Of a stretch of DNA of 42,974 bases, positions 1 to 42,974 are shown piece after piece. The stretch's first letter is position 1. Each line of letters opens with the position of its first letter. The stretch comes from an uncultured Roseburia sp. (GTDB lineage: Bacteria > Bacillota > Clostridia > Lachnospirales > Lachnospiraceae). The stretch lies in contig CALWHT010000054.1 of the NCBI GenBank assembly GCA_944380515.1, positions 1 to 42,974 on the forward strand. The letters run 5' to 3'. The notes beneath the pieces were generated by a model. It made no database searches and was not told the DNA's origin. It saw nothing but the letters and a program-made list of their open reading frames with translations. Made by a program: the position numbers and the translations under genes.

Positions 1-149
1 TAATCAGTAGCGAGAGCGGCCACACATTTATGGCAGCTTGTCAAGCCCTTCCAGGGGGATTTTTGAAAAATTTTGGTTAGACCCCCAACACAGCGTTTGA
101 CCTTGAAACTTAACTAACTGACATTGATGGCTGAACTGTTACACTATAG
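1..149. other. left-edge non-coding stretch
   Basis: No supportable gene. A G-run near 52-56 and a C-run near 81-86 could pair around an AT-rich loop, but there is no clear terminator or promoter. Short open stretches exist on both strands (a plus-strand reading closes with TGA at 64-66), but the window edge cuts them and nothing recognisable can be read. It may be the tail of a neighbouring element. Confidence 0.3.
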
Positions 150-178
150 AAAAAAAGCGCCGCCCAGCGGCAGCACTT
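150..178 (-). terminator. rho-independent terminator of yebC
   Basis: Read on the minus strand, a 10-bp stem with two G-U pairs (arms at 169-178 and 155-164, four-base loop) is followed by seven T residues. It begins directly at the yebC stop codon and should end the CNNM-yebC transcript. Confidence 0.85.
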
Positions 179-907
179 TTATTCATCCCAGTTGTGATAT
201 ACTTCCTGAACATCGTCGTCATCGTCCAGCAAATCCAAAATACGGTTGATATTGGTGAGATCCTCCTCGGCGGTCAGCTCAACATAATTCTGCGGAATCA
301 TTGTGACCTCCGCCTGCGCCATCGGAATATGCTCCGCCTCAAGCGCCGCGCGCACCGTCTCAAATTCCTCCGGCGCCGTCACAATTTCAAAGCTGTCCTC
401 CTCCTCGGAGAAATCCTCCGCCCCGGCATCCAGGGCAAGCATCATCAGATCGTCCGCCTCAAGCTCACAGTCTTCCTTGGCCACGATAATCTGTCCCTTC
501 TCGTCAAACATATAAGATACACAGCCCTGCGTACCGATGCTTCCGTGTCCCTTGGTAAATGCGTTTCTCACATTTGCCGCAGTACGGTTTTTATTATCCG
601 TTAAACACTTTACAATAATCGCCGTGCCGCTGGGGCCGTAACCTTCGTATGTACAATATTCGTAATTTACTGCACTTCCCTCTCCGGAAGCCTTCTTGAT
701 GCCGCGCTCGATGGTGTCGTTCGGCATGTTGTTCGACTTCGCCTTTGCAATGACCTGGGCAAGCTTGAAATTATTTGACGGATCCGGACCGCCCTCCTTT
801 ACCGCAACGGCGATTTCCCTTCCGATAATCGTAAAGATTTTTCCTTTTGCAGCATCATTTTTTTCTTTTTTGTGCTTGATATTGGCAAATTTCGAATGTC
901 CTGACAT
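179..907 (-). CDS. yebC: YebC/PmpR family protein
   Basis: 242-residue member of the YebC/PmpR family (TACO1-like). The family was long annotated as transcriptional regulators and is now also linked to helping ribosomes through difficult proline-containing stretches. The N-terminus [14 protein letters not shown] is the family hallmark, the length is normal, and the C-terminus is strongly acidic ([12 protein letters not shown]). The open frame continues upstream, but the start was placed at this Met because AGGAAAGG sits just before the ATG and the family begins here. It is 44 bp downstream of the CNNM-type gene and probably co-transcribed with it; a strong terminator follows. Family assignment is secure; which of the two roles applies cannot be seen from sequence. 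Confidence 0.95.
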
Positions 908-951
908 AACCTTTCCTCTCTCCTGACCTGTATACTGATTCAAAATACGTT

Positions 952-2307
952 TTATTTTACCACCGTTTCGGTGGACTGGCAAGTACTTTCCTCCGCCGGA
1001 AGCTTCGTTGCCCGCACGGTGCGTATCATTTTATTTTCCACCGAAAGGATTTCAAACAGCCATCCATAGGCCGTCGTCGAAAACACCTCGCCATCATCCG
1101 GAATTTTATCAATGAGGGAGATTAAAAAGCCGTTTAAGGTTTCAAAATCCTCGTCCTCCCCCTCCGGCTCAACGCCCAGTGCGTCCATGACCTCGTCAAA
1201 CGGCGCCATACCGTCCATGCGCAGGCTCCCGTCCGGCTGGCGGGCAATCATCGGTTCCTCCTCGTCATGCTCGTCCTCGATATTTCCGACAATTTCCTCA
1301 AGGATGTCCTCCATCGCGACCAGCCCGGAGGTCTGTCCGTATTCATCCACCACAATGACCATGTGATTTTTCCCTGTCTGCATCATCGTAAAAAGCGTAT
1401 TGATATTGCGTGTTTCGGGAATAAATACAATTTCTCTTACCAGCCCCTTGATATCTTTAATCTGCCAGTCGGCAAACTCGGGCTTTTGACTGAGCGCCAG
1501 CGCCTCCTGAATGTGCAGCATACCGATGATATTGTCGATATTCTCCAGATAAACGGGATACCTGGAATAATTATTTTCCGTCAGATACGTAATGGCATCG
1601 GCAAATTTCATCGTACCGTCGAGCGCTGCAATATTTTTGCGGTGCGTCATAATGTCCCTGGCTTCTTTATCACCGAATTCAAAAATATTGTGTATCATCT
1701 CCGCTTCGCTGGCGAGCAGCATCCCCTGCTCATGCCCTTCGTTGACCATCGAAATGATTTCTTCCTCGGTCACGTCGTCCGTATCGCTCTGCGGGTCAAC
1801 TCCAAACAGCTTTGACAGCAGATTTGCAAGCGCGTCCGCCGGCAGAATAAGGGGCGTAAAGATAATCCGCAGAATATGTACCGGCCCGACCAGACGCAGC
1901 GCCCAGGTTTCGGGTTGTCTGGCCGCAACCTTCTCCGGTGTATAAATCCCGGCTGCCGCCACGATCAAAAGAAGCACAGCCAGAATAATCACATCGGCAA
2001 TTATGGAAAAAACCACGCCGAAAACTGCCGTTTTCAAAAATATCAGACGAAACAGCGGTATGAGGAAAATCCCCGCCAGCATATGTACCAGAAAAACCGT
2101 CAGATAGCACACATGCGTATAGCGCTCTGTTTTATCCGCATATTTGATAAGCAGCGCTGCCCGCGTATTTCCCTCCTTTGCCATTTTTTCCACCGCTGTC
2201 TCATTCAGATTCCGCATTGCGGCAAGAAATCCGAATATCACGACATCAAACAGGATTAAAACCACAAGAATGAAAATCCCAATCGTGGGACTGCCACCGT
2301 CCTCCAT
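952..2307 (-). CDS. CNNM/CorC-type hemolysin-family membrane protein with CBS pair
   Basis: 451-residue integral membrane protein with the standard order of the family often called hemolysin C, CorC or YhdP: an N-terminal DUF21/CNNM transmembrane domain (about residues 1-190, four hydrophobic segments), a pair of CBS domains (about 200-335, including the [12 protein letters not shown] and [13 protein letters not shown] segments) and a C-terminal CorC_HlyC domain (about 350-435). Relatives are linked to Mg2+ or Co2+ efflux; actual haemolysis is unlikely. The start at MEDGG was chosen because AAAAGGAGAG lies seven to eight bases upstream; the longer frame has no ribosome site. It has its own promoter at 2365-2393 and leads into yebC. 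Function beyond the family is inferred. Confidence 0.9.
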
Positions 2308-2364
2308 AAATAACTCTCCTTTTCCATGAAACAAACCTGCCGACTGCCGGCCAAAATATCTGAA

Positions 2365-2393
2365 ATCATAACATTTCAGCGGACAATCGTCAA
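2365..2393 (-). promoter_or_regulatory. sigma-A promoter of the CNNM-yebC unit
   Basis: TTGACG (2393-2388) and TATGAT (2370-2365) on the minus strand are separated by exactly 17 bp. They lie in the gap between the mazF stop and the CNNM start, so this unit can be transcribed independently of alr-mazF. Confidence 0.75.
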
Positions 2394-2411
2394 GTTTTAC
2401 GATACAAAGAC

Positions 2412-2759
2412 TTATGTATACAGTTCCAGGCTTATCTCAAGTGCTTTGTCAATTTCTCCCAGAATCTGGGAATCCAGATGACACACTTTATCCTTCAAAC
2501 GTTTTTTATCAATCGTGCGGAGCTGTTCTAATAAGACAACCGAATCTTTCATCAAATCATATTTTCGGGAGTCCAGCTCCACATGGGTCGGCAGCTTTGC
2601 CTTGTTCATCTGAGAGGTAATCGCCGCGCAGATGACCGTCGGGCTGTGCCTGTTTCCCACGTCATTTTGTATAATTAATACAGGGCGCACACCGCCCTGC
2701 TCGGAACCAATCACCGGCCTTAAATCCGCGTAAAATATATCACCACGTCGAATCACCAT
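2412..2759 (-). CDS. ndoA: MazF/EndoA-type endoribonuclease (type II toxin)
   Basis: 115-residue PemK/MazF-fold mRNA interferase, closest in appearance to Bacillus EndoA. It starts [20 protein letters not shown] and carries the two catalytic residues expected in this family, Arg25 ([12 protein letters not shown]) and Thr48 (ICAAITSQM). As in many Firmicutes it follows alr, but the 97-bp gap between alr and this gene does not encode the small EndoAI-type antitoxin found there in Bacillus. A GGAGTGGAAAG-like ribosome site precedes the ATG. The protein looks intact. Either an antitoxin is encoded elsewhere, or the enzyme is controlled in another way. The next gene downstream has its own promoter. 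Confidence 0.93.
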
Positions 2760-2856
2760 ATACTTTCCACTCCATTTTTTTATTTATGACAGTAAAATCA
2801 TTACTGCCTACGGATAGTATTGCCAATTTTACCGGGTGTATTCCACTTTCTGTTAT

Positions 2857-4026
2857 CTATTCCGAAAAATAATCCCGGGTACCGACGATGCGCCCGCCGC
2901 GCCGGTAAATGCGCGGAATCCTTTTCCCGAGATTGCAGGCAAACTCATAGTTAAAACGCCCGGAACGTTCGCCGAGTTCCTCCATGGTGATACATTCGTC
3001 CCCGTCGCGCCCTATGAGAGTCACCTGATCCCCGTTCTTTACGCCGGGAATATCCGTTACATCCACCATAAACTGATCCATGCAGACCCTTCCGCGGATA
3101 GGTGCCCGTCTGCCGTGGATCAAAACCTCCCCCCGATTGGAAAGTCCTCTCGCATAGCCGTCGGCATAGCCCACAGGAATCGTTGCGATCACACGCGTTT
3201 CCGGAGTGACATAAGTCCCTCCGTAGCTGATTTCCCGCCCTGCCTCAAGCTCTTTGACATATGCCACATGCGTAATCAGGGAAAGCGCAGGCTTTAAGCT
3301 GATTTTGCCGCGGTCAACCTCATCGGAAGGCCAGAGGCCGTACAGCGTGATTCCCGCCCTCACCATATCCATATTGGCATCCGGGATTTCCACAATTCCC
3401 GCGCTGTTGGAGGAATGACGAATCGGAATGCTTACGCCGCGCTCCAAAAGCATGTCGTTCATCCTGTCGAAAAGCGCTAATTGCCGGTAAGTAGGCGTCT
3501 TGTCTGTTTCATCGGCCTTTGCAAAATGGGTAAAAATCCCCTCTACCATAATATGCGGCAGCTTCGCCAGCTGTGCCATCTCATCCGCCGCCTCCGGGGT
3601 CACCTGATAGCCGATCCGGCTCATCCCGGTGTCAACGGCAAAATGAATCCGGCAGTCCAGTCCGATACTGCCTGCCGCCACGGAAAGCTCTTCCGCCATC
3701 TTTCTGGTAAATACGGTCGGGCGGAGCTGCGCCTTTATCATATCGGCATACTGATCTGGAAATACATAGCCCAGAATCAAAATCGGTTTTTTGATGCCGT
3801 GGTTTCTTAAGATCAGCCCCTCCTCCACAGTCGCAACGGCATACCCGCAGAGATAATCCAGATAGTCAATCGCCTCCGCAATCTCAACCGCACCGTGGCC
3901 GTAGCCATCCGCCTTGATGACCGCCATAATTTTGGTCTTTTCCGAAATATTATTCCGCATGGATTCCATATTATGAAGAATCGCATCCAAATCAATTTCT
4001 GCATGCACTCTGCTGTACCTGTTCAT
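2857..4026 (-). CDS. alr: alanine racemase
   Basis: 389-residue PLP-dependent fold-type III alanine racemase, making D-alanine for peptidoglycan in the cytoplasm. The PLP-binding lysine is Lys38 in AVIKADGYGHG; the SYGGTY segment should supply the opposing catalytic Tyr, and RVCMDQFMVDVTD is the conserved C-terminal barrel motif. The open frame runs 85 codons further upstream inside the preceding gene; the start was set at MNRYSRVHAEIDL, which has GTGAGG eight bases ahead and fits the family. Only 8 bp separate it from the NAD(P)HX repair gene upstream, so the two are co-transcribed, a common pairing in Firmicutes. The mazF-type toxin follows. Confidence 0.97.
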   Translation of the reverse strand: MNRYSRVHAEIDLDAILHNMESMRNNISEKTKIMAVIKADGYGHGAVEIAEAIDYLDYLCGYAVATVEEGLILRNHGIKKPILILGYVFPDQYADMIKAQLRPTVFTRKMAEELSVAAGSIGLDCRIHFAVDTGMSRIGYQVTPEAADEMAQLAKLPHIMVEGIFTHFAKADETDKTPTYRQLALFDRMNDMLLERGVSIPIRHSSNSAGIVEIPDANMDMVRAGITLYGLWPSDEVDRGKISLKPALSLITHVAYVKELEAGREISYGGTYVTPETRVIATIPVGYADGYARGLSNRGEVLIHGRRAPIRGRVCMDQFMVDVTDIPGVKNGDQVTLIGRDGDECITMEELGERSGRFNYEFACNLGKRIPRIYRRGGRIVGTRDYFSE

Positions 4027-4034
4027 TCTTTTCC

Positions 4035-5564
4035 TCACTTCTGGTTTGCTTCCTTCCCGGAAGCATATTTTGTTAGCCGGCGGATTCCCTCCACAATCGC
4101 AGAGGCCGTCAATCCGCAGGCGCCAATCTCTTCGGCGGCAAAATCCCCCGCCCGCCCGTGCAGATATACGCCGAGCGGAGCCGCCAAAGCCGCAGGAAGC
4201 CCCTGTACCAAAAGGGAACCGATGACACCGCTTAAGACGTCGCCGCTGCCTGCCGTTGCCATTCCATGGTTGCCCGAACAATTCAGGTACGTCTGTCCGC
4301 CCGGGACGGCGGTAACGCTCCGCTCATCCTTCAGAACACAGACGACGCCGTACTTTTCGGCAAACGCTGCGGCAGCGCCGGGCAAATCCGCCTGGAGTCC
4401 TGCAACGGAGATGCCGCTCAGACGGCTCATTTCTCCCAGATGGGGCGTAATAATGACGTTTCCGCCAAGTCCCTTCATCCATTCGTCATTGGCTGCAAGC
4501 ACATTTAAAGCGTCCGCGTCCAAAACAAGCGGAACGGACGGATCCGCGCGGTGCATATCGCAGACATTCTTTACCAGAAGCCGCGCGCCGTCCGCAGTTC
4601 CAAGCCCCGGTCCCATAACGACTCCGTCGGCCCAGCGGATCGCCTCGCAAACGACACTCTCCTCCGGCGTATTGCCGGCATAGGTCGTAAGGATCGCCTC
4701 CGGCACACTGCACTGTAAAATGATGCGGTTTTCCTCCGGGGTCAGCACGCGCACCAGACCGCAGCCTGCGGCATAGGCAGCCTTCGCGCTCAGTACGGCG
4801 GCCCCCGCCATATTGATGCCGCCTGCAATCATCAGCAGCCTGCCGAAGCTTCCCTTGTTGGAATGGCTTTTTCTTACCGGGAGCATTGAAAAATCTTCAT
4901 CTTCCAGCGCCGCGACCGCGGGCGTTTCCCCAAGGCGGCTCTCCGCCGTGATGCCGATGTCACGCACGATGACTTCTCCCGAATACTCATTGCCCGGCCA
5001 CAGCAGCATCCCGACCTTTGCGCAGGCAAAGGTGACCGTCTTATCCGCACGAAATGCCGTGCCGTATACCGCACCGGTGTCAGCGGAAACGCCCGAGGCT
5101 ATGTCGACCGCAAGCTTCCTTGCGGACAGCCGGTTCATCGTCTCGATGAGCGCGGCATAGCTTCCCTCAATATTCCTTGACAGGCCTACCCCGAAAATCG
5201 CGTCTACGACCATTGTATAGTGCGTATCTTTTGGTATTTCCTGCAAAATTGCAAAGCCGTAAGCGTTCAGGATCTCCTGCTGACGCAGATTTTCCTCCGT
5301 AGCCTTCTTTGGATTTCCGACCAGGACAATATCGGTTTTTATTCCCTCCAGCAGGAAAAGCCTTGCGATTGCCAGACCGTCCCCGCCGTTATTTCCGGTC
5401 CCGCAGACAACCAGCACCCGTTCTAAGCAGCCGCTCTCCTTTTTTGCTTCCTCCGCAAACGCGAGCGCCGCGCGCTCCATCAAAAGCAGACCCGGCATAT
5501 GGAAACGGAAAATTGTATTGGCGTCATAGCGCTTCATTTCCCGACTGTTTACAAGATATTTCAT
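4035..5564 (-). CDS. nnr: bifunctional NAD(P)H-hydrate epimerase / ADP-dependent dehydratase
   Basis: 509-residue two-domain repair enzyme that returns hydrated NADH/NADPH to the usable form. The N-terminal YjeF_N epimerase domain (about 1-210) contains GTGNNGGDG at residues 55-63. The C-terminal ribokinase-like dehydratase domain (about 220-500) contains GGINMAGAAVLSAKAA, VLDADALN and the nucleotide-site GSGDVLSGVIG. A TTG three codons upstream was rejected because it directly abuts AGGAGG; the ATG at 5564 lies ten bases from that site. It is the first gene of the nnr-alr-mazF run; acpS, which often accompanies this group, is absent here and rex lies upstream, separated by a terminator. Confidence 0.95.
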   Translation of the reverse strand: MKYLVNSREMKRYDANTIFRFHMPGLLLMERAALAFAEEAKKESGCLERVLVVCGTGNNGGDGLAIARLFLLEGIKTDIVLVGNPKKATEENLRQQEILNAYGFAILQEIPKDTHYTMVVDAIFGVGLSRNIEGSYAALIETMNRLSARKLAVDIASGVSADTGAVYGTAFRADKTVTFACAKVGMLLWPGNEYSGEVIVRDIGITAESRLGETPAVAALEDEDFSMLPVRKSHSNKGSFGRLLMIAGGINMAGAAVLSAKAAYAAGCGLVRVLTPEENRIILQCSVPEAILTTYAGNTPEESVVCEAIRWADGVVMGPGLGTADGARLLVKNVCDMHRADPSVPLVLDADALNVLAANDEWMKGLGGNVIITPHLGEMSRLSGISVAGLQADLPGAAAAFAEKYGVVCVLKDERSVTAVPGGQTYLNCSGNHGMATAGSGDVLSGVIGSLLVQGLPAALAAPLGVYLHGRAGDFAAEEIGACGLTASAIVEGIRRLTKYASGKEANQK

Positions 5565-5612
5565 CGCCTGCAATCCTCCTTTTCAACGTGAGCCGCATAT
5601 TTTTCTATCATA

Positions 5613-5647
5613 CAAAAGACCGCCGCACAAAACCGGTTTGTGCGGCA
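5613..5647 (-). terminator. terminator downstream of rex
   Basis: On the minus strand a 10-bp-plus GC-rich stem (GCCGCACAAA paired with TTTGTGCGGC, loop around 5633-5636) is followed by TCTTTTG. It separates rex from the nnr-alr group, which must then start from a promoter in the remaining short gap; no good consensus promoter is visible there. Confidence 0.8.
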
Positions 5648-5660
5648 GCCCTTACTCCTG

Positions 5661-6347
5661 TCACTTTTCGTTATCTCCTGTTCTCCCGCTCTGCCTGCCG
5701 TCACATTTCCGCGCCTTCTGATTTCGGACAATATTATAGGATAGCTGCATCAGGCTGTCGGAAAGATGTACATTCTCGACAACCACATCCTTGTCAATCA
5801 GCTCCAAATCCACATGCGCAAAATTCCAAATCGCATGGATTCCGATACTCACCAGACGGTTTGCTATCGCATCCGCTTTCTGCTTCGGCATGGTAAGCGC
5901 CGCGATGTCCACCTGATTCTCAGCGCAGAAGGCTTCCAGTTTCTCTAACATACGTATCCGGATTCCGCGCACCGAAACACCGTCCAGAGCCGGGTTTACG
6001 TCAAACAGGCCGATGATCACAAAGCCCAGCTTTTCAAATTTTACATAGTTGGCAAGCGCCTGCCCGAGGTTTCCGGCTCCGATCACAATGATATTATGTC
6101 TCTGATTCAGTCCGAGAATCTTTCCGATTTCCTCGTGCAGATACTTCACATTATAGCCGTACCCCTGCTGTCCGAAGCCGCCAAAATTATTTAAATCCTG
6201 CCTGATCTGGGAAGCGGTCACATTCATCCGTTTGCTCAGATCATTGGAAGAGATACGCTCTACGCCGGCATCCAGCAATTCCCCCAAATAACGGTAGTAA
6301 CGCGGCATTCTCCGAATTACGGCCTGGGATATTTCTTTTTCCTGCAC
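5661..6347 (-). CDS. rex: redox-sensing transcriptional repressor Rex
   Basis: 228-residue Rex protein: an N-terminal winged helix (about 1-80, with the recognition segment MNVTASQIRQDLNNFGGFGQ) and a C-terminal Rossmann domain that binds NADH/NAD+ (IVIGAGNLGQALANY), ending in the domain-swap helix. Rex represses fermentation and reductive-pathway genes when NADH is low, so this gene fits an anaerobe. The predicted start is GTG with GGTGG about ten bases upstream. It stands alone: promoter at 6382-6410, terminator at 5613-5647. No Rex operator was recognised nearby. The C-terminal tail after NIVRNQ is unusually charged and may not be conserved. Confidence 0.96.
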   Translation of the reverse strand: MQEKEISQAVIRRMPRYYRYLGELLDAGVERISSNDLSKRMNVTASQIRQDLNNFGGFGQQGYGYNVKYLHEEIGKILGLNQRHNIIVIGAGNLGQALANYVKFEKLGFVIIGLFDVNPALDGVSVRGIRIRMLEKLEAFCAENQVDIAALTMPKQKADAIANRLVSIGIHAIWNFAHVDLELIDKDVVVENVHLSDSLMQLSYNIVRNQKARKCDGRQSGRTGDNEK

Positions 6348-6381
6348 AATAGATGCCCACCTTTCTTAAATCTCTGAATCT

Positions 6382-6410
6382 ATTATAGTGATTCCAAAAG
6401 TATCTGTCAA
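6382..6410 (-). promoter_or_regulatory. sigma-A promoter of rex
   Basis: TTGACA (6410-6405) and TATAAT (6387-6382) on the minus strand with a 17-bp spacer, a perfect consensus pair, 35 bp ahead of the rex start codon. Confidence 0.88.
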
Positions 6411-6430
6411 TGTGTGAAAAATTTAACTAT

Positions 6431-8377
6431 TTATCCTGCCTGTGACGCTTCGAGCTCCGTTGACAATTGCTCCCACGTCTCATAACAGTCCTCAAGCTCC
6501 GCGCGGCAGTCCGCCTGTTTCGCTGCAAGTTCGCCGAGCTTCGCCGAATTTGTCGCGTTCTCCGGTTTTGCACATTCCTCGTCAATGGACGCGATTTCGT
6601 CCTCCAGTGCGGCAATCCGTTCCTCCGTCTTTTTTAAGCTGTTTTCCAGTTTGCGGATTCTGGCCTGCTCGGCCTTTTTCGCCTGCCAGTCGGCTTTTGA
6701 CGCCGCGGCACCCTCCTCCAAAGGAACGGATTCGCTTTGCGTTACCGGCTGCTTTGCGTAAAGCTCCGTCATCGTCTCGCGTTTTTCCAGATAATAATCG
6801 TAATTGCCGATATAATTGACAAGCCTCTGCCCGGTCAGATCCAAAATCCTCGTTGCCGTCTGATTGATAAAATAGCGGTCGTGCGATACAAACAGCACCG
6901 TGCCCGTATAGCGGTTGAGCGCGGACTCCAGAATTTCTTTTGAGGCAATATCCAGATGGTTGGTCGGCTCGTCCAGAATCAGGAAATTAGCGTCGGAAAG
7001 CATGAGCTTCGCCAGTGAAACACGGCCGCGCTCCCCTCCGCTTAAGTCGCCGACGCGCTTAAACACATCGTCGTTGGTAAATAAAAATGCCGCCAGCACA
7101 TTTCGGATTTTTGTATTGTTCAAATCCGGATAGGCATCCGAAATCTCCTCGAAAATCGTTTTTTCCATATGGAGAAGCTGATGCTCCTGGTCATAATAGC
7201 CGATGTGTACATTTGCGCCCAGCGTCACGCTGCCGGCATCCGCCTCCACCAGCCCGTTGATAATTTTTAAAATCGTCGTTTTCCCGGTGCCGTTGCTGCC
7301 GATTAACGCTACGCGCTCTCCCCGTTTGATGTCAAAGGAAAGCCCGGAAAACAGTGTAACCGGCTCATAGGATTTTGCAAGCTCCGAGACGGTCAGCACG
7401 TCGTTCCCGCTTAAGACATTCGGCTCCAGCTCTATTTTCATGTCCATTTTTTCCTCTGCGGGCTTTTCGATGCGCTCCACCTTTTCCAGCAGCTTTTCCC
7501 GGCTCTCCGCCCGCTTGATGGACTTTTCCCTGTTAAAGGATTTTAATTTGGCAATGACCTCTTCCTGGCGCTTGATTTCTCTCTGCTGATGGTAATACTG
7601 CTTTAGCATATCCTCCCGGATTTTTGCCTTTTTGCGCGCAAATTCCGTATAATTGCCCTGATAGACAAAGCCGCGGTGTCCGGAAATCTCAATGATTTTC
7701 GTAACCACACGGTCGAGAAAATAGCGGTCGTGCGCCACGATAATCACGGCTCCCTTATAGCCCCGCAAAAAGCCCTCAAGCCACTGAATCGACTCCATAT
7801 CCAGATGGTTGGTCGGCTCGTCCAAAAGCAGGATATCGGGCTTCGTGACGAGAAGCTTGCCGAGGGACACCCTTGTCTTTTGTCCGCCCGAAAGCTCATT
7901 CATTTTTTTGCCGAAATCTTCCTCCGAAAAACCGAGTCCCTTTAAAACGCCGGTGACCTCGCTGCGGTAGGCATAGCCGTCCAGCAGCTCGAACTCATGG
8001 CTGAGCCGGTGATAGGTATCAAGCAGCGCCTCAAGCTCCTTTCCAGCAAGGCCCTCCATGTCCGCCTCAAGCTTCCGCAGACGCGCCTCCATTTCCAGAA
8101 TATCCTTTCTGGAAAGGAGTACTTCGTCATAGATGGTATTATGCCCGGAAATATCCTGATACTGCGCGAGATACCCCACCGTTTTTTCCTTTGCGACAAT
8201 GACCTCCCCGCTGTCAGCGGGCTCCTGCCTCATAATAATTTTAAGCAGCGTAGACTTGCCGGCGCCGTTTGCGCCGACAATCGCTGCTTTTTCGTTTGCT
8301 TCCACATGGAAGCTTACATCCCTTAATATTTCATCCGTCCCGAAGGATTTCGAGATATTCTGACATGATAAAATCAT
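6431..8377 (-). CDS. ABC-F family ATPase (YdiF/Uup-like)
   Basis: 648-residue soluble protein with two ABC ATPase domains and no membrane segments, the layout of ABC-F translation factors. Walker A sites are GANGAGKST (about residue 35) and GSNGTGKTT; signatures are [15 protein letters not shown] and [15 protein letters not shown]; both are followed by [10 protein letters not shown] or [12 protein letters not shown] basic inter-domain linker (about 240-310) and a C-terminal coiled coil (about 560-645) match YdiF/Uup-type housekeeping members, which act on ribosomes or branched DNA. A resistance role is not indicated. The ATG overlaps the icd stop as ATGA, so translation is probably coupled to that metabolic gene, an unusual partner. 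Confidence 0.93.
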
Positions 8378-9585
8378 CGTAATGTTTCCTCTAACGTCGT
8401 TCTGACAGCCTTAATAAAGTCCTCGCTGTTTAAGACAACCGGATTCGGATTCGTCGTAATCAAAGCAAGATCCTTTGTCATTTTACCGTCCTCAATGGTC
8501 TTGACACAGGCTGCCTCCAGCTTATCCGCAAAGTCCGCGAGCGCCGTATTTCCGTCAAGCTCGCCGCGCTTTCTAAGCGCCCCTGTCCATGCGAAAATTG
8601 TTGCAACCGAATTGGTCGAGGTCTCCTCTCCCTTTAAATGCTTATAGTAATGGCGCTGTACGGTTCCGTGCGCCGCCTCATACTCATAATAGCCCTCCGG
8701 AGATACCAGCACGGAGGTCATCATGGCAAGCGAGCCGAAGGCGCTTGAAACCATGTCGCTCATCACATCACCGTCGTAATTCTTGCATGCCCAGATATAG
8801 CCGCCCTCGGACTTCATCACGCGGGCAACCGCATCGTCAATCAGCGTATAGAAATATTCGATGCCCGCCTGGGCGAATTTCTCCTTATATTCCGCGTCAA
8901 AAATCTCCTGGAAAATATCCTTGAAGGTGTGGTCATACTTCTTGGAAATCGTGTCCTTCGTCGCAAACCACAAATCCTGCTTTGTGTCAAGCGCGTAATT
9001 AAAGCAGCTTCTCGCAAAGCTTTCAATGGAATTGCAGAGATTATGCTGTCCCTGTACCACGCCTGCCCCGGTAAAGTTATGGATCAGCTCTCTCGTCTCT
9101 GTTCCGTCTTCCGCCGTGTATACAAGCTCGCACTTTCCCGCGCCCGGGATCTTCATTTCGGCCGCCTTGTACACATCACCGTATGCGTGACGCGCAATCG
9201 TAATCGGTTTTTTCCAGTTTTTGACGCACGGCTCAATGCCCTTTACCACGATGGGGGCGCGGAACACCGTTCCGTCGAGCATCGCCCGGATGGTTCCGTT
9301 GGGGCTTTTCCACATTTCTTTCAGATGATACTCCGTCATGCGCGCGGCGTTCGGCGTGATGGTTGCGCATTTCACGGCAACACCGTATTTTTTCGTTGCG
9401 TTTGCGGAATCAACCGTCACCTGGTCATCGGTTTCGTTGCGGTGCTCCAACCCCAAATCATAATACTCCGTATTTAACTCAATAAACGGGCAGAGCAGCT
9501 CATCCTTTATCATTTTCCAGAGAATTCTGGTCATCTCATCCCCGTCCATCTCAACAAGCGGTGTTGTCATCTTAATCTTTTCCAT
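8374..9585 (-). CDS. icd: NADP-dependent isocitrate dehydrogenase, eukaryote-type
   Basis: 403-residue homodimeric-type isocitrate dehydrogenase resembling the eukaryotic cytosolic/mitochondrial NADP enzymes rather than the Escherichia coli type: N-terminus [20 protein letters not shown], substrate segment [11 protein letters not shown], metal-binding [13 protein letters not shown] and cofactor segment [14 protein letters not shown]. It oxidises isocitrate to 2-oxoglutarate with NADPH formation, here most likely to feed glutamate synthesis in an incomplete TCA pathway. It sits 11 bp downstream of the GntR regulator and shares the transcript of the citrate-synthase-like gene. No aconitase is in the window. 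Its last codons overlap the ABC-F start. Confidence 0.96.
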
Positions 9586-9596
9586 TGGAAACCTCC

Positions 9597-10265
9597 TTAT
9601 TTTCTTTCCTGAAATAAATTATCCCATCCGTAGCTGTCCATATTCTGGATGGTATTCATCATATGTTCATTTGCCAGCCGCTCCGCCAGTTCCTCGTTAT
9701 GCTGCCGCAGCGCCTCCGTAATCTGGCGGTGCTCCTCATTCGAGCGAAGGGCCCGCTGTGTATCTGCCAGCGTGATTTTGCGCACCCGCTGTACATAGTG
9801 GTGAAAATCCAAAAGCACATGCTTAAGCTCCCTGCTGTGGGACGCGTTATAGAGTATTTCATGGAACCGGTTATCCAGCTCCACGACCTGCTCGGCATTG
9901 CCCTTTGCGGCATGGAAATCGGAGAGATAGATATTCTCGTCCAATTCGTCCAGCTCGTCTTTGGTAATATACGACGCTGCCCATCTGGCGCACAGCCCTT
10001 CCAGCCTTGAGCGGATTTCATATATATCGCGGATATCCTTTTGAGAAATTCCGACCACATAAGCGCCCTTATTGGGGATGATGGTCACAAGCCCCTCCAG
10101 CTCTAACTGACGCAGCGCTTCCCGGACCGGCGTGCGGCTGACGCCAAGCTCCTCGCCGATGGTTTTCTCCTTCAGTTCCTCGTCCGTCTCATATTTTCCG
10201 GACAGAATATTTTCCCTTATTGTGTGAAACACCCGTGCGCCAAGTGAATAATTATCGCTTTCCAT
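9597..10265 (-). CDS. GntR/FadR-type regulator with FCD domain
   Basis: 222-residue transcription factor. The N-terminal winged helix (about 5-72) contains the typical GntR segment [19 protein letters not shown], and the C-terminal all-helical FCD domain (about 80-215, with [14 protein letters not shown]) would bind a carboxylate and often a metal. The ATG two codons inside the GTG-initiated frame was chosen because GAGGTG lies five bases before it. It is nested between the Re-citrate-synthase-like gene (9 bp away) and icd, so it probably senses a TCA intermediate such as citrate and controls its own operon. The 18-bp palindrome at 11733-11750 is the obvious candidate operator. Ligand is inferred only. 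Confidence 0.9.
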
Positions 10266-10274
10266 TCTCACACC

Positions 10275-11663
10275 TCATGCTCCCACCGTGATGTTTAACT
10301 CTTTACAGCACTTTTCTATTTCCTCCACCAGTTCCTCGTCCGTCAAAACCGTGACACGGCCGTCCTCGTACTGTTTATCGACCCAAACCTTGACACGCTT
10401 CACCAGCTCGGAATTTTTATCGACACCTTTTTCCTTCGGAAGATGGTAGTAGGAATTAATCCAGAGCGCGATGCCGGCAAGACCGGAGGTATTGGAAACC
10501 GATACAAGGGGCGGCCGGTTTAAAAACTTGCCCGTGTCGAAAATATTGTAGATTTCTTCGTTTTTCAGCAGACCGTCCGCATGGATGCCCGCCCTCGTCA
10601 CATTGAAATTGCGTCCGACAAACGGAGTCCGGCTCGGCTGCACATAGCCAAGCTCTTTTTCATAATATTCGGCAAGCTCTGTGATCACTGTGGTATCCAT
10701 GCCGTCAAGCGTCCCCTTAAGCTGCGCATATTCAAATACCATCGCCTCAAGCGGTGTATTTCCGGTTCTCTCCCCGATGCCGAACAAAGAACAGTTGACG
10801 CCGCTTGCCCCGTACAGCCACGCCGTCGTGGAATTGTTGACCGCCTTATAGAAATCATTATGGCCATGCCATTCAATCAGCTCCGACGGAACTCCCGCAT
10901 GGGTCGTCAGGCCGTAGATGATTCCCGGCACGCTCCTTGGGATCACCGCTCCCGGGAAATTCACACCGTAGCCCATCGTATCGCAGGCACGGATTTTAAT
11001 CGGAATTTTATATTCCTCCATCAGCTTCATTAATTCCAGACAGAACGGAATGACGAAGCCGTAAATATCGGATCTTGTAATATCCTCCAAATGGCACCGC
11101 GGGCTGATCCCGGTTTCCAGGCACTCCCGGATAACGCTCAGATAAAGGTTCATCACCTCGCGCCTTGTCATTTTCATCTTATAAAAAATATGATAATCGG
11201 AGCAGCTCACCAGTATGCCCGTCTCACGCAGGCCGATTTCCTTTACCAGCTCAAAATCCTGCTTACTTGCACGAATCCAGCTTGTGACCTCCGGAAATTC
11301 ATAGCCCCTCTCCAGGCACTTATAAACGGCGTCCCTGTCCTTTTTGCTGTACAAAAAAAACTCACTTTGCCGAATCAGACCCTTCGGACCTCCGAGCTTA
11401 TGCAGATAGTCATAGATCGTCACTATCTGATCCGTCGTATAGGGCGCTCTTGACTGCTGCCCGTCGCGGAAGGTCGTGTCGGTAATCCAGATATTCTCCG
11501 GCATATTATGCGGCACGATTCTGTCATTAAAAGCAATTTTCGGTATTTCATCATAGGGGAACAGATTGTGGAACACATTCGGCTCCTTTACGTCCGCCAG
11601 CTGATAAAAATGTTCCTCCAGCTGCAGCAGGTTTGTTTTCCGGTTCATTACAACTTCTCTCAT
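10275..11663 (-). CDS. isopropylmalate/homocitrate synthase family, probable Re-citrate synthase
   Basis: 462-residue DRE-TIM (HMGL-like) barrel enzyme. The metal- and acceptor-binding signature TDTTFRDGQQSR lies near residue 60, WHGHNDFYKAVNN is the second metal motif and GERTGNTPLEAM the third. It lacks the roughly 100-residue C-terminal regulatory domain of LeuA. Members of this subgroup in clostridia, including the characterised Clostridium kluyveri enzyme, are Re-face citrate synthases joining oxaloacetate and acetyl-CoA. Its place directly before a GntR regulator and icd supports that role over leucine or lysine synthesis. The start MREVV follows AAAGGAGAG by five bases; a longer frame was rejected. 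Specificity among citrate, homocitrate and citramalate is inferred. Confidence 0.78.
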   Translation of the reverse strand: MREVVMNRKTNLLQLEEHFYQLADVKEPNVFHNLFPYDEIPKIAFNDRIVPHNMPENIWITDTTFRDGQQSRAPYTTDQIVTIYDYLHKLGGPKGLIRQSEFFLYSKKDRDAVYKCLERGYEFPEVTSWIRASKQDFELVKEIGLRETGILVSCSDYHIFYKMKMTRREVMNLYLSVIRECLETGISPRCHLEDITRSDIYGFVIPFCLELMKLMEEYKIPIKIRACDTMGYGVNFPGAVIPRSVPGIIYGLTTHAGVPSELIEWHGHNDFYKAVNNSTTAWLYGASGVNCSLFGIGERTGNTPLEAMVFEYAQLKGTLDGMDTTVITELAEYYEKELGYVQPSRTPFVGRNFNVTRAGIHADGLLKNEEIYNIFDTGKFLNRPPLVSVSNTSGLAGIALWINSYYHLPKEKGVDKNSELVKRVKVWVDKQYEDGRVTVLTDEELVEEIEKCCKELNITVGA

Positions 11664-11732
11664 AACATCTCTCCTTTGCGGTGCCCAAATTTTGCCAAGG
11701 ACAATCATGTATGCAGAATATATTTTACATGC

Positions 11733-11750
11733 ATAATTGTATACAATTAT
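11733..11750. promoter_or_regulatory. 18-bp perfect palindrome, candidate GntR/FCD operator
   Basis: ATAATTGTATACAATTAT reads identically on both strands. Its TTGTATACAA core matches the style of operators bound by FadR/FCD-type GntR proteins. It lies just downstream of the -10 box of the promoter at 11764-11791, near the expected transcription start, where a bound repressor would block the operon that includes the GntR gene itself. Confidence 0.65.
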
Positions 11751-11763
11751 ACCGTGGTTCTAT

Positions 11764-11791
11764 TTTATACATTTCCCTTTTTATTTGTCAA
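11764..11791 (-). promoter_or_regulatory. sigma-A promoter of the citrate synthase-gntR-icd operon
   Basis: TTGACA (11791-11786) and TATAAA (11769-11764) on the minus strand with a 16-bp spacer. The palindrome at 11733-11750 starts 14 bp downstream of the -10 box. Confidence 0.7.
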
Positions 11792-11842
11792 GGAATAATA
11801 ATTTATGCAAGGTATAATCTGATGTTATGATAAAAAGCCCCC

Positions 11843-12871
11843 TTATTTGCGCACTGCAATATTGACGATAACCTCACTGCCCTTTGTGAGTGCCACAGAC
11901 CGGTTTCCCAGCACCGAAATACATTCCTCACAGGCTTTCATCAGCGCGTTTAAGACCTTGTCTTCCTGCACCAGGAGGCTTTTATCCTCTCCCACGGCCG
12001 AACAGCTGACACGGAGCACATATGCTTTCGTCACGTTCTGCACCACAGCCGAAAGCTTATATTTTCCGATGATCATTTTGCAGGCCTGTGCCGTCAGCCG
12101 CACAAGATAGGCAATTTCCTGCGCCTTAATGAAATCTATCGGCGCGTCAAACTGCTTTTTCATGGAAAAGCCGCAGCCATCCTGGGGACGGTTATATTCC
12201 TCCGTCAGCTTGTCCGCCCACTCGTCGAAGCCCAGGACCGGTCCCACCATAGTATCCAGATATGCCCCCGCCATCCATTCATACCACGCCGTAAGCTTTT
12301 CGGCAACCGCTCCGTCCAGCTCCGCCATGTTTAGATTATTGGAAAGCACCTTTAAGAACACCTGCCAGCTCCGGCGAAAATTTTTGGTGTTTTCCTCCCA
12401 GGCATGCTCCATCCTCAGAAAATCCTGCTCCGTGGAGAATACGCCCATGTCTGCTTCTTCCTCCTCCCGGCGAATCCTCTCACACATTTTTTTATAATCC
12501 AGGCTCGCCCGAATCGGAGAAAGCAGATCATCCGCCACGCGGCAGGGCTTTAGAATCAGCTTGAAGGTCCTGCATTGGTTCATAAACGCCACCGTTTCCG
12601 AAATTTTGTCGGCGTCCGTCATCGCCACCCGGACAGTTTCCGGAGAAAGCATTTCTATCATGGAAAACAGCTCCGCTCCGGTCATAACCGGCATATGCAT
12701 ATCACTGATAAATACGTCCACGGTTCTGTTTTCGACAAGCTCAATCGCCTTTTCGGGCGAATCCAAAAGCTCGTACTCAAACTCTCTTTTTTCCTCTACC
12801 GCCTCTAAAATCGCGCGGATGCGTTCCGCATTTGCCCGTTCCGGCTCCACAATCACTACGAAACTCATCAT
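11843..12871 (-). CDS. response-regulator-like protein with uncharacterised C-terminal domain
   Basis: 342-residue cytoplasmic protein. Residues 3-125 form a CheY-like receiver: the phospho-acceptor is Asp57 in FISDMHMPVMTGAEL, with a Thr in AMTDADK and the conserved Lys in LILKPC. The acidic pocket is altered, reading VEPER where receivers usually have two adjacent acidic residues. Residues 126-342 match no output domain I recognise; they are helical, lack an obvious DNA-binding or GGDEF/EAL/HD-GYP motif, and end in a strand-rich segment (SEVIVNIAVRK) faintly reminiscent of a degenerate GHKL fold. The start was set after GGGAGG; the next Met (12868) is equally possible. No histidine kinase is nearby. 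Single-gene unit with promoter 12904-12932. Confidence 0.7.
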   Translation of the reverse strand: MMSFVVIVEPERANAERIRAILEAVEEKREFEYELLDSPEKAIELVENRTVDVFISDMHMPVMTGAELFSMIEMLSPETVRVAMTDADKISETVAFMNQCRTFKLILKPCRVADDLLSPIRASLDYKKMCERIRREEEEADMGVFSTEQDFLRMEHAWEENTKNFRRSWQVFLKVLSNNLNMAELDGAVAEKLTAWYEWMAGAYLDTMVGPVLGFDEWADKLTEEYNRPQDGCGFSMKKQFDAPIDFIKAQEIAYLVRLTAQACKMIIGKYKLSAVVQNVTKAYVLRVSCSAVGEDKSLLVQEDKVLNALMKACEECISVLGNRSVALTKGSEVIVNIAVRK

Positions 12872-12903
12872 TTCCGCCTCCCCTCTTTTCTCCATGCCAT
12901 TTT

Positions 12904-12932
12904 ATCATACCAAATTCGAAGGCACACCTCAA
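12904..12932 (-). promoter_or_regulatory. sigma-A promoter of the response-regulator-like gene
   Basis: TTGAGG (12932-12927) and TATGAT (12909-12904) on the minus strand, 17-bp spacer, 33 bp before the predicted start. Confidence 0.65.
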
Positions 12933-12952
12933 TTCTTTTTCAAAATTCTGTA

Positions 12953-12979
12953 ACACTTATTTTCCTCTCTCATAAGATA
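12953..12979 (+). promoter_or_regulatory. possible mother-cell (sigma-K-like) promoter of the Cys/Gly-rich gene
   Basis: CATAAGATA at 12971-12979 fits the sigma-K/sigma-E -10 pattern CATANNNTA, and an AC dinucleotide lies at the expected distance upstream (12953-12956). No sigma-A pair is evident. The gene's ribosome site begins about 17 bp further on. Pattern match only. Confidence 0.35.
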
Positions 12980-13009
12980 CAGTGTAAGAAAAATTTGGAG
13001 GATTTAATT

Positions 13010-13237
13010 ATGAGTGATTTAGCTGCAACAAACTGTGGTGGAGGATGTTCCTGTAACGACGGAGGCTGCAACTCCATTCTTTGGATCATCATCTTATTGT
13101 GCTGCTGCGGCGGCAACGGCGGAATCTGCGGCAATAACAACGGCTGCGGCGGATGCGGCAACAATGACTGCCTGTGGATTATCCTGCTTCTGTTCTGCTG
13201 CGGCGGATGCGGCGGCAACAACGGTTTCTGCTGCTAA
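13010..13237 (+). CDS. small Cys/Gly-rich protein, possible spore-coat type
   Basis: 75-residue protein of extreme composition, rich in Cys, Gly and Asn. After a short N-terminus MSDLAATNCGGGCSC it contains two copies of a hydrophobic-then-Cys/Gly unit: ILWIIILLCCCGGNGG followed by an Asn/Gly linker, then LWIILLLFCCGGCGG. Proteins of this look in Lachnospiraceae are sometimes given the uninformative name 'high-cysteine chorion-like'; no function is known. The ATG at 13010 was chosen over an upstream start because GGAGG lies eight bases before it. A sigma-K-like promoter and a clean terminator make it a single-gene unit. Spore-coat or envelope structure is a guess from composition and promoter. 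Confidence 0.7.
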   Translation: MSDLAATNCGGGCSCNDGGCNSILWIIILLCCCGGNGGICGNNNGCGGCGNNDCLWIILLLFCCGGCGGNNGFCC

Positions 13238-13260
13238 CGGCAGTTTTCCGAACGGGCATC

Positions 13261-13287
13261 GCAAGGGCGGGAAACCGCCCTTTTTGC
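13261..13287 (+). terminator. terminator of the Cys/Gly-rich gene
   Basis: AAGGGCGG and CCGCCCTT pair around a GAAA tetraloop and run into five T residues, starting 25 bp after the stop codon. Confidence 0.9.
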
Positions 13288-13320
13288 CCATCCAATGACA
13301 GCTCCTTGCGGATAAAGCTG

Positions 13321-13358
13321 CGGGAGGCGCGCACCTGGCACGCCTCCCGTTGTTTTTT
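13321..13358 (+). terminator. second hairpin between convergent small genes
   Basis: CGGGAGGCG (13321-13329) pairs with CGCCTCCCG (13341-13349) and TTGTTTTTT follows on the plus strand. It lies between the Cys/Gly-rich gene and the 47-codon minus-strand gene and may act as a backup terminator. Confidence 0.65.
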
Positions 13359-13365
13359 CCTGTTT

Positions 13366-13509
13366 TTACTTTTTAGGCTCCACGGCTTCCCCGTCCTTAC
13401 GCCTTTCCTTTAAAAGCTTTTCGTACACGCCGCACTCCTTCGGCACCTTTTTTCTTTTGACACATTCTTCATCTATTTCATAGACACTGTTATCTTCAAT
13501 TATAAGCAT
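13366..13509 (-). CDS. 47-residue conserved-looking small protein
   Basis: Small gene encoding a charged protein starting MLIIEDNSVYEIDEECVKRK and ending KERRKDGEAVEPKK. It has Cys residues at positions 16 and 26, no membrane segment and no signal peptide. GGAGG lies seven bases before the chosen ATG; a second ATG two codons upstream sits too close to that site. The ribosome site, the terminator-like hairpin immediately downstream and the coherent amino-acid composition support a real gene. I recall similar short proteins in Lachnospiraceae but know no function, and could not check by search. Confidence 0.6.
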   Translation of the reverse strand: MLIIEDNSVYEIDEECVKRKKVPKECGVYEKLLKERRKDGEAVEPKK

Positions 13510-13593
13510 ATGCATCCCTCCGTAGTTATCTTATGCAGGCTCTGTCATAAAGCAGCTTTTCCATTCATAAACTAAAGAAAAAAGGCAGAAATA

Positions 13594-13920
13594 ATGGAAC
13601 AAAACACATTAACTCCTTTTGACAATATGACCCAGACAAGGGAACTTCAAATGTTAAAAACGGTAGTTCCCTATATGAAAGGAGAGCAAAAAAAACAATT
13701 TGCCATATTAATAAAGTATATGGAGCTTCAAAATACCATTCAGGTATTTTCACAGGAGGATAAGGTTCTCTCCATGTGCTCCGTCAGCGAAGAAGAAAAC
13801 ACCACGCTTGCCATGCTGGGTGAACTTCGGAAATTCTGCTCCGAAAAGGAGCTGGAAACGCTTGACATGATTACCAATATGGTTTCCATGCTGGAAACCT
13901 ACGAAACAATTTTCACCTGA
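13594..13920 (+). CDS. hypothetical helical protein, 108 residues
   Basis: 108-residue soluble, mainly alpha-helical protein of unknown function, beginning MEQNTLTPFDNMTQTREL. No signal peptide, membrane segment or catalytic motif is visible. The central MKGEQKKQFAILIKYMELQN segment is amphipathic and could mediate self-association. A modest AAAGGCAG ribosome site precedes the ATG. It is followed 19 bp later by a second small helical protein and both end at one long terminator, so they form a two-gene operon. Both discuss-worthy features are shared: MKGEQKKQF here and MSTEKLQFLMNF in the partner look like related helix pairs. Function unknown. Confidence 0.7.
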   Translation: MEQNTLTPFDNMTQTRELQMLKTVVPYMKGEQKKQFAILIKYMELQNTIQVFSQEDKVLSMCSVSEEENTTLAMLGELRKFCSEKELETLDMITNMVSMLETYETIFT

Positions 13921-13939
13921 TTCGGAAAGGAAATAAAAA

Positions 13940-14218
13940 ATGGAAAATGATTTTTGGAACAACCCGATGCTAAAGAGCATGTCGACGGAAAAGCTTCAGT
14001 TTCTTATGAACTTTGCCTCGAAGGATAAGCCGACGGAGATGAAGGATATGATGCCGTTTCTGTTAAGCACGATGAATACCGCAAAATCAAAGGATATTCA
14101 ATTCACCGACCCGGAAACGGAGCTTTTGATATCACTTCTGAAGCAGAATATGACCGAGGAGGAATCCGCTAAGGCGGACAAAATTATACGTCTGATGCGG
14201 GAACGGAAAAGCAAATAA
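13940..14218 (+). CDS. hypothetical helical protein, 92 residues
   Basis: 92-residue soluble, Met- and Lys-rich helical protein starting MENDFWNNPMLKSMSTEKLQ and ending IIRLMRERKSK. It is preceded by GGAAAGG six to nine bases before the ATG. Second gene of a two-gene unit with the 108-residue protein; a perfect 18-bp inverted repeat terminates the transcript. The gene pair lies beside a putative sporulation-type Cys/Gly-rich gene, so a sporulation-stage role is conceivable but unsupported. I do not recognise a named domain. Confidence 0.7.
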   Translation: MENDFWNNPMLKSMSTEKLQFLMNFASKDKPTEMKDMMPFLLSTMNTAKSKDIQFTDPETELLISLLKQNMTEEESAKADKIIRLMRERKSK

Positions 14219-14223
14219 TATAA

Positions 14224-14267
14224 GGCAGAGAAAAACAGGGGCTGTTCTTCCCCTGTTTTTCTCTGCC
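14224..14267. terminator. bidirectional terminator, perfect 18-bp stem
   Basis: Arms 14224-14241 and 14250-14267 are exact inverted complements with an 8-base loop; each arm carries an A5/T5 tract, so it can end the small-gene operon (plus strand) and the secreted-protein gene (minus strand), which converge here. Confidence 0.88.
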
Positions 14268-14287
14268 CCGGCACAATGGCTCTGTGT

Positions 14288-15610
14288 TTACCAAATAGAT
14301 GCAACTGCAACTTCAAGTACCTTGTCAATCGGTGCGGTGCTTTTCCCGTTTCCGTCTGTCCCCTCGAAATATTTCAGGCTCGCGGATTCAAACAGTACAT
14401 AAACCGTATCTCCGGCAATCTCAACCTCCTCGGAGCAGGGCGGCATTTCCACCTTTCTCGCCGGCTCATTCGGCTTTTTATCCAAAGCCAGAAGCGAATC
14501 ATACACCTTCAGATAAGAGGAATTGTTTCTGCCGTAGGAGGTGCTTAAATAAACGGAGCCGTCCCCGTCGAAGGCAATGCCCTGCACCTTGCTCGGAATA
14601 CGGCAGCTGCTCACAGCAGTGAGCTTATCCTCCTCCTTATCGTAGCTGTAGGAATACATTTCCGATTCGAACAGCTTCGTATGCGTCGCCACCCAGATTC
14701 TGCCTCCGTAACAGGTAAGGCAGGAGGGAATATTTTTTAAGTGGTATTCATCCGATAAGGCGGACGCATCCACACAGCCCCCGGGGGAATCCGACGCAAT
14801 CTTTAAAAGATATTCGTAGGGAATCCGCTCCAACGTTTTGGAATTAGAGTGACAAACCCAGATATTCTCCCCGTCAAAGGCGATTCCTCCGAGATGACTC
14901 TCCTTTTTCATTTCCAGTGTCACGATATAGCTCCCGTCCGTACGGTCAAACAGCATCAGCGAGCCGTAGGCGCTCTTGTCGTCGGAATATGCGGAAATCA
15001 GCACAAGCTCCGGCGTAAAGCAGAGTCCCTGATAGCACTGTCCCGAGCTGGTGATGACATTGTCCATATAATCCGCTTCCCTGGTAGATGGCATCCCCGG
15101 AATTTCAAGCTCATCCAGAAACGAATAGCTGCACTCCTTTAACTCCTTCTGCGCATTTCCGCCTGCCTTCCCCGCCTGATAGGAATACATCTCTACATTG
15201 TAATGATTGTCAATCGCTCTCGTCCATTTGGCAAATAAAACCATGTTGGCGGCGTTATCCGCATTAATTTCCGTTATCTTATTGCGGTACGCGCAGTCCG
15301 TATACCATCCGGCAAAATTATAGCCCTCCCGGACCGGAACCTCCAGCGTAACCGGAAGCTCCTCCGGGCTAAGCGACGCAGGGTTGGCATTATTATTGAT
15401 GCCTCCGTTTAATTCATAAATCAGGTGATATTCGGATGTGTCAAGTCCCATAAAAATATCCAGCGACGAGCCGGTAGCGGAAATCTGCGCACCGGAGGCG
15501 CTTTGCGCCCCCATACCACACGCCCGGATAATCTGCGGGTCGTTTACCAGAAATATAAACACATATAAAATGACAAGCACTTCTCTGCCGATTGCCCTGC
15601 ACAGCCTCAT
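14288..15610 (-). CDS. secreted protein with Listeria-Bacteroides (InlB B) repeat and beta-propeller-like domain
   Basis: 440-residue exported protein. Residues 1-35 form a signal sequence (hydrophobic VLVILYVFIFLV, then a possible cleavage near RACGMG). Residues about 56-130 are one InlB B-type repeat (YELNGGINNNANP, then GYNFAGWYTDCAYRNKI and LFAKWTR). Residues about 170-435 hold propeller-like blades with two recurring GIAFDG segments (GIAFDGENIWVCHS and GIAFDGDGSVYLST). No sortase motif or membrane anchor was found at the C-terminus, which ends with EVAVASIW. A GGGGGGAAG ribosome site precedes the ATG. It lies 66 bp after the EF-G-like gene. Probably a cell-surface or secreted binding protein; ligand unknown. 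Confidence 0.75.
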   Translation of the reverse strand: MRLCRAIGREVLVILYVFIFLVNDPQIIRACGMGAQSASGAQISATGSSLDIFMGLDTSEYHLIYELNGGINNNANPASLSPEELPVTLEVPVREGYNFAGWYTDCAYRNKITEINADNAANMVLFAKWTRAIDNHYNVEMYSYQAGKAGGNAQKELKECSYSFLDELEIPGMPSTREADYMDNVITSSGQCYQGLCFTPELVLISAYSDDKSAYGSLMLFDRTDGSYIVTLEMKKESHLGGIAFDGENIWVCHSNSKTLERIPYEYLLKIASDSPGGCVDASALSDEYHLKNIPSCLTCYGGRIWVATHTKLFESEMYSYSYDKEEDKLTAVSSCRIPSKVQGIAFDGDGSVYLSTSYGRNNSSYLKVYDSLLALDKKPNEPARKVEMPPCSEEVEIAGDTVYVLFESASLKYFEGTDGNGKSTAPIDKVLEVAVASIW

Positions 15611-15676
15611 GTACGCTTCCCCCCTGCGTCATTCCGAAAGTGCATCCGCTGTGTTCACATCCGTATCATTCAGGCA

Positions 15677-17767
15677 TCAGTTCTCCGCGTTTTCCAGCTT
15701 GCCTGCCCGTTCCGCGACTTCACGCTCCTGAATATCCGAAGGCGCCTGCTCATAGCGCGCGAACTCATAGGAGAAGGTTCCGCTGCCGCCCGTCATGGAG
15801 CGCAGATCGGTATTGTAGCCATACAGCTCCATATAGGGAACGTCCGCGACAATTTCCTGGCATCCGTTTTCCACCGGATTCATGCCGAGCACGCGCCCGC
15901 GGCGCTTGTTCAGATCACCCATGATGTCTCCGGTATATTTGTCCGGCACAACAACCTTTAAGGCCACAATCGGCTCCAGCAGCACCGGAGAGGCTTCCAT
16001 GAAGCCCTTCTTAAACGCCTGAAGCGCCGCTACCTTAAATGCCATCTCCGAGGAATCCACCGGATGATAGGAGCCGTCATAGAGCACCGCCTTGACGCCG
16101 ACCACCGGATACGCGGCCATCGGTCCTTTTAACACGCCCTCCTGAATGCCTTTCTCAACTGCCGGGAAATAGTTTTTCGGAACCGCCCCGCCGACTACGC
16201 ACTGTTCAAATACATACGGCGTCTCCAAATCTCCCGACGGCTCAAAGGTCATTTTGACATGCCCGTACTGTCCGTGACCGCCGGACTGCTTTTTGTATTT
16301 GTACTCAACATCTGCTTTCCTGCGGATTGTCTCCCGGAATGCAACTTTCGGTTTCTTTAATTCAATTTCTACTTTATACCGCTCCAACAGCTTGCTTGCC
16401 GCCACTTCCAGGTGCTGGTCGCCCATACCGTAAAGCAGCGTCTGGCCGTTTTCGCTGTCATTGACCGCCTTTAAGGTCAAGTCCTCCTGCATCAGCTTCT
16501 GCAGCGCCTGGGAAATTTTATCCTCATCTCCCTTATTCACTGCCTTATATCGCTTACAGGTATATGGTGTGGAGATTGTGGTTCTGATATACAGAATCGG
16601 ATTGGCTTTTGTCGACAGGGAATCTGTGGTAGCAGCCTTCGTCAGCTTTGCGAGCGCTCCGATGTCTCCCGCATGAAGCTCTTTGACTTCCTCCGGCTTA
16701 TTGCCGCGGAGCACATAAATCTTGCCGATTTTTTCCTCAACATCCTTATGCTGGTTAAAGAGCACATCGTCCGTTTTCAGCACGCCCGAATTTACTTTAA
16801 TCAAAGAATACTTGCCGATGAACGGGTCGACGATGGTTTTCCAGATATAGGCGGATTTCGGCTTCGAGAAATCATAATCCGCATGATAAACCTCATTTGA
16901 CAGGGCGTTAATGCCGGTACAGGAGCGTTTATCCGGGCCGGGAAGATATTTTACAATATCTACCATCAGGGTGTAGACGCCGCGTGCAAGAATGTTGGAG
17001 CCCATCAGCACCGGAACAATGCTTCCGTCTGCCACGTTCACGCGCAGCGCCTGACGGATTTCGTCCTCGGAAAATTCTTCGCCGTTAAAGTAACGCTCCA
17101 TGAACTCCTCGCTGGTCTCCGCAACCGCTTCCATTAACGCTTCTCTGCAGATACCGAGATTTTCCATGGAATATTCGGGCACCTCTGCCTTCTCCACTTC
17201 GCCGTTGTCCTTCCAGCGCTTCGCACGCTGCTGCAATACATTCACGTAGCCGACAAACTGTCCGTTTTCACGGATGGGCAGATGGAACGGCGCAATCTTC
17301 TTGCCGTAAAGTGCCTGAAGATCCTCTACGACCTGCCGGAAGCTCGCCTCGTCAATATCCATATCCGTAACGAAAACCATACGCGGAAGCTTATATTTCT
17401 CGCACATATCCCATGCCTTTTTCGTGCCTACCTCGATGCCGGCCTTCCCGGAAACAACGATAATCGCCGCATCCGCCGCGCTCACCGCCTCCTCTGTCTC
17501 GCCGACAAAGTCGAAATAACCGGGTGCGTCTAAAATATTAATCTTGATATCTCCCCACGGAATCGGGATTACGGAAGTATTGACGGAAAACAGGCGTTTT
17601 GTTTCTTCCTTGTCATAGTCGCTGATGGTATTGCCATCTGCGACCTTTCCCATACGGGTCGTCATCCCGGCAAGGTAAGCCATCGCCTCGGCGAGACTTG
17701 TCTTGCCGGAGCCCCCATGTCCCAGCAGAACCACGTTGCGAATCTTGTCAGTTGTGTAAACGTTCAT
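15677..17767 (-). CDS. EF-G-like translation GTPase (EF-G2 subfamily)
   Basis: 696-residue translational GTPase with all five EF-G domains. The P-loop is GHGGSGKTS at 16-24 and the G3 element is DAPG at 80-83. The G4 element, normally NKxD, reads TDMD at 134-137. Switch I reads KRLFSVNTSV and lacks the RGIT of canonical EF-G. Domain IV includes KQSGGHGQYGHVKMTFEP. These marks place it in the second EF-G-like group common in clostridia rather than the ribosomal-operon EF-G. A GGAGG site precedes the ATG. It is a one-gene unit upstream of the secreted propeller protein. Exact role (alternative translocase, ribosome recycling or stress factor) is not known from sequence. Confidence 0.88.
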   Translation of the reverse strand: MNVYTTDKIRNVVLLGHGGSGKTSLAEAMAYLAGMTTRMGKVADGNTISDYDKEETKRLFSVNTSVIPIPWGDIKINILDAPGYFDFVGETEEAVSAADAAIIVVSGKAGIEVGTKKAWDMCEKYKLPRMVFVTDMDIDEASFRQVVEDLQALYGKKIAPFHLPIRENGQFVGYVNVLQQRAKRWKDNGEVEKAEVPEYSMENLGICREALMEAVAETSEEFMERYFNGEEFSEDEIRQALRVNVADGSIVPVLMGSNILARGVYTLMVDIVKYLPGPDKRSCTGINALSNEVYHADYDFSKPKSAYIWKTIVDPFIGKYSLIKVNSGVLKTDDVLFNQHKDVEEKIGKIYVLRGNKPEEVKELHAGDIGALAKLTKAATTDSLSTKANPILYIRTTISTPYTCKRYKAVNKGDEDKISQALQKLMQEDLTLKAVNDSENGQTLLYGMGDQHLEVAASKLLERYKVEIELKKPKVAFRETIRRKADVEYKYKKQSGGHGQYGHVKMTFEPSGDLETPYVFEQCVVGGAVPKNYFPAVEKGIQEGVLKGPMAAYPVVGVKAVLYDGSYHPVDSSEMAFKVAALQAFKKGFMEASPVLLEPIVALKVVVPDKYTGDIMGDLNKRRGRVLGMNPVENGCQEIVADVPYMELYGYNTDLRSMTGGSGTFSYEFARYEQAPSDIQEREVAERAGKLENAEN

Positions 17768-17832
17768 AGCAAATCCTCCAATACCTGTTATTTATACCAA
17801 TAGGAAGCTCTATTGAATATGTGTATGGATAT

Positions 17833-17861
17833 ATTTTACTAAATTATAGCGTTTATTACAA
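17833..17861 (-). promoter_or_regulatory. candidate promoter of the EF-G-like gene
   Basis: TTGTAA (17861-17856) and TAAAAT (17838-17833), minus strand, 17-bp spacer. A TATAAT at 17848-17843 lacks a partner -35 box. Confidence 0.4.
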
Positions 17862-18036
17862 CTTATTTATTCACTTTTACTAACTATTTTTATTTTATTA
17901 TAGATTTGTTTATATATTATGTATGTTTTTTAAATAATTTATAACCATTTTGAAGGAACGTTTACATAATATTCACAGTCCGTCCATACTTCGCTTATAT
18001 TTTTCTGCATTGCCATTACTTTTACACTTTAACGTG

Positions 18037-18065
18037 TTGACTTTTCGTTTGTTTCTGTCTATGAT
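18037..18065 (+). promoter_or_regulatory. sigma-A promoter of tyrA
   Basis: TTGACT (18037-18042) and TATGAT (18060-18065) with a 17-bp spacer, 43 bp before the tyrA start. Confidence 0.82.
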
Positions 18066-18108
18066 AAGGTGGTAAGAAATTGAAACAGTATACAGGGGGA
18101 ATTTTCAC

Positions 18109-19206
18109 ATGTCTTTTCATAAAATCGGTTTTATCGGACTCGGACTCATCGGCGGCTCCATCGCCAAAAAGCTGCGGACGCTCTATCCTGATCTTGCGAT
18201 GATTGCCACGGCCGGACACAGGGAGACCATCCGGGAAGCCTATGACGCAGGCCTGATCGTTAATCAGGAGCTTTGCCGCATGGAGGATTTTGCCGACTGC
18301 GACTATATTTTTCTGTGCACGCCGGTTCAGAAAAATATCGAATACCTGCGGCAGTTAAAGCCGATTGTACATGAAGGCTGTATCATCACTGACGTGGGCA
18401 GCGTTAAGACGGACATTCACCGCGAGGTGGAAGCGCTTGGCATGGAAAAGCATTTTATCGGCGGACATCCGATGGCCGGCTCCGAGAAAACCGGGCTTTC
18501 AAACGCCTCCGAATACCTTTTGGAAAACGCTTATTATATTATCACCCCGACCGCCGAGAGCGATCCGGAAGCGGTTTCCGATTTTACGGAGCTCATCCGC
18601 TCGCTCGGCGCCATTCCGATGGTGCTTGATTACAGACAGCACGATTACGCCACGGCGGCCATCAGCCACCTTCCGCATATCATCGCCTACACGCTGGTGA
18701 ATCTCGTGCGGACGCTCGACGACGAAAACGAGACGATGAAAACCATTGCGGCCGGAGGTTTTAAGGATATCACGCGCATTGCCTCCTCCTCCCCCGTTAT
18801 GTGGGAAAATATCTGTCTTTCCAACCGGGAGCAGATTTTAAAACTGATGGACTCCTACAGTGAATTGTTCGGCGCGTTGCGCCGGGATATTGCTTCGGAT
18901 AATGAGAATGCGCTTTTAGAAAACTTTTCCGCGGCGAAGGATTACCGCGACTCGCTTGCCATTCCGGCAAAGGGCGCGCATAAGCAGATTTACGAATTGT
19001 ATCTTGATCTGATTGATGAAGCCGGAGGAATCGCCACGGTAGCGACCATTCTCGCCAGCAACAACTTAAGCATTAAGAATATCGGCATCATCCACAACCG
19101 TGAGTTTGAGGACGGTGTTCTGCGGCTGGAAATGTACGACGAGGCTTCGCTCGCTTCCGCCGTAACACTATTGCGGAAGCACCACTATACGATATATGAG
19201 CGATAG
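18109..19206 (+). CDS. tyrA: prephenate dehydrogenase with C-terminal ACT domain
   Basis: 365-residue enzyme oxidising and decarboxylating prephenate to 4-hydroxyphenylpyruvate in tyrosine synthesis. The N-terminal Rossmann segment IGFIGLGLIGGSIAKKL binds NAD; GGHPMAGSEKTG and the SHLPHIIAY helix carry catalytic and substrate residues. A C-terminal ACT domain (about 293-365, GIATVATILASNNLSIKNIG) should give feedback control by tyrosine. AGGGGGA lies eight bases before the ATG. It is the only large plus-strand gene in the window and forms its own unit with promoter and terminator; no other aromatic pathway genes are adjacent. Confidence 0.96.
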   Translation: MSFHKIGFIGLGLIGGSIAKKLRTLYPDLAMIATAGHRETIREAYDAGLIVNQELCRMEDFADCDYIFLCTPVQKNIEYLRQLKPIVHEGCIITDVGSVKTDIHREVEALGMEKHFIGGHPMAGSEKTGLSNASEYLLENAYYIITPTAESDPEAVSDFTELIRSLGAIPMVLDYRQHDYATAAISHLPHIIAYTLVNLVRTLDDENETMKTIAAGGFKDITRIASSSPVMWENICLSNREQILKLMDSYSELFGALRRDIASDNENALLENFSAAKDYRDSLAIPAKGAHKQIYELYLDLIDEAGGIATVATILASNNLSIKNIGIIHNREFEDGVLRLEMYDEASLASAVTLLRKHHYTIYER

Positions 19207-19212
19207 GCATTT

Positions 19213-19259
19213 GAAAGGGGTTGCGAAAAAACGCATTCACGTTTTTTCACAACCCTTTC
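19213..19259. terminator. bidirectional terminator between tyrA and the dehydratase operon
   Basis: A roughly 19-bp stem with one bulge (arms about 19213-19233 and 19240-19259, six-base loop) carries A6/T6 tracts near the loop. It lies between the convergent stops of tyrA and the activator fusion and can serve both. Confidence 0.8.
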
Positions 19260-19272
19260 CTGCATCTTTATT

Positions 19273-20940
19273 TCAGGCTCCGTATTTCTCCAGCGCATAA
19301 AGCGCGGCCCCGGCAGCCCCCACGATTTCGGGCTCCTCGCAGATGTAAAGCTTTGAGCCGATTTTCTCTTCCACAGCGCGCACAACGCCCGGATTTTTGG
19401 CAACACCGCCGGTCATCATAAACTCGGGCTCCATCCCTACCCGACGCAGCAGGCCGAATGCCTTGTTGGCAATGGCATGACAGACGCCGTCCGCGATGTC
19501 CGCTTTTTCCTTATTATTCGCAATCAGAGAGATGACCTCGGACTCGGCAAAAACAGAGCACATGCTTGTAATCTCGATTTTTTCCTTCGAAGTCAGGGCG
19601 ATGGCTCCAAGCTCATCCAGTGAAACCTCCAGCGTACGGGCAATCATCTCTAAAAACCGACCGGTTCCGGCAGCACATTTATCGTTCATAACGAAGTCCT
19701 TCACCTCGCCGGTATCGCTCAAACGGATTGCCTTACTGTCCTGTCCGCCGATATCCAGAATGGTACGGATTTTGGGGTTGAAATAATGCGCTCCTTTGCC
19801 GTGACAACTGATTTCGGTGACATTTTCATCCGCAAATTCGATACTGACACGGCCGTATCCGGTAGAGACGATCCAGGAAATATCCTCCCGGACAAGCCCG
19901 GCCTTTTCAAGTACCTCCTGCAGCACCCTGTCCGCGCTGACCCCGGCTTTCGCCCCGGTCCGCACCACGGAAAAAGCCCTGATTTTTCTGTCCTGGTCCA
20001 TAATGACCGCATTCGTCGATGTGGAACCGCTGTCTATTCCCATTACGTACATTGCTCCGTCTCCCTTTCTTCGTTTTTCCGCTCTGCCTTTTTCCGGCGC
20101 CAGTGACTCCAGAAACGCCTCGATCCGGGTTCGTATCTGTCCGCTGCTCTGCCTGGTATAGTCTGTCTCCAGCAAAAGCATGGGACGCTCCAGCCAGTCC
20201 TTAAGCCACGCGTACTCATACGCATAGTTATCACAGAACTGTACCGTGTGATAGATGATGCCGTCCACGCTCCCAACATAGCGCCGGATCAACTCATCCC
20301 GGTTCGCCGCCTGCTCCATCCTCATACAGGGAAACTGGCTTAACAGACCGCGGGTATAGCCTTCCATGACATCGGACTCATCCACAAGGATCTTCCTGCT
20401 AAGTCCCGTACAGGTCAGGTCGAATGCCACGTTGGCTCCGTTTTCCTTCAGAATCGTTTGAATGCTCTCGTTTGCTCTCGCGCCGATAATGCCGATATTC
20501 ACGGCGCCGTTCTTCACGGAAAGCTGCTGTTCTTCCTCTTTTCCCTTTAAATATTCACAGAATTTTTCTTCCTCAAATACTCTGCCGGAAAATTCTTCAT
20601 ACGCGCGGGTCATCTCCTTCATCCGCTGTTCATAGAGTGTAATTCCGGCATCCTTCGTAATTCTCGGAGTGTCCAGCATATAGATGAACTTCTCCGGAAA
20701 TTCTTCTGTGAGCACGTCGTATAGCCGCCGGATGCTGTCGCAGCATGTGGTCAGAATCACTCCCTCATAATCGCCGCTCATGACTTCCTCCAACACTCCC
20801 TTGGCAAAGCTGCAGATGTTGGGATGCATTCTGATCTCCGCCTGGTTAAAATTTGTTACATCCGGTTCAATCCGCTCCATCTGAACTCCCATGGACGCAA
20901 ACACTTCCACGGGCGCATACTTACATATATAACCTAACAT
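19273..20940 (-). CDS. 2-hydroxyacyl-CoA dehydratase beta-type subunit fused to activator ATPase
   Basis: 555-residue fusion. Residues 1-280 form an HgdB/FldC-like HGD-D domain with the usual cysteines (Cys6 in GYICKYAP, Cys43 in HPNICSF, Cys66/67 in TTCCDSIRR, Cys177, Cys236) and the terminal RTRIEAFLESL segment. Residues 297-555 form a complete BadF/HgdC-type activator: ASKHA phosphate motif GIDSGSTSTNAV, DIGGQDSKAI, and the two cysteines that hold the dimer-bridging [4Fe-4S] cluster, Cys422 (KCAAGTG) and Cys461 (MCSVFAES). The activator normally is a separate gene that injects an electron using ATP. The ATG overlaps the partner's stop (ATGTTAG). An internal ribosome site precedes the codon for Met297. 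Substrate unknown. Confidence 0.88.
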   Translation of the reverse strand: MLGYICKYAPVEVFASMGVQMERIEPDVTNFNQAEIRMHPNICSFAKGVLEEVMSGDYEGVILTTCCDSIRRLYDVLTEEFPEKFIYMLDTPRITKDAGITLYEQRMKEMTRAYEEFSGRVFEEEKFCEYLKGKEEEQQLSVKNGAVNIGIIGARANESIQTILKENGANVAFDLTCTGLSRKILVDESDVMEGYTRGLLSQFPCMRMEQAANRDELIRRYVGSVDGIIYHTVQFCDNYAYEYAWLKDWLERPMLLLETDYTRQSSGQIRTRIEAFLESLAPEKGRAEKRRKGDGAMYVMGIDSGSTSTNAVIMDQDRKIRAFSVVRTGAKAGVSADRVLQEVLEKAGLVREDISWIVSTGYGRVSIEFADENVTEISCHGKGAHYFNPKIRTILDIGGQDSKAIRLSDTGEVKDFVMNDKCAAGTGRFLEMIARTLEVSLDELGAIALTSKEKIEITSMCSVFAESEVISLIANNKEKADIADGVCHAIANKAFGLLRRVGMEPEFMMTGGVAKNPGVVRAVEEKIGSKLYICEEPEIVGAAGAALYALEKYGA

Positions 20941-22238
20941 ATCTTTTTCTGCTTCTCCTCCGCTGTTTCTTCTTTTTCTCCGGATTCCAGCATCTCCAGA
21001 AATGCTTCCAGACGTGTCTTAATCTGTCCGTCATGGCTGTTGCGCCGGTCAATTCCGTCTCCGTCCAGAATCAGCATAGGGATATCCAGTTCCTGCAGCT
21101 TTTCTTTCAGGAGAATACTGCCGCCCGAGGACTGCTTGCAGCCCCAATGGCAGAACTGGATCACAGCGTCCGGCTTTAGCGTATCCGCCAGCTGCCCCAC
21201 CATCTCTGCCTTGTGGGAATAGGAGCCGTTATACAGATTCCTGATGATTTTCTTTGCCAGCGCATGAAACGGTTTTGTACCATCCATCTCCTCCATGGAG
21301 TCAATAATGATATCGCTGGCGATAATCTGGTATTTCCGGTTCGTGTTGAAATAGCTCTGCAGCGTCTCCTGGTAAAACGGAAGCAAATGAATCCAAAGAA
21401 TCTTCTTCCCGTCAAACTTCGGATAGTTCTGTATATCCTTTATCATAAAGCGAATCAAATCCAAAAACTCCTGCGTCCCGATGAGCAGATGCATTCCCAT
21501 CATCATATAAAGATGGCTGATGAGCTCTCCCGGATAATACCGCTCGCTCTGCAGCTTGAAGAAATGCATCAGCTCTTTTCTCGTCTCATTCTCAATCCGT
21601 ATGGCGCTGCGCAGCTTTTCCTCGTCAAAGGGCCTGCCGAAACGCCGCTCAAGCTCCGCTGCAAATTCCTTTAACTGTTCCGCCAGATAATCCACAGACG
21701 CCGCATCGTCCCTGTAAGGAACGTCGAGAAAGGTAAACGGAACCCCTTTCTTTTTCTCAAGATAACGAAATGTGTTCAGGTTTCCGTCACAGGAAAGGGA
21801 GGTCGTGACCGCATATTCCGGCACCGGAACCGCCCCGCTGTCAATGGCTCCCACAAAGATCTTATGGTAGGAGCAAAGCGTAGGCGCTATGCCCGTATTC
21901 TGCGCATAGTCAATAAAAAAATCCTCCAGATGGTACCCGCTGAAATAGCAGGAAAGGCACTCAATCGAAAGTGTATTCAGCTCGAAGCATCCGATGAGCT
22001 CGCAGGGTGCAAAAATATTCCCCCACACGTAGCTGTCGGGACGCCCCAGCGAATCGGCCACAAAGGACATCATCATGGCCTCCAGCTTCTGATACCCCTT
22101 CGATATTCCCTTCTTCGGGAGCACCTTTGTGCGCAGCTTATTCAGTCTAAAGCCAAGCAGCATTTTCTCCCAGCTCTCACCGGGATGTGCCGCCGTCTGC
22201 TCTTTTACATGGTCGATATATTTATCTGCAATCCACAT
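20934..22238 (-). CDS. 2-hydroxyacyl-CoA dehydratase alpha-type subunit
   Basis: 434-residue HGD-D family protein, partner of the downstream fused subunit. Typical cysteine-containing segments are FAPCELIGCFE, SIECLSCYFSGY, TLCSYHKIF, SLSCDGN and the C-terminal QFCHWGCKQSSGG, which ligate iron-sulfur clusters in relatives such as HgdA, FldB, LcdA and the double-cubane proteins. These enzymes remove water from (R)-2-hydroxyacyl-CoA by a ketyl-radical route after one-electron activation. The start MWIADKYIDHV was chosen because GGAG lies five bases upstream; a longer frame lacks a site. No CoA-transferase, acyl-CoA dehydrogenase or Etf genes are nearby, so the substrate cannot be named. Confidence 0.85.
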   Translation of the reverse strand: MWIADKYIDHVKEQTAAHPGESWEKMLLGFRLNKLRTKVLPKKGISKGYQKLEAMMMSFVADSLGRPDSYVWGNIFAPCELIGCFELNTLSIECLSCYFSGYHLEDFFIDYAQNTGIAPTLCSYHKIFVGAIDSGAVPVPEYAVTTSLSCDGNLNTFRYLEKKKGVPFTFLDVPYRDDAASVDYLAEQLKEFAAELERRFGRPFDEEKLRSAIRIENETRKELMHFFKLQSERYYPGELISHLYMMMGMHLLIGTQEFLDLIRFMIKDIQNYPKFDGKKILWIHLLPFYQETLQSYFNTNRKYQIIASDIIIDSMEEMDGTKPFHALAKKIIRNLYNGSYSHKAEMVGQLADTLKPDAVIQFCHWGCKQSSGGSILLKEKLQELDIPMLILDGDGIDRRNSHDGQIKTRLEAFLEMLESGEKEETAEEKQKKIC

Positions 22239-22250
22239 TGTTACTCCATT

Positions 22251-22327
22251 CCGGAGCGTTTTACGCGACTGGGCGACGCAAATCTTCAATTTGCGTCTGC
22301 CATCGAGGCTTATTTGTGACGCTCCGG
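22251..22327 (-). repeat. nested inverted repeats in the dehydratase leader
   Basis: CCGGAGCGT (22251-22259) and ACGCTCCGG (22319-22327) are exact inverted complements. Inside, GACGCAAAT (22275-22283) and ATTTGCGTC (22289-22297) form a 9-bp hairpin with a 5-base loop. A competing hairpin can form between 22307-22318 and 22328-22338. All lie between the promoter and the ribosome site of the dehydratase operon. The repeat could be a regulatory RNA fold or a dispersed palindromic element. Confidence 0.7.
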
Positions 22328-22338
22328 CACAAATAGCC

Positions 22339-22374
22339 GTGTGAAAAATAAGCTATCAAGCTTATTTTTCACAC
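22339..22374. repeat. perfect 15-bp inverted repeat at the start of the dehydratase leader
   Basis: GTGTGAAAAATAAGC (22339-22353) pairs exactly with 22360-22374 around a 6-base loop. It resembles a terminator stem but lacks a clean T-run after it on either strand. It begins about 25 nt after the predicted transcription start of the dehydratase operon. Confidence 0.75.
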
Positions 22375-22407
22375 TTTCCTCCATATATCAAAACCCTATG
22401 AAATAGA

Positions 22408-22436
22408 AATATATCATATTTTGAAGGAGTTTTCAA
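22408..22436 (-). promoter_or_regulatory. sigma-A promoter of the dehydratase operon
   Basis: TTGAAA (22436-22431) and TATATT (22413-22408), minus strand, 17-bp spacer. It gives a leader of about 160 nt before the subunit start at 22238. Confidence 0.65.
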
Positions 22437-22449
22437 TTTTTTCATACTG

Positions 22450-22480
22450 AAAAACCGCCTGCATTTTGCAGGCGGCTTTT
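22450..22480 (-). terminator. terminator after the Phd/YefM-type antitoxin
   Basis: GCCGCCTGC and GCAGGCGGT-type arms (22468-22475 with 22455-22462) enclose a 5-base loop and run into five T residues on the minus strand. It closes the transcript that contains the antitoxin-like gene. Confidence 0.85.
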
Positions 22481-22504
22481 ATATCAGGATAAAAAGTGAT
22501 TTGG

Positions 22505-22573
22505 TTAATCCTCTGCTTCATCTGTGGGAATATCCCCAAACAGAACATGGATTTTCAAGTTCCTCTTATTCAT
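22505..22573 (-). CDS. 22-codon frame overlapping the antitoxin stop
   Basis: An ATG overlapping the end of the antitoxin-like gene opens a 22-residue frame, MNKRNLKIHVLFGDIPTDEA plus two residues, ending 25 bp before the terminator. It occupies the place where a toxin gene would be expected. It has no strong ribosome site of its own and could be a remnant, a coupled micropeptide or chance. Confidence 0.25.
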   Translation of the reverse strand: MNKRNLKIHVLFGDIPTDEAED

Positions 22574-22820
22574 TGACAATCCCGAGTTGCTTCTCCACAG
22601 CTTCCAATGACAGCCAGCCTTTCTCCTCGCCAGATTTCCGACCCTTTGCAAGTTCATTCATCAGCCGGAGTGCCGCCTGTGTTTTTTCAAAGTCCTGCAT
22701 ATCCAGAATCGCATATCTGCCCCGTCCATTCTTTGTCAGAAAAACCGGAGCACCTACTGCTACATCATGCAATACCTCGTTATAATTGCGCAAATCAGAA
22801 ACAGGTTTGATATTTGGCAT
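22566..22820 (-). CDS. Phd/YefM-type antitoxin
   Basis: 84-residue protein of the prevent-host-death/YefM superfamily: MPNIKPVSDLRNYNEVLHDV is the N-terminal DNA-binding fold, then GAPVFLTKNGRGRYAILDMQ, the family's hallmark, then a C-terminal helical toxin-binding region. The open frame extends 43 codons upstream, but the start was placed where AAGGAG lies nine bases before the ATG. Such proteins normally precede a RelE, YoeB, Doc or Fic-type toxin; here only a 22-codon frame and a terminator follow, so the toxin is missing or elsewhere. It starts 28 bp after the broken surface-protein gene. Confidence 0.85.
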   Translation of the reverse strand: MPNIKPVSDLRNYNEVLHDVAVGAPVFLTKNGRGRYAILDMQDFEKTQAALRLMNELAKGRKSGEEKGWLSLEAVEKQLGIVNE

Positions 22821-22848
22821 AGCGTTCCACTCCTTTTTACTGAACAGT

Positions 22849-24186
22849 CTATTTTTTTGTGGTAATTTTCTTTGCCTTCGACCAATCCGAATAGATTCTG
22901 GTCGATTTTTTATTGATCCTGACCGTCTTATAAGTACGGACGCGCACATAATATTTTTTCTTCGCTTTCAGTCCCGTAATTTTCTTTGAAGTCGTTCCGT
23001 TTTTTGCGATCCGCACCGTATGCGTTGTTTTTTTCGTAAACTTACTGCTCGTGGAATACTGCACTTCATATCCGGTTGTCTGTTTCTTTTGCTTCTTCCA
23101 TTTCACCGTTATATTTTTCCCGGAAGAAGACAGCTTCGTTACACTTGTGCTTTTCGGCTTAACGGTAAAGGTCTTTTTGACGGTTCCGCTGTATTTTCCC
23201 TTCAGCTTAATTGTCACCGTATACTTGCCGACATTTTTTCTGCTTTTCGGGTAGATGACCGTGTAATCTGTCCCTTTCTTCAGCTTCCTGCCCTTTGCGT
23301 CCGTAACGGTCACGCCCGGCGTCCGGTTCTTTCCGTTATAGGTGAGGGCTGTCGCAGAAAGCGCAGTCTTTTTTGCCGCAGGGATTGTCTCTGTTTTGGA
23401 CGCCCCGCAGACGGAACAGGTCTGTTTTACTTTCCCGCTTTTTGTCGTTGTCGCCTTTTTTATTACCTTCGTATCCTGATAATTGTGGCCTGTGGCGGGA
23501 ATGTCCGTCACATCCGCCGACGCGCCGCAAACCATACAGTGGCGCGACTTGCTGCCCGCCTGCGTACAGGTCGGCTGCCGGTCTGTCGTCCACTCGGACG
23601 TATAGGTGTGGCCCACCGCAGGAATCGCCTCCGTATAGCTGTCGCCGCAAACCGTACAGTGGCGCGACTTGCTGCCCGCCTGCGTACAAGTCGGCTGCCG
23701 GTCTGTCGTCCACTCGGACGTATAGGCATGGCCCGCCGCCGGAATCGCCTCCGTATAGCTGTCACCGCAGATACCGCAGCGCAGCGTGCGTTCTCCCGCC
23801 TGTGTGCAGGTCGGCTGTCTGGTGACTGTCTCCGTGTATTGATGGACGCACACCACCTGATAGGCCGCCTGGACTATACCCGTATAATTTCCGATACCGG
23901 AGACGGTCAGCGTATAGCTGCCGGGCGCTGTCACCAAAAAGCCCCCGGTCAGCTGATAGTCGCGCCCTTCCACTAAGGTTCTGCCGTCCAGTGTCACCTG
24001 CGGCAGGATTGTCTGCGTCCCGCCCGTATAGCTGACGGTCGGAACCGTGACGGAAGCGCCCGCGATGTCGCGTTTCGCCCCGCCGACCACAAAGACAGCA
24101 GCGCCCTCATACGTCTCACGCGGCTCATAGGAAACCGTAAGCCGCCCGGAGGCATCCGCCGCCGCCTGCGCGACATACAAAAGATT
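22849..24186 (-). pseudogene. C-terminal part of the interrupted RCC1 surface protein
   Basis: About 445 codons that continue in the same reading frame as the 1092-residue protein after its TAG stop (24187-24189). The first codons after the stop read NLLYVAQAAADASGRL. Domains in order: a YDG-like bacterial domain (VSYTGGTQTILPQVTLDG onwards), three and a half zinc-ribbon-looking repeats with CxxC pairs (RQPTCTQAGSKSRHCTVCG, with two near-identical 40-residue copies), a second YDG-like domain (LTYNGKNRTPGVTVTD) and a C-terminal fibronectin type III domain ending SKAKKITTKK. There is no ribosome site or good start codon at its beginning (only TTG at 24180), so it is unlikely to be made separately. 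It is expressed only if the TAG is read through. Confidence 0.82.
23530..23770 (-). repeat. 120-bp tandem repeats in the surface-protein tail
   Basis: Two almost identical 120-bp units encode the 40-residue CxxC-containing module (PTCTQAGSKSRHC and YTSEWTTDRQ segments), with a more diverged copy on each side. The nucleotide identity is high enough for slippage or recombination. Confidence 0.75.
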
Positions 24187-27100
24187 CTACGGGGCGAGCA
24201 GCCGCTCCGCCGTCAGGGATTTTGCCACATAAAACTGATAGGTTCCCTCCGGCGCCAAATCGCGGAAGGATGCCTCCTGTACGTCTCCCGCGGTAGAGAC
24301 GCTGTCCGCTTTATTCACCGCGATTGGCTCCGCCTCCGCTTCCACGGACAGGACGGATGCTTTCGCGCCGTTGGGAAGAGCCACGCCACCGGGGAGAGCG
24401 ATTTTAGTCGGAGTGTGCCTGTCTGTCGTCGTTCCGTCTCCTAGATGACCATTATAATTCCGTCCCCACATATACAGGCTTCCGTCGCTTGTAATGGCTC
24501 CGCTGTGATCAACTCCCAGGCTGACCGACACCACGTTATCCAGCACCTTTACCGGCGTGTGCCTGTCTGTAGTTGTACCGTCTCCAAGCCGACCATAATT
24601 ACCTCCCCACATATACAGGTTTCCGTCTCCTGTGATCGCTCCGCTATGAACCTCTCCCAGGCTGACCGAGACCACGTTATCCAGCACCTTTACCGGCGTG
24701 TGCCTGTCTGTAGTTGTACCGTCTCCTAGCTGACCATTATAATTAAATCCCCACATATACAGGCTTCCGTCTCCCGTGATTGCTCCGCTGTGAACACTTC
24801 CCAGGCTGACCGACACCACATTATCCAGCACCTTTACCGGCGTGTGCCTGTCTGTCGTCGTCCCGTCTCCTAGATGACCATTATAATTCCGTCCCCACAT
24901 ATACAGGCTTCCGTCGCTTGTGATCGCTCCGCTGTGATCACCTCCCAGGCTGACCGAGACCACGTTATCCAGCACCTTTACCGGCGTGTGCCTGTCTGTA
25001 GTTGTACCGTCTCCTAGATGACCATCATAATTATCTCCCCACATATACAGGCTTCCGTCGCTTGTGATCGCTCCGCTGTACCAAATTCCCAGACTAAGCA
25101 TCTGCCTTTGCGTCACAGCCGTATCCGCGGAACCATCCGGCAGAACAGGTTCGATGGGCTCGATGGTGATAGCTCCGTCTTCGCCGCTCCCGCCGCTTTT
25201 TTTCAGGAGAATCCGTATCGTCTCCGACTTGCCCGCCACCAGAAGGCGGTAGGTTCCGGCCGGATAGCCTGCCTTTTCTGTCTTCAGGCGGTAGCTGCCG
25301 TTTGGCAGATAAAATTCCGCCTTTCCGTTCTCATCTGTCGTATACTTCCCGTCTATCACCGCTCCGGAAACGGGCTTCCCCGCCGTATCGGTTACGGCTG
25401 CCTGTATGCGGAAGCTGAGATAAGGGCAGGAGGAAAGCCCGAACTCATCGTGATCCACCGAATAATAAAAGTCGGCGACCTTTTCCTTCTCATCCGCTAT
25501 GCGGATGCGGAAGGTCAGGGATTCTTTGTTCAGCAGCTTTGCGGCCGCGTCCAGATTGACCCTGGCGTAAATATCACCGTCCACACAGCTGCTGCAGGTG
25601 TGGAGCACCTCTCCCGATTCGCTTCTGTGATAGTCAAGGACCGCGGTCACCTCAACGCCGACCTTCGCCGTAAGGCTGGCGGACGCAACCTTTTCCGTTA
25701 AAATCTTTACCCTTGGCTCCAGCGAAAAACCGATAAAGATACTTCCCTGTGATTTAAATTCCGTCTCAAGCGTCGGCATGGAGGTAAGATTTTCCATGCC
25801 GTTTTTGGTGGCACGGAAGCCCACGGCACCCTTTAAGGTTCCCTGCAGCGCTATGCTGGCATCCGCCTCCGCCACGATGCTCGGTGTCAGCTCCACGATC
25901 ACGCCGCAGAACATATAGCCGACCGTGACCAGCGGTACATCGATACTGCCGCTTCCGGAGACGGAAACGCCAAGCTTTGCGGAATAATCCAGCTTCAGCT
26001 CCACGTATTGCTGTGAAAATGAGAGATATAATTTTGCCGAACAGGTAAGCTTCATATCCAGACCGCCGGAAACCGTAAAGCTTCCCGCACCGGATTCCAC
26101 CTTCTTATCCAGCTTCATCCGGAAGGCTTTCTCCATACTGCCCCCGGCGTCCACCCCATAGGCTTTAAAGTCACTGTCCGCCACAGCGTCGACCAGCCCT
26201 TCATAGGTCACGCCCTCGCCGCAGGTAGATGGGTCGATGACCGCATTCCCCAGTCCCTCCTCGGCATCAATCTTCACATAGGAAAAGACATCCTCCAGCG
26301 CGGCGTCCGCCCCTGTAATCGTCACCGTCGTCCCGTCAACACTGATTTCGGCGATTTTAACAATCAACACCTGTCCTGTCTCATATTCGTAGGCAAAGGT
26401 ATCTCCCGGCTGCAGGGAGGTCATGCTGACATCCGCATCCGTAATCACATAGGTGTCCGCCGCTTCATCTATGGACGCAACCTCATTTTTTCCGGTACCG
26501 GACGGGATAAGGATCACATCATCATTGTAAACGGCAAAGTTGTTCGTAATATCGTCATCCAGATTCAACACCTTATCCGCGTCAAAATCCTCCGTCGTCT
26601 TAGACAAAAAGTCCTGCATTTCCTGCGTATACAGGGAGGATTCATAGGAGGTGCAGACAGGCCTTAAGGTGTCTGTCTCTACCAGAAACCCACGGATATA
26701 AAAGTATTGCGGCATCGAAGCCGTCTCAATATCCACTACCGCCTCCGTCTGTCCCCGCGATACCTCCACGGAGCCGGAAGCGAGCATTTTGATTCCGTCC
26801 TCCTCATAGACGCCGATGACAAGCGAAGCGTCCCGGGTCGTCTCAAAAGATACAAACGCCTCTGTCCCGGTCATTTCCACCGAAAAGATATTGCATCCGT
26901 TATTTTCCAGCTGCTCCGCGGCAAGCTGCGAAAATTCCTCCGCGAAAAGCGTGCCGGCGGAGTTTGCCCCCTTAACGGAAAGCTCCGGCTTCTCCACAGA
27001 GCTTTCCGGTTCCTCTGTAGCTTCGGTTTCCTCCACAGAGCTTTCCGGCTCCTCTGTGGCTTCGGTTTCCTCCACGGTGCTCTCCCCGGCGCTCTCGCTC

Positions 27101-27465
27101 TCCGTTTCTTCGTTCTCTGTTACTTCGCTCTCTGTTTCTTTACTCTCCGACGGAAGCTCTGTCGCCTGCTCCGTCTCCTCGCTTTCCGCGGGCTTCTGTT
27201 CTGCCGGAGCTTCTGTTGTCTCACCCTCCCCGGCAACATCCTCTGTAGCTTCTGTTTCTTCCACGGTACTTTCCCCGGCGCTCTCGCTCTCCGTTTCTTC
27301 GCTCTCCGTCACTTCGCTCTCCGACGGAAGCTCTGTCGTCTGCTCCGTCGTTTCTTCCGATAGCGTCATTTCCGTGTTCTGCGCGGCGCTCACATTGCCC
27401 GGCAATGAAAATCCTGATATTGTCACCGTCAGGGCGAGCAAGGCCGCCAATACTCTTTTGTTCAT
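24187..27465 (-). CDS. large secreted RCC1-repeat protein, cut short by in-frame TAG
   Basis: 1092-residue exported protein. A signal peptide (about 1-28, LAALLALTVTISGFSLPG) is followed by a Glu/Thr/Ser-rich low-complexity stalk (about 30-165) built from repeats such as ESTVEETEATE. A large beta-rich region follows (about 170-690). Next are a carboxypeptidase-regulatory-like domain (about 700-765, SGAVIDGKYTTDENGKAEF) and five RCC1 repeats of 47-48 residues (about 780-1020, each with SLYMWG and GDGTTTDRHTP). The frame stops at TAG after LTAERLLAP, while the same frame continues for 445 more codons. GGAGG precedes the ATG by eight bases. No sortase or membrane anchor is present. It is 24 bp downstream of the HEPN gene. 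Likely an adhesin-like or ligand-binding surface protein. Confidence 0.82.
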   Translation of the reverse strand: MNKRVLAALLALTVTISGFSLPGNVSAAQNTEMTLSEETTEQTTELPSESEVTESEETESESAGESTVEETEATEDVAGEGETTEAPAEQKPAESEETEQATELPSESKETESEVTENEETESESAGESTVEETEATEEPESSVEETEATEEPESSVEKPELSVKGANSAGTLFAEEFSQLAAEQLENNGCNIFSVEMTGTEAFVSFETTRDASLVIGVYEEDGIKMLASGSVEVSRGQTEAVVDIETASMPQYFYIRGFLVETDTLRPVCTSYESSLYTQEMQDFLSKTTEDFDADKVLNLDDDITNNFAVYNDDVILIPSGTGKNEVASIDEAADTYVITDADVSMTSLQPGDTFAYEYETGQVLIVKIAEISVDGTTVTITGADAALEDVFSYVKIDAEEGLGNAVIDPSTCGEGVTYEGLVDAVADSDFKAYGVDAGGSMEKAFRMKLDKKVESGAGSFTVSGGLDMKLTCSAKLYLSFSQQYVELKLDYSAKLGVSVSGSGSIDVPLVTVGYMFCGVIVELTPSIVAEADASIALQGTLKGAVGFRATKNGMENLTSMPTLETEFKSQGSIFIGFSLEPRVKILTEKVASASLTAKVGVEVTAVLDYHRSESGEVLHTCSSCVDGDIYARVNLDAAAKLLNKESLTFRIRIADEKEKVADFYYSVDHDEFGLSSCPYLSFRIQAAVTDTAGKPVSGAVIDGKYTTDENGKAEFYLPNGSYRLKTEKAGYPAGTYRLLVAGKSETIRILLKKSGGSGEDGAITIEPIEPVLPDGSADTAVTQRQMLSLGIWYSGAITSDGSLYMWGDNYDGHLGDGTTTDRHTPVKVLDNVVSVSLGGDHSGAITSDGSLYMWGRNYNGHLGDGTTTDRHTPVKVLDNVVSVSLGSVHSGAITGDGSLYMWGFNYNGQLGDGTTTDRHTPVKVLDNVVSVSLGEVHSGAITGDGNLYMWGGNYGRLGDGTTTDRHTPVKVLDNVVSVSLGVDHSGAITSDGSLYMWGRNYNGHLGDGTTTDRHTPTKIALPGGVALPNGAKASVLSVEAEAEPIAVNKADSVSTAGDVQEASFRDLAPEGTYQFYVAKSLTAERLLAP
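24410..25100 (-). repeat. five 144-bp tandem repeats encoding RCC1 units
   Basis: Five units (four of 144 bp, one of 141 bp) are nearly identical at nucleotide level, for example the recurring CCCACATATACAGG block about every 144 bp (near 24465, 24608, 24751, 24894, 25038). Differences cluster at a few codons that set the blade-loop residues (DNYDGH, RNYNGH, FNYNGQ, GNYGR). Confidence 0.85.
26995..27350 (-). repeat. Glu/Thr/Ser-rich coding repeats
   Basis: Low-complexity coding repeats in the stalk of the RCC1 protein. A 15-codon unit occurs twice in tandem (ETEATEEPESSVE) and a longer unit (TESEETESESAGESTVEE type) occurs twice about 60 codons apart. Such stalks usually hold a domain away from the cell wall. 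Confidence 0.7.
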
Positions 27466-27489
27466 AACTCATACCTCCACATCATTTGT

Positions 27490-27861
27490 CTATTTCAAAA
27501 AAGCAACAATCCTCCGTTCAAGCTCCCGATAAATATTGACAGCGTTCTCAAGCTGTTTTGCAGTCGCAAAAAAGGATTCTTTATAGCGGCTGCTTGCTTC
27601 CCAGTCCGTAATCGTACCCGCCATCAGCTCCAATAATTCCAACTCCTCCCAGCCGGATTTTACATAGCAGTCATATAGAGGAGTAATCGCGTGTGTATAC
27701 GGATAACGCTCTCCCCGCAGTTCAATGGAACATTTCAGCAGTTTTTCAATCGCCTGTTGGATATGATAACAACAAATATCCAAATAAAGCTCATCATTTA
27801 CTTTTTGCATAGTAAGGACAACATCATAATCCTTTCTTGCCTTTTCCAACAACAGACACAT
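27490..27861 (-). CDS. HEPN-domain protein (HepT-like)
   Basis: 123-residue HEPN protein. The family core YHIQQAIEKLLKCSIELRGE is followed by RYPYTH, an Arg52-x4-His57 pattern like the RNase motif of HEPN toxins. The tyrosine that follows the His in classic HepT (RX4HXY) is not there; the sequence reads HAI. ATG at 27861 overlaps the partner's TAA as TAATG, with AAGGAG eight bases upstream, so translation is coupled to the nucleotidyltransferase. HEPN/MNT pairs form type VII toxin-antitoxin systems in which MNT AMPylates HEPN. Whether this HEPN is an active RNase or a non-toxic nucleotide-binding relative cannot be decided from sequence. Confidence 0.87.
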   Translation of the reverse strand: MCLLLEKARKDYDVVLTMQKVNDELYLDICCYHIQQAIEKLLKCSIELRGERYPYTHAITPLYDCYVKSGWEELELLELMAGTITDWEASSRYKESFFATAKQLENAVNIYRELERRIVAFLK

Positions 27862-28253
27862 TATCTCATCTCCTTGATACAAAAACCATTCGTGTCAATT
27901 TCCTTTTTTATTCTGTCATCTGCGCTTAAATCATTATAATAAATAACATCACAGTCAACGCCTGTACTGTTTAAAATTATTTTTTGGATTTCATGGAAAA
28001 ATTCCAAATCATATTCCTTTGTCCGAATACAGATATCAAGGTCGCTTGTCACATTGCACCTCATCGTCAGCGCACTTCCGAATATAATGACCGATATATT
28101 ATAAGTCGCGAGCGCATCCATCACCGCTTTTACTTCCATCTGCATCAACGGATAGATATTCCGGTAAACAGGATCAAGCGCGTCATTGACTAGCGGAAAC
28201 TTCTTTAAATCGCGCAGCTGCAGTATTTCTTCCCAGGTGGTTTCTTCCCTCAT
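27861..28253 (-). CDS. minimal nucleotidyltransferase (MntA-like)
   Basis: 130-residue protein with the pol-beta-type minimal nucleotidyltransferase fold. The catalytic signature GSX10DXD is complete: Gly59-Ser60 (IIFGSALTM) and Asp71-x-Asp73 (SDLDICI), with a third acidic residue in the following VDCDVIYY strand. An N-terminal extension of about 45 residues precedes the fold. GAGGG lies about ten bases before the ATG; a TTG one codon earlier is also open. First gene of the MNT-HEPN pair with its own promoter at 28296-28324. By analogy it AMPylates the HEPN partner, but target and toxicity are inferred. Confidence 0.87.
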   Translation of the reverse strand: MREETTWEEILQLRDLKKFPLVNDALDPVYRNIYPLMQMEVKAVMDALATYNISVIIFGSALTMRCNVTSDLDICIRTKEYDLEFFHEIQKIILNSTGVDCDVIYYNDLSADDRIKKEIDTNGFCIKEMR

Positions 28254-28295
28254 CAAGCTTTTCCCTCACCTTCCGGCACAGTCATCCATAGTTTC

Positions 28296-28324
28296 ATTAT
28301 ACATAAGCAGTCGTTTCACTTCAA
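28296..28324 (-). promoter_or_regulatory. sigma-A promoter of the MNT-HEPN pair
   Basis: TTGAAG (28324-28319) and TATAAT (28301-28296), minus strand, 17-bp spacer, 43 bp before the MNT start. With no terminator after the HEPN gene, transcription may continue into the RCC1 gene. Confidence 0.75.
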
Positions 28325-28420
28325 CGCCATTTTTCACACATTCTATCCGATTACATCATACAACCGTCACATAACACTGTTAAACTGCTTTCATCAAAAA
28401 ACAGGAGTGACAGGCGATAA

Positions 28421-28451
28421 GAAAAGCGGCCGCATAACGCGGCCGCTTTTC
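28421..28451 (-). terminator. terminator of the PTS operon
   Basis: AAAAGCGGCCGC and GCGGCCGCTTTT are exact inverted complements with a 5-base loop; on the minus strand four T residues follow. It lies 57 bp after the EIICB stop. Confidence 0.88.
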
Positions 28452-28507
28452 AAGGGGCATTTTTCAAATATGATGTGCATGCCGTTACGGCACGCGCACC
28501 GTCCTGA

Positions 28508-29983
28508 TTATTTACACATTTTCTTAAACTCATCTGCCACGAACTGTACCTTGGTTCCGACAACCACCTGTACAGCTGTCTTGCTCGGACGGATGACACC
28601 GGCAACACCTGCCGATTTAATGACTTTCTCGTCAACCTTTGTGTAATCTTTAATCTCAAGACGAAGTCTTGTGATGCAGTTGTCAACGCTGACTACATTC
28701 TCTTTTCCGCCAACGCCTTCCAGAATCACTGCCGCTACAGCGGTATAGTCATTATTGGAAAGCTGTACGTTCTTCTCTGCCTCATCCACGTCGTCGTCCT
28801 CACGTCCCGGAGTCTTTAAATCAAACTTCATGATCATGAAACGGAATACGACATAGAATACGACAAAGGCTGCGATTCCAAGCGGAATGATCATCCAGGT
28901 ATTCTGCGCTGCCGGCAGGGAAGCGGAGAATAATAAGTCGGTTGCGCCTGCGGAGAAGCTGAAGCCTGCACGGAAACCAACCAAAACGGTAATGAATGTA
29001 AAGATACCGTATAACAAAGCGTAAACAAGGTAAAGTACAGGAGCAAGGAACATGAATCCAAACTCAAACGGCTCTGTTACACCGCAGACAAATGCGCTGA
29101 TCGCAGCGGAAGTCACAAGACCGATGGCAACTTTCTTTTTGTTGCTCTTTGCAGTATGTATCATAGCAAGAGCCGCACCCGGAATACCGAACATCATGCA
29201 CGGGAAGAATCCGGACATGTACATACCAAGGCTCCAGGATACATCTGCCGATGTGTCACCTGCCCAGAAGTGGGACAAATCACCGAGTCCGATCGTATCA
29301 AACCAGAATACGTTGTTCAACGCATGGTGCAGACCGGTCGGAATCAACAGACGGTTTAAAAATGCGTAGATACCTGCGCCGACTGCATCCAGGCCTACAA
29401 TCGCCTCACCTACAGCAATCAATGCGCCGAAGAGTACCGGCCATACAAACAGCAGGATTGCGGAAACGATAATGGAAACCACGCCCGCAACAATTGCCAC
29501 GCAGCGTTTGCCGCTGAAGAAAGACAGCCAGTCCGGAAGCTTGGTGCTTTTAAACTTGTTATAGCAGGTTGCACCGATGATACCTGCAAGGATACCGATA
29601 AACGGGTTTGCAATCTTATCAAATGCAAGAGTCTTATCTGCATTTTCAGCGATAGACGGCATCAAGGTCGTAACAACGCCGGTAGAAAGCAGGTTGGTCA
29701 TCATCAGCCAGGATGCCAGCGCCGCAAGACCTGCAGTACCGTCATTATCCTGTGCCAAACCTACGCCGACACCGATAACAAACAGAATGGCCATGTTGTC
29801 GATGAGCGCACCGCCCGCCTTTACCAAAAAGAACCCGATTAAATTTGCTGCCCCGCTGATTTCTCCGCCCTGCATGGTTGCCGGACAGAGCAAGTAGCCG
29901 ATTCCCATGAGAATACCGCAAATCGGAAGACATGCTACCGGAAGCATCAACGCTTTTCCTAATCTCTGAAGATATTTCATCAT
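28508..29983 (-). CDS. nagE: PTS sugar permease EIICB, N-acetylglucosamine/glucose family
   Basis: 491-residue membrane permease. Residues about 1-390 are the EIIC domain with about ten hydrophobic segments and the family marks LIPTGLHHALNNVFWFD and GFFPCMMFGIPGAALAM. A short hinge leads to EIIB (about 415-491) with the phospho-cysteine Cys436 in VDNCITRLR. EIIA is a separate gene directly upstream. The EIIC sequence resembles GlcNAc/glucosamine permeases, and a nearby nagB supports an amino-sugar substrate, but glucose is not excluded and nagA is not in the window. ATG-ATG start with GGAGG nine bases before the first. Controlled by the antiterminator two genes upstream. Confidence 0.9.
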   Translation of the reverse strand: MMKYLQRLGKALMLPVACLPICGILMGIGYLLCPATMQGGEISGAANLIGFFLVKAGGALIDNMAILFVIGVGVGLAQDNDGTAGLAALASWLMMTNLLSTGVVTTLMPSIAENADKTLAFDKIANPFIGILAGIIGATCYNKFKSTKLPDWLSFFSGKRCVAIVAGVVSIIVSAILLFVWPVLFGALIAVGEAIVGLDAVGAGIYAFLNRLLIPTGLHHALNNVFWFDTIGLGDLSHFWAGDTSADVSWSLGMYMSGFFPCMMFGIPGAALAMIHTAKSNKKKVAIGLVTSAAISAFVCGVTEPFEFGFMFLAPVLYLVYALLYGIFTFITVLVGFRAGFSFSAGATDLLFSASLPAAQNTWMIIPLGIAAFVVFYVVFRFMIMKFDLKTPGREDDDVDEAEKNVQLSNNDYTAVAAVILEGVGGKENVVSVDNCITRLRLEIKDYTKVDEKVIKSAGVAGVIRPSKTAVQVVVGTKVQFVADEFKKMCK

Positions 29984-30052
29984 AACTTCATTCCTCCTTT
30001 TCTTATTTTGCCCCTTTTATTTTATACCGGAAAAGCCCGGCTAAAATACCAC

Positions 30053-30538
30053 TTATTTTTTGGTGAGGATCAGAACCGTATCTCCCGGTCCCACGTCACT
30101 TCCCGTGACCCCCTCCACTGCCGCAAATTCATCTGTATTGCAGATGACCACCGGCGTAATCGTATCGTACCCGGCTTCCCGTATTTTTTCCAAATCTGCC
30201 GTAATCAGCAAATCACCTTTTTTTACGGTATCTCCGGTTTTTACATGTGCGGTAAAATGCTCTCCCTTAAGCGCTACGGTATCCAGTCCGATATGAACCA
30301 GAATCTCCGCTCCGCCGGTACCGGTGATACTGACCGCATGCAGCGTGTCAAACAACAGGGAAACTTCCCCGTCCACCGGCGCATATACACGCCCGTCCGT
30401 CGGCTTTACGGCAACTCCCTTTCCGAGAATTTCATCCCCGAAGGTCGGATCGCTTACCTCCCGGATTGGTACTGCCTGCCCCCGAACCGGTGAGCCGACT
30501 TCAATTTTGTCTTCCTTTTTCTTAAACATTCCGAACAT
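30053..30538 (-). CDS. crr: PTS glucose-type EIIA component
   Basis: 161-residue cytoplasmic phosphotransfer protein of the EIIA-Glc family. The phosphorylated residue is His82 (EILVHIGLDTV), and His67 (DTLHAVSI) is the conserved companion. An N-terminal MFGMFKKKEDK tail resembles the membrane-attaching helix of Crr. It accepts phosphate from HPr and passes it to the EIIB cysteine of the EIICB gene 69 bp downstream. It lies 19 bp after the antiterminator gene, in the same transcript. The split into separate EIIA and EIICB genes is ordinary. The sugar is defined by the permease. Confidence 0.93.
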   Translation of the reverse strand: MFGMFKKKEDKIEVGSPVRGQAVPIREVSDPTFGDEILGKGVAVKPTDGRVYAPVDGEVSLLFDTLHAVSITGTGGAEILVHIGLDTVALKGEHFTAHVKTGDTVKKGDLLITADLEKIREAGYDTITPVVICNTDEFAAVEGVTGSDVGPGDTVLILTKK

Positions 30539-30557
30539 CTCTCATCCCCTCCTTTCG

Positions 30558-31400
30558 CTATGCCTCATTCTCCTGCATGGTGACTCTGCGTATATGAATT
30601 GCCAGATAAAGCACTTCCTCTCCGGTCAGCTTCGCCTGATAACGCTGCTCGATGTAAGCAGCGATTCTCCCGCCGCATGCATATTCCCGGGGATATTTGC
30701 GCCGGACAAGCTCCGCCATCTCAGACTCCTCGTCCTTTAACAGCTCCCCTCCGGCAATACGCCGCGCCAAAAATTTCAGGTGCGCCATAAAACGCTCATA
30801 ATGCATGGAATGTGTATTGACCCATGTGCCGAAATCCTCCTGCACAAGCTCCAGGCTCTTTTGCAGGATATCGGAAATCGCCTGTACGTCATGCAGCGTC
30901 GTATCATACACCGCATTGATGAAATGAAGCGCGATAAAACCCGCCTCGTCCTCTCCAAAGTGAATATCCAGACGCTCCGCAAGAATTCTTAAGGCATATT
31001 CTCCCACCAGATATTCCCGGCGGTAGAACTGCCGTATTTCTCCCAAAAGCGCGTTGGGAAGCTGAATGCCCTGCCGATAACGCTCAATCGCAAAATTGAT
31101 ATGATCCGTAAGCGCCACATAAATGCTCTGGCTCAGCCTCATGCCGCATTCATCCTTCGCATAGGAGATAATATCACTTGATATCTGCATATGCTCTAAC
31201 GGCATATCAGACAACATCTCCTGGAACTGTCTGGATAACGTGCTGTTTTCTATGTGGAACACCTTTTCAATTTTGCTCTCGTCAATCACGTCTCCCGGCT
31301 TTGCCTTAAAGCCGATTCCCCTGCCCATAACAACAACTTCCTGCTGCTTGTCGTCGTAAGCAGACAATACATTATTATTGATTACCTTGAAGATTTTCAT
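30558..31400 (-). CDS. BglG/LicT-family transcriptional antiterminator
   Basis: 280-residue RNA-binding regulator. Residues 1-55 are the CAT domain (MKIFKVINNNVLSAYD, then VVMGRGIGFKAKPGD) that grips the RNA antiterminator site. PRD1 (about 70-170, DHINFAIERYRQG) and PRD2 (about 175-280, with EAGFIALHFINA and LYLAIHIRRV) carry histidines phosphorylated by HPr and EIIB. When the sugar is present, it binds the leader site at 31559-31587 and prevents termination, switching on itself plus the EIIA and EIICB genes. The RNA site is close to the LicT/SacT type. Start codon ATG with an AAAGGAT-like site upstream. Confidence 0.94.
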   Translation of the reverse strand: MKIFKVINNNVLSAYDDKQQEVVVMGRGIGFKAKPGDVIDESKIEKVFHIENSTLSRQFQEMLSDMPLEHMQISSDIISYAKDECGMRLSQSIYVALTDHINFAIERYRQGIQLPNALLGEIRQFYRREYLVGEYALRILAERLDIHFGEDEAGFIALHFINAVYDTTLHDVQAISDILQKSLELVQEDFGTWVNTHSMHYERFMAHLKFLARRIAGGELLKDEESEMAELVRRKYPREYACGGRIAAYIEQRYQAKLTGEEVLYLAIHIRRVTMQENEA

Positions 31401-31506
31401 TTTTTGTATCCTTTGACATTGTCACTCTATCATGCGAAAAACAGCTTAAAACGGAATATACAGGAGGGACTGTCATAACAGGAAGCTCCCAGTGTCTCCG
31501 GTGAGG

Positions 31507-31587
31507 GAAAAAAACAAGACCAAATACCGCAATCCTATTTCTAAGAATTACAGAAATTGGTCTTGCCTGCCTTACCAGTAACAATCC
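31507..31587 (-). promoter_or_regulatory. RNA antiterminator site (RAT) overlapping a terminator
   Basis: On the minus strand the 29-nt site at 31587-31559 begins GGATTGTTACTGGT and ends GGCAGGCAAGACC, a near-perfect LicT/SacT-type RAT. Its 3' end (AAGACCAA) is also the 5' arm of a terminator whose other arm is at 31524-31515 and which is followed by seven or eight T residues (31514-31507). This is the textbook mutually exclusive arrangement, placed ahead of the antiterminator gene. Confidence 0.95.
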
Positions 31588-31612
31588 GTTATCACTATCT
31601 TATCTGATTTTG

Positions 31613-31641
31613 ATATTACTATATTTTGTGCGTTTTGTCAA
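31613..31641 (-). promoter_or_regulatory. sigma-A promoter of the antiterminator-PTS operon
   Basis: TTGACA (31641-31636) and TAATAT (31618-31613), minus strand, 17-bp spacer; the RAT starts about 20 nt after the predicted transcription start. Confidence 0.85.
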
Positions 31642-31700
31642 TGATTTACTCATTCTTCAACAAGTTTTTGTGATTTTTCACAAATTCATTGTCGAATTTT

Positions 31701-32426
31701 CTATATAAGTGACAACGCCGCTTCGTCCCCTACAAGGATAACATCATTGTGAAGCTGCAGCACCGACGCCGGAACCTCCGGTGTAATCGGGCCGAAAAAT
31801 GCCTTTTTCACAATTTCCGCTTTATCCGCTCCGCTCACTACCATCAAAATCCTGGAAGCCTGCATGATGGTCTTAATTCCCATCGTATACGCCTGTCTCG
31901 GCACCTCGTCTTCGGACGCGAAAAACCGCTTGTTTGCCTCGATGGTGCTCTGGGTTAAATTCACGCAGTGCGTGGTGCGGTCAAACTGCCCGTTCGGCTC
32001 ATTAAAACCGATATGGCCGTTGTGGCCGATTCCCAGAAGCTGCAAATCCACGCCGCCCAGGCTGCGGATCACCGCCTCATAACGCGCGCACTCCTTCTCG
32101 GAATCCGGCTCCATTCCGTTTGGGATATTTACATTGTGAAAATCAATATTGACCTTGTTGAACAGATGCTCCGACATGAAATAAAAATAGCTCTGCTCAT
32201 TACTGCGCTCCAGCCCCTTATATTCGTCAAGGTTTACGGTCTTTACCTCCGCAAAGTCCAAATCCCCCTTTTTATACCAGTCAACCAGCTGCGCGTATGT
32301 ACCAATCGGTGTAGAACCGGTTGCAAGCCCCAGCACACAGTCCGGCTTCATAATCACCTGAGCGGAAATAATGTTCGCCGCTTTCCGGCTCATGTCCTGA
32401 TAATCCTTTGCCTTATAGATTCTCAT
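31701..32426 (-). CDS. nagB: glucosamine-6-phosphate deaminase
   Basis: 241-residue NagB, converting glucosamine-6-phosphate to fructose-6-phosphate and ammonia. Visible marks are the substrate loop GLATGSTPIGTY, NLDEYKGL with the catalytic Asp, and GIGHNGHIGFNEP with the catalytic His. The length is that of the short Firmicute form lacking the C-terminal allosteric extension of Escherichia coli NagB. ATG overlaps the cutC stop by four bases, so translation is coupled. Last gene of the HPr-cutC-nagB unit. No terminator is evident in the roughly 60 bp before the next promoter. nagA, needed for GlcNAc use, is not in the window. Confidence 0.96.
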   Translation of the reverse strand: MRIYKAKDYQDMSRKAANIISAQVIMKPDCVLGLATGSTPIGTYAQLVDWYKKGDLDFAEVKTVNLDEYKGLERSNEQSYFYFMSEHLFNKVNIDFHNVNIPNGMEPDSEKECARYEAVIRSLGGVDLQLLGIGHNGHIGFNEPNGQFDRTTHCVNLTQSTIEANKRFFASEDEVPRQAYTMGIKTIMQASRILMVVSGADKAEIVKKAFFGPITPEVPASVLQLHNDVILVGDEAALSLI

Positions 32427-33187
32427 AAGCTCTCTCCTTTTTCATACTGTAAAATCCTGTCTCTAAGCCTCTGAACTTCCTTCTCCGAAACAGTTTCATA
32501 GCAATCCCACGCCGGAAGTCCCGCATAGTCAAACGCCACGCCGTTGCCGCGGGCTGTCCCATCCTTTGCATAGCCCCGGCAGGAACTGTGCACCTGCTGT
32601 ACTCCGGAGGCTTCCAGAAGCCCGGTCACGTTTTCCGCGCGCACGCCGCTTCCGGCCAGAAGCTCTACGCGCTCCCCGAGTGCTTCTTTCAGCATTCCTA
32701 AACGCTCCGCCCCCAAAAGAGCCGTCTGCTCTCCGCCGCTGGTCAATATCCGGTCCACGCCGGTCTCCGCCAGCGCCGCTGCCGCCTCAAAAAGGTCAGG
32801 CGTGCAGTCGAACGCCCGGTGGAAAACCGCTTCCCTGCCAAACGAATGAATCAAAGAAACGATCGCTTTGGTCCGCTGCATATCCACCGAACCGTCCTCC
32901 TTCAAAAAGCCGAACGCCAGACCGTCTGTCCCTGCCTCAAGCAAATGCCCCGCACCGCGCTCCATCACACGATATTCCTCATTCGTATAACAAAAGCCGC
33001 CGCCCCGGGGCCTTAACATTGCAATTACGGGAATTGTGACAGCCTCCCGGCATAAAAGCACACTTCCGATGTCGGGTGTAAGCCCTCCGAGGCTTAGCGC
33101 GCTGTTTAACTCAATGCGTGACGCCCCGCCCCTCTGGGCCGCAACCGCGTCGGAATAGCTGCCGCAGCACACTTCAAGAGTAATCAA
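32423..33187 (-). CDS. cutC: CutC family protein
   Basis: 254-residue TIM-barrel protein of the CutC family: MITLEVCCGSYSDAVAAQ at the N-terminus, RIELNSALSLGGLTPD, VIAMLRPRGGGFCY and a C-terminal GSGVRAENV. The family was named for copper tolerance in Escherichia coli, but that link is weak, and the setting here, between HPr and nagB with overlaps at both ends, suggests a step in sugar or glycan metabolism. Start codon is TTG, overlapping the HPr stop as TTGA, with GAGGAG inside the last HPr codons serving as ribosome site. Enzymatic activity is unknown. Confidence 0.9.
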   Translation of the reverse strand: MITLEVCCGSYSDAVAAQRGGASRIELNSALSLGGLTPDIGSVLLCREAVTIPVIAMLRPRGGGFCYTNEEYRVMERGAGHLLEAGTDGLAFGFLKEDGSVDMQRTKAIVSLIHSFGREAVFHRAFDCTPDLFEAAAALAETGVDRILTSGGEQTALLGAERLGMLKEALGERVELLAGSGVRAENVTGLLEASGVQQVHSSCRGYAKDGTARGNGVAFDYAGLPAWDCYETVSEKEVQRLRDRILQYEKGESL

Positions 33188-33441
33188 AGCTGCTCCTCAA
33201 AGAACTTTTTCATTGCCGCGCATGCCGCATCCTCGTCCGCGCCTTCCGCGGTTACGGTAATCTGCATGCCGCCTTTTACCCCAAGCGCCATCACAGCCAT
33301 CAGCCTGGAAGCGTCAGCCTCCTTATCGTCCTTTTTAATCGTGATTTTGCTGGAAAAATTCTTTGCTTCTTTCACCAGCAGTCCAGCCGGTCTTGCGTGA
33401 ATTCCCAACGGATCCTTTACTACATACTGAAATGATTTCAT
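33184..33441 (-). CDS. ptsH: HPr-type phosphocarrier lacking Ser46
   Basis: 85-residue HPr-fold protein. The EI-phosphorylated His15 is intact in LGIHARPAGLLV. In Firmicute HPr the regulatory kinase site is Ser46 within KSIMGVMSLG; here the aligned stretch reads ASRLMAVMALG, with Ser at 45 and Arg at 46. It could therefore carry phosphate to PTS enzymes but may escape HPr kinase and CcpA co-repressor duty. It heads an operon with cutC and nagB rather than the usual ptsI, suggesting a dedicated or second HPr. AGGAGGG-type ribosome site precedes the ATG. Confidence 0.9.
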   Translation of the reverse strand: MKSFQYVVKDPLGIHARPAGLLVKEAKNFSSKITIKKDDKEADASRLMAVMALGVKGGMQITVTAEGADEDAACAAMKKFFEEQL

Positions 33442-33571
33442 ATTGTTTCCCTCCTGAATTTTTTATTTGAAACAGCAGACAGCAAAGCCGTCCTGCTATT
33501 CAGTAGCATTATTCCCCCAAAAAGATGCAAAATTCACCTCATTACCGAGGCGCCTGCCGCCTTGCATAAAG

Positions 33572-33647
33572 TAAAAAAACCGGCAAGTTCTACACTTCTA
33601 TCGCATAAAACTTTCCGGTTTAGTGCATCTTTCAACGCGAACTATCC
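33572..33647 (-). promoter_or_regulatory. leader terminator with RAT-like 5' segment ahead of HPr
   Basis: A terminator stem (AACCGGAAAGTT at 33620-33609 with AACTTGCCGGTT at 33589-33578, one mismatch) runs into seven T residues inside the untranslated leader, so transcription should stop before HPr unless prevented. The segment just before and overlapping its 5' arm (33647-33617) begins GGATAGTT and ends GCACTAAACC, resembling a diverged RAT with the same overlap geometry as the PTS leader. The terminator is well supported; the antitermination is inferred. Confidence 0.6.
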
Positions 33648-33660
33648 TTCCATTGACCTT

Positions 33661-33689
33661 ATTATATTTTTATTGCATCTATTTGTCAA
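33661..33689 (-). promoter_or_regulatory. consensus sigma-A promoter of HPr-cutC-nagB
   Basis: TTGACA (33689-33684) and TATAAT (33666-33661), minus strand, with 17 bp between. The transcription start would be about 210 nt before the HPr start codon. Confidence 0.9.
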
Positions 33690-33763
33690 TATCCCGCCGC
33701 CGCCAAAATTGTTTTTGTATATTCTGCATAATTTTCCACTTGTTTTTTGTGAATTCTGACAAT

Positions 33764-34807
33764 TCACTGAGAATCCGATGTATCGGTAATCAGCATTGCA
33801 TCCCCAAAGCTGAAAAAGCGATATTTTTCTTCTACCGCAATCCGGTACGCATTCAGCACCTGCTCTCTCCCCGCCAGCGCCGATACCAACATGACAAGCG
33901 TGGATTCCGGCAGATGAAAATTGGTAATCAGGGAATCAATGACCCGAAACTGATAACCCGGATAAATAAAGATATCCGTCCAGCCGCTTGACTCCTTTAA
34001 CCGCCCGTTTTCATCCGCCGCTGATTCCAGCGTCCTTGTACTCGTGGTTCCCACCGCAATCACGCGATGACCACCGTCCTTGGCACGGTTGATTTTATCC
34101 GCCTCAGACTGTTCAATCCGGTAAAATTCCGAGTGCATGTGGTGTTTTTGTACCTCGGTTTCCTTGACCGGGCGGAAGGTTCCAAGCCCGACATGCAGCG
34201 TCACCTCGGCAATCTCAACGCCCATCCCGCGAACCTTTGCAAGCAGCTCCGGTGTAAAATGAAGACCTGCCGTAGGCGCCGCCGCGGAACCGTCATATTT
34301 CGCGTAGACCGTCTGATAGCGGTTTTTGTCCTTAAGCTGATGCGTGATGTAGGGCGGAAGCGGCATCTGACCCAGCCTGTCTAAAATTTCCTCAAATATC
34401 CCCTCGTATGAGAATTGAATCAGGCGGTTGCCTTCCTCTACGACTTCGATAATTTCTCCCGTCAGAAGACCGCCGCCGAACACGATTCTGGTGCCCGGTT
34501 TACATTTTTTCCCGGGCTTCACCAGAGTTTCCCATACGTCATTCTCCCGCCGCTTTAACAGAAGGATTTCGATTTTCGCCTGCGTTCCTTCCTTTTCGCC
34601 GTACAGGCGGGCCGGAATCACCTTTGTGTTATTGATGACAAGGCAGTCTCCCGGCTTCAGATAATCCGTAATATCGCGAAAGCCCCTGTGCTCCACGGCG
34701 CCGGTATACCGGTCAAGCACCATAAGCCTTGAGCCGGAGCGATCCTCCAGCGGGTCCTGTGCGATCAGCTCCTGCGGCAGCTCATAATAAAAATCCTTTA
34801 CGTCCAT
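33764..34807 (-). CDS. queA: tRNA preQ1(34) S-adenosylmethionine ribosyltransferase-isomerase
   Basis: 347-residue QueA, transferring and rearranging the ribosyl part of S-adenosylmethionine onto preQ1 at the wobble position of tRNA during queuosine synthesis. Family segments include [42 protein letters not shown] and the C-terminal [17 protein letters not shown]. It starts 10 bp after pheT, preceded by AGGGGA, and is probably the last gene of the pheS-pheT transcript; no other queuosine genes are adjacent. A small hairpin encloses its stop codon but lacks a T-run. Confidence 0.97.
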
Positions 34808-34817
34808 ATTTTATCCC

Positions 34818-37235
34818 CTATTTACGCAGCTCCGCTCCCATAGCCTCGAGCGCTTTTATAATTTTATCCATAGCGCCCGTAATATCCGCTTCCTCCAGGT
34901 TGCGGTCCTTTGCGCGGAAGGACAGCGAGTAGGCGAGAGATTTATATCCCGGCTTAATCTGCGCCCCTTCATAAACGTCAAACAGCTCATATTTTTCAAG
35001 CAGCTTCCCGCCCTTTGCGTCAAAGACCTTCTCGATATCTCCTGCCAGAACGCTCTTTGGAACAATCATGGAAATATCGCGGGCCGCCGCCGGGAATTTC
35101 GCGATTCCCTCATACTTATGGTCAAAGGAAGCCCTGCTTACGATTTCCGGCATATCAAGAACAGCGACATAAACGCGCTCTTTGATGTCATAATTTGCCG
35201 CAACGGTCGGATGAACCTCACCGAGATAGCCGATGACCGTACCGTCATAAATAACGTTCGCCTGGCGTCCCGGATGTAAAAACGGCTTTTCCGACTTCGG
35301 GGCATATTCGGGCTTGCATTTCATGCCCACCTTATAGAGAAATTCCTCAATAACGCCCTTCATGGTATAGAAATCGCCCTCGCCGTACATGCCGAGCGTA
35401 AACTGCATGCGCTCCTCCGGTAATTCCGTAACCGGAAGCTGCTTCGGCAGATAAATGTTGCCAAGCTCATAAAGCCGCACATTCTTATTTCTGCGGTTGA
35501 AGTTCGTCGCAAGAGAGGTCAGCATACCGTTTAAGGAGATGGTTCTCATAATCGAAAAATCCTCGCCCAGCGGATTGCTGATCACGACTGCGCGGCGCAG
35601 CGGAGAGTCCGCGGGAAGCAGCAATTTGTCATACACCTTCGGGCTCTCGAAGGAGTAGGTCATACCCTGGGAGAAGCCGCAGAATTCGGCTATATCGCGT
35701 GCCACACCCTCGATGCGCAGCTTAAAGGTCAGTTTTCCGGCAGTCGCCTCCCCGCTCGGCAGCGTGGTCGGAATTTTATCGTAGCCGAAAAACCGCGCAA
35801 CCTCCTCCGCGAGGTCCGCGTCACACTCTAAATCCTGTCTCCACGAGGGAACAAGGATTTCATTGGAAGCCTCGTCATAGCCAAGCTCCAATTTTGCAAA
35901 ATAAGAAAGCATGTCTGCCGGTTCAATGGAGGTTCCGAGCAGACGGTTGTATTTCTCCGGTTCAAACGGGATTCTTCTGCCCTCCTTCACCTTCGGGTAT
36001 ACGTCCACAACGCCCCCTACGACCTCTCCGGCTCCCAGTTCCTCGATGAGCTGGCAGGCGCGGTTCATCGCCTCGATGGCATTGTTCGGGTCCAGACCCT
36101 TTTCAAATTTGGAGGAAGCGTCGGTGCGCAGGCCGACTTTTTTGCTGGAAAGGCGGATGTTGGTTCCGTCAAAGCAGGCCGCTTCAAACAGCATGGTCTT
36201 TACGCTGTCCGTAATCATGGAATTTTCTCCTCCCATGATACCCGCGAGGCCGACCGCCTTTTTTCCGTCGCAAATCATCAGCATTGAATCATCCAGCGTG
36301 CGCTCCTGCCCGTCCAGCGTCACAAAGGTTTCACCCTTCTGCGCGCGGCGCACAATGATCTCATGCCCCTCAATGGTATCCAAATCATAGGCATGCATCG
36401 GCTGTCCGTATTCCTCCATCACGTAATTCGTAATATCCACAAGATTGTTGATCGGACGGATGCCCTGGGCGCGCAGCCTGCGCTGCATCCATTCCGGCGA
36501 AGGAGCGATTTTAATATTTTTTACCACCCTTGCCGTATAGCGTGAGCATAAATCCGGATCCTGCACGGTCACTTTGACATAATCGTTCACGTCCTCGGAA
36601 TTTCCGGTTGCCGTCACGACCGGGGGAACAAACTCCTTTCCGAAGGTTGCCGCGGCTTCCCTTGCGATGCCGAGCACGGAAAAGCAGTCCACGCGGTTTG
36701 AGGTAATTTCATATTCCACAACCGTATCGTCCAGTCCCAGGTACGCGACCGCGTCAGCCCCTACCGGCGCGTCCTCCGGCAAAATATAAAGGCCGTCCTC
36801 CGGCGCAAGCGGAAACATATCCCGGGTGGAACCGAGCTCCTCGATGGAGCACATCATACCGTTTGACTCCACACCGCGCAGCTTTCCCTTTTTGATTTTG
36901 ATGCCGCCCGCGGTTCTGCTGCCGTCATGCCCGCCCGCGACTCTGCCTCCGTCAAGCACTACCGGAACCTTGCAGCCCTCCGTAACGTTCGTTGCTCCGG
37001 TGACAATCTGAGTGGTTTCCGTTCCGATATCTACCTGACAAATCACAAGCTTGTCCGCATCCGGGTGGGGCTCGATGCGCTTCACCTGTCCGATCACGAT
37101 TTTATCGAGATCCTCATCCATATTTTCATAGCCCTCTACCTTAGATCCGGATAAGGTCATGGCGTCCATATATTCCTGCGGCGTGCACGCCAATCCGGGG
37201 ACTAACTCTTTAATCCATTTGAGTGATGTATTCAT
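34818..37235 (-). CDS. pheT: phenylalanine-tRNA ligase beta subunit
   Basis: 805-residue full-length PheT. Domains in order: tRNA-binding EMAP-like domain (about 40-155, IVIGQVKRIEPHPDADKL), B3/B4 editing domain (about 210-400), B5 (about 405-475), the catalytic-like core (about 485-700) and a C-terminal ferredoxin-fold anticodon-binding domain (about 710-805, FPAAARDISMIVPKS). It assembles with PheS into the alpha2-beta2 enzyme that charges and proofreads tRNA-Phe. It is 31 bp downstream of pheS under the same T-box. Confidence 0.98.
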   Translation of the reverse strand: MNTSLKWIKELVPGLACTPQEYMDAMTLSGSKVEGYENMDEDLDKIVIGQVKRIEPHPDADKLVICQVDIGTETTQIVTGATNVTEGCKVPVVLDGGRVAGGHDGSRTAGGIKIKKGKLRGVESNGMMCSIEELGSTRDMFPLAPEDGLYILPEDAPVGADAVAYLGLDDTVVEYEITSNRVDCFSVLGIAREAAATFGKEFVPPVVTATGNSEDVNDYVKVTVQDPDLCSRYTARVVKNIKIAPSPEWMQRRLRAQGIRPINNLVDITNYVMEEYGQPMHAYDLDTIEGHEIIVRRAQKGETFVTLDGQERTLDDSMLMICDGKKAVGLAGIMGGENSMITDSVKTMLFEAACFDGTNIRLSSKKVGLRTDASSKFEKGLDPNNAIEAMNRACQLIEELGAGEVVGGVVDVYPKVKEGRRIPFEPEKYNRLLGTSIEPADMLSYFAKLELGYDEASNEILVPSWRQDLECDADLAEEVARFFGYDKIPTTLPSGEATAGKLTFKLRIEGVARDIAEFCGFSQGMTYSFESPKVYDKLLLPADSPLRRAVVISNPLGEDFSIMRTISLNGMLTSLATNFNRRNKNVRLYELGNIYLPKQLPVTELPEERMQFTLGMYGEGDFYTMKGVIEEFLYKVGMKCKPEYAPKSEKPFLHPGRQANVIYDGTVIGYLGEVHPTVAANYDIKERVYVAVLDMPEIVSRASFDHKYEGIAKFPAAARDISMIVPKSVLAGDIEKVFDAKGGKLLEKYELFDVYEGAQIKPGYKSLAYSLSFRAKDRNLEEADITGAMDKIIKALEAMGAELRK

Positions 37236-37266
37236 AATCGCTTTATTCTCCTTTTCATTGCTTACA

Positions 37267-38286
37267 CTAAAATTGATTTAAGAAGCGCTGGTCGTTTTCA
37301 TAGAGAAGACGCATGTCGTCGATTTCGTATTTGAGCAGCGCGATTCGCTCCAGACCGATTCCAAATGCAAATCCGGAATATTCCTCCGGATCGATACCGC
37401 TCATGCGCAGCACTCTCGGATGAACCATACCGCAGCCCAAAATCTCAATCCAGCCTTCGCCCTTACAGAAACGGCAGCCCTTCCCGCCGCATTTAAAGCA
37501 GGTCACGTCCATCTCAGCGCTCGGCTCCGTAAACGGGAAATGATGCGGACGGAATTTCACCTTCGTGTCCTGCCCGAATAACTGACGGGCGAATTCCGCC
37601 AGCGTGCCCTTCAAGTCCGCAAAGGTGATGTTTTTGTCGATGACAAGCCCCTCTATCTGATGGAAGGAGGGGGAATGCGTGGCATCGACCTCGTCGGAGC
37701 GGAACACGCGCCCAGGCGCGATCATACGAATCGGGAGCTTTCCTTTTTCCATTTCACGCACCTGGACCGGAGACGTCTGGGTACGAAGCACGATTTTATC
37801 GTTGATATAAAAGGTGTCCTGCTCGTCCTTCGCCGGATGGTTTGCCGGAATATTGAGTGCCTCAAAGTTATAGTAATCGTATTCAATTTCAGGGCCCTCC
37901 ACAACCTCATAGCCCATTCCGGTAAAAATGCGCTCTACCTCCTCTAAGGCAATGGTATTCGGGTGGCGGTGTCCGACCTTATTTTTCTTTGCCGGAAGCG
38001 TCACGTCAATTACTTCCCGGCGCAGTCTCGCGTCCAGTTCCGCCGCCTCCAATTTTGCCTTTGTCTCTTCAAGTATCCGCTCAATGTTTTCGCGCGTCTC
38101 ATTCACCATCTGTCCCACAAGCGGACGCTCCTCCGGGCTGACATCCTTCATCCCCTTTAAGACCGCGGTAAGCTCTCCCTTTTTGCCGAGTATCGCAACG
38201 CGCACGTCGTTTAATTTCGACAAATCCGCCGCTTCCTGAATCTGGCGGATTGCCTCCTCCTTGATTTTCTGCAATTTTTCCTTCAT
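37267..38286 (-). CDS. pheS: phenylalanine-tRNA ligase alpha subunit
   Basis: 339-residue catalytic subunit of the class II phenylalanyl-tRNA synthetase. An N-terminal coiled coil (about 1-85) that reaches the tRNA is followed by the catalytic core with motif 2 ([24 protein letters not shown]) and motif 3 ([16 protein letters not shown]). [15 protein letters not shown] cluster of four cysteines lies near 265-280, where many bacterial PheS have a similar but less Cys-rich loop, and may bind a metal. First gene of pheS-pheT-queA; regulated by the T-box in its leader. Confidence 0.98.
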
Positions 38287-38351
38287 TCTGCTGCTCCTTT
38301 TATTTTCATATTGCTGTCACACGTTAATGCAACAAGATTCTTTCCTGATGA

Positions 38352-38648
38352 AATAAAAAAACCGCCAAATCATCCGTCCAGGGACGAATGATTCCGCGGT
38401 ACCACCCTGATTTTTTTCATCGGACAAAAATCCCGTGAAAAACACTCATCATGCGTAACGTGCATACACGTCATCCGCTACTGAATTCACGGATGCGGCT
38501 CCTGTGTGAATTTCGATTCCTACCTTGTCTTAAGCGGGCTTTCAGCCGGCGGCCTGCTCTCTCTGAAAGAAATATAGTTCTCTACTGAATGTCACAACCG
38601 ACACCCGGAATTGTTTCCGTACACATTCACAGCCTTTTTCAAACTCTG
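38352..38648 (-). ncRNA. T-box riboswitch of pheST
   Basis: Leader of about 300 nt ahead of pheS. The conserved T-box TGGTACCGCGGAAT is at 38404-38391 on the minus strand. It overlaps a long terminator stem (38399-38382 with 38379-38362, G-U and small mismatch) followed by seven T residues (38360-38354). Upstream are the AGTAGA start of stem I (38586-38581), a GGCTGAAAGC-type apical element and a UUC triplet in AAATTCAC that fits a Phe specifier. Uncharged tRNA-Phe should stabilise the antiterminator and allow pheST expression. Confidence 0.95.
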
Positions 38649-38654
38649 TATTGG

Positions 38655-38683
38655 ATTTTAGCACAGGCTGCCGGAAAGTTCAA
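38655..38683 (-). promoter_or_regulatory. promoter of the pheST T-box transcript
   Basis: TTGAAC (38683-38678) and TAAAAT (38660-38655), minus strand, 17-bp spacer. The -35 box overlaps the stop codon of the upstream BrkB-type gene, so the two units are packed end to end. Confidence 0.8.
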
Positions 38684-39537
38684 GCGCTATTTTTCCGTTT
38701 TCTCCTCTTTTGGTCCCGTATCAGCCAGTGCTCGATGCTGTCGTTGAATATTACGTTCACCTCGGCCGACATCATCATCAGATACATACAAAAATAAAGC
38801 CACAGCATAATCAACGCAATCGTCGTCAGACTTCCGTACATGGAAAATCCGTTGAAATAATCCACATAAACAGAGAGCCCGAAGGAAAAAAGATACCATG
38901 CCACCCCGCAGAGCGCCGCCCCCGGAAGCTGGCTTTTTAAGGTAAGCTTCCTGTTTGGAAGCGTCGTAAATATCACGTCAAAAAAGAAAATCAGCATTGC
39001 CAGCATCAACAGCCCGCGCAGCCGCGAAAGCAGCTCCACCGCATGGCGCAGCAGAGGTATATACTGCGCGGCGAGCTTTTGCAGGGAATTTCCGAATACC
39101 ACCACAAGCAGCGTAGCCACGATCGCGATCAAAAATACAATCGTATACATTGCCGCCCAAAAACGCTGCACCAGCCAGTTCCTTTTCTCATGCAGGCCGT
39201 TTACGGCATTGAGTCCGTCAGCCATATACTGCACACCCTTTGCCGCCGACCAGATTGCGACAACCGCCGTGACCGAAATAATCCCCACGGAACGGTTATA
39301 CACCTCATCCACCAGGGAGATAAGAAAGGGAGCGACATATTCCGGCATCACCCGGTCAATTATCTTAAGCAGAGTTCCCTCCGTTATGGACGTATATTGC
39401 AGCAGCGAAGAAAACACCATCAGAAACGGAATGATGGAGAGGATGATAAAAAACGCGGACTGCGCCGAATACGCGCTGATCTTATCCTGCTTGCATTTTT
39501 CCGTAAATAGCCTCAGATTGCCGATAACCTTCCACAT
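38680..39537 (-). CDS. YihY/BrkB-family membrane protein
   Basis: 285-residue inner-membrane protein with six hydrophobic segments and the family's N-terminal segment DKISAYSAQSAFFIILSIIPFLM and central PNRKLTLKSQLPGAALCGVAWYLFS. The family is widely annotated as ribonuclease BN by mistake; it is a membrane protein of unknown, possibly transport or envelope, function. Its ATG overlaps the SpoIID-like gene's stop (TAATG), with GGAAAGG ahead, so the two are translationally coupled. The C-terminus is basic (LIRDQKRRKRKNS). The pheST promoter begins within its stop codon. Confidence 0.93.
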   Translation of the reverse strand: MWKVIGNLRLFTEKCKQDKISAYSAQSAFFIILSIIPFLMVFSSLLQYTSITEGTLLKIIDRVMPEYVAPFLISLVDEVYNRSVGIISVTAVVAIWSAAKGVQYMADGLNAVNGLHEKRNWLVQRFWAAMYTIVFLIAIVATLLVVVFGNSLQKLAAQYIPLLRHAVELLSRLRGLLMLAMLIFFFDVIFTTLPNRKLTLKSQLPGAALCGVAWYLFSFGLSVYVDYFNGFSMYGSLTTIALIMLWLYFCMYLMMMSAEVNVIFNDSIEHWLIRDQKRRKRKNSA

Positions 39538-41786
39538 TACGCCTGTTCCTTTCCCTCTAATTCCGTGACGGTCTCGATGCTGATATCGTGATAGAAATAA
39601 TTCAGAATCTCCTGGTACCCCATTCCGCTGTTCGCCATTCCGTTGGCGCCGTTCTGACTCATGCCGAGCCCATGCCCGTAACCACCGCCGGAAATCAGAA
39701 GTTCTCCGTTCTCCTGCTTTTCGACGGCGCAGAATGCGCTTGGCAGCATGGAAATATCCCCGCTTTCGCTGGAATCCGCATACACCATTTTTTGCACCAT
39801 GCAGCCGAGTACCTTTCGGATATTATATTCCGTTTTTACCCGCACGACACCGTTTTCGTAATCAAGGCGCAACGTCAGGATGGCTCCCGAGGGGCTCCGC
39901 TCCTCCGTCGAAACACCGGTAATTTCCCCCATACCGGCTGTATTTTGGGCCTCCGTTTTCCCGTCAGCTTCATAATATAGCACGTTTCTGTCGGAAATGG
40001 AATGTCTGTTTTCCAAAATAGCGTTAATTTCATCGTTTTTTCCGCTGTAATCCGCCGATGCGAACCACCGGTAATATTTCACGCCGCTGTCGTAGCCCTC
40101 GGGCTTTTGCTTGATAAAGGCAAGAAAATCTTCCTCCTTCGACAAATCTCCTGCATACGCCTCCTGATTCAGGCAGACCGCCTGCAGATAGCCATAGGCG
40201 GAATCCTCCTGTGTATTCCAGACCTCCACCGTATCCGTATAACCCGCGGAGGTGGAAAAATAGTAGGCCTCTACGACCTCTCCCCCATAGGTCAGCACCT
40301 GCCCGCTGGTGGCATCTACAGCCGCCACGGACTCCGGCGTCTGGGGCACTTTATTATATACCTGATAGGAGGTACTGTCATCAATATGGGCGCCGTAAGC
40401 TGCAAGGTCGGCCCTTAAAAGCTGCCGGTACGCGTAGCTTCTGGCGCAGACCGCCTGCACCTTAAGCGCCTCCGCGGCATAGCTGGACGGCATTTCACTT
40501 GGAACGACCGCATAAAGATATGTCTCAAACGGCAGCTCGTTTACCAGCGTATAGCCCTCTCCGGCGTAGCTGCGCATCTCCATGCTTCCCGTGTAGCCGT
40601 TGGAAATCTCGTTTCCGTCCCCGTCGCAGATATACAGCTTTCCGTCCTCCGTCCGGGGGCACACAATACAGGTAGCTCCCCTGGCATCCCGCAGATACTC
40701 CTCGGCGGAAATAACCTCCCCCGCTGCCGCCGTATGCCTGGTATCCCCGCAGGAAACATCCGCTTCCGTCGAACACTTCAGGAAAACCCCGCTCCTGAAT
40801 TTTGTCCCCTCATCCGAAAGCAGAAGGACGCGGATATCGGTAATCTGCGCGGGCTCCCGAATTAAGATCGCGCAGACCTCCTCTCCCGCCGTCACATATT
40901 CCACATTCATATTGCCTAAAATAACGTCCGAAATGGATTTCTCCACCGCCTCCCCGTAGGTCTGATAAACGGGGACTTTCCCGCTGTGGGCGATTTTTCC
41001 GTAATCCTTGATTTCGATTGCCGTATCATCATAGGAAAGCAGCTCTCCCTGAATGACATCCTGTTTCTTTCGGATGGTACGAAGCTCCCCTTCCGTAAAA
41101 ATAAGATCGCATACACCGGGAGAAAATTCTTCTGAAAGCTCTCCCGCTTCCTTGTCATAGGACATTCCGGCATACAAAAACGTCAGCGTTTGATTGACAG
41201 ACGCTTTCAGGTAGGCATTTTCAATGACCGTTTCCGCTTCCGATACGTCCTTTAAGCCGATGCAGCGTTCGTCCATGATGTAAACGTCATACGCTGTCCA
41301 CTCTTCAAAATAAGAAAGCGGAAGTGCGGTATAAAAATCGCCCTGATTCGTAATCAAAACCGTCTCCTCCCCGGCCTCCATAGTTCCCAGAATCAAAAGC
41401 GCCTGTTCCTTCACCACGCGCTCCATATCAAGATAATCACGAATCTGTCCGTAGATGTCGCTCCACGCTTCTCTGGAAACGGGCCGGCGCGCCCCCGCAC
41501 CGGAGTGTACAATCTGTTCCGAAACACCCAGCTTTTTAAGTAATGCGCCAAGCATCTCTTCCGTCAGGTACTCTTTTTTGTACGTGCCGAACCATTCCTC
41601 CCATTCTGCTTCGGAGTAAACCGTAAACCGTAACTCCTCCCGCACCTCATCCACACTGACATATGTATCCGAATATTCCTCGGGCAGGTATCTCTCTTTT
41701 AGCTTTTCCGTCAAAAGAACCGTCAGCACCGCCAGCAACAATATCAGCACTGCGATTTTTATTTTTACGTTTTTCCTCGTCTGCAT
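39537..41786 (-). CDS. SpoIID/LytB-domain protein, large form
   Basis: 749-residue protein with an N-terminal membrane anchor (about 7-26, IKIAVLILLLAVLTVLL), a roughly 400-residue region I cannot assign, and a C-terminal SpoIID domain (about 415-740): PFETYLYAVVPSEMPSSYA with the Glu implicated in glycan-strand cleavage, ALKVQAVCARSYAY, YYFSTSAGYT and GGGYGHGLGMSQNGANGMA. SpoIID is a lytic transglycosylase acting on denuded peptidoglycan during engulfment, but it is about half this length, so this is a SpoIID-like cell-wall enzyme with an added extracellular region and not necessarily the sporulation protein. GGGAGG precedes the ATG; the BrkB-type gene follows in overlap. Confidence 0.87.
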   Translation of the reverse strand: MQTRKNVKIKIAVLILLLAVLTVLLTEKLKERYLPEEYSDTYVSVDEVREELRFTVYSEAEWEEWFGTYKKEYLTEEMLGALLKKLGVSEQIVHSGAGARRPVSREAWSDIYGQIRDYLDMERVVKEQALLILGTMEAGEETVLITNQGDFYTALPLSYFEEWTAYDVYIMDERCIGLKDVSEAETVIENAYLKASVNQTLTFLYAGMSYDKEAGELSEEFSPGVCDLIFTEGELRTIRKKQDVIQGELLSYDDTAIEIKDYGKIAHSGKVPVYQTYGEAVEKSISDVILGNMNVEYVTAGEEVCAILIREPAQITDIRVLLLSDEGTKFRSGVFLKCSTEADVSCGDTRHTAAAGEVISAEEYLRDARGATCIVCPRTEDGKLYICDGDGNEISNGYTGSMEMRSYAGEGYTLVNELPFETYLYAVVPSEMPSSYAAEALKVQAVCARSYAYRQLLRADLAAYGAHIDDSTSYQVYNKVPQTPESVAAVDATSGQVLTYGGEVVEAYYFSTSAGYTDTVEVWNTQEDSAYGYLQAVCLNQEAYAGDLSKEEDFLAFIKQKPEGYDSGVKYYRWFASADYSGKNDEINAILENRHSISDRNVLYYEADGKTEAQNTAGMGEITGVSTEERSPSGAILTLRLDYENGVVRVKTEYNIRKVLGCMVQKMVYADSSESGDISMLPSAFCAVEKQENGELLISGGGYGHGLGMSQNGANGMANSGMGYQEILNYFYHDISIETVTELEGKEQA

Positions 41787-41858
41787 TTATACCTCCCAGC
41801 GTACACTTTACATTCTCCCTGATTCTCACCGTTTATCCCGCACAACTTCTCATACAGT

Positions 41859-41889
41859 AAAAAAGCTGCTTATATTTCAAAGCAGCTTT
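41859..41889 (-). terminator. terminator of the free-standing 42-kb transcript
   Basis: AAAGCTGCTT (41889-41880 on the minus strand) pairs with AAGCAGCTTT (41871-41862) around an 8-base loop, followed by further T residues to 41859. It serves minus-strand transcription coming from the 41.9-42.2 kb segment. Confidence 0.85.
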
Positions 41890-42206
41890 CCTTCTCATCT
41901 GTATATTCATCTTTTTTCTCAGGTATTTCTTACGTATTATCCTGGGTACTTTCCGAACTTCTTCTGTAGCTTAGAATATTTCTTAAGTACTTCAAAATCT
42001 CTTTTGCGAAAACCCAAAATGCCGTTTCCTACGTTTTTGACTCCTAGCCGCAGCCAGGTGGGTAACCGCACGTCGGTTTCTGTCTTCCACTGCTCGCGTA
42101 CCAAAAGGTACTGATGGCCTGACATCTGCCTTCGAATATAAGAATCCCATGAAAGTAAATGTAGGTTCAAAAATGTAGGGTGTCGTACATCCCAGGTCGT
42201 TTCGTT
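41890..42206 (-). ncRNA. orphan transcription unit, candidate non-coding RNA or gene remnant
   Basis: A consensus promoter (42213-42241) and terminator (41859-41889) bracket about 350 nt on the minus strand. The longest frame (77 residues, TTG start at 42170, stop at 41937) and an alternative 52-residue ATG frame starting at about 42150 both lack a ribosome site. The 77-residue frame stays open upstream to 42249 without a usable start; its content (MSGHQYLLVREQW, LPTWLRLGVKNVGNG) matches nothing I know. Small hairpins such as GTACCTTTTGGTAC near 42098-42111 occur. It is not 6S, SRP, tmRNA or RNase P RNA by any motif I can see. Either an undescribed RNA or a decayed coding fragment. Confidence 0.4.
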
Positions 42207-42212
42207 GGTTTT

Positions 42213-42241
42213 ATTATACTTTAATATGCCCTGTTTCGCAA
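42213..42241 (-). promoter_or_regulatory. sigma-A promoter of the orphan transcription unit
   Basis: TTGCGA (42241-42236) and TATAAT (42218-42213), minus strand, 17-bp spacer, with no gene start within the usual distance. Confidence 0.7.
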
Positions 42242-42311
42242 CTATAAATTAGTGCCAAATTCTGTTTGAATTTCTATATATTTTCTCTATTGACAAATCA
42301 ATTTTTTGGGG

Positions 42312-42881
42312 TTATTTCCTCTGGGCAAGACGTATCTGACTTAAAATCCGGGAAACATCCGCCTCCCTTGTCACCGGCGCTCCCGGAGCGCTGTAAAACA
42401 CCTCTCCGCCGTCCGTATCGACAAGCACATAACTTTTTTTCAACAGCTCATTTACATGATTCAGATACACCCGCGCCTTTTCCTCATCTTCCGGCTTTAT
42501 ATCATTTAAATCATACGAAAGCTGCGCTCCCTCCAAAATTTTTTCTTCTCCGCCCGCGGAAAGGGAAAACACACGGTAGTGGTACTGTGCCCTGCCCTGA
42601 TACATGGCAGGCTGCCAGACCAGCAAATACGAACGTCCGTCGTCCGGGTTTCGGTACAGATAAATTCCGTTCCACCCTGCCTGCACCGTATCGGCCTGCT
42701 CCCTCCATATCGGAATCCGCGGAAACGTCCCGTCCGGCTTTTCGGCGTACACCGCTACCGTTCCCATCTCCCCCGAGGAACCCGACCGAATACGCACCTT
42801 TATCTGTTCGGGAATTCCATCATGTGTCAAATCCTCCCGCCAGATGACAATTTTAAACGGTAAAATATATTTGACTGCCAT
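42312..42881 (-). CDS. hypothetical protein, probably missing its N-terminal export signal
   Basis: 189-residue protein with WREDLTHDGIPEQIKVRI, a segment seen at the start of the mature part of clostridial lipoproteins of unknown function, and GWNGIYLYRNPDDGRSYLLV and PAMYQGRAQYHYRVFSL further on. Such proteins usually begin with a lipoprotein signal. Here the only possible ATG (42881) has no ribosome site, the preceding in-frame codons hit TAA at 42897-42899, and the predicted N-terminus MAVKYILPFKIVIW is not a signal peptide. The gene may be 5'-truncated or frameshifted near its start. It would be transcribed towards the orphan unit. Confidence 0.5.
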   Translation of the reverse strand: MAVKYILPFKIVIWREDLTHDGIPEQIKVRIRSGSSGEMGTVAVYAEKPDGTFPRIPIWREQADTVQAGWNGIYLYRNPDDGRSYLLVWQPAMYQGRAQYHYRVFSLSAGGEEKILEGAQLSYDLNDIKPEDEEKARVYLNHVNELLKKSYVLVDTDGGEVFYSAPGAPVTREADVSRILSQIRLAQRK

Positions 42882-42911
42882 ATGACAATGGATTTCTTAG
42901 AAAAAAATAAG

Positions 42912-42950
42912 TTATTCACAACTTTTATTTTTCTCCTGAACTTATCCACT
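42912..42950 (+). other. two DnaA-box-like sites
   Basis: TTATTCACA (42912-42920) and TTATCCACT (42942-42950) lie 30 bp apart on the same strand in a short AT-rich gap at the window edge. They resemble DnaA boxes, but no dnaA, dnaN or AT-rich unwinding element is visible, so an origin is not claimed. Confidence 0.25.
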
Positions 42951-42974
42951 TTTGGAGGGCTAATGACCGAATTC

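What the first reader, a model, noticed from the sequence alone, without database searches (positions are those of the whole stretch)
24187..24189. Single in-frame TAG splits a 1.5-kilo-residue RCC1 surface protein
The 1092-codon gene ends with TAG, and the identical reading frame continues for 445 codons of clearly related domains (YDG-like, CxxC repeats, Fn3) with no ribosome site of their own. One G-to-T change from GAG would create the stop. Options: a recent nonsense mutation, a deliberate or leaky readthrough that yields two protein sizes, suppressor tRNA use, or a base error. The tail holds the putative distal binding domains, so the outcome changes the protein's reach.
Basis: seen in the sequence. 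Interest (0 to 1): 0.72.

Follow-up and report, generated by a model that had tools for sequence, protein, structure and literature searches.

The report
Recent nonsense mutation in surface protein
A gut bacterium's large repeat-bearing surface protein is cut short by a single stop codon that its relatives lack, most likely a recent ordinary mutation (or a base-calling error) and not a special decoding trick.

Summary
On the minus strand a 1092-codon gene (27465 to 24190) ends in TAG at 24189-24187, and the same frame stays open for 445 more codons to a second TAG. The stop falls inside a conserved domain. In 24 of 24 aligned relative rows (23 distinct) a sense codon sits there. In 22 of 40 relative loci the head and this domain share one uninterrupted frame. 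The tail shows no decay: codon positions diverge as in the N-terminal domain and conserved residues are kept. So the stop is very young, or a base error, or the tail is still made. Nothing found supports amber recoding: no CUA anticodon among the 45 tRNA genes found (set incomplete), RF1 present, no pyrrolysyl-tRNA synthetase over cut-off, and TAG used as a normal terminator, also at the end of the tail. Best reading: a recent nonsense allele, seen in this genome only, giving a truncated acidic protein without its basic Fn3 end, with at most low background readthrough. Reads, same-species strains and proteomics were not available, so base error and functional readthrough stay open.

The parts
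24190..27465 (-). Head ORF, 1092 codons: export-signal-like N-terminus, acidic Ser/Thr/Glu-rich stretch, conserved N-terminal domain (about residues 165-690), five RCC1 repeats, first part of the domain that the stop interrupts; predicted pI 4.3
   Evidence: signal-like N-terminus and S/T/E-rich stretch read by eye
24187..24189 (-). In-frame TAG, preceded by Ala-Pro codons and followed by A, inside a conserved domain; a sense codon in 24 of 24 aligned relative rows (23 distinct)
22852..24186 (-). Tail, 445 open codons: rest of the interrupted domain, four CxxC motifs 40 residues apart, a stretch without a Pfam name, fn3 domain; predicted pI 9.9
22849..22851 (-). TAG that ends the tail, so amber is also the terminator of the long frame
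27466..27490 (-). Upstream of the start: GGAGG 8 nt before the ATG

Best explanation
The TAG is a recent nonsense substitution, seen in this genome only, in a gene whose relatives carry head and interrupted domain in one frame. Inferred, not shown: RF1 ends translation at the TAG and releases a 116-kDa acidic, RCC1-bearing protein that lacks the second half of one domain, the CxxC repeats and the strongly basic fn3 end. If the basic end holds the protein to the anionic wall (an inference from charge alone), the short form would be shed or less well anchored. A trace of full-length protein from ordinary background UAG readthrough is possible. The downstream part is too young a relic to have decayed.
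For: In 22 of 40 relative loci the N-terminal domain and the interrupted domain share one frame; in 1 (L138) they lie in different frames; in 17 no domain match was found in the head's frame, 5 of them running off the contig end. By eye 19 of these 22 have a signal-like N-terminus, and two of them (L134, L136) also match the fn3 end of the tail in the same frame. The same-genus copy in G052 is open over head, RCC1 part, domain and tail, 1508 codons. At the aligned column 24 of 24 rows (23 distinct) have sense codons. Of 194 genomes searched with the stretch spanning the TAG, 7 matched and only the window's own carries a stop. Tail versus G052 mismatches at codon positions 1/2/3 are 0.282/0.255/0.608, N-terminal domain 0.331/0.253/0.607. 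In leave-one-out tests the window's tail (from tail codon 191 on) deviates at 4 of 62 conserved columns, the lowest of 12 sequences (others 5-20), and at 1 of 12 after the stop within the domain. RF1 present; TAG ends 7 of 25 long window ORFs picked; no CUA anticodon in 45 tRNA genes found.
Against: The tail is so well kept that a base error or a still-translated tail fits equally well. No reads, second strain or expression data were available. The closest copy, G052, is not a clean yardstick: no start or export signal is visible before its 1508-codon frame, so it may be 5'-truncated. The 72 codons just before the TAG show a weaker third-position excess (0.417/0.292/0.431) than the rest, and 32 aligned codons in the repeat region likewise (0.406/0.250/0.469). 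The Pro before the stop and the +4 A are not those of the strongest terminators, so some leakiness is possible.
Confidence: 0.68

Rival explanations
1. Base or assembly error: the organism has a sense codon and the protein is full length.
For: Single substitution distance, no decay of the tail, sense codon in every aligned relative row, draft assembly of 66 contigs.
Against: The stretch is not a long homopolymer or simple repeat. General knowledge, not tested: substitution errors in assembled consensus are rarer than real nonsense alleles.
Confidence: 0.18
2. Functional leaky readthrough: the stop sets a ratio of a short and a long form, and selection keeps the tail.
For: Tail kept under coding constraint. 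Pro before the stop and A after it are not the strongest termination context (passages of PMC7246954, and PMC5289835; section 10 of PMC11126739). Belinky et al. find in-frame stops in bacterial genes with dN/dS under 1 (PMC7918605).
Against: Stop private to this genome among those compared: 24 of 24 relative rows sense. No significant downstream RNA structure (15 of 200 shuffles fold at least as well). It cuts through a conserved domain. PMC11126739 gives mean TAG readthrough values of 0.49, 0.80, 0.03 and 0.01 (per cent of wild-type fluorescence) at 18, 25, 37 and 42 C in E. coli in rich medium. PMC7918605 itself assumes that the vast majority of such cases have no functional recoding and are short-lived.
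Confidence: 0.1
3. Amber suppressor tRNA or pyrrolysine insertion decodes the TAG.
For: Two other genomes of the genus (G047, G056) have a single clean TAG inside a related fn3 domain.
Against: The 45 tRNA genes found were all read: no CUA anticodon. PylS profile matches at 33.8 bits or less against a cut-off of 178.15, also not over it in G047 and G056. RF1 over cut-off. The tail itself and 7 of 25 long window ORFs end in TAG. Internal stops of relatives are also TGA and TAA. Caveat: the tRNA set found lacks Ile-GAT, Ala-TGC, Arg-ACG and Glu-TTC, so some tRNA genes are missing from the assembly or the search.
Confidence: 0.01
4. The tail is a separate gene translated from its own start.
For: A GTG at 23616 has GGAGG 11 nt upstream.
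Against: It would start mid-repeat, drop the rest of the interrupted domain and lack an export signal (by eye); the GGAGG lies in a coding motif (Thr-Glu-Ala-Ile-Pro) that occurs twice in the tail; relatives have head and domain in one frame.
Confidence: 0.03

Closest known systems
In-frame nonsense codons in bacterial protein-coding genes (Belinky et al. 2021, PMC7918605; parts 1-2 of 6, abstract included, and passages read)
   Same: Single in-frame stop, coding constraint kept downstream, likely short-lived
   Different: Their large-scale set required the same stop in two or more species; here the stop is seen in one genome only
RCC1-repeat multidomain exported proteins of Lachnospiraceae, Ruminococcus and other Clostridia records
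   Same: Same N-terminal domain, in 22 of 40 loci the same interrupted domain in frame; RCC1 repeats and fn3 end in the same-genus G052 copy
   Different: Relatives have a sense codon at this position; number of CxxC repeats differs
Programmed UAG readthrough genes and pyrrolysine or suppressor decoding (recalled from general knowledge)
   Same: Long open frame after a UAG
   Different: Stop not conserved, no significant downstream structure, no CUA tRNA or PylS over cut-off found

Membership tests
Recent nonsense allele (pseudogene-type) | Homologues have a sense codon at the position | tested here: met
   24 of 24 aligned rows, 23 distinct
Recent nonsense allele (pseudogene-type) | Stop really present in the organism's DNA | not testable with these tools
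   no reads or second strain available
Recent nonsense allele (pseudogene-type) | Recent: no further lesions downstream | tested here: met
   445 open codons, codon-position pattern and conserved columns kept
Programmed stop-codon readthrough | Stop conserved between species with the downstream frame | tested here: not met
   sense codons in 24 of 24 relative rows; of 7 genomes matching the spanning stretch only the window's own has the stop
Programmed stop-codon readthrough | Stimulatory downstream RNA structure or context | tested here: inconclusive
   fold z-score -1.54, 15 of 200 shuffles at least as stable
Programmed stop-codon readthrough | Extended protein detected | not testable with these tools
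   no proteomic data
Amber suppressor or pyrrolysine decoding | tRNA with CUA anticodon | tested here: not met
   45 tRNA genes found, none CUA; set incomplete
Amber suppressor or pyrrolysine decoding | Pyrrolysyl-tRNA synthetase | tested here: not met
   best 33.8 bits against a cut-off of 178.15
RCC1-repeat protein | RCC1 repeats over Pfam cut-off | tested here: met
   five repeats at 39.7-49.4 bits, cut-off 21.7

The most novel reading that the evidence does not exclude
The amber codon is a functional leaky stop: the cell makes mostly a short, loosely held acidic RCC1 protein and a little full-length form with the basic fn3 end, and the single ambers inside fn3 ends of related proteins in two sister species (G047, G056) are independent cases of the same bet-hedging.
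Probability: 0.05. Interest if true: 0.6.

Novelty: new member of a known kind. Interest (0 to 1): 0.15.

Why it matters
As an ordinary nonsense allele it mainly warns annotators: a gene caller would see a 1092-aa protein plus an orphan fn3 tail that are halves of one gene. If readthrough were shown, it would be a natural amber switch that alters the far end of a commensal surface protein.

Tried and rejected
Structure prediction of the interrupted domain and of the N-terminal domain could not be run (tool switched off). A viral-contig scan with the tail found no relative. NCBIfam gave no family over cut-off for the head and none at all for the tail. I considered amber-specific interruption across the genus: of 119 fn3-end matches (in 30 of 62 genus genomes), 5 have an internal stop, 3 TAG and 2 TGA. 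On inspection two TAG cases (G047:C130, G056:C16) are clean single stops and the other three lie in decayed stretches with further stops. In 397 family genomes (106 with a match), 4 of the 150 rows listed (the tool's list is cut off) have one: 1 TAG, 1 TAA, 2 TGA; these four were not inspected. No amber preference is shown. A match flagged '1 TAG' (G005) turned out to be the ordinary end of that gene. A dS-based test was not usable because dS is saturated or very high in several segments. The search for RCC1 surface proteins of Lachnospiraceae (at least two of three terms; 529 papers, 10 listed) showed no paper on this family among those listed; a search for premature stops in surface proteins of gut strains (91 papers, 10 listed) showed nothing specific. 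Listings only in both. On rechecking I withdrew the claim that the G052 copy is complete: no start or export signal is visible before its open frame.

Full report
What is there. The window is the whole contig C54 of a 3.07-Mb draft genome in 66 contigs. The gene lies on the minus strand. It starts at ATG 27465, with GGAGG 8 nt upstream, runs 1092 codons, and stops at TAG 24189-24187. The same frame then runs 445 codons to TAG 22851-22849. The head has five RCC1 repeats and the tail an fn3 domain and four CxxC motifs. The open tail is far from chance: about 4e-9 at its base composition, while the other five frames hold 2 to 21 stops. GC3 and codon preference in the tail (0.652; 0.74) are close to those of the head (0.627; 0.71), and its other five frames score 0.48-0.62.

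Relatives. A search of 98 related genomes (the window's own included) with the tail found matches in 54. The best match outside the window's genome was in a same-genus genome, G052. Its copy is one open frame of 1508 codons with head, RCC1 part, the interrupted domain and the fn3 end in the same order. It is not a perfect yardstick: no start codon or export signal is visible at the front of that frame (first in-frame ATG at codon 70), so it may be 5'-truncated. A search with the N-terminal domain found it in 11 of 397 family genomes, the window's own included, with no stop inside any of the 13 matches. A scan of named genomes gave 38 loci, from records titled Lachnospiraceae, Ruminococcus and others.

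One frame or two. Of 40 loci examined (L081, L088, L116-L153), 22 have the N-terminal domain and the interrupted domain in one frame. One (L138) has them in different frames, as after a frameshift. In 17 the domain was not found in the head's frame, and in 5 of these 17 the frame runs off the contig. By eye 19 of the 22 have a signal-like N-terminus; L081 (G052), L128 (contig end) and L133 do not show one. L134 and L136 have signal, head, domain and a match to the fn3 end in one frame.

The stop position. In an alignment of 24 relative rows (domain matches at E below 1e-4; two rows are the same stretch held in two loci, so 23 distinct), the column of the TAG is always a sense codon: D 11, E 5, A 3, G 3, N 2. 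In 22 of the 24 rows the codon begins with G. The two residues right after the TAG (Asn-Leu) are among the seven invariant or nearly invariant columns of the 23-row domain alignment. The TAG thus sits inside a domain and not between domains.

Age of the stop. Compared with G052, the tail (365 of 445 codons aligned) differs at codon positions 1/2/3 by 0.282/0.255/0.608, the N-terminal domain by 0.331/0.253/0.607. This is the pattern of coding constraint on both sides. Two short segments show it less: the 72 codons just before the TAG (0.417/0.292/0.431) and 32 aligned codons in the repeat region (0.406/0.250/0.469). dS is saturated or very high in several segments, so no ratio is quoted. Leave-one-out counts at conserved columns (tail codon 191 onward, 11 relatives) give the window's tail 4 of 62 deviations, the fewest of 12 sequences, and 1 of 12 after the stop within the domain, where relatives have 0 to 5. 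There is no further stop in the tail. The lesion is very young, or a base error, or the tail is still translated.

Decoding. The 45 tRNA genes found by Rfam were all read by ARAGORN: none has a CUA anticodon. The set is incomplete, with no Ile-GAT, Ala-TGC, Arg-ACG or Glu-TTC. RF1 is present (536.7 bits, cut-off 423.25). PylS matches at most at 33.8 bits against 178.15, as 12 of the 14 control genomes also match below cut-off. TAG ends 7 of 25 long window ORFs that I picked and the tail itself. So UAG very probably works as a stop here. The cell also has tmRNA.

Readthrough. The TAG is preceded by an Ala-Pro pair and followed by A. C-terminal proline can stall termination and lead to SsrA tagging in E. 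coli (Hayes et al. 2002, as cited in passages of PMC7246954; that paper's own reporter saw no change in expression with proline). In E. coli reporters T after the stop favours termination and G readthrough (PMC11126739, section 10 read); mean TAG values were 0.49, 0.80, 0.03 and 0.01 per cent at 18, 25, 37 and 42 C in rich medium (passage). The downstream RNA folds little better than shuffles (z -1.54, 15 of 200), and PMC11126739 found no link of readthrough with folding. Low background readthrough is likely; a designed one is not indicated.

Is it an amber phenomenon of the genus? Of 119 fn3-end matches in 62 genus genomes 5 have internal stops (3 TAG, 2 TGA). Two of the TAG cases are clean single stops, the other three lie in stretches with further stops. 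Of the 150 rows listed for 397 family genomes 4 have internal stops (1 TAG, 1 TAA, 2 TGA, not inspected). These large surface proteins seem to be broken now and then by all three stops. With the window the clean cases inspected in the genus are three of three TAG, too few to mean much; this is the main observation in favour of the bolder reading.

How it most likely works. The short product is acidic (predicted pI 4.3, 116 kDa). The lost part is basic (pI 9.9; its last 175 residues hold 50 K+R against 4 D+E). A basic end could hold an exported protein to the anionic wall; that is an inference from charge. Truncation would then release it or weaken its hold. The half domain before the stop is probably misfolded; no structure could be predicted.

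Comparison. Belinky et al. (PMC7918605; parts 1-2 of 6 and passages read) describe in-frame stops in bacterial genes as widespread, with purifying selection downstream, mostly short-lived on the scale of population polymorphism. This case fits that description, except that here the stop is known from a single genome. Hence an ordinary member of a known kind, with base error (0.18) and functional readthrough (0.10) not excluded.

Noticed in passing
L083 (G047:C130) 779-781, + strand; L084 (G056:C16), minus-strand match 7937-8215 of the contig: Two sister species each carry one clean in-frame TAG inside the fn3 end of a related surface protein, with the frame open to the next stop.
   Followed up: partly
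L138, 7724-9800 and 9766 onward, + strand: A relative of the head gene whose N-terminal part and interrupted-domain part lie in different frames, as after a frameshift or assembly error.
   Followed up: partly
L081, minus strand, around 6639: The G052 copy's open frame has no visible start or export signal at its front, so this same-genus copy may be 5'-truncated.
   Followed up: partly
window 23409-23778, minus strand: CxxC motifs spaced exactly 40 codons apart; the G052 copy lacks about 80 codons here, so repeat number differs between species.
   Followed up: partly
window 24382-25059, minus strand: Five RCC1 repeats very similar to each other in protein sequence (by eye), suggesting recent duplication or homogenisation.
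   Followed up: no
window 23616, minus strand: In-frame GTG with GGAGG 11 nt upstream inside the tail, made by a repeated coding motif.
   Followed up: partly
window 27490-28256, minus strand: HEPN gene (27490-27882) and nucleotidyltransferase gene (27861-28256) next to each other just upstream of the surface protein; such pairs are known as toxin-antitoxin-like modules (recalled).
   Followed up: no
window 22566-22820, minus strand: Phd/YefM-antitoxin-like gene just downstream of the tail (27.2 bits, just under the Pfam cut-off of 29.8).
   Followed up: no
own genome G000: tRNA genes found lack Ile-GAT, Ala-TGC, Arg-ACG and Glu-TTC, so the draft assembly or the search misses some tRNA genes.
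   Followed up: no
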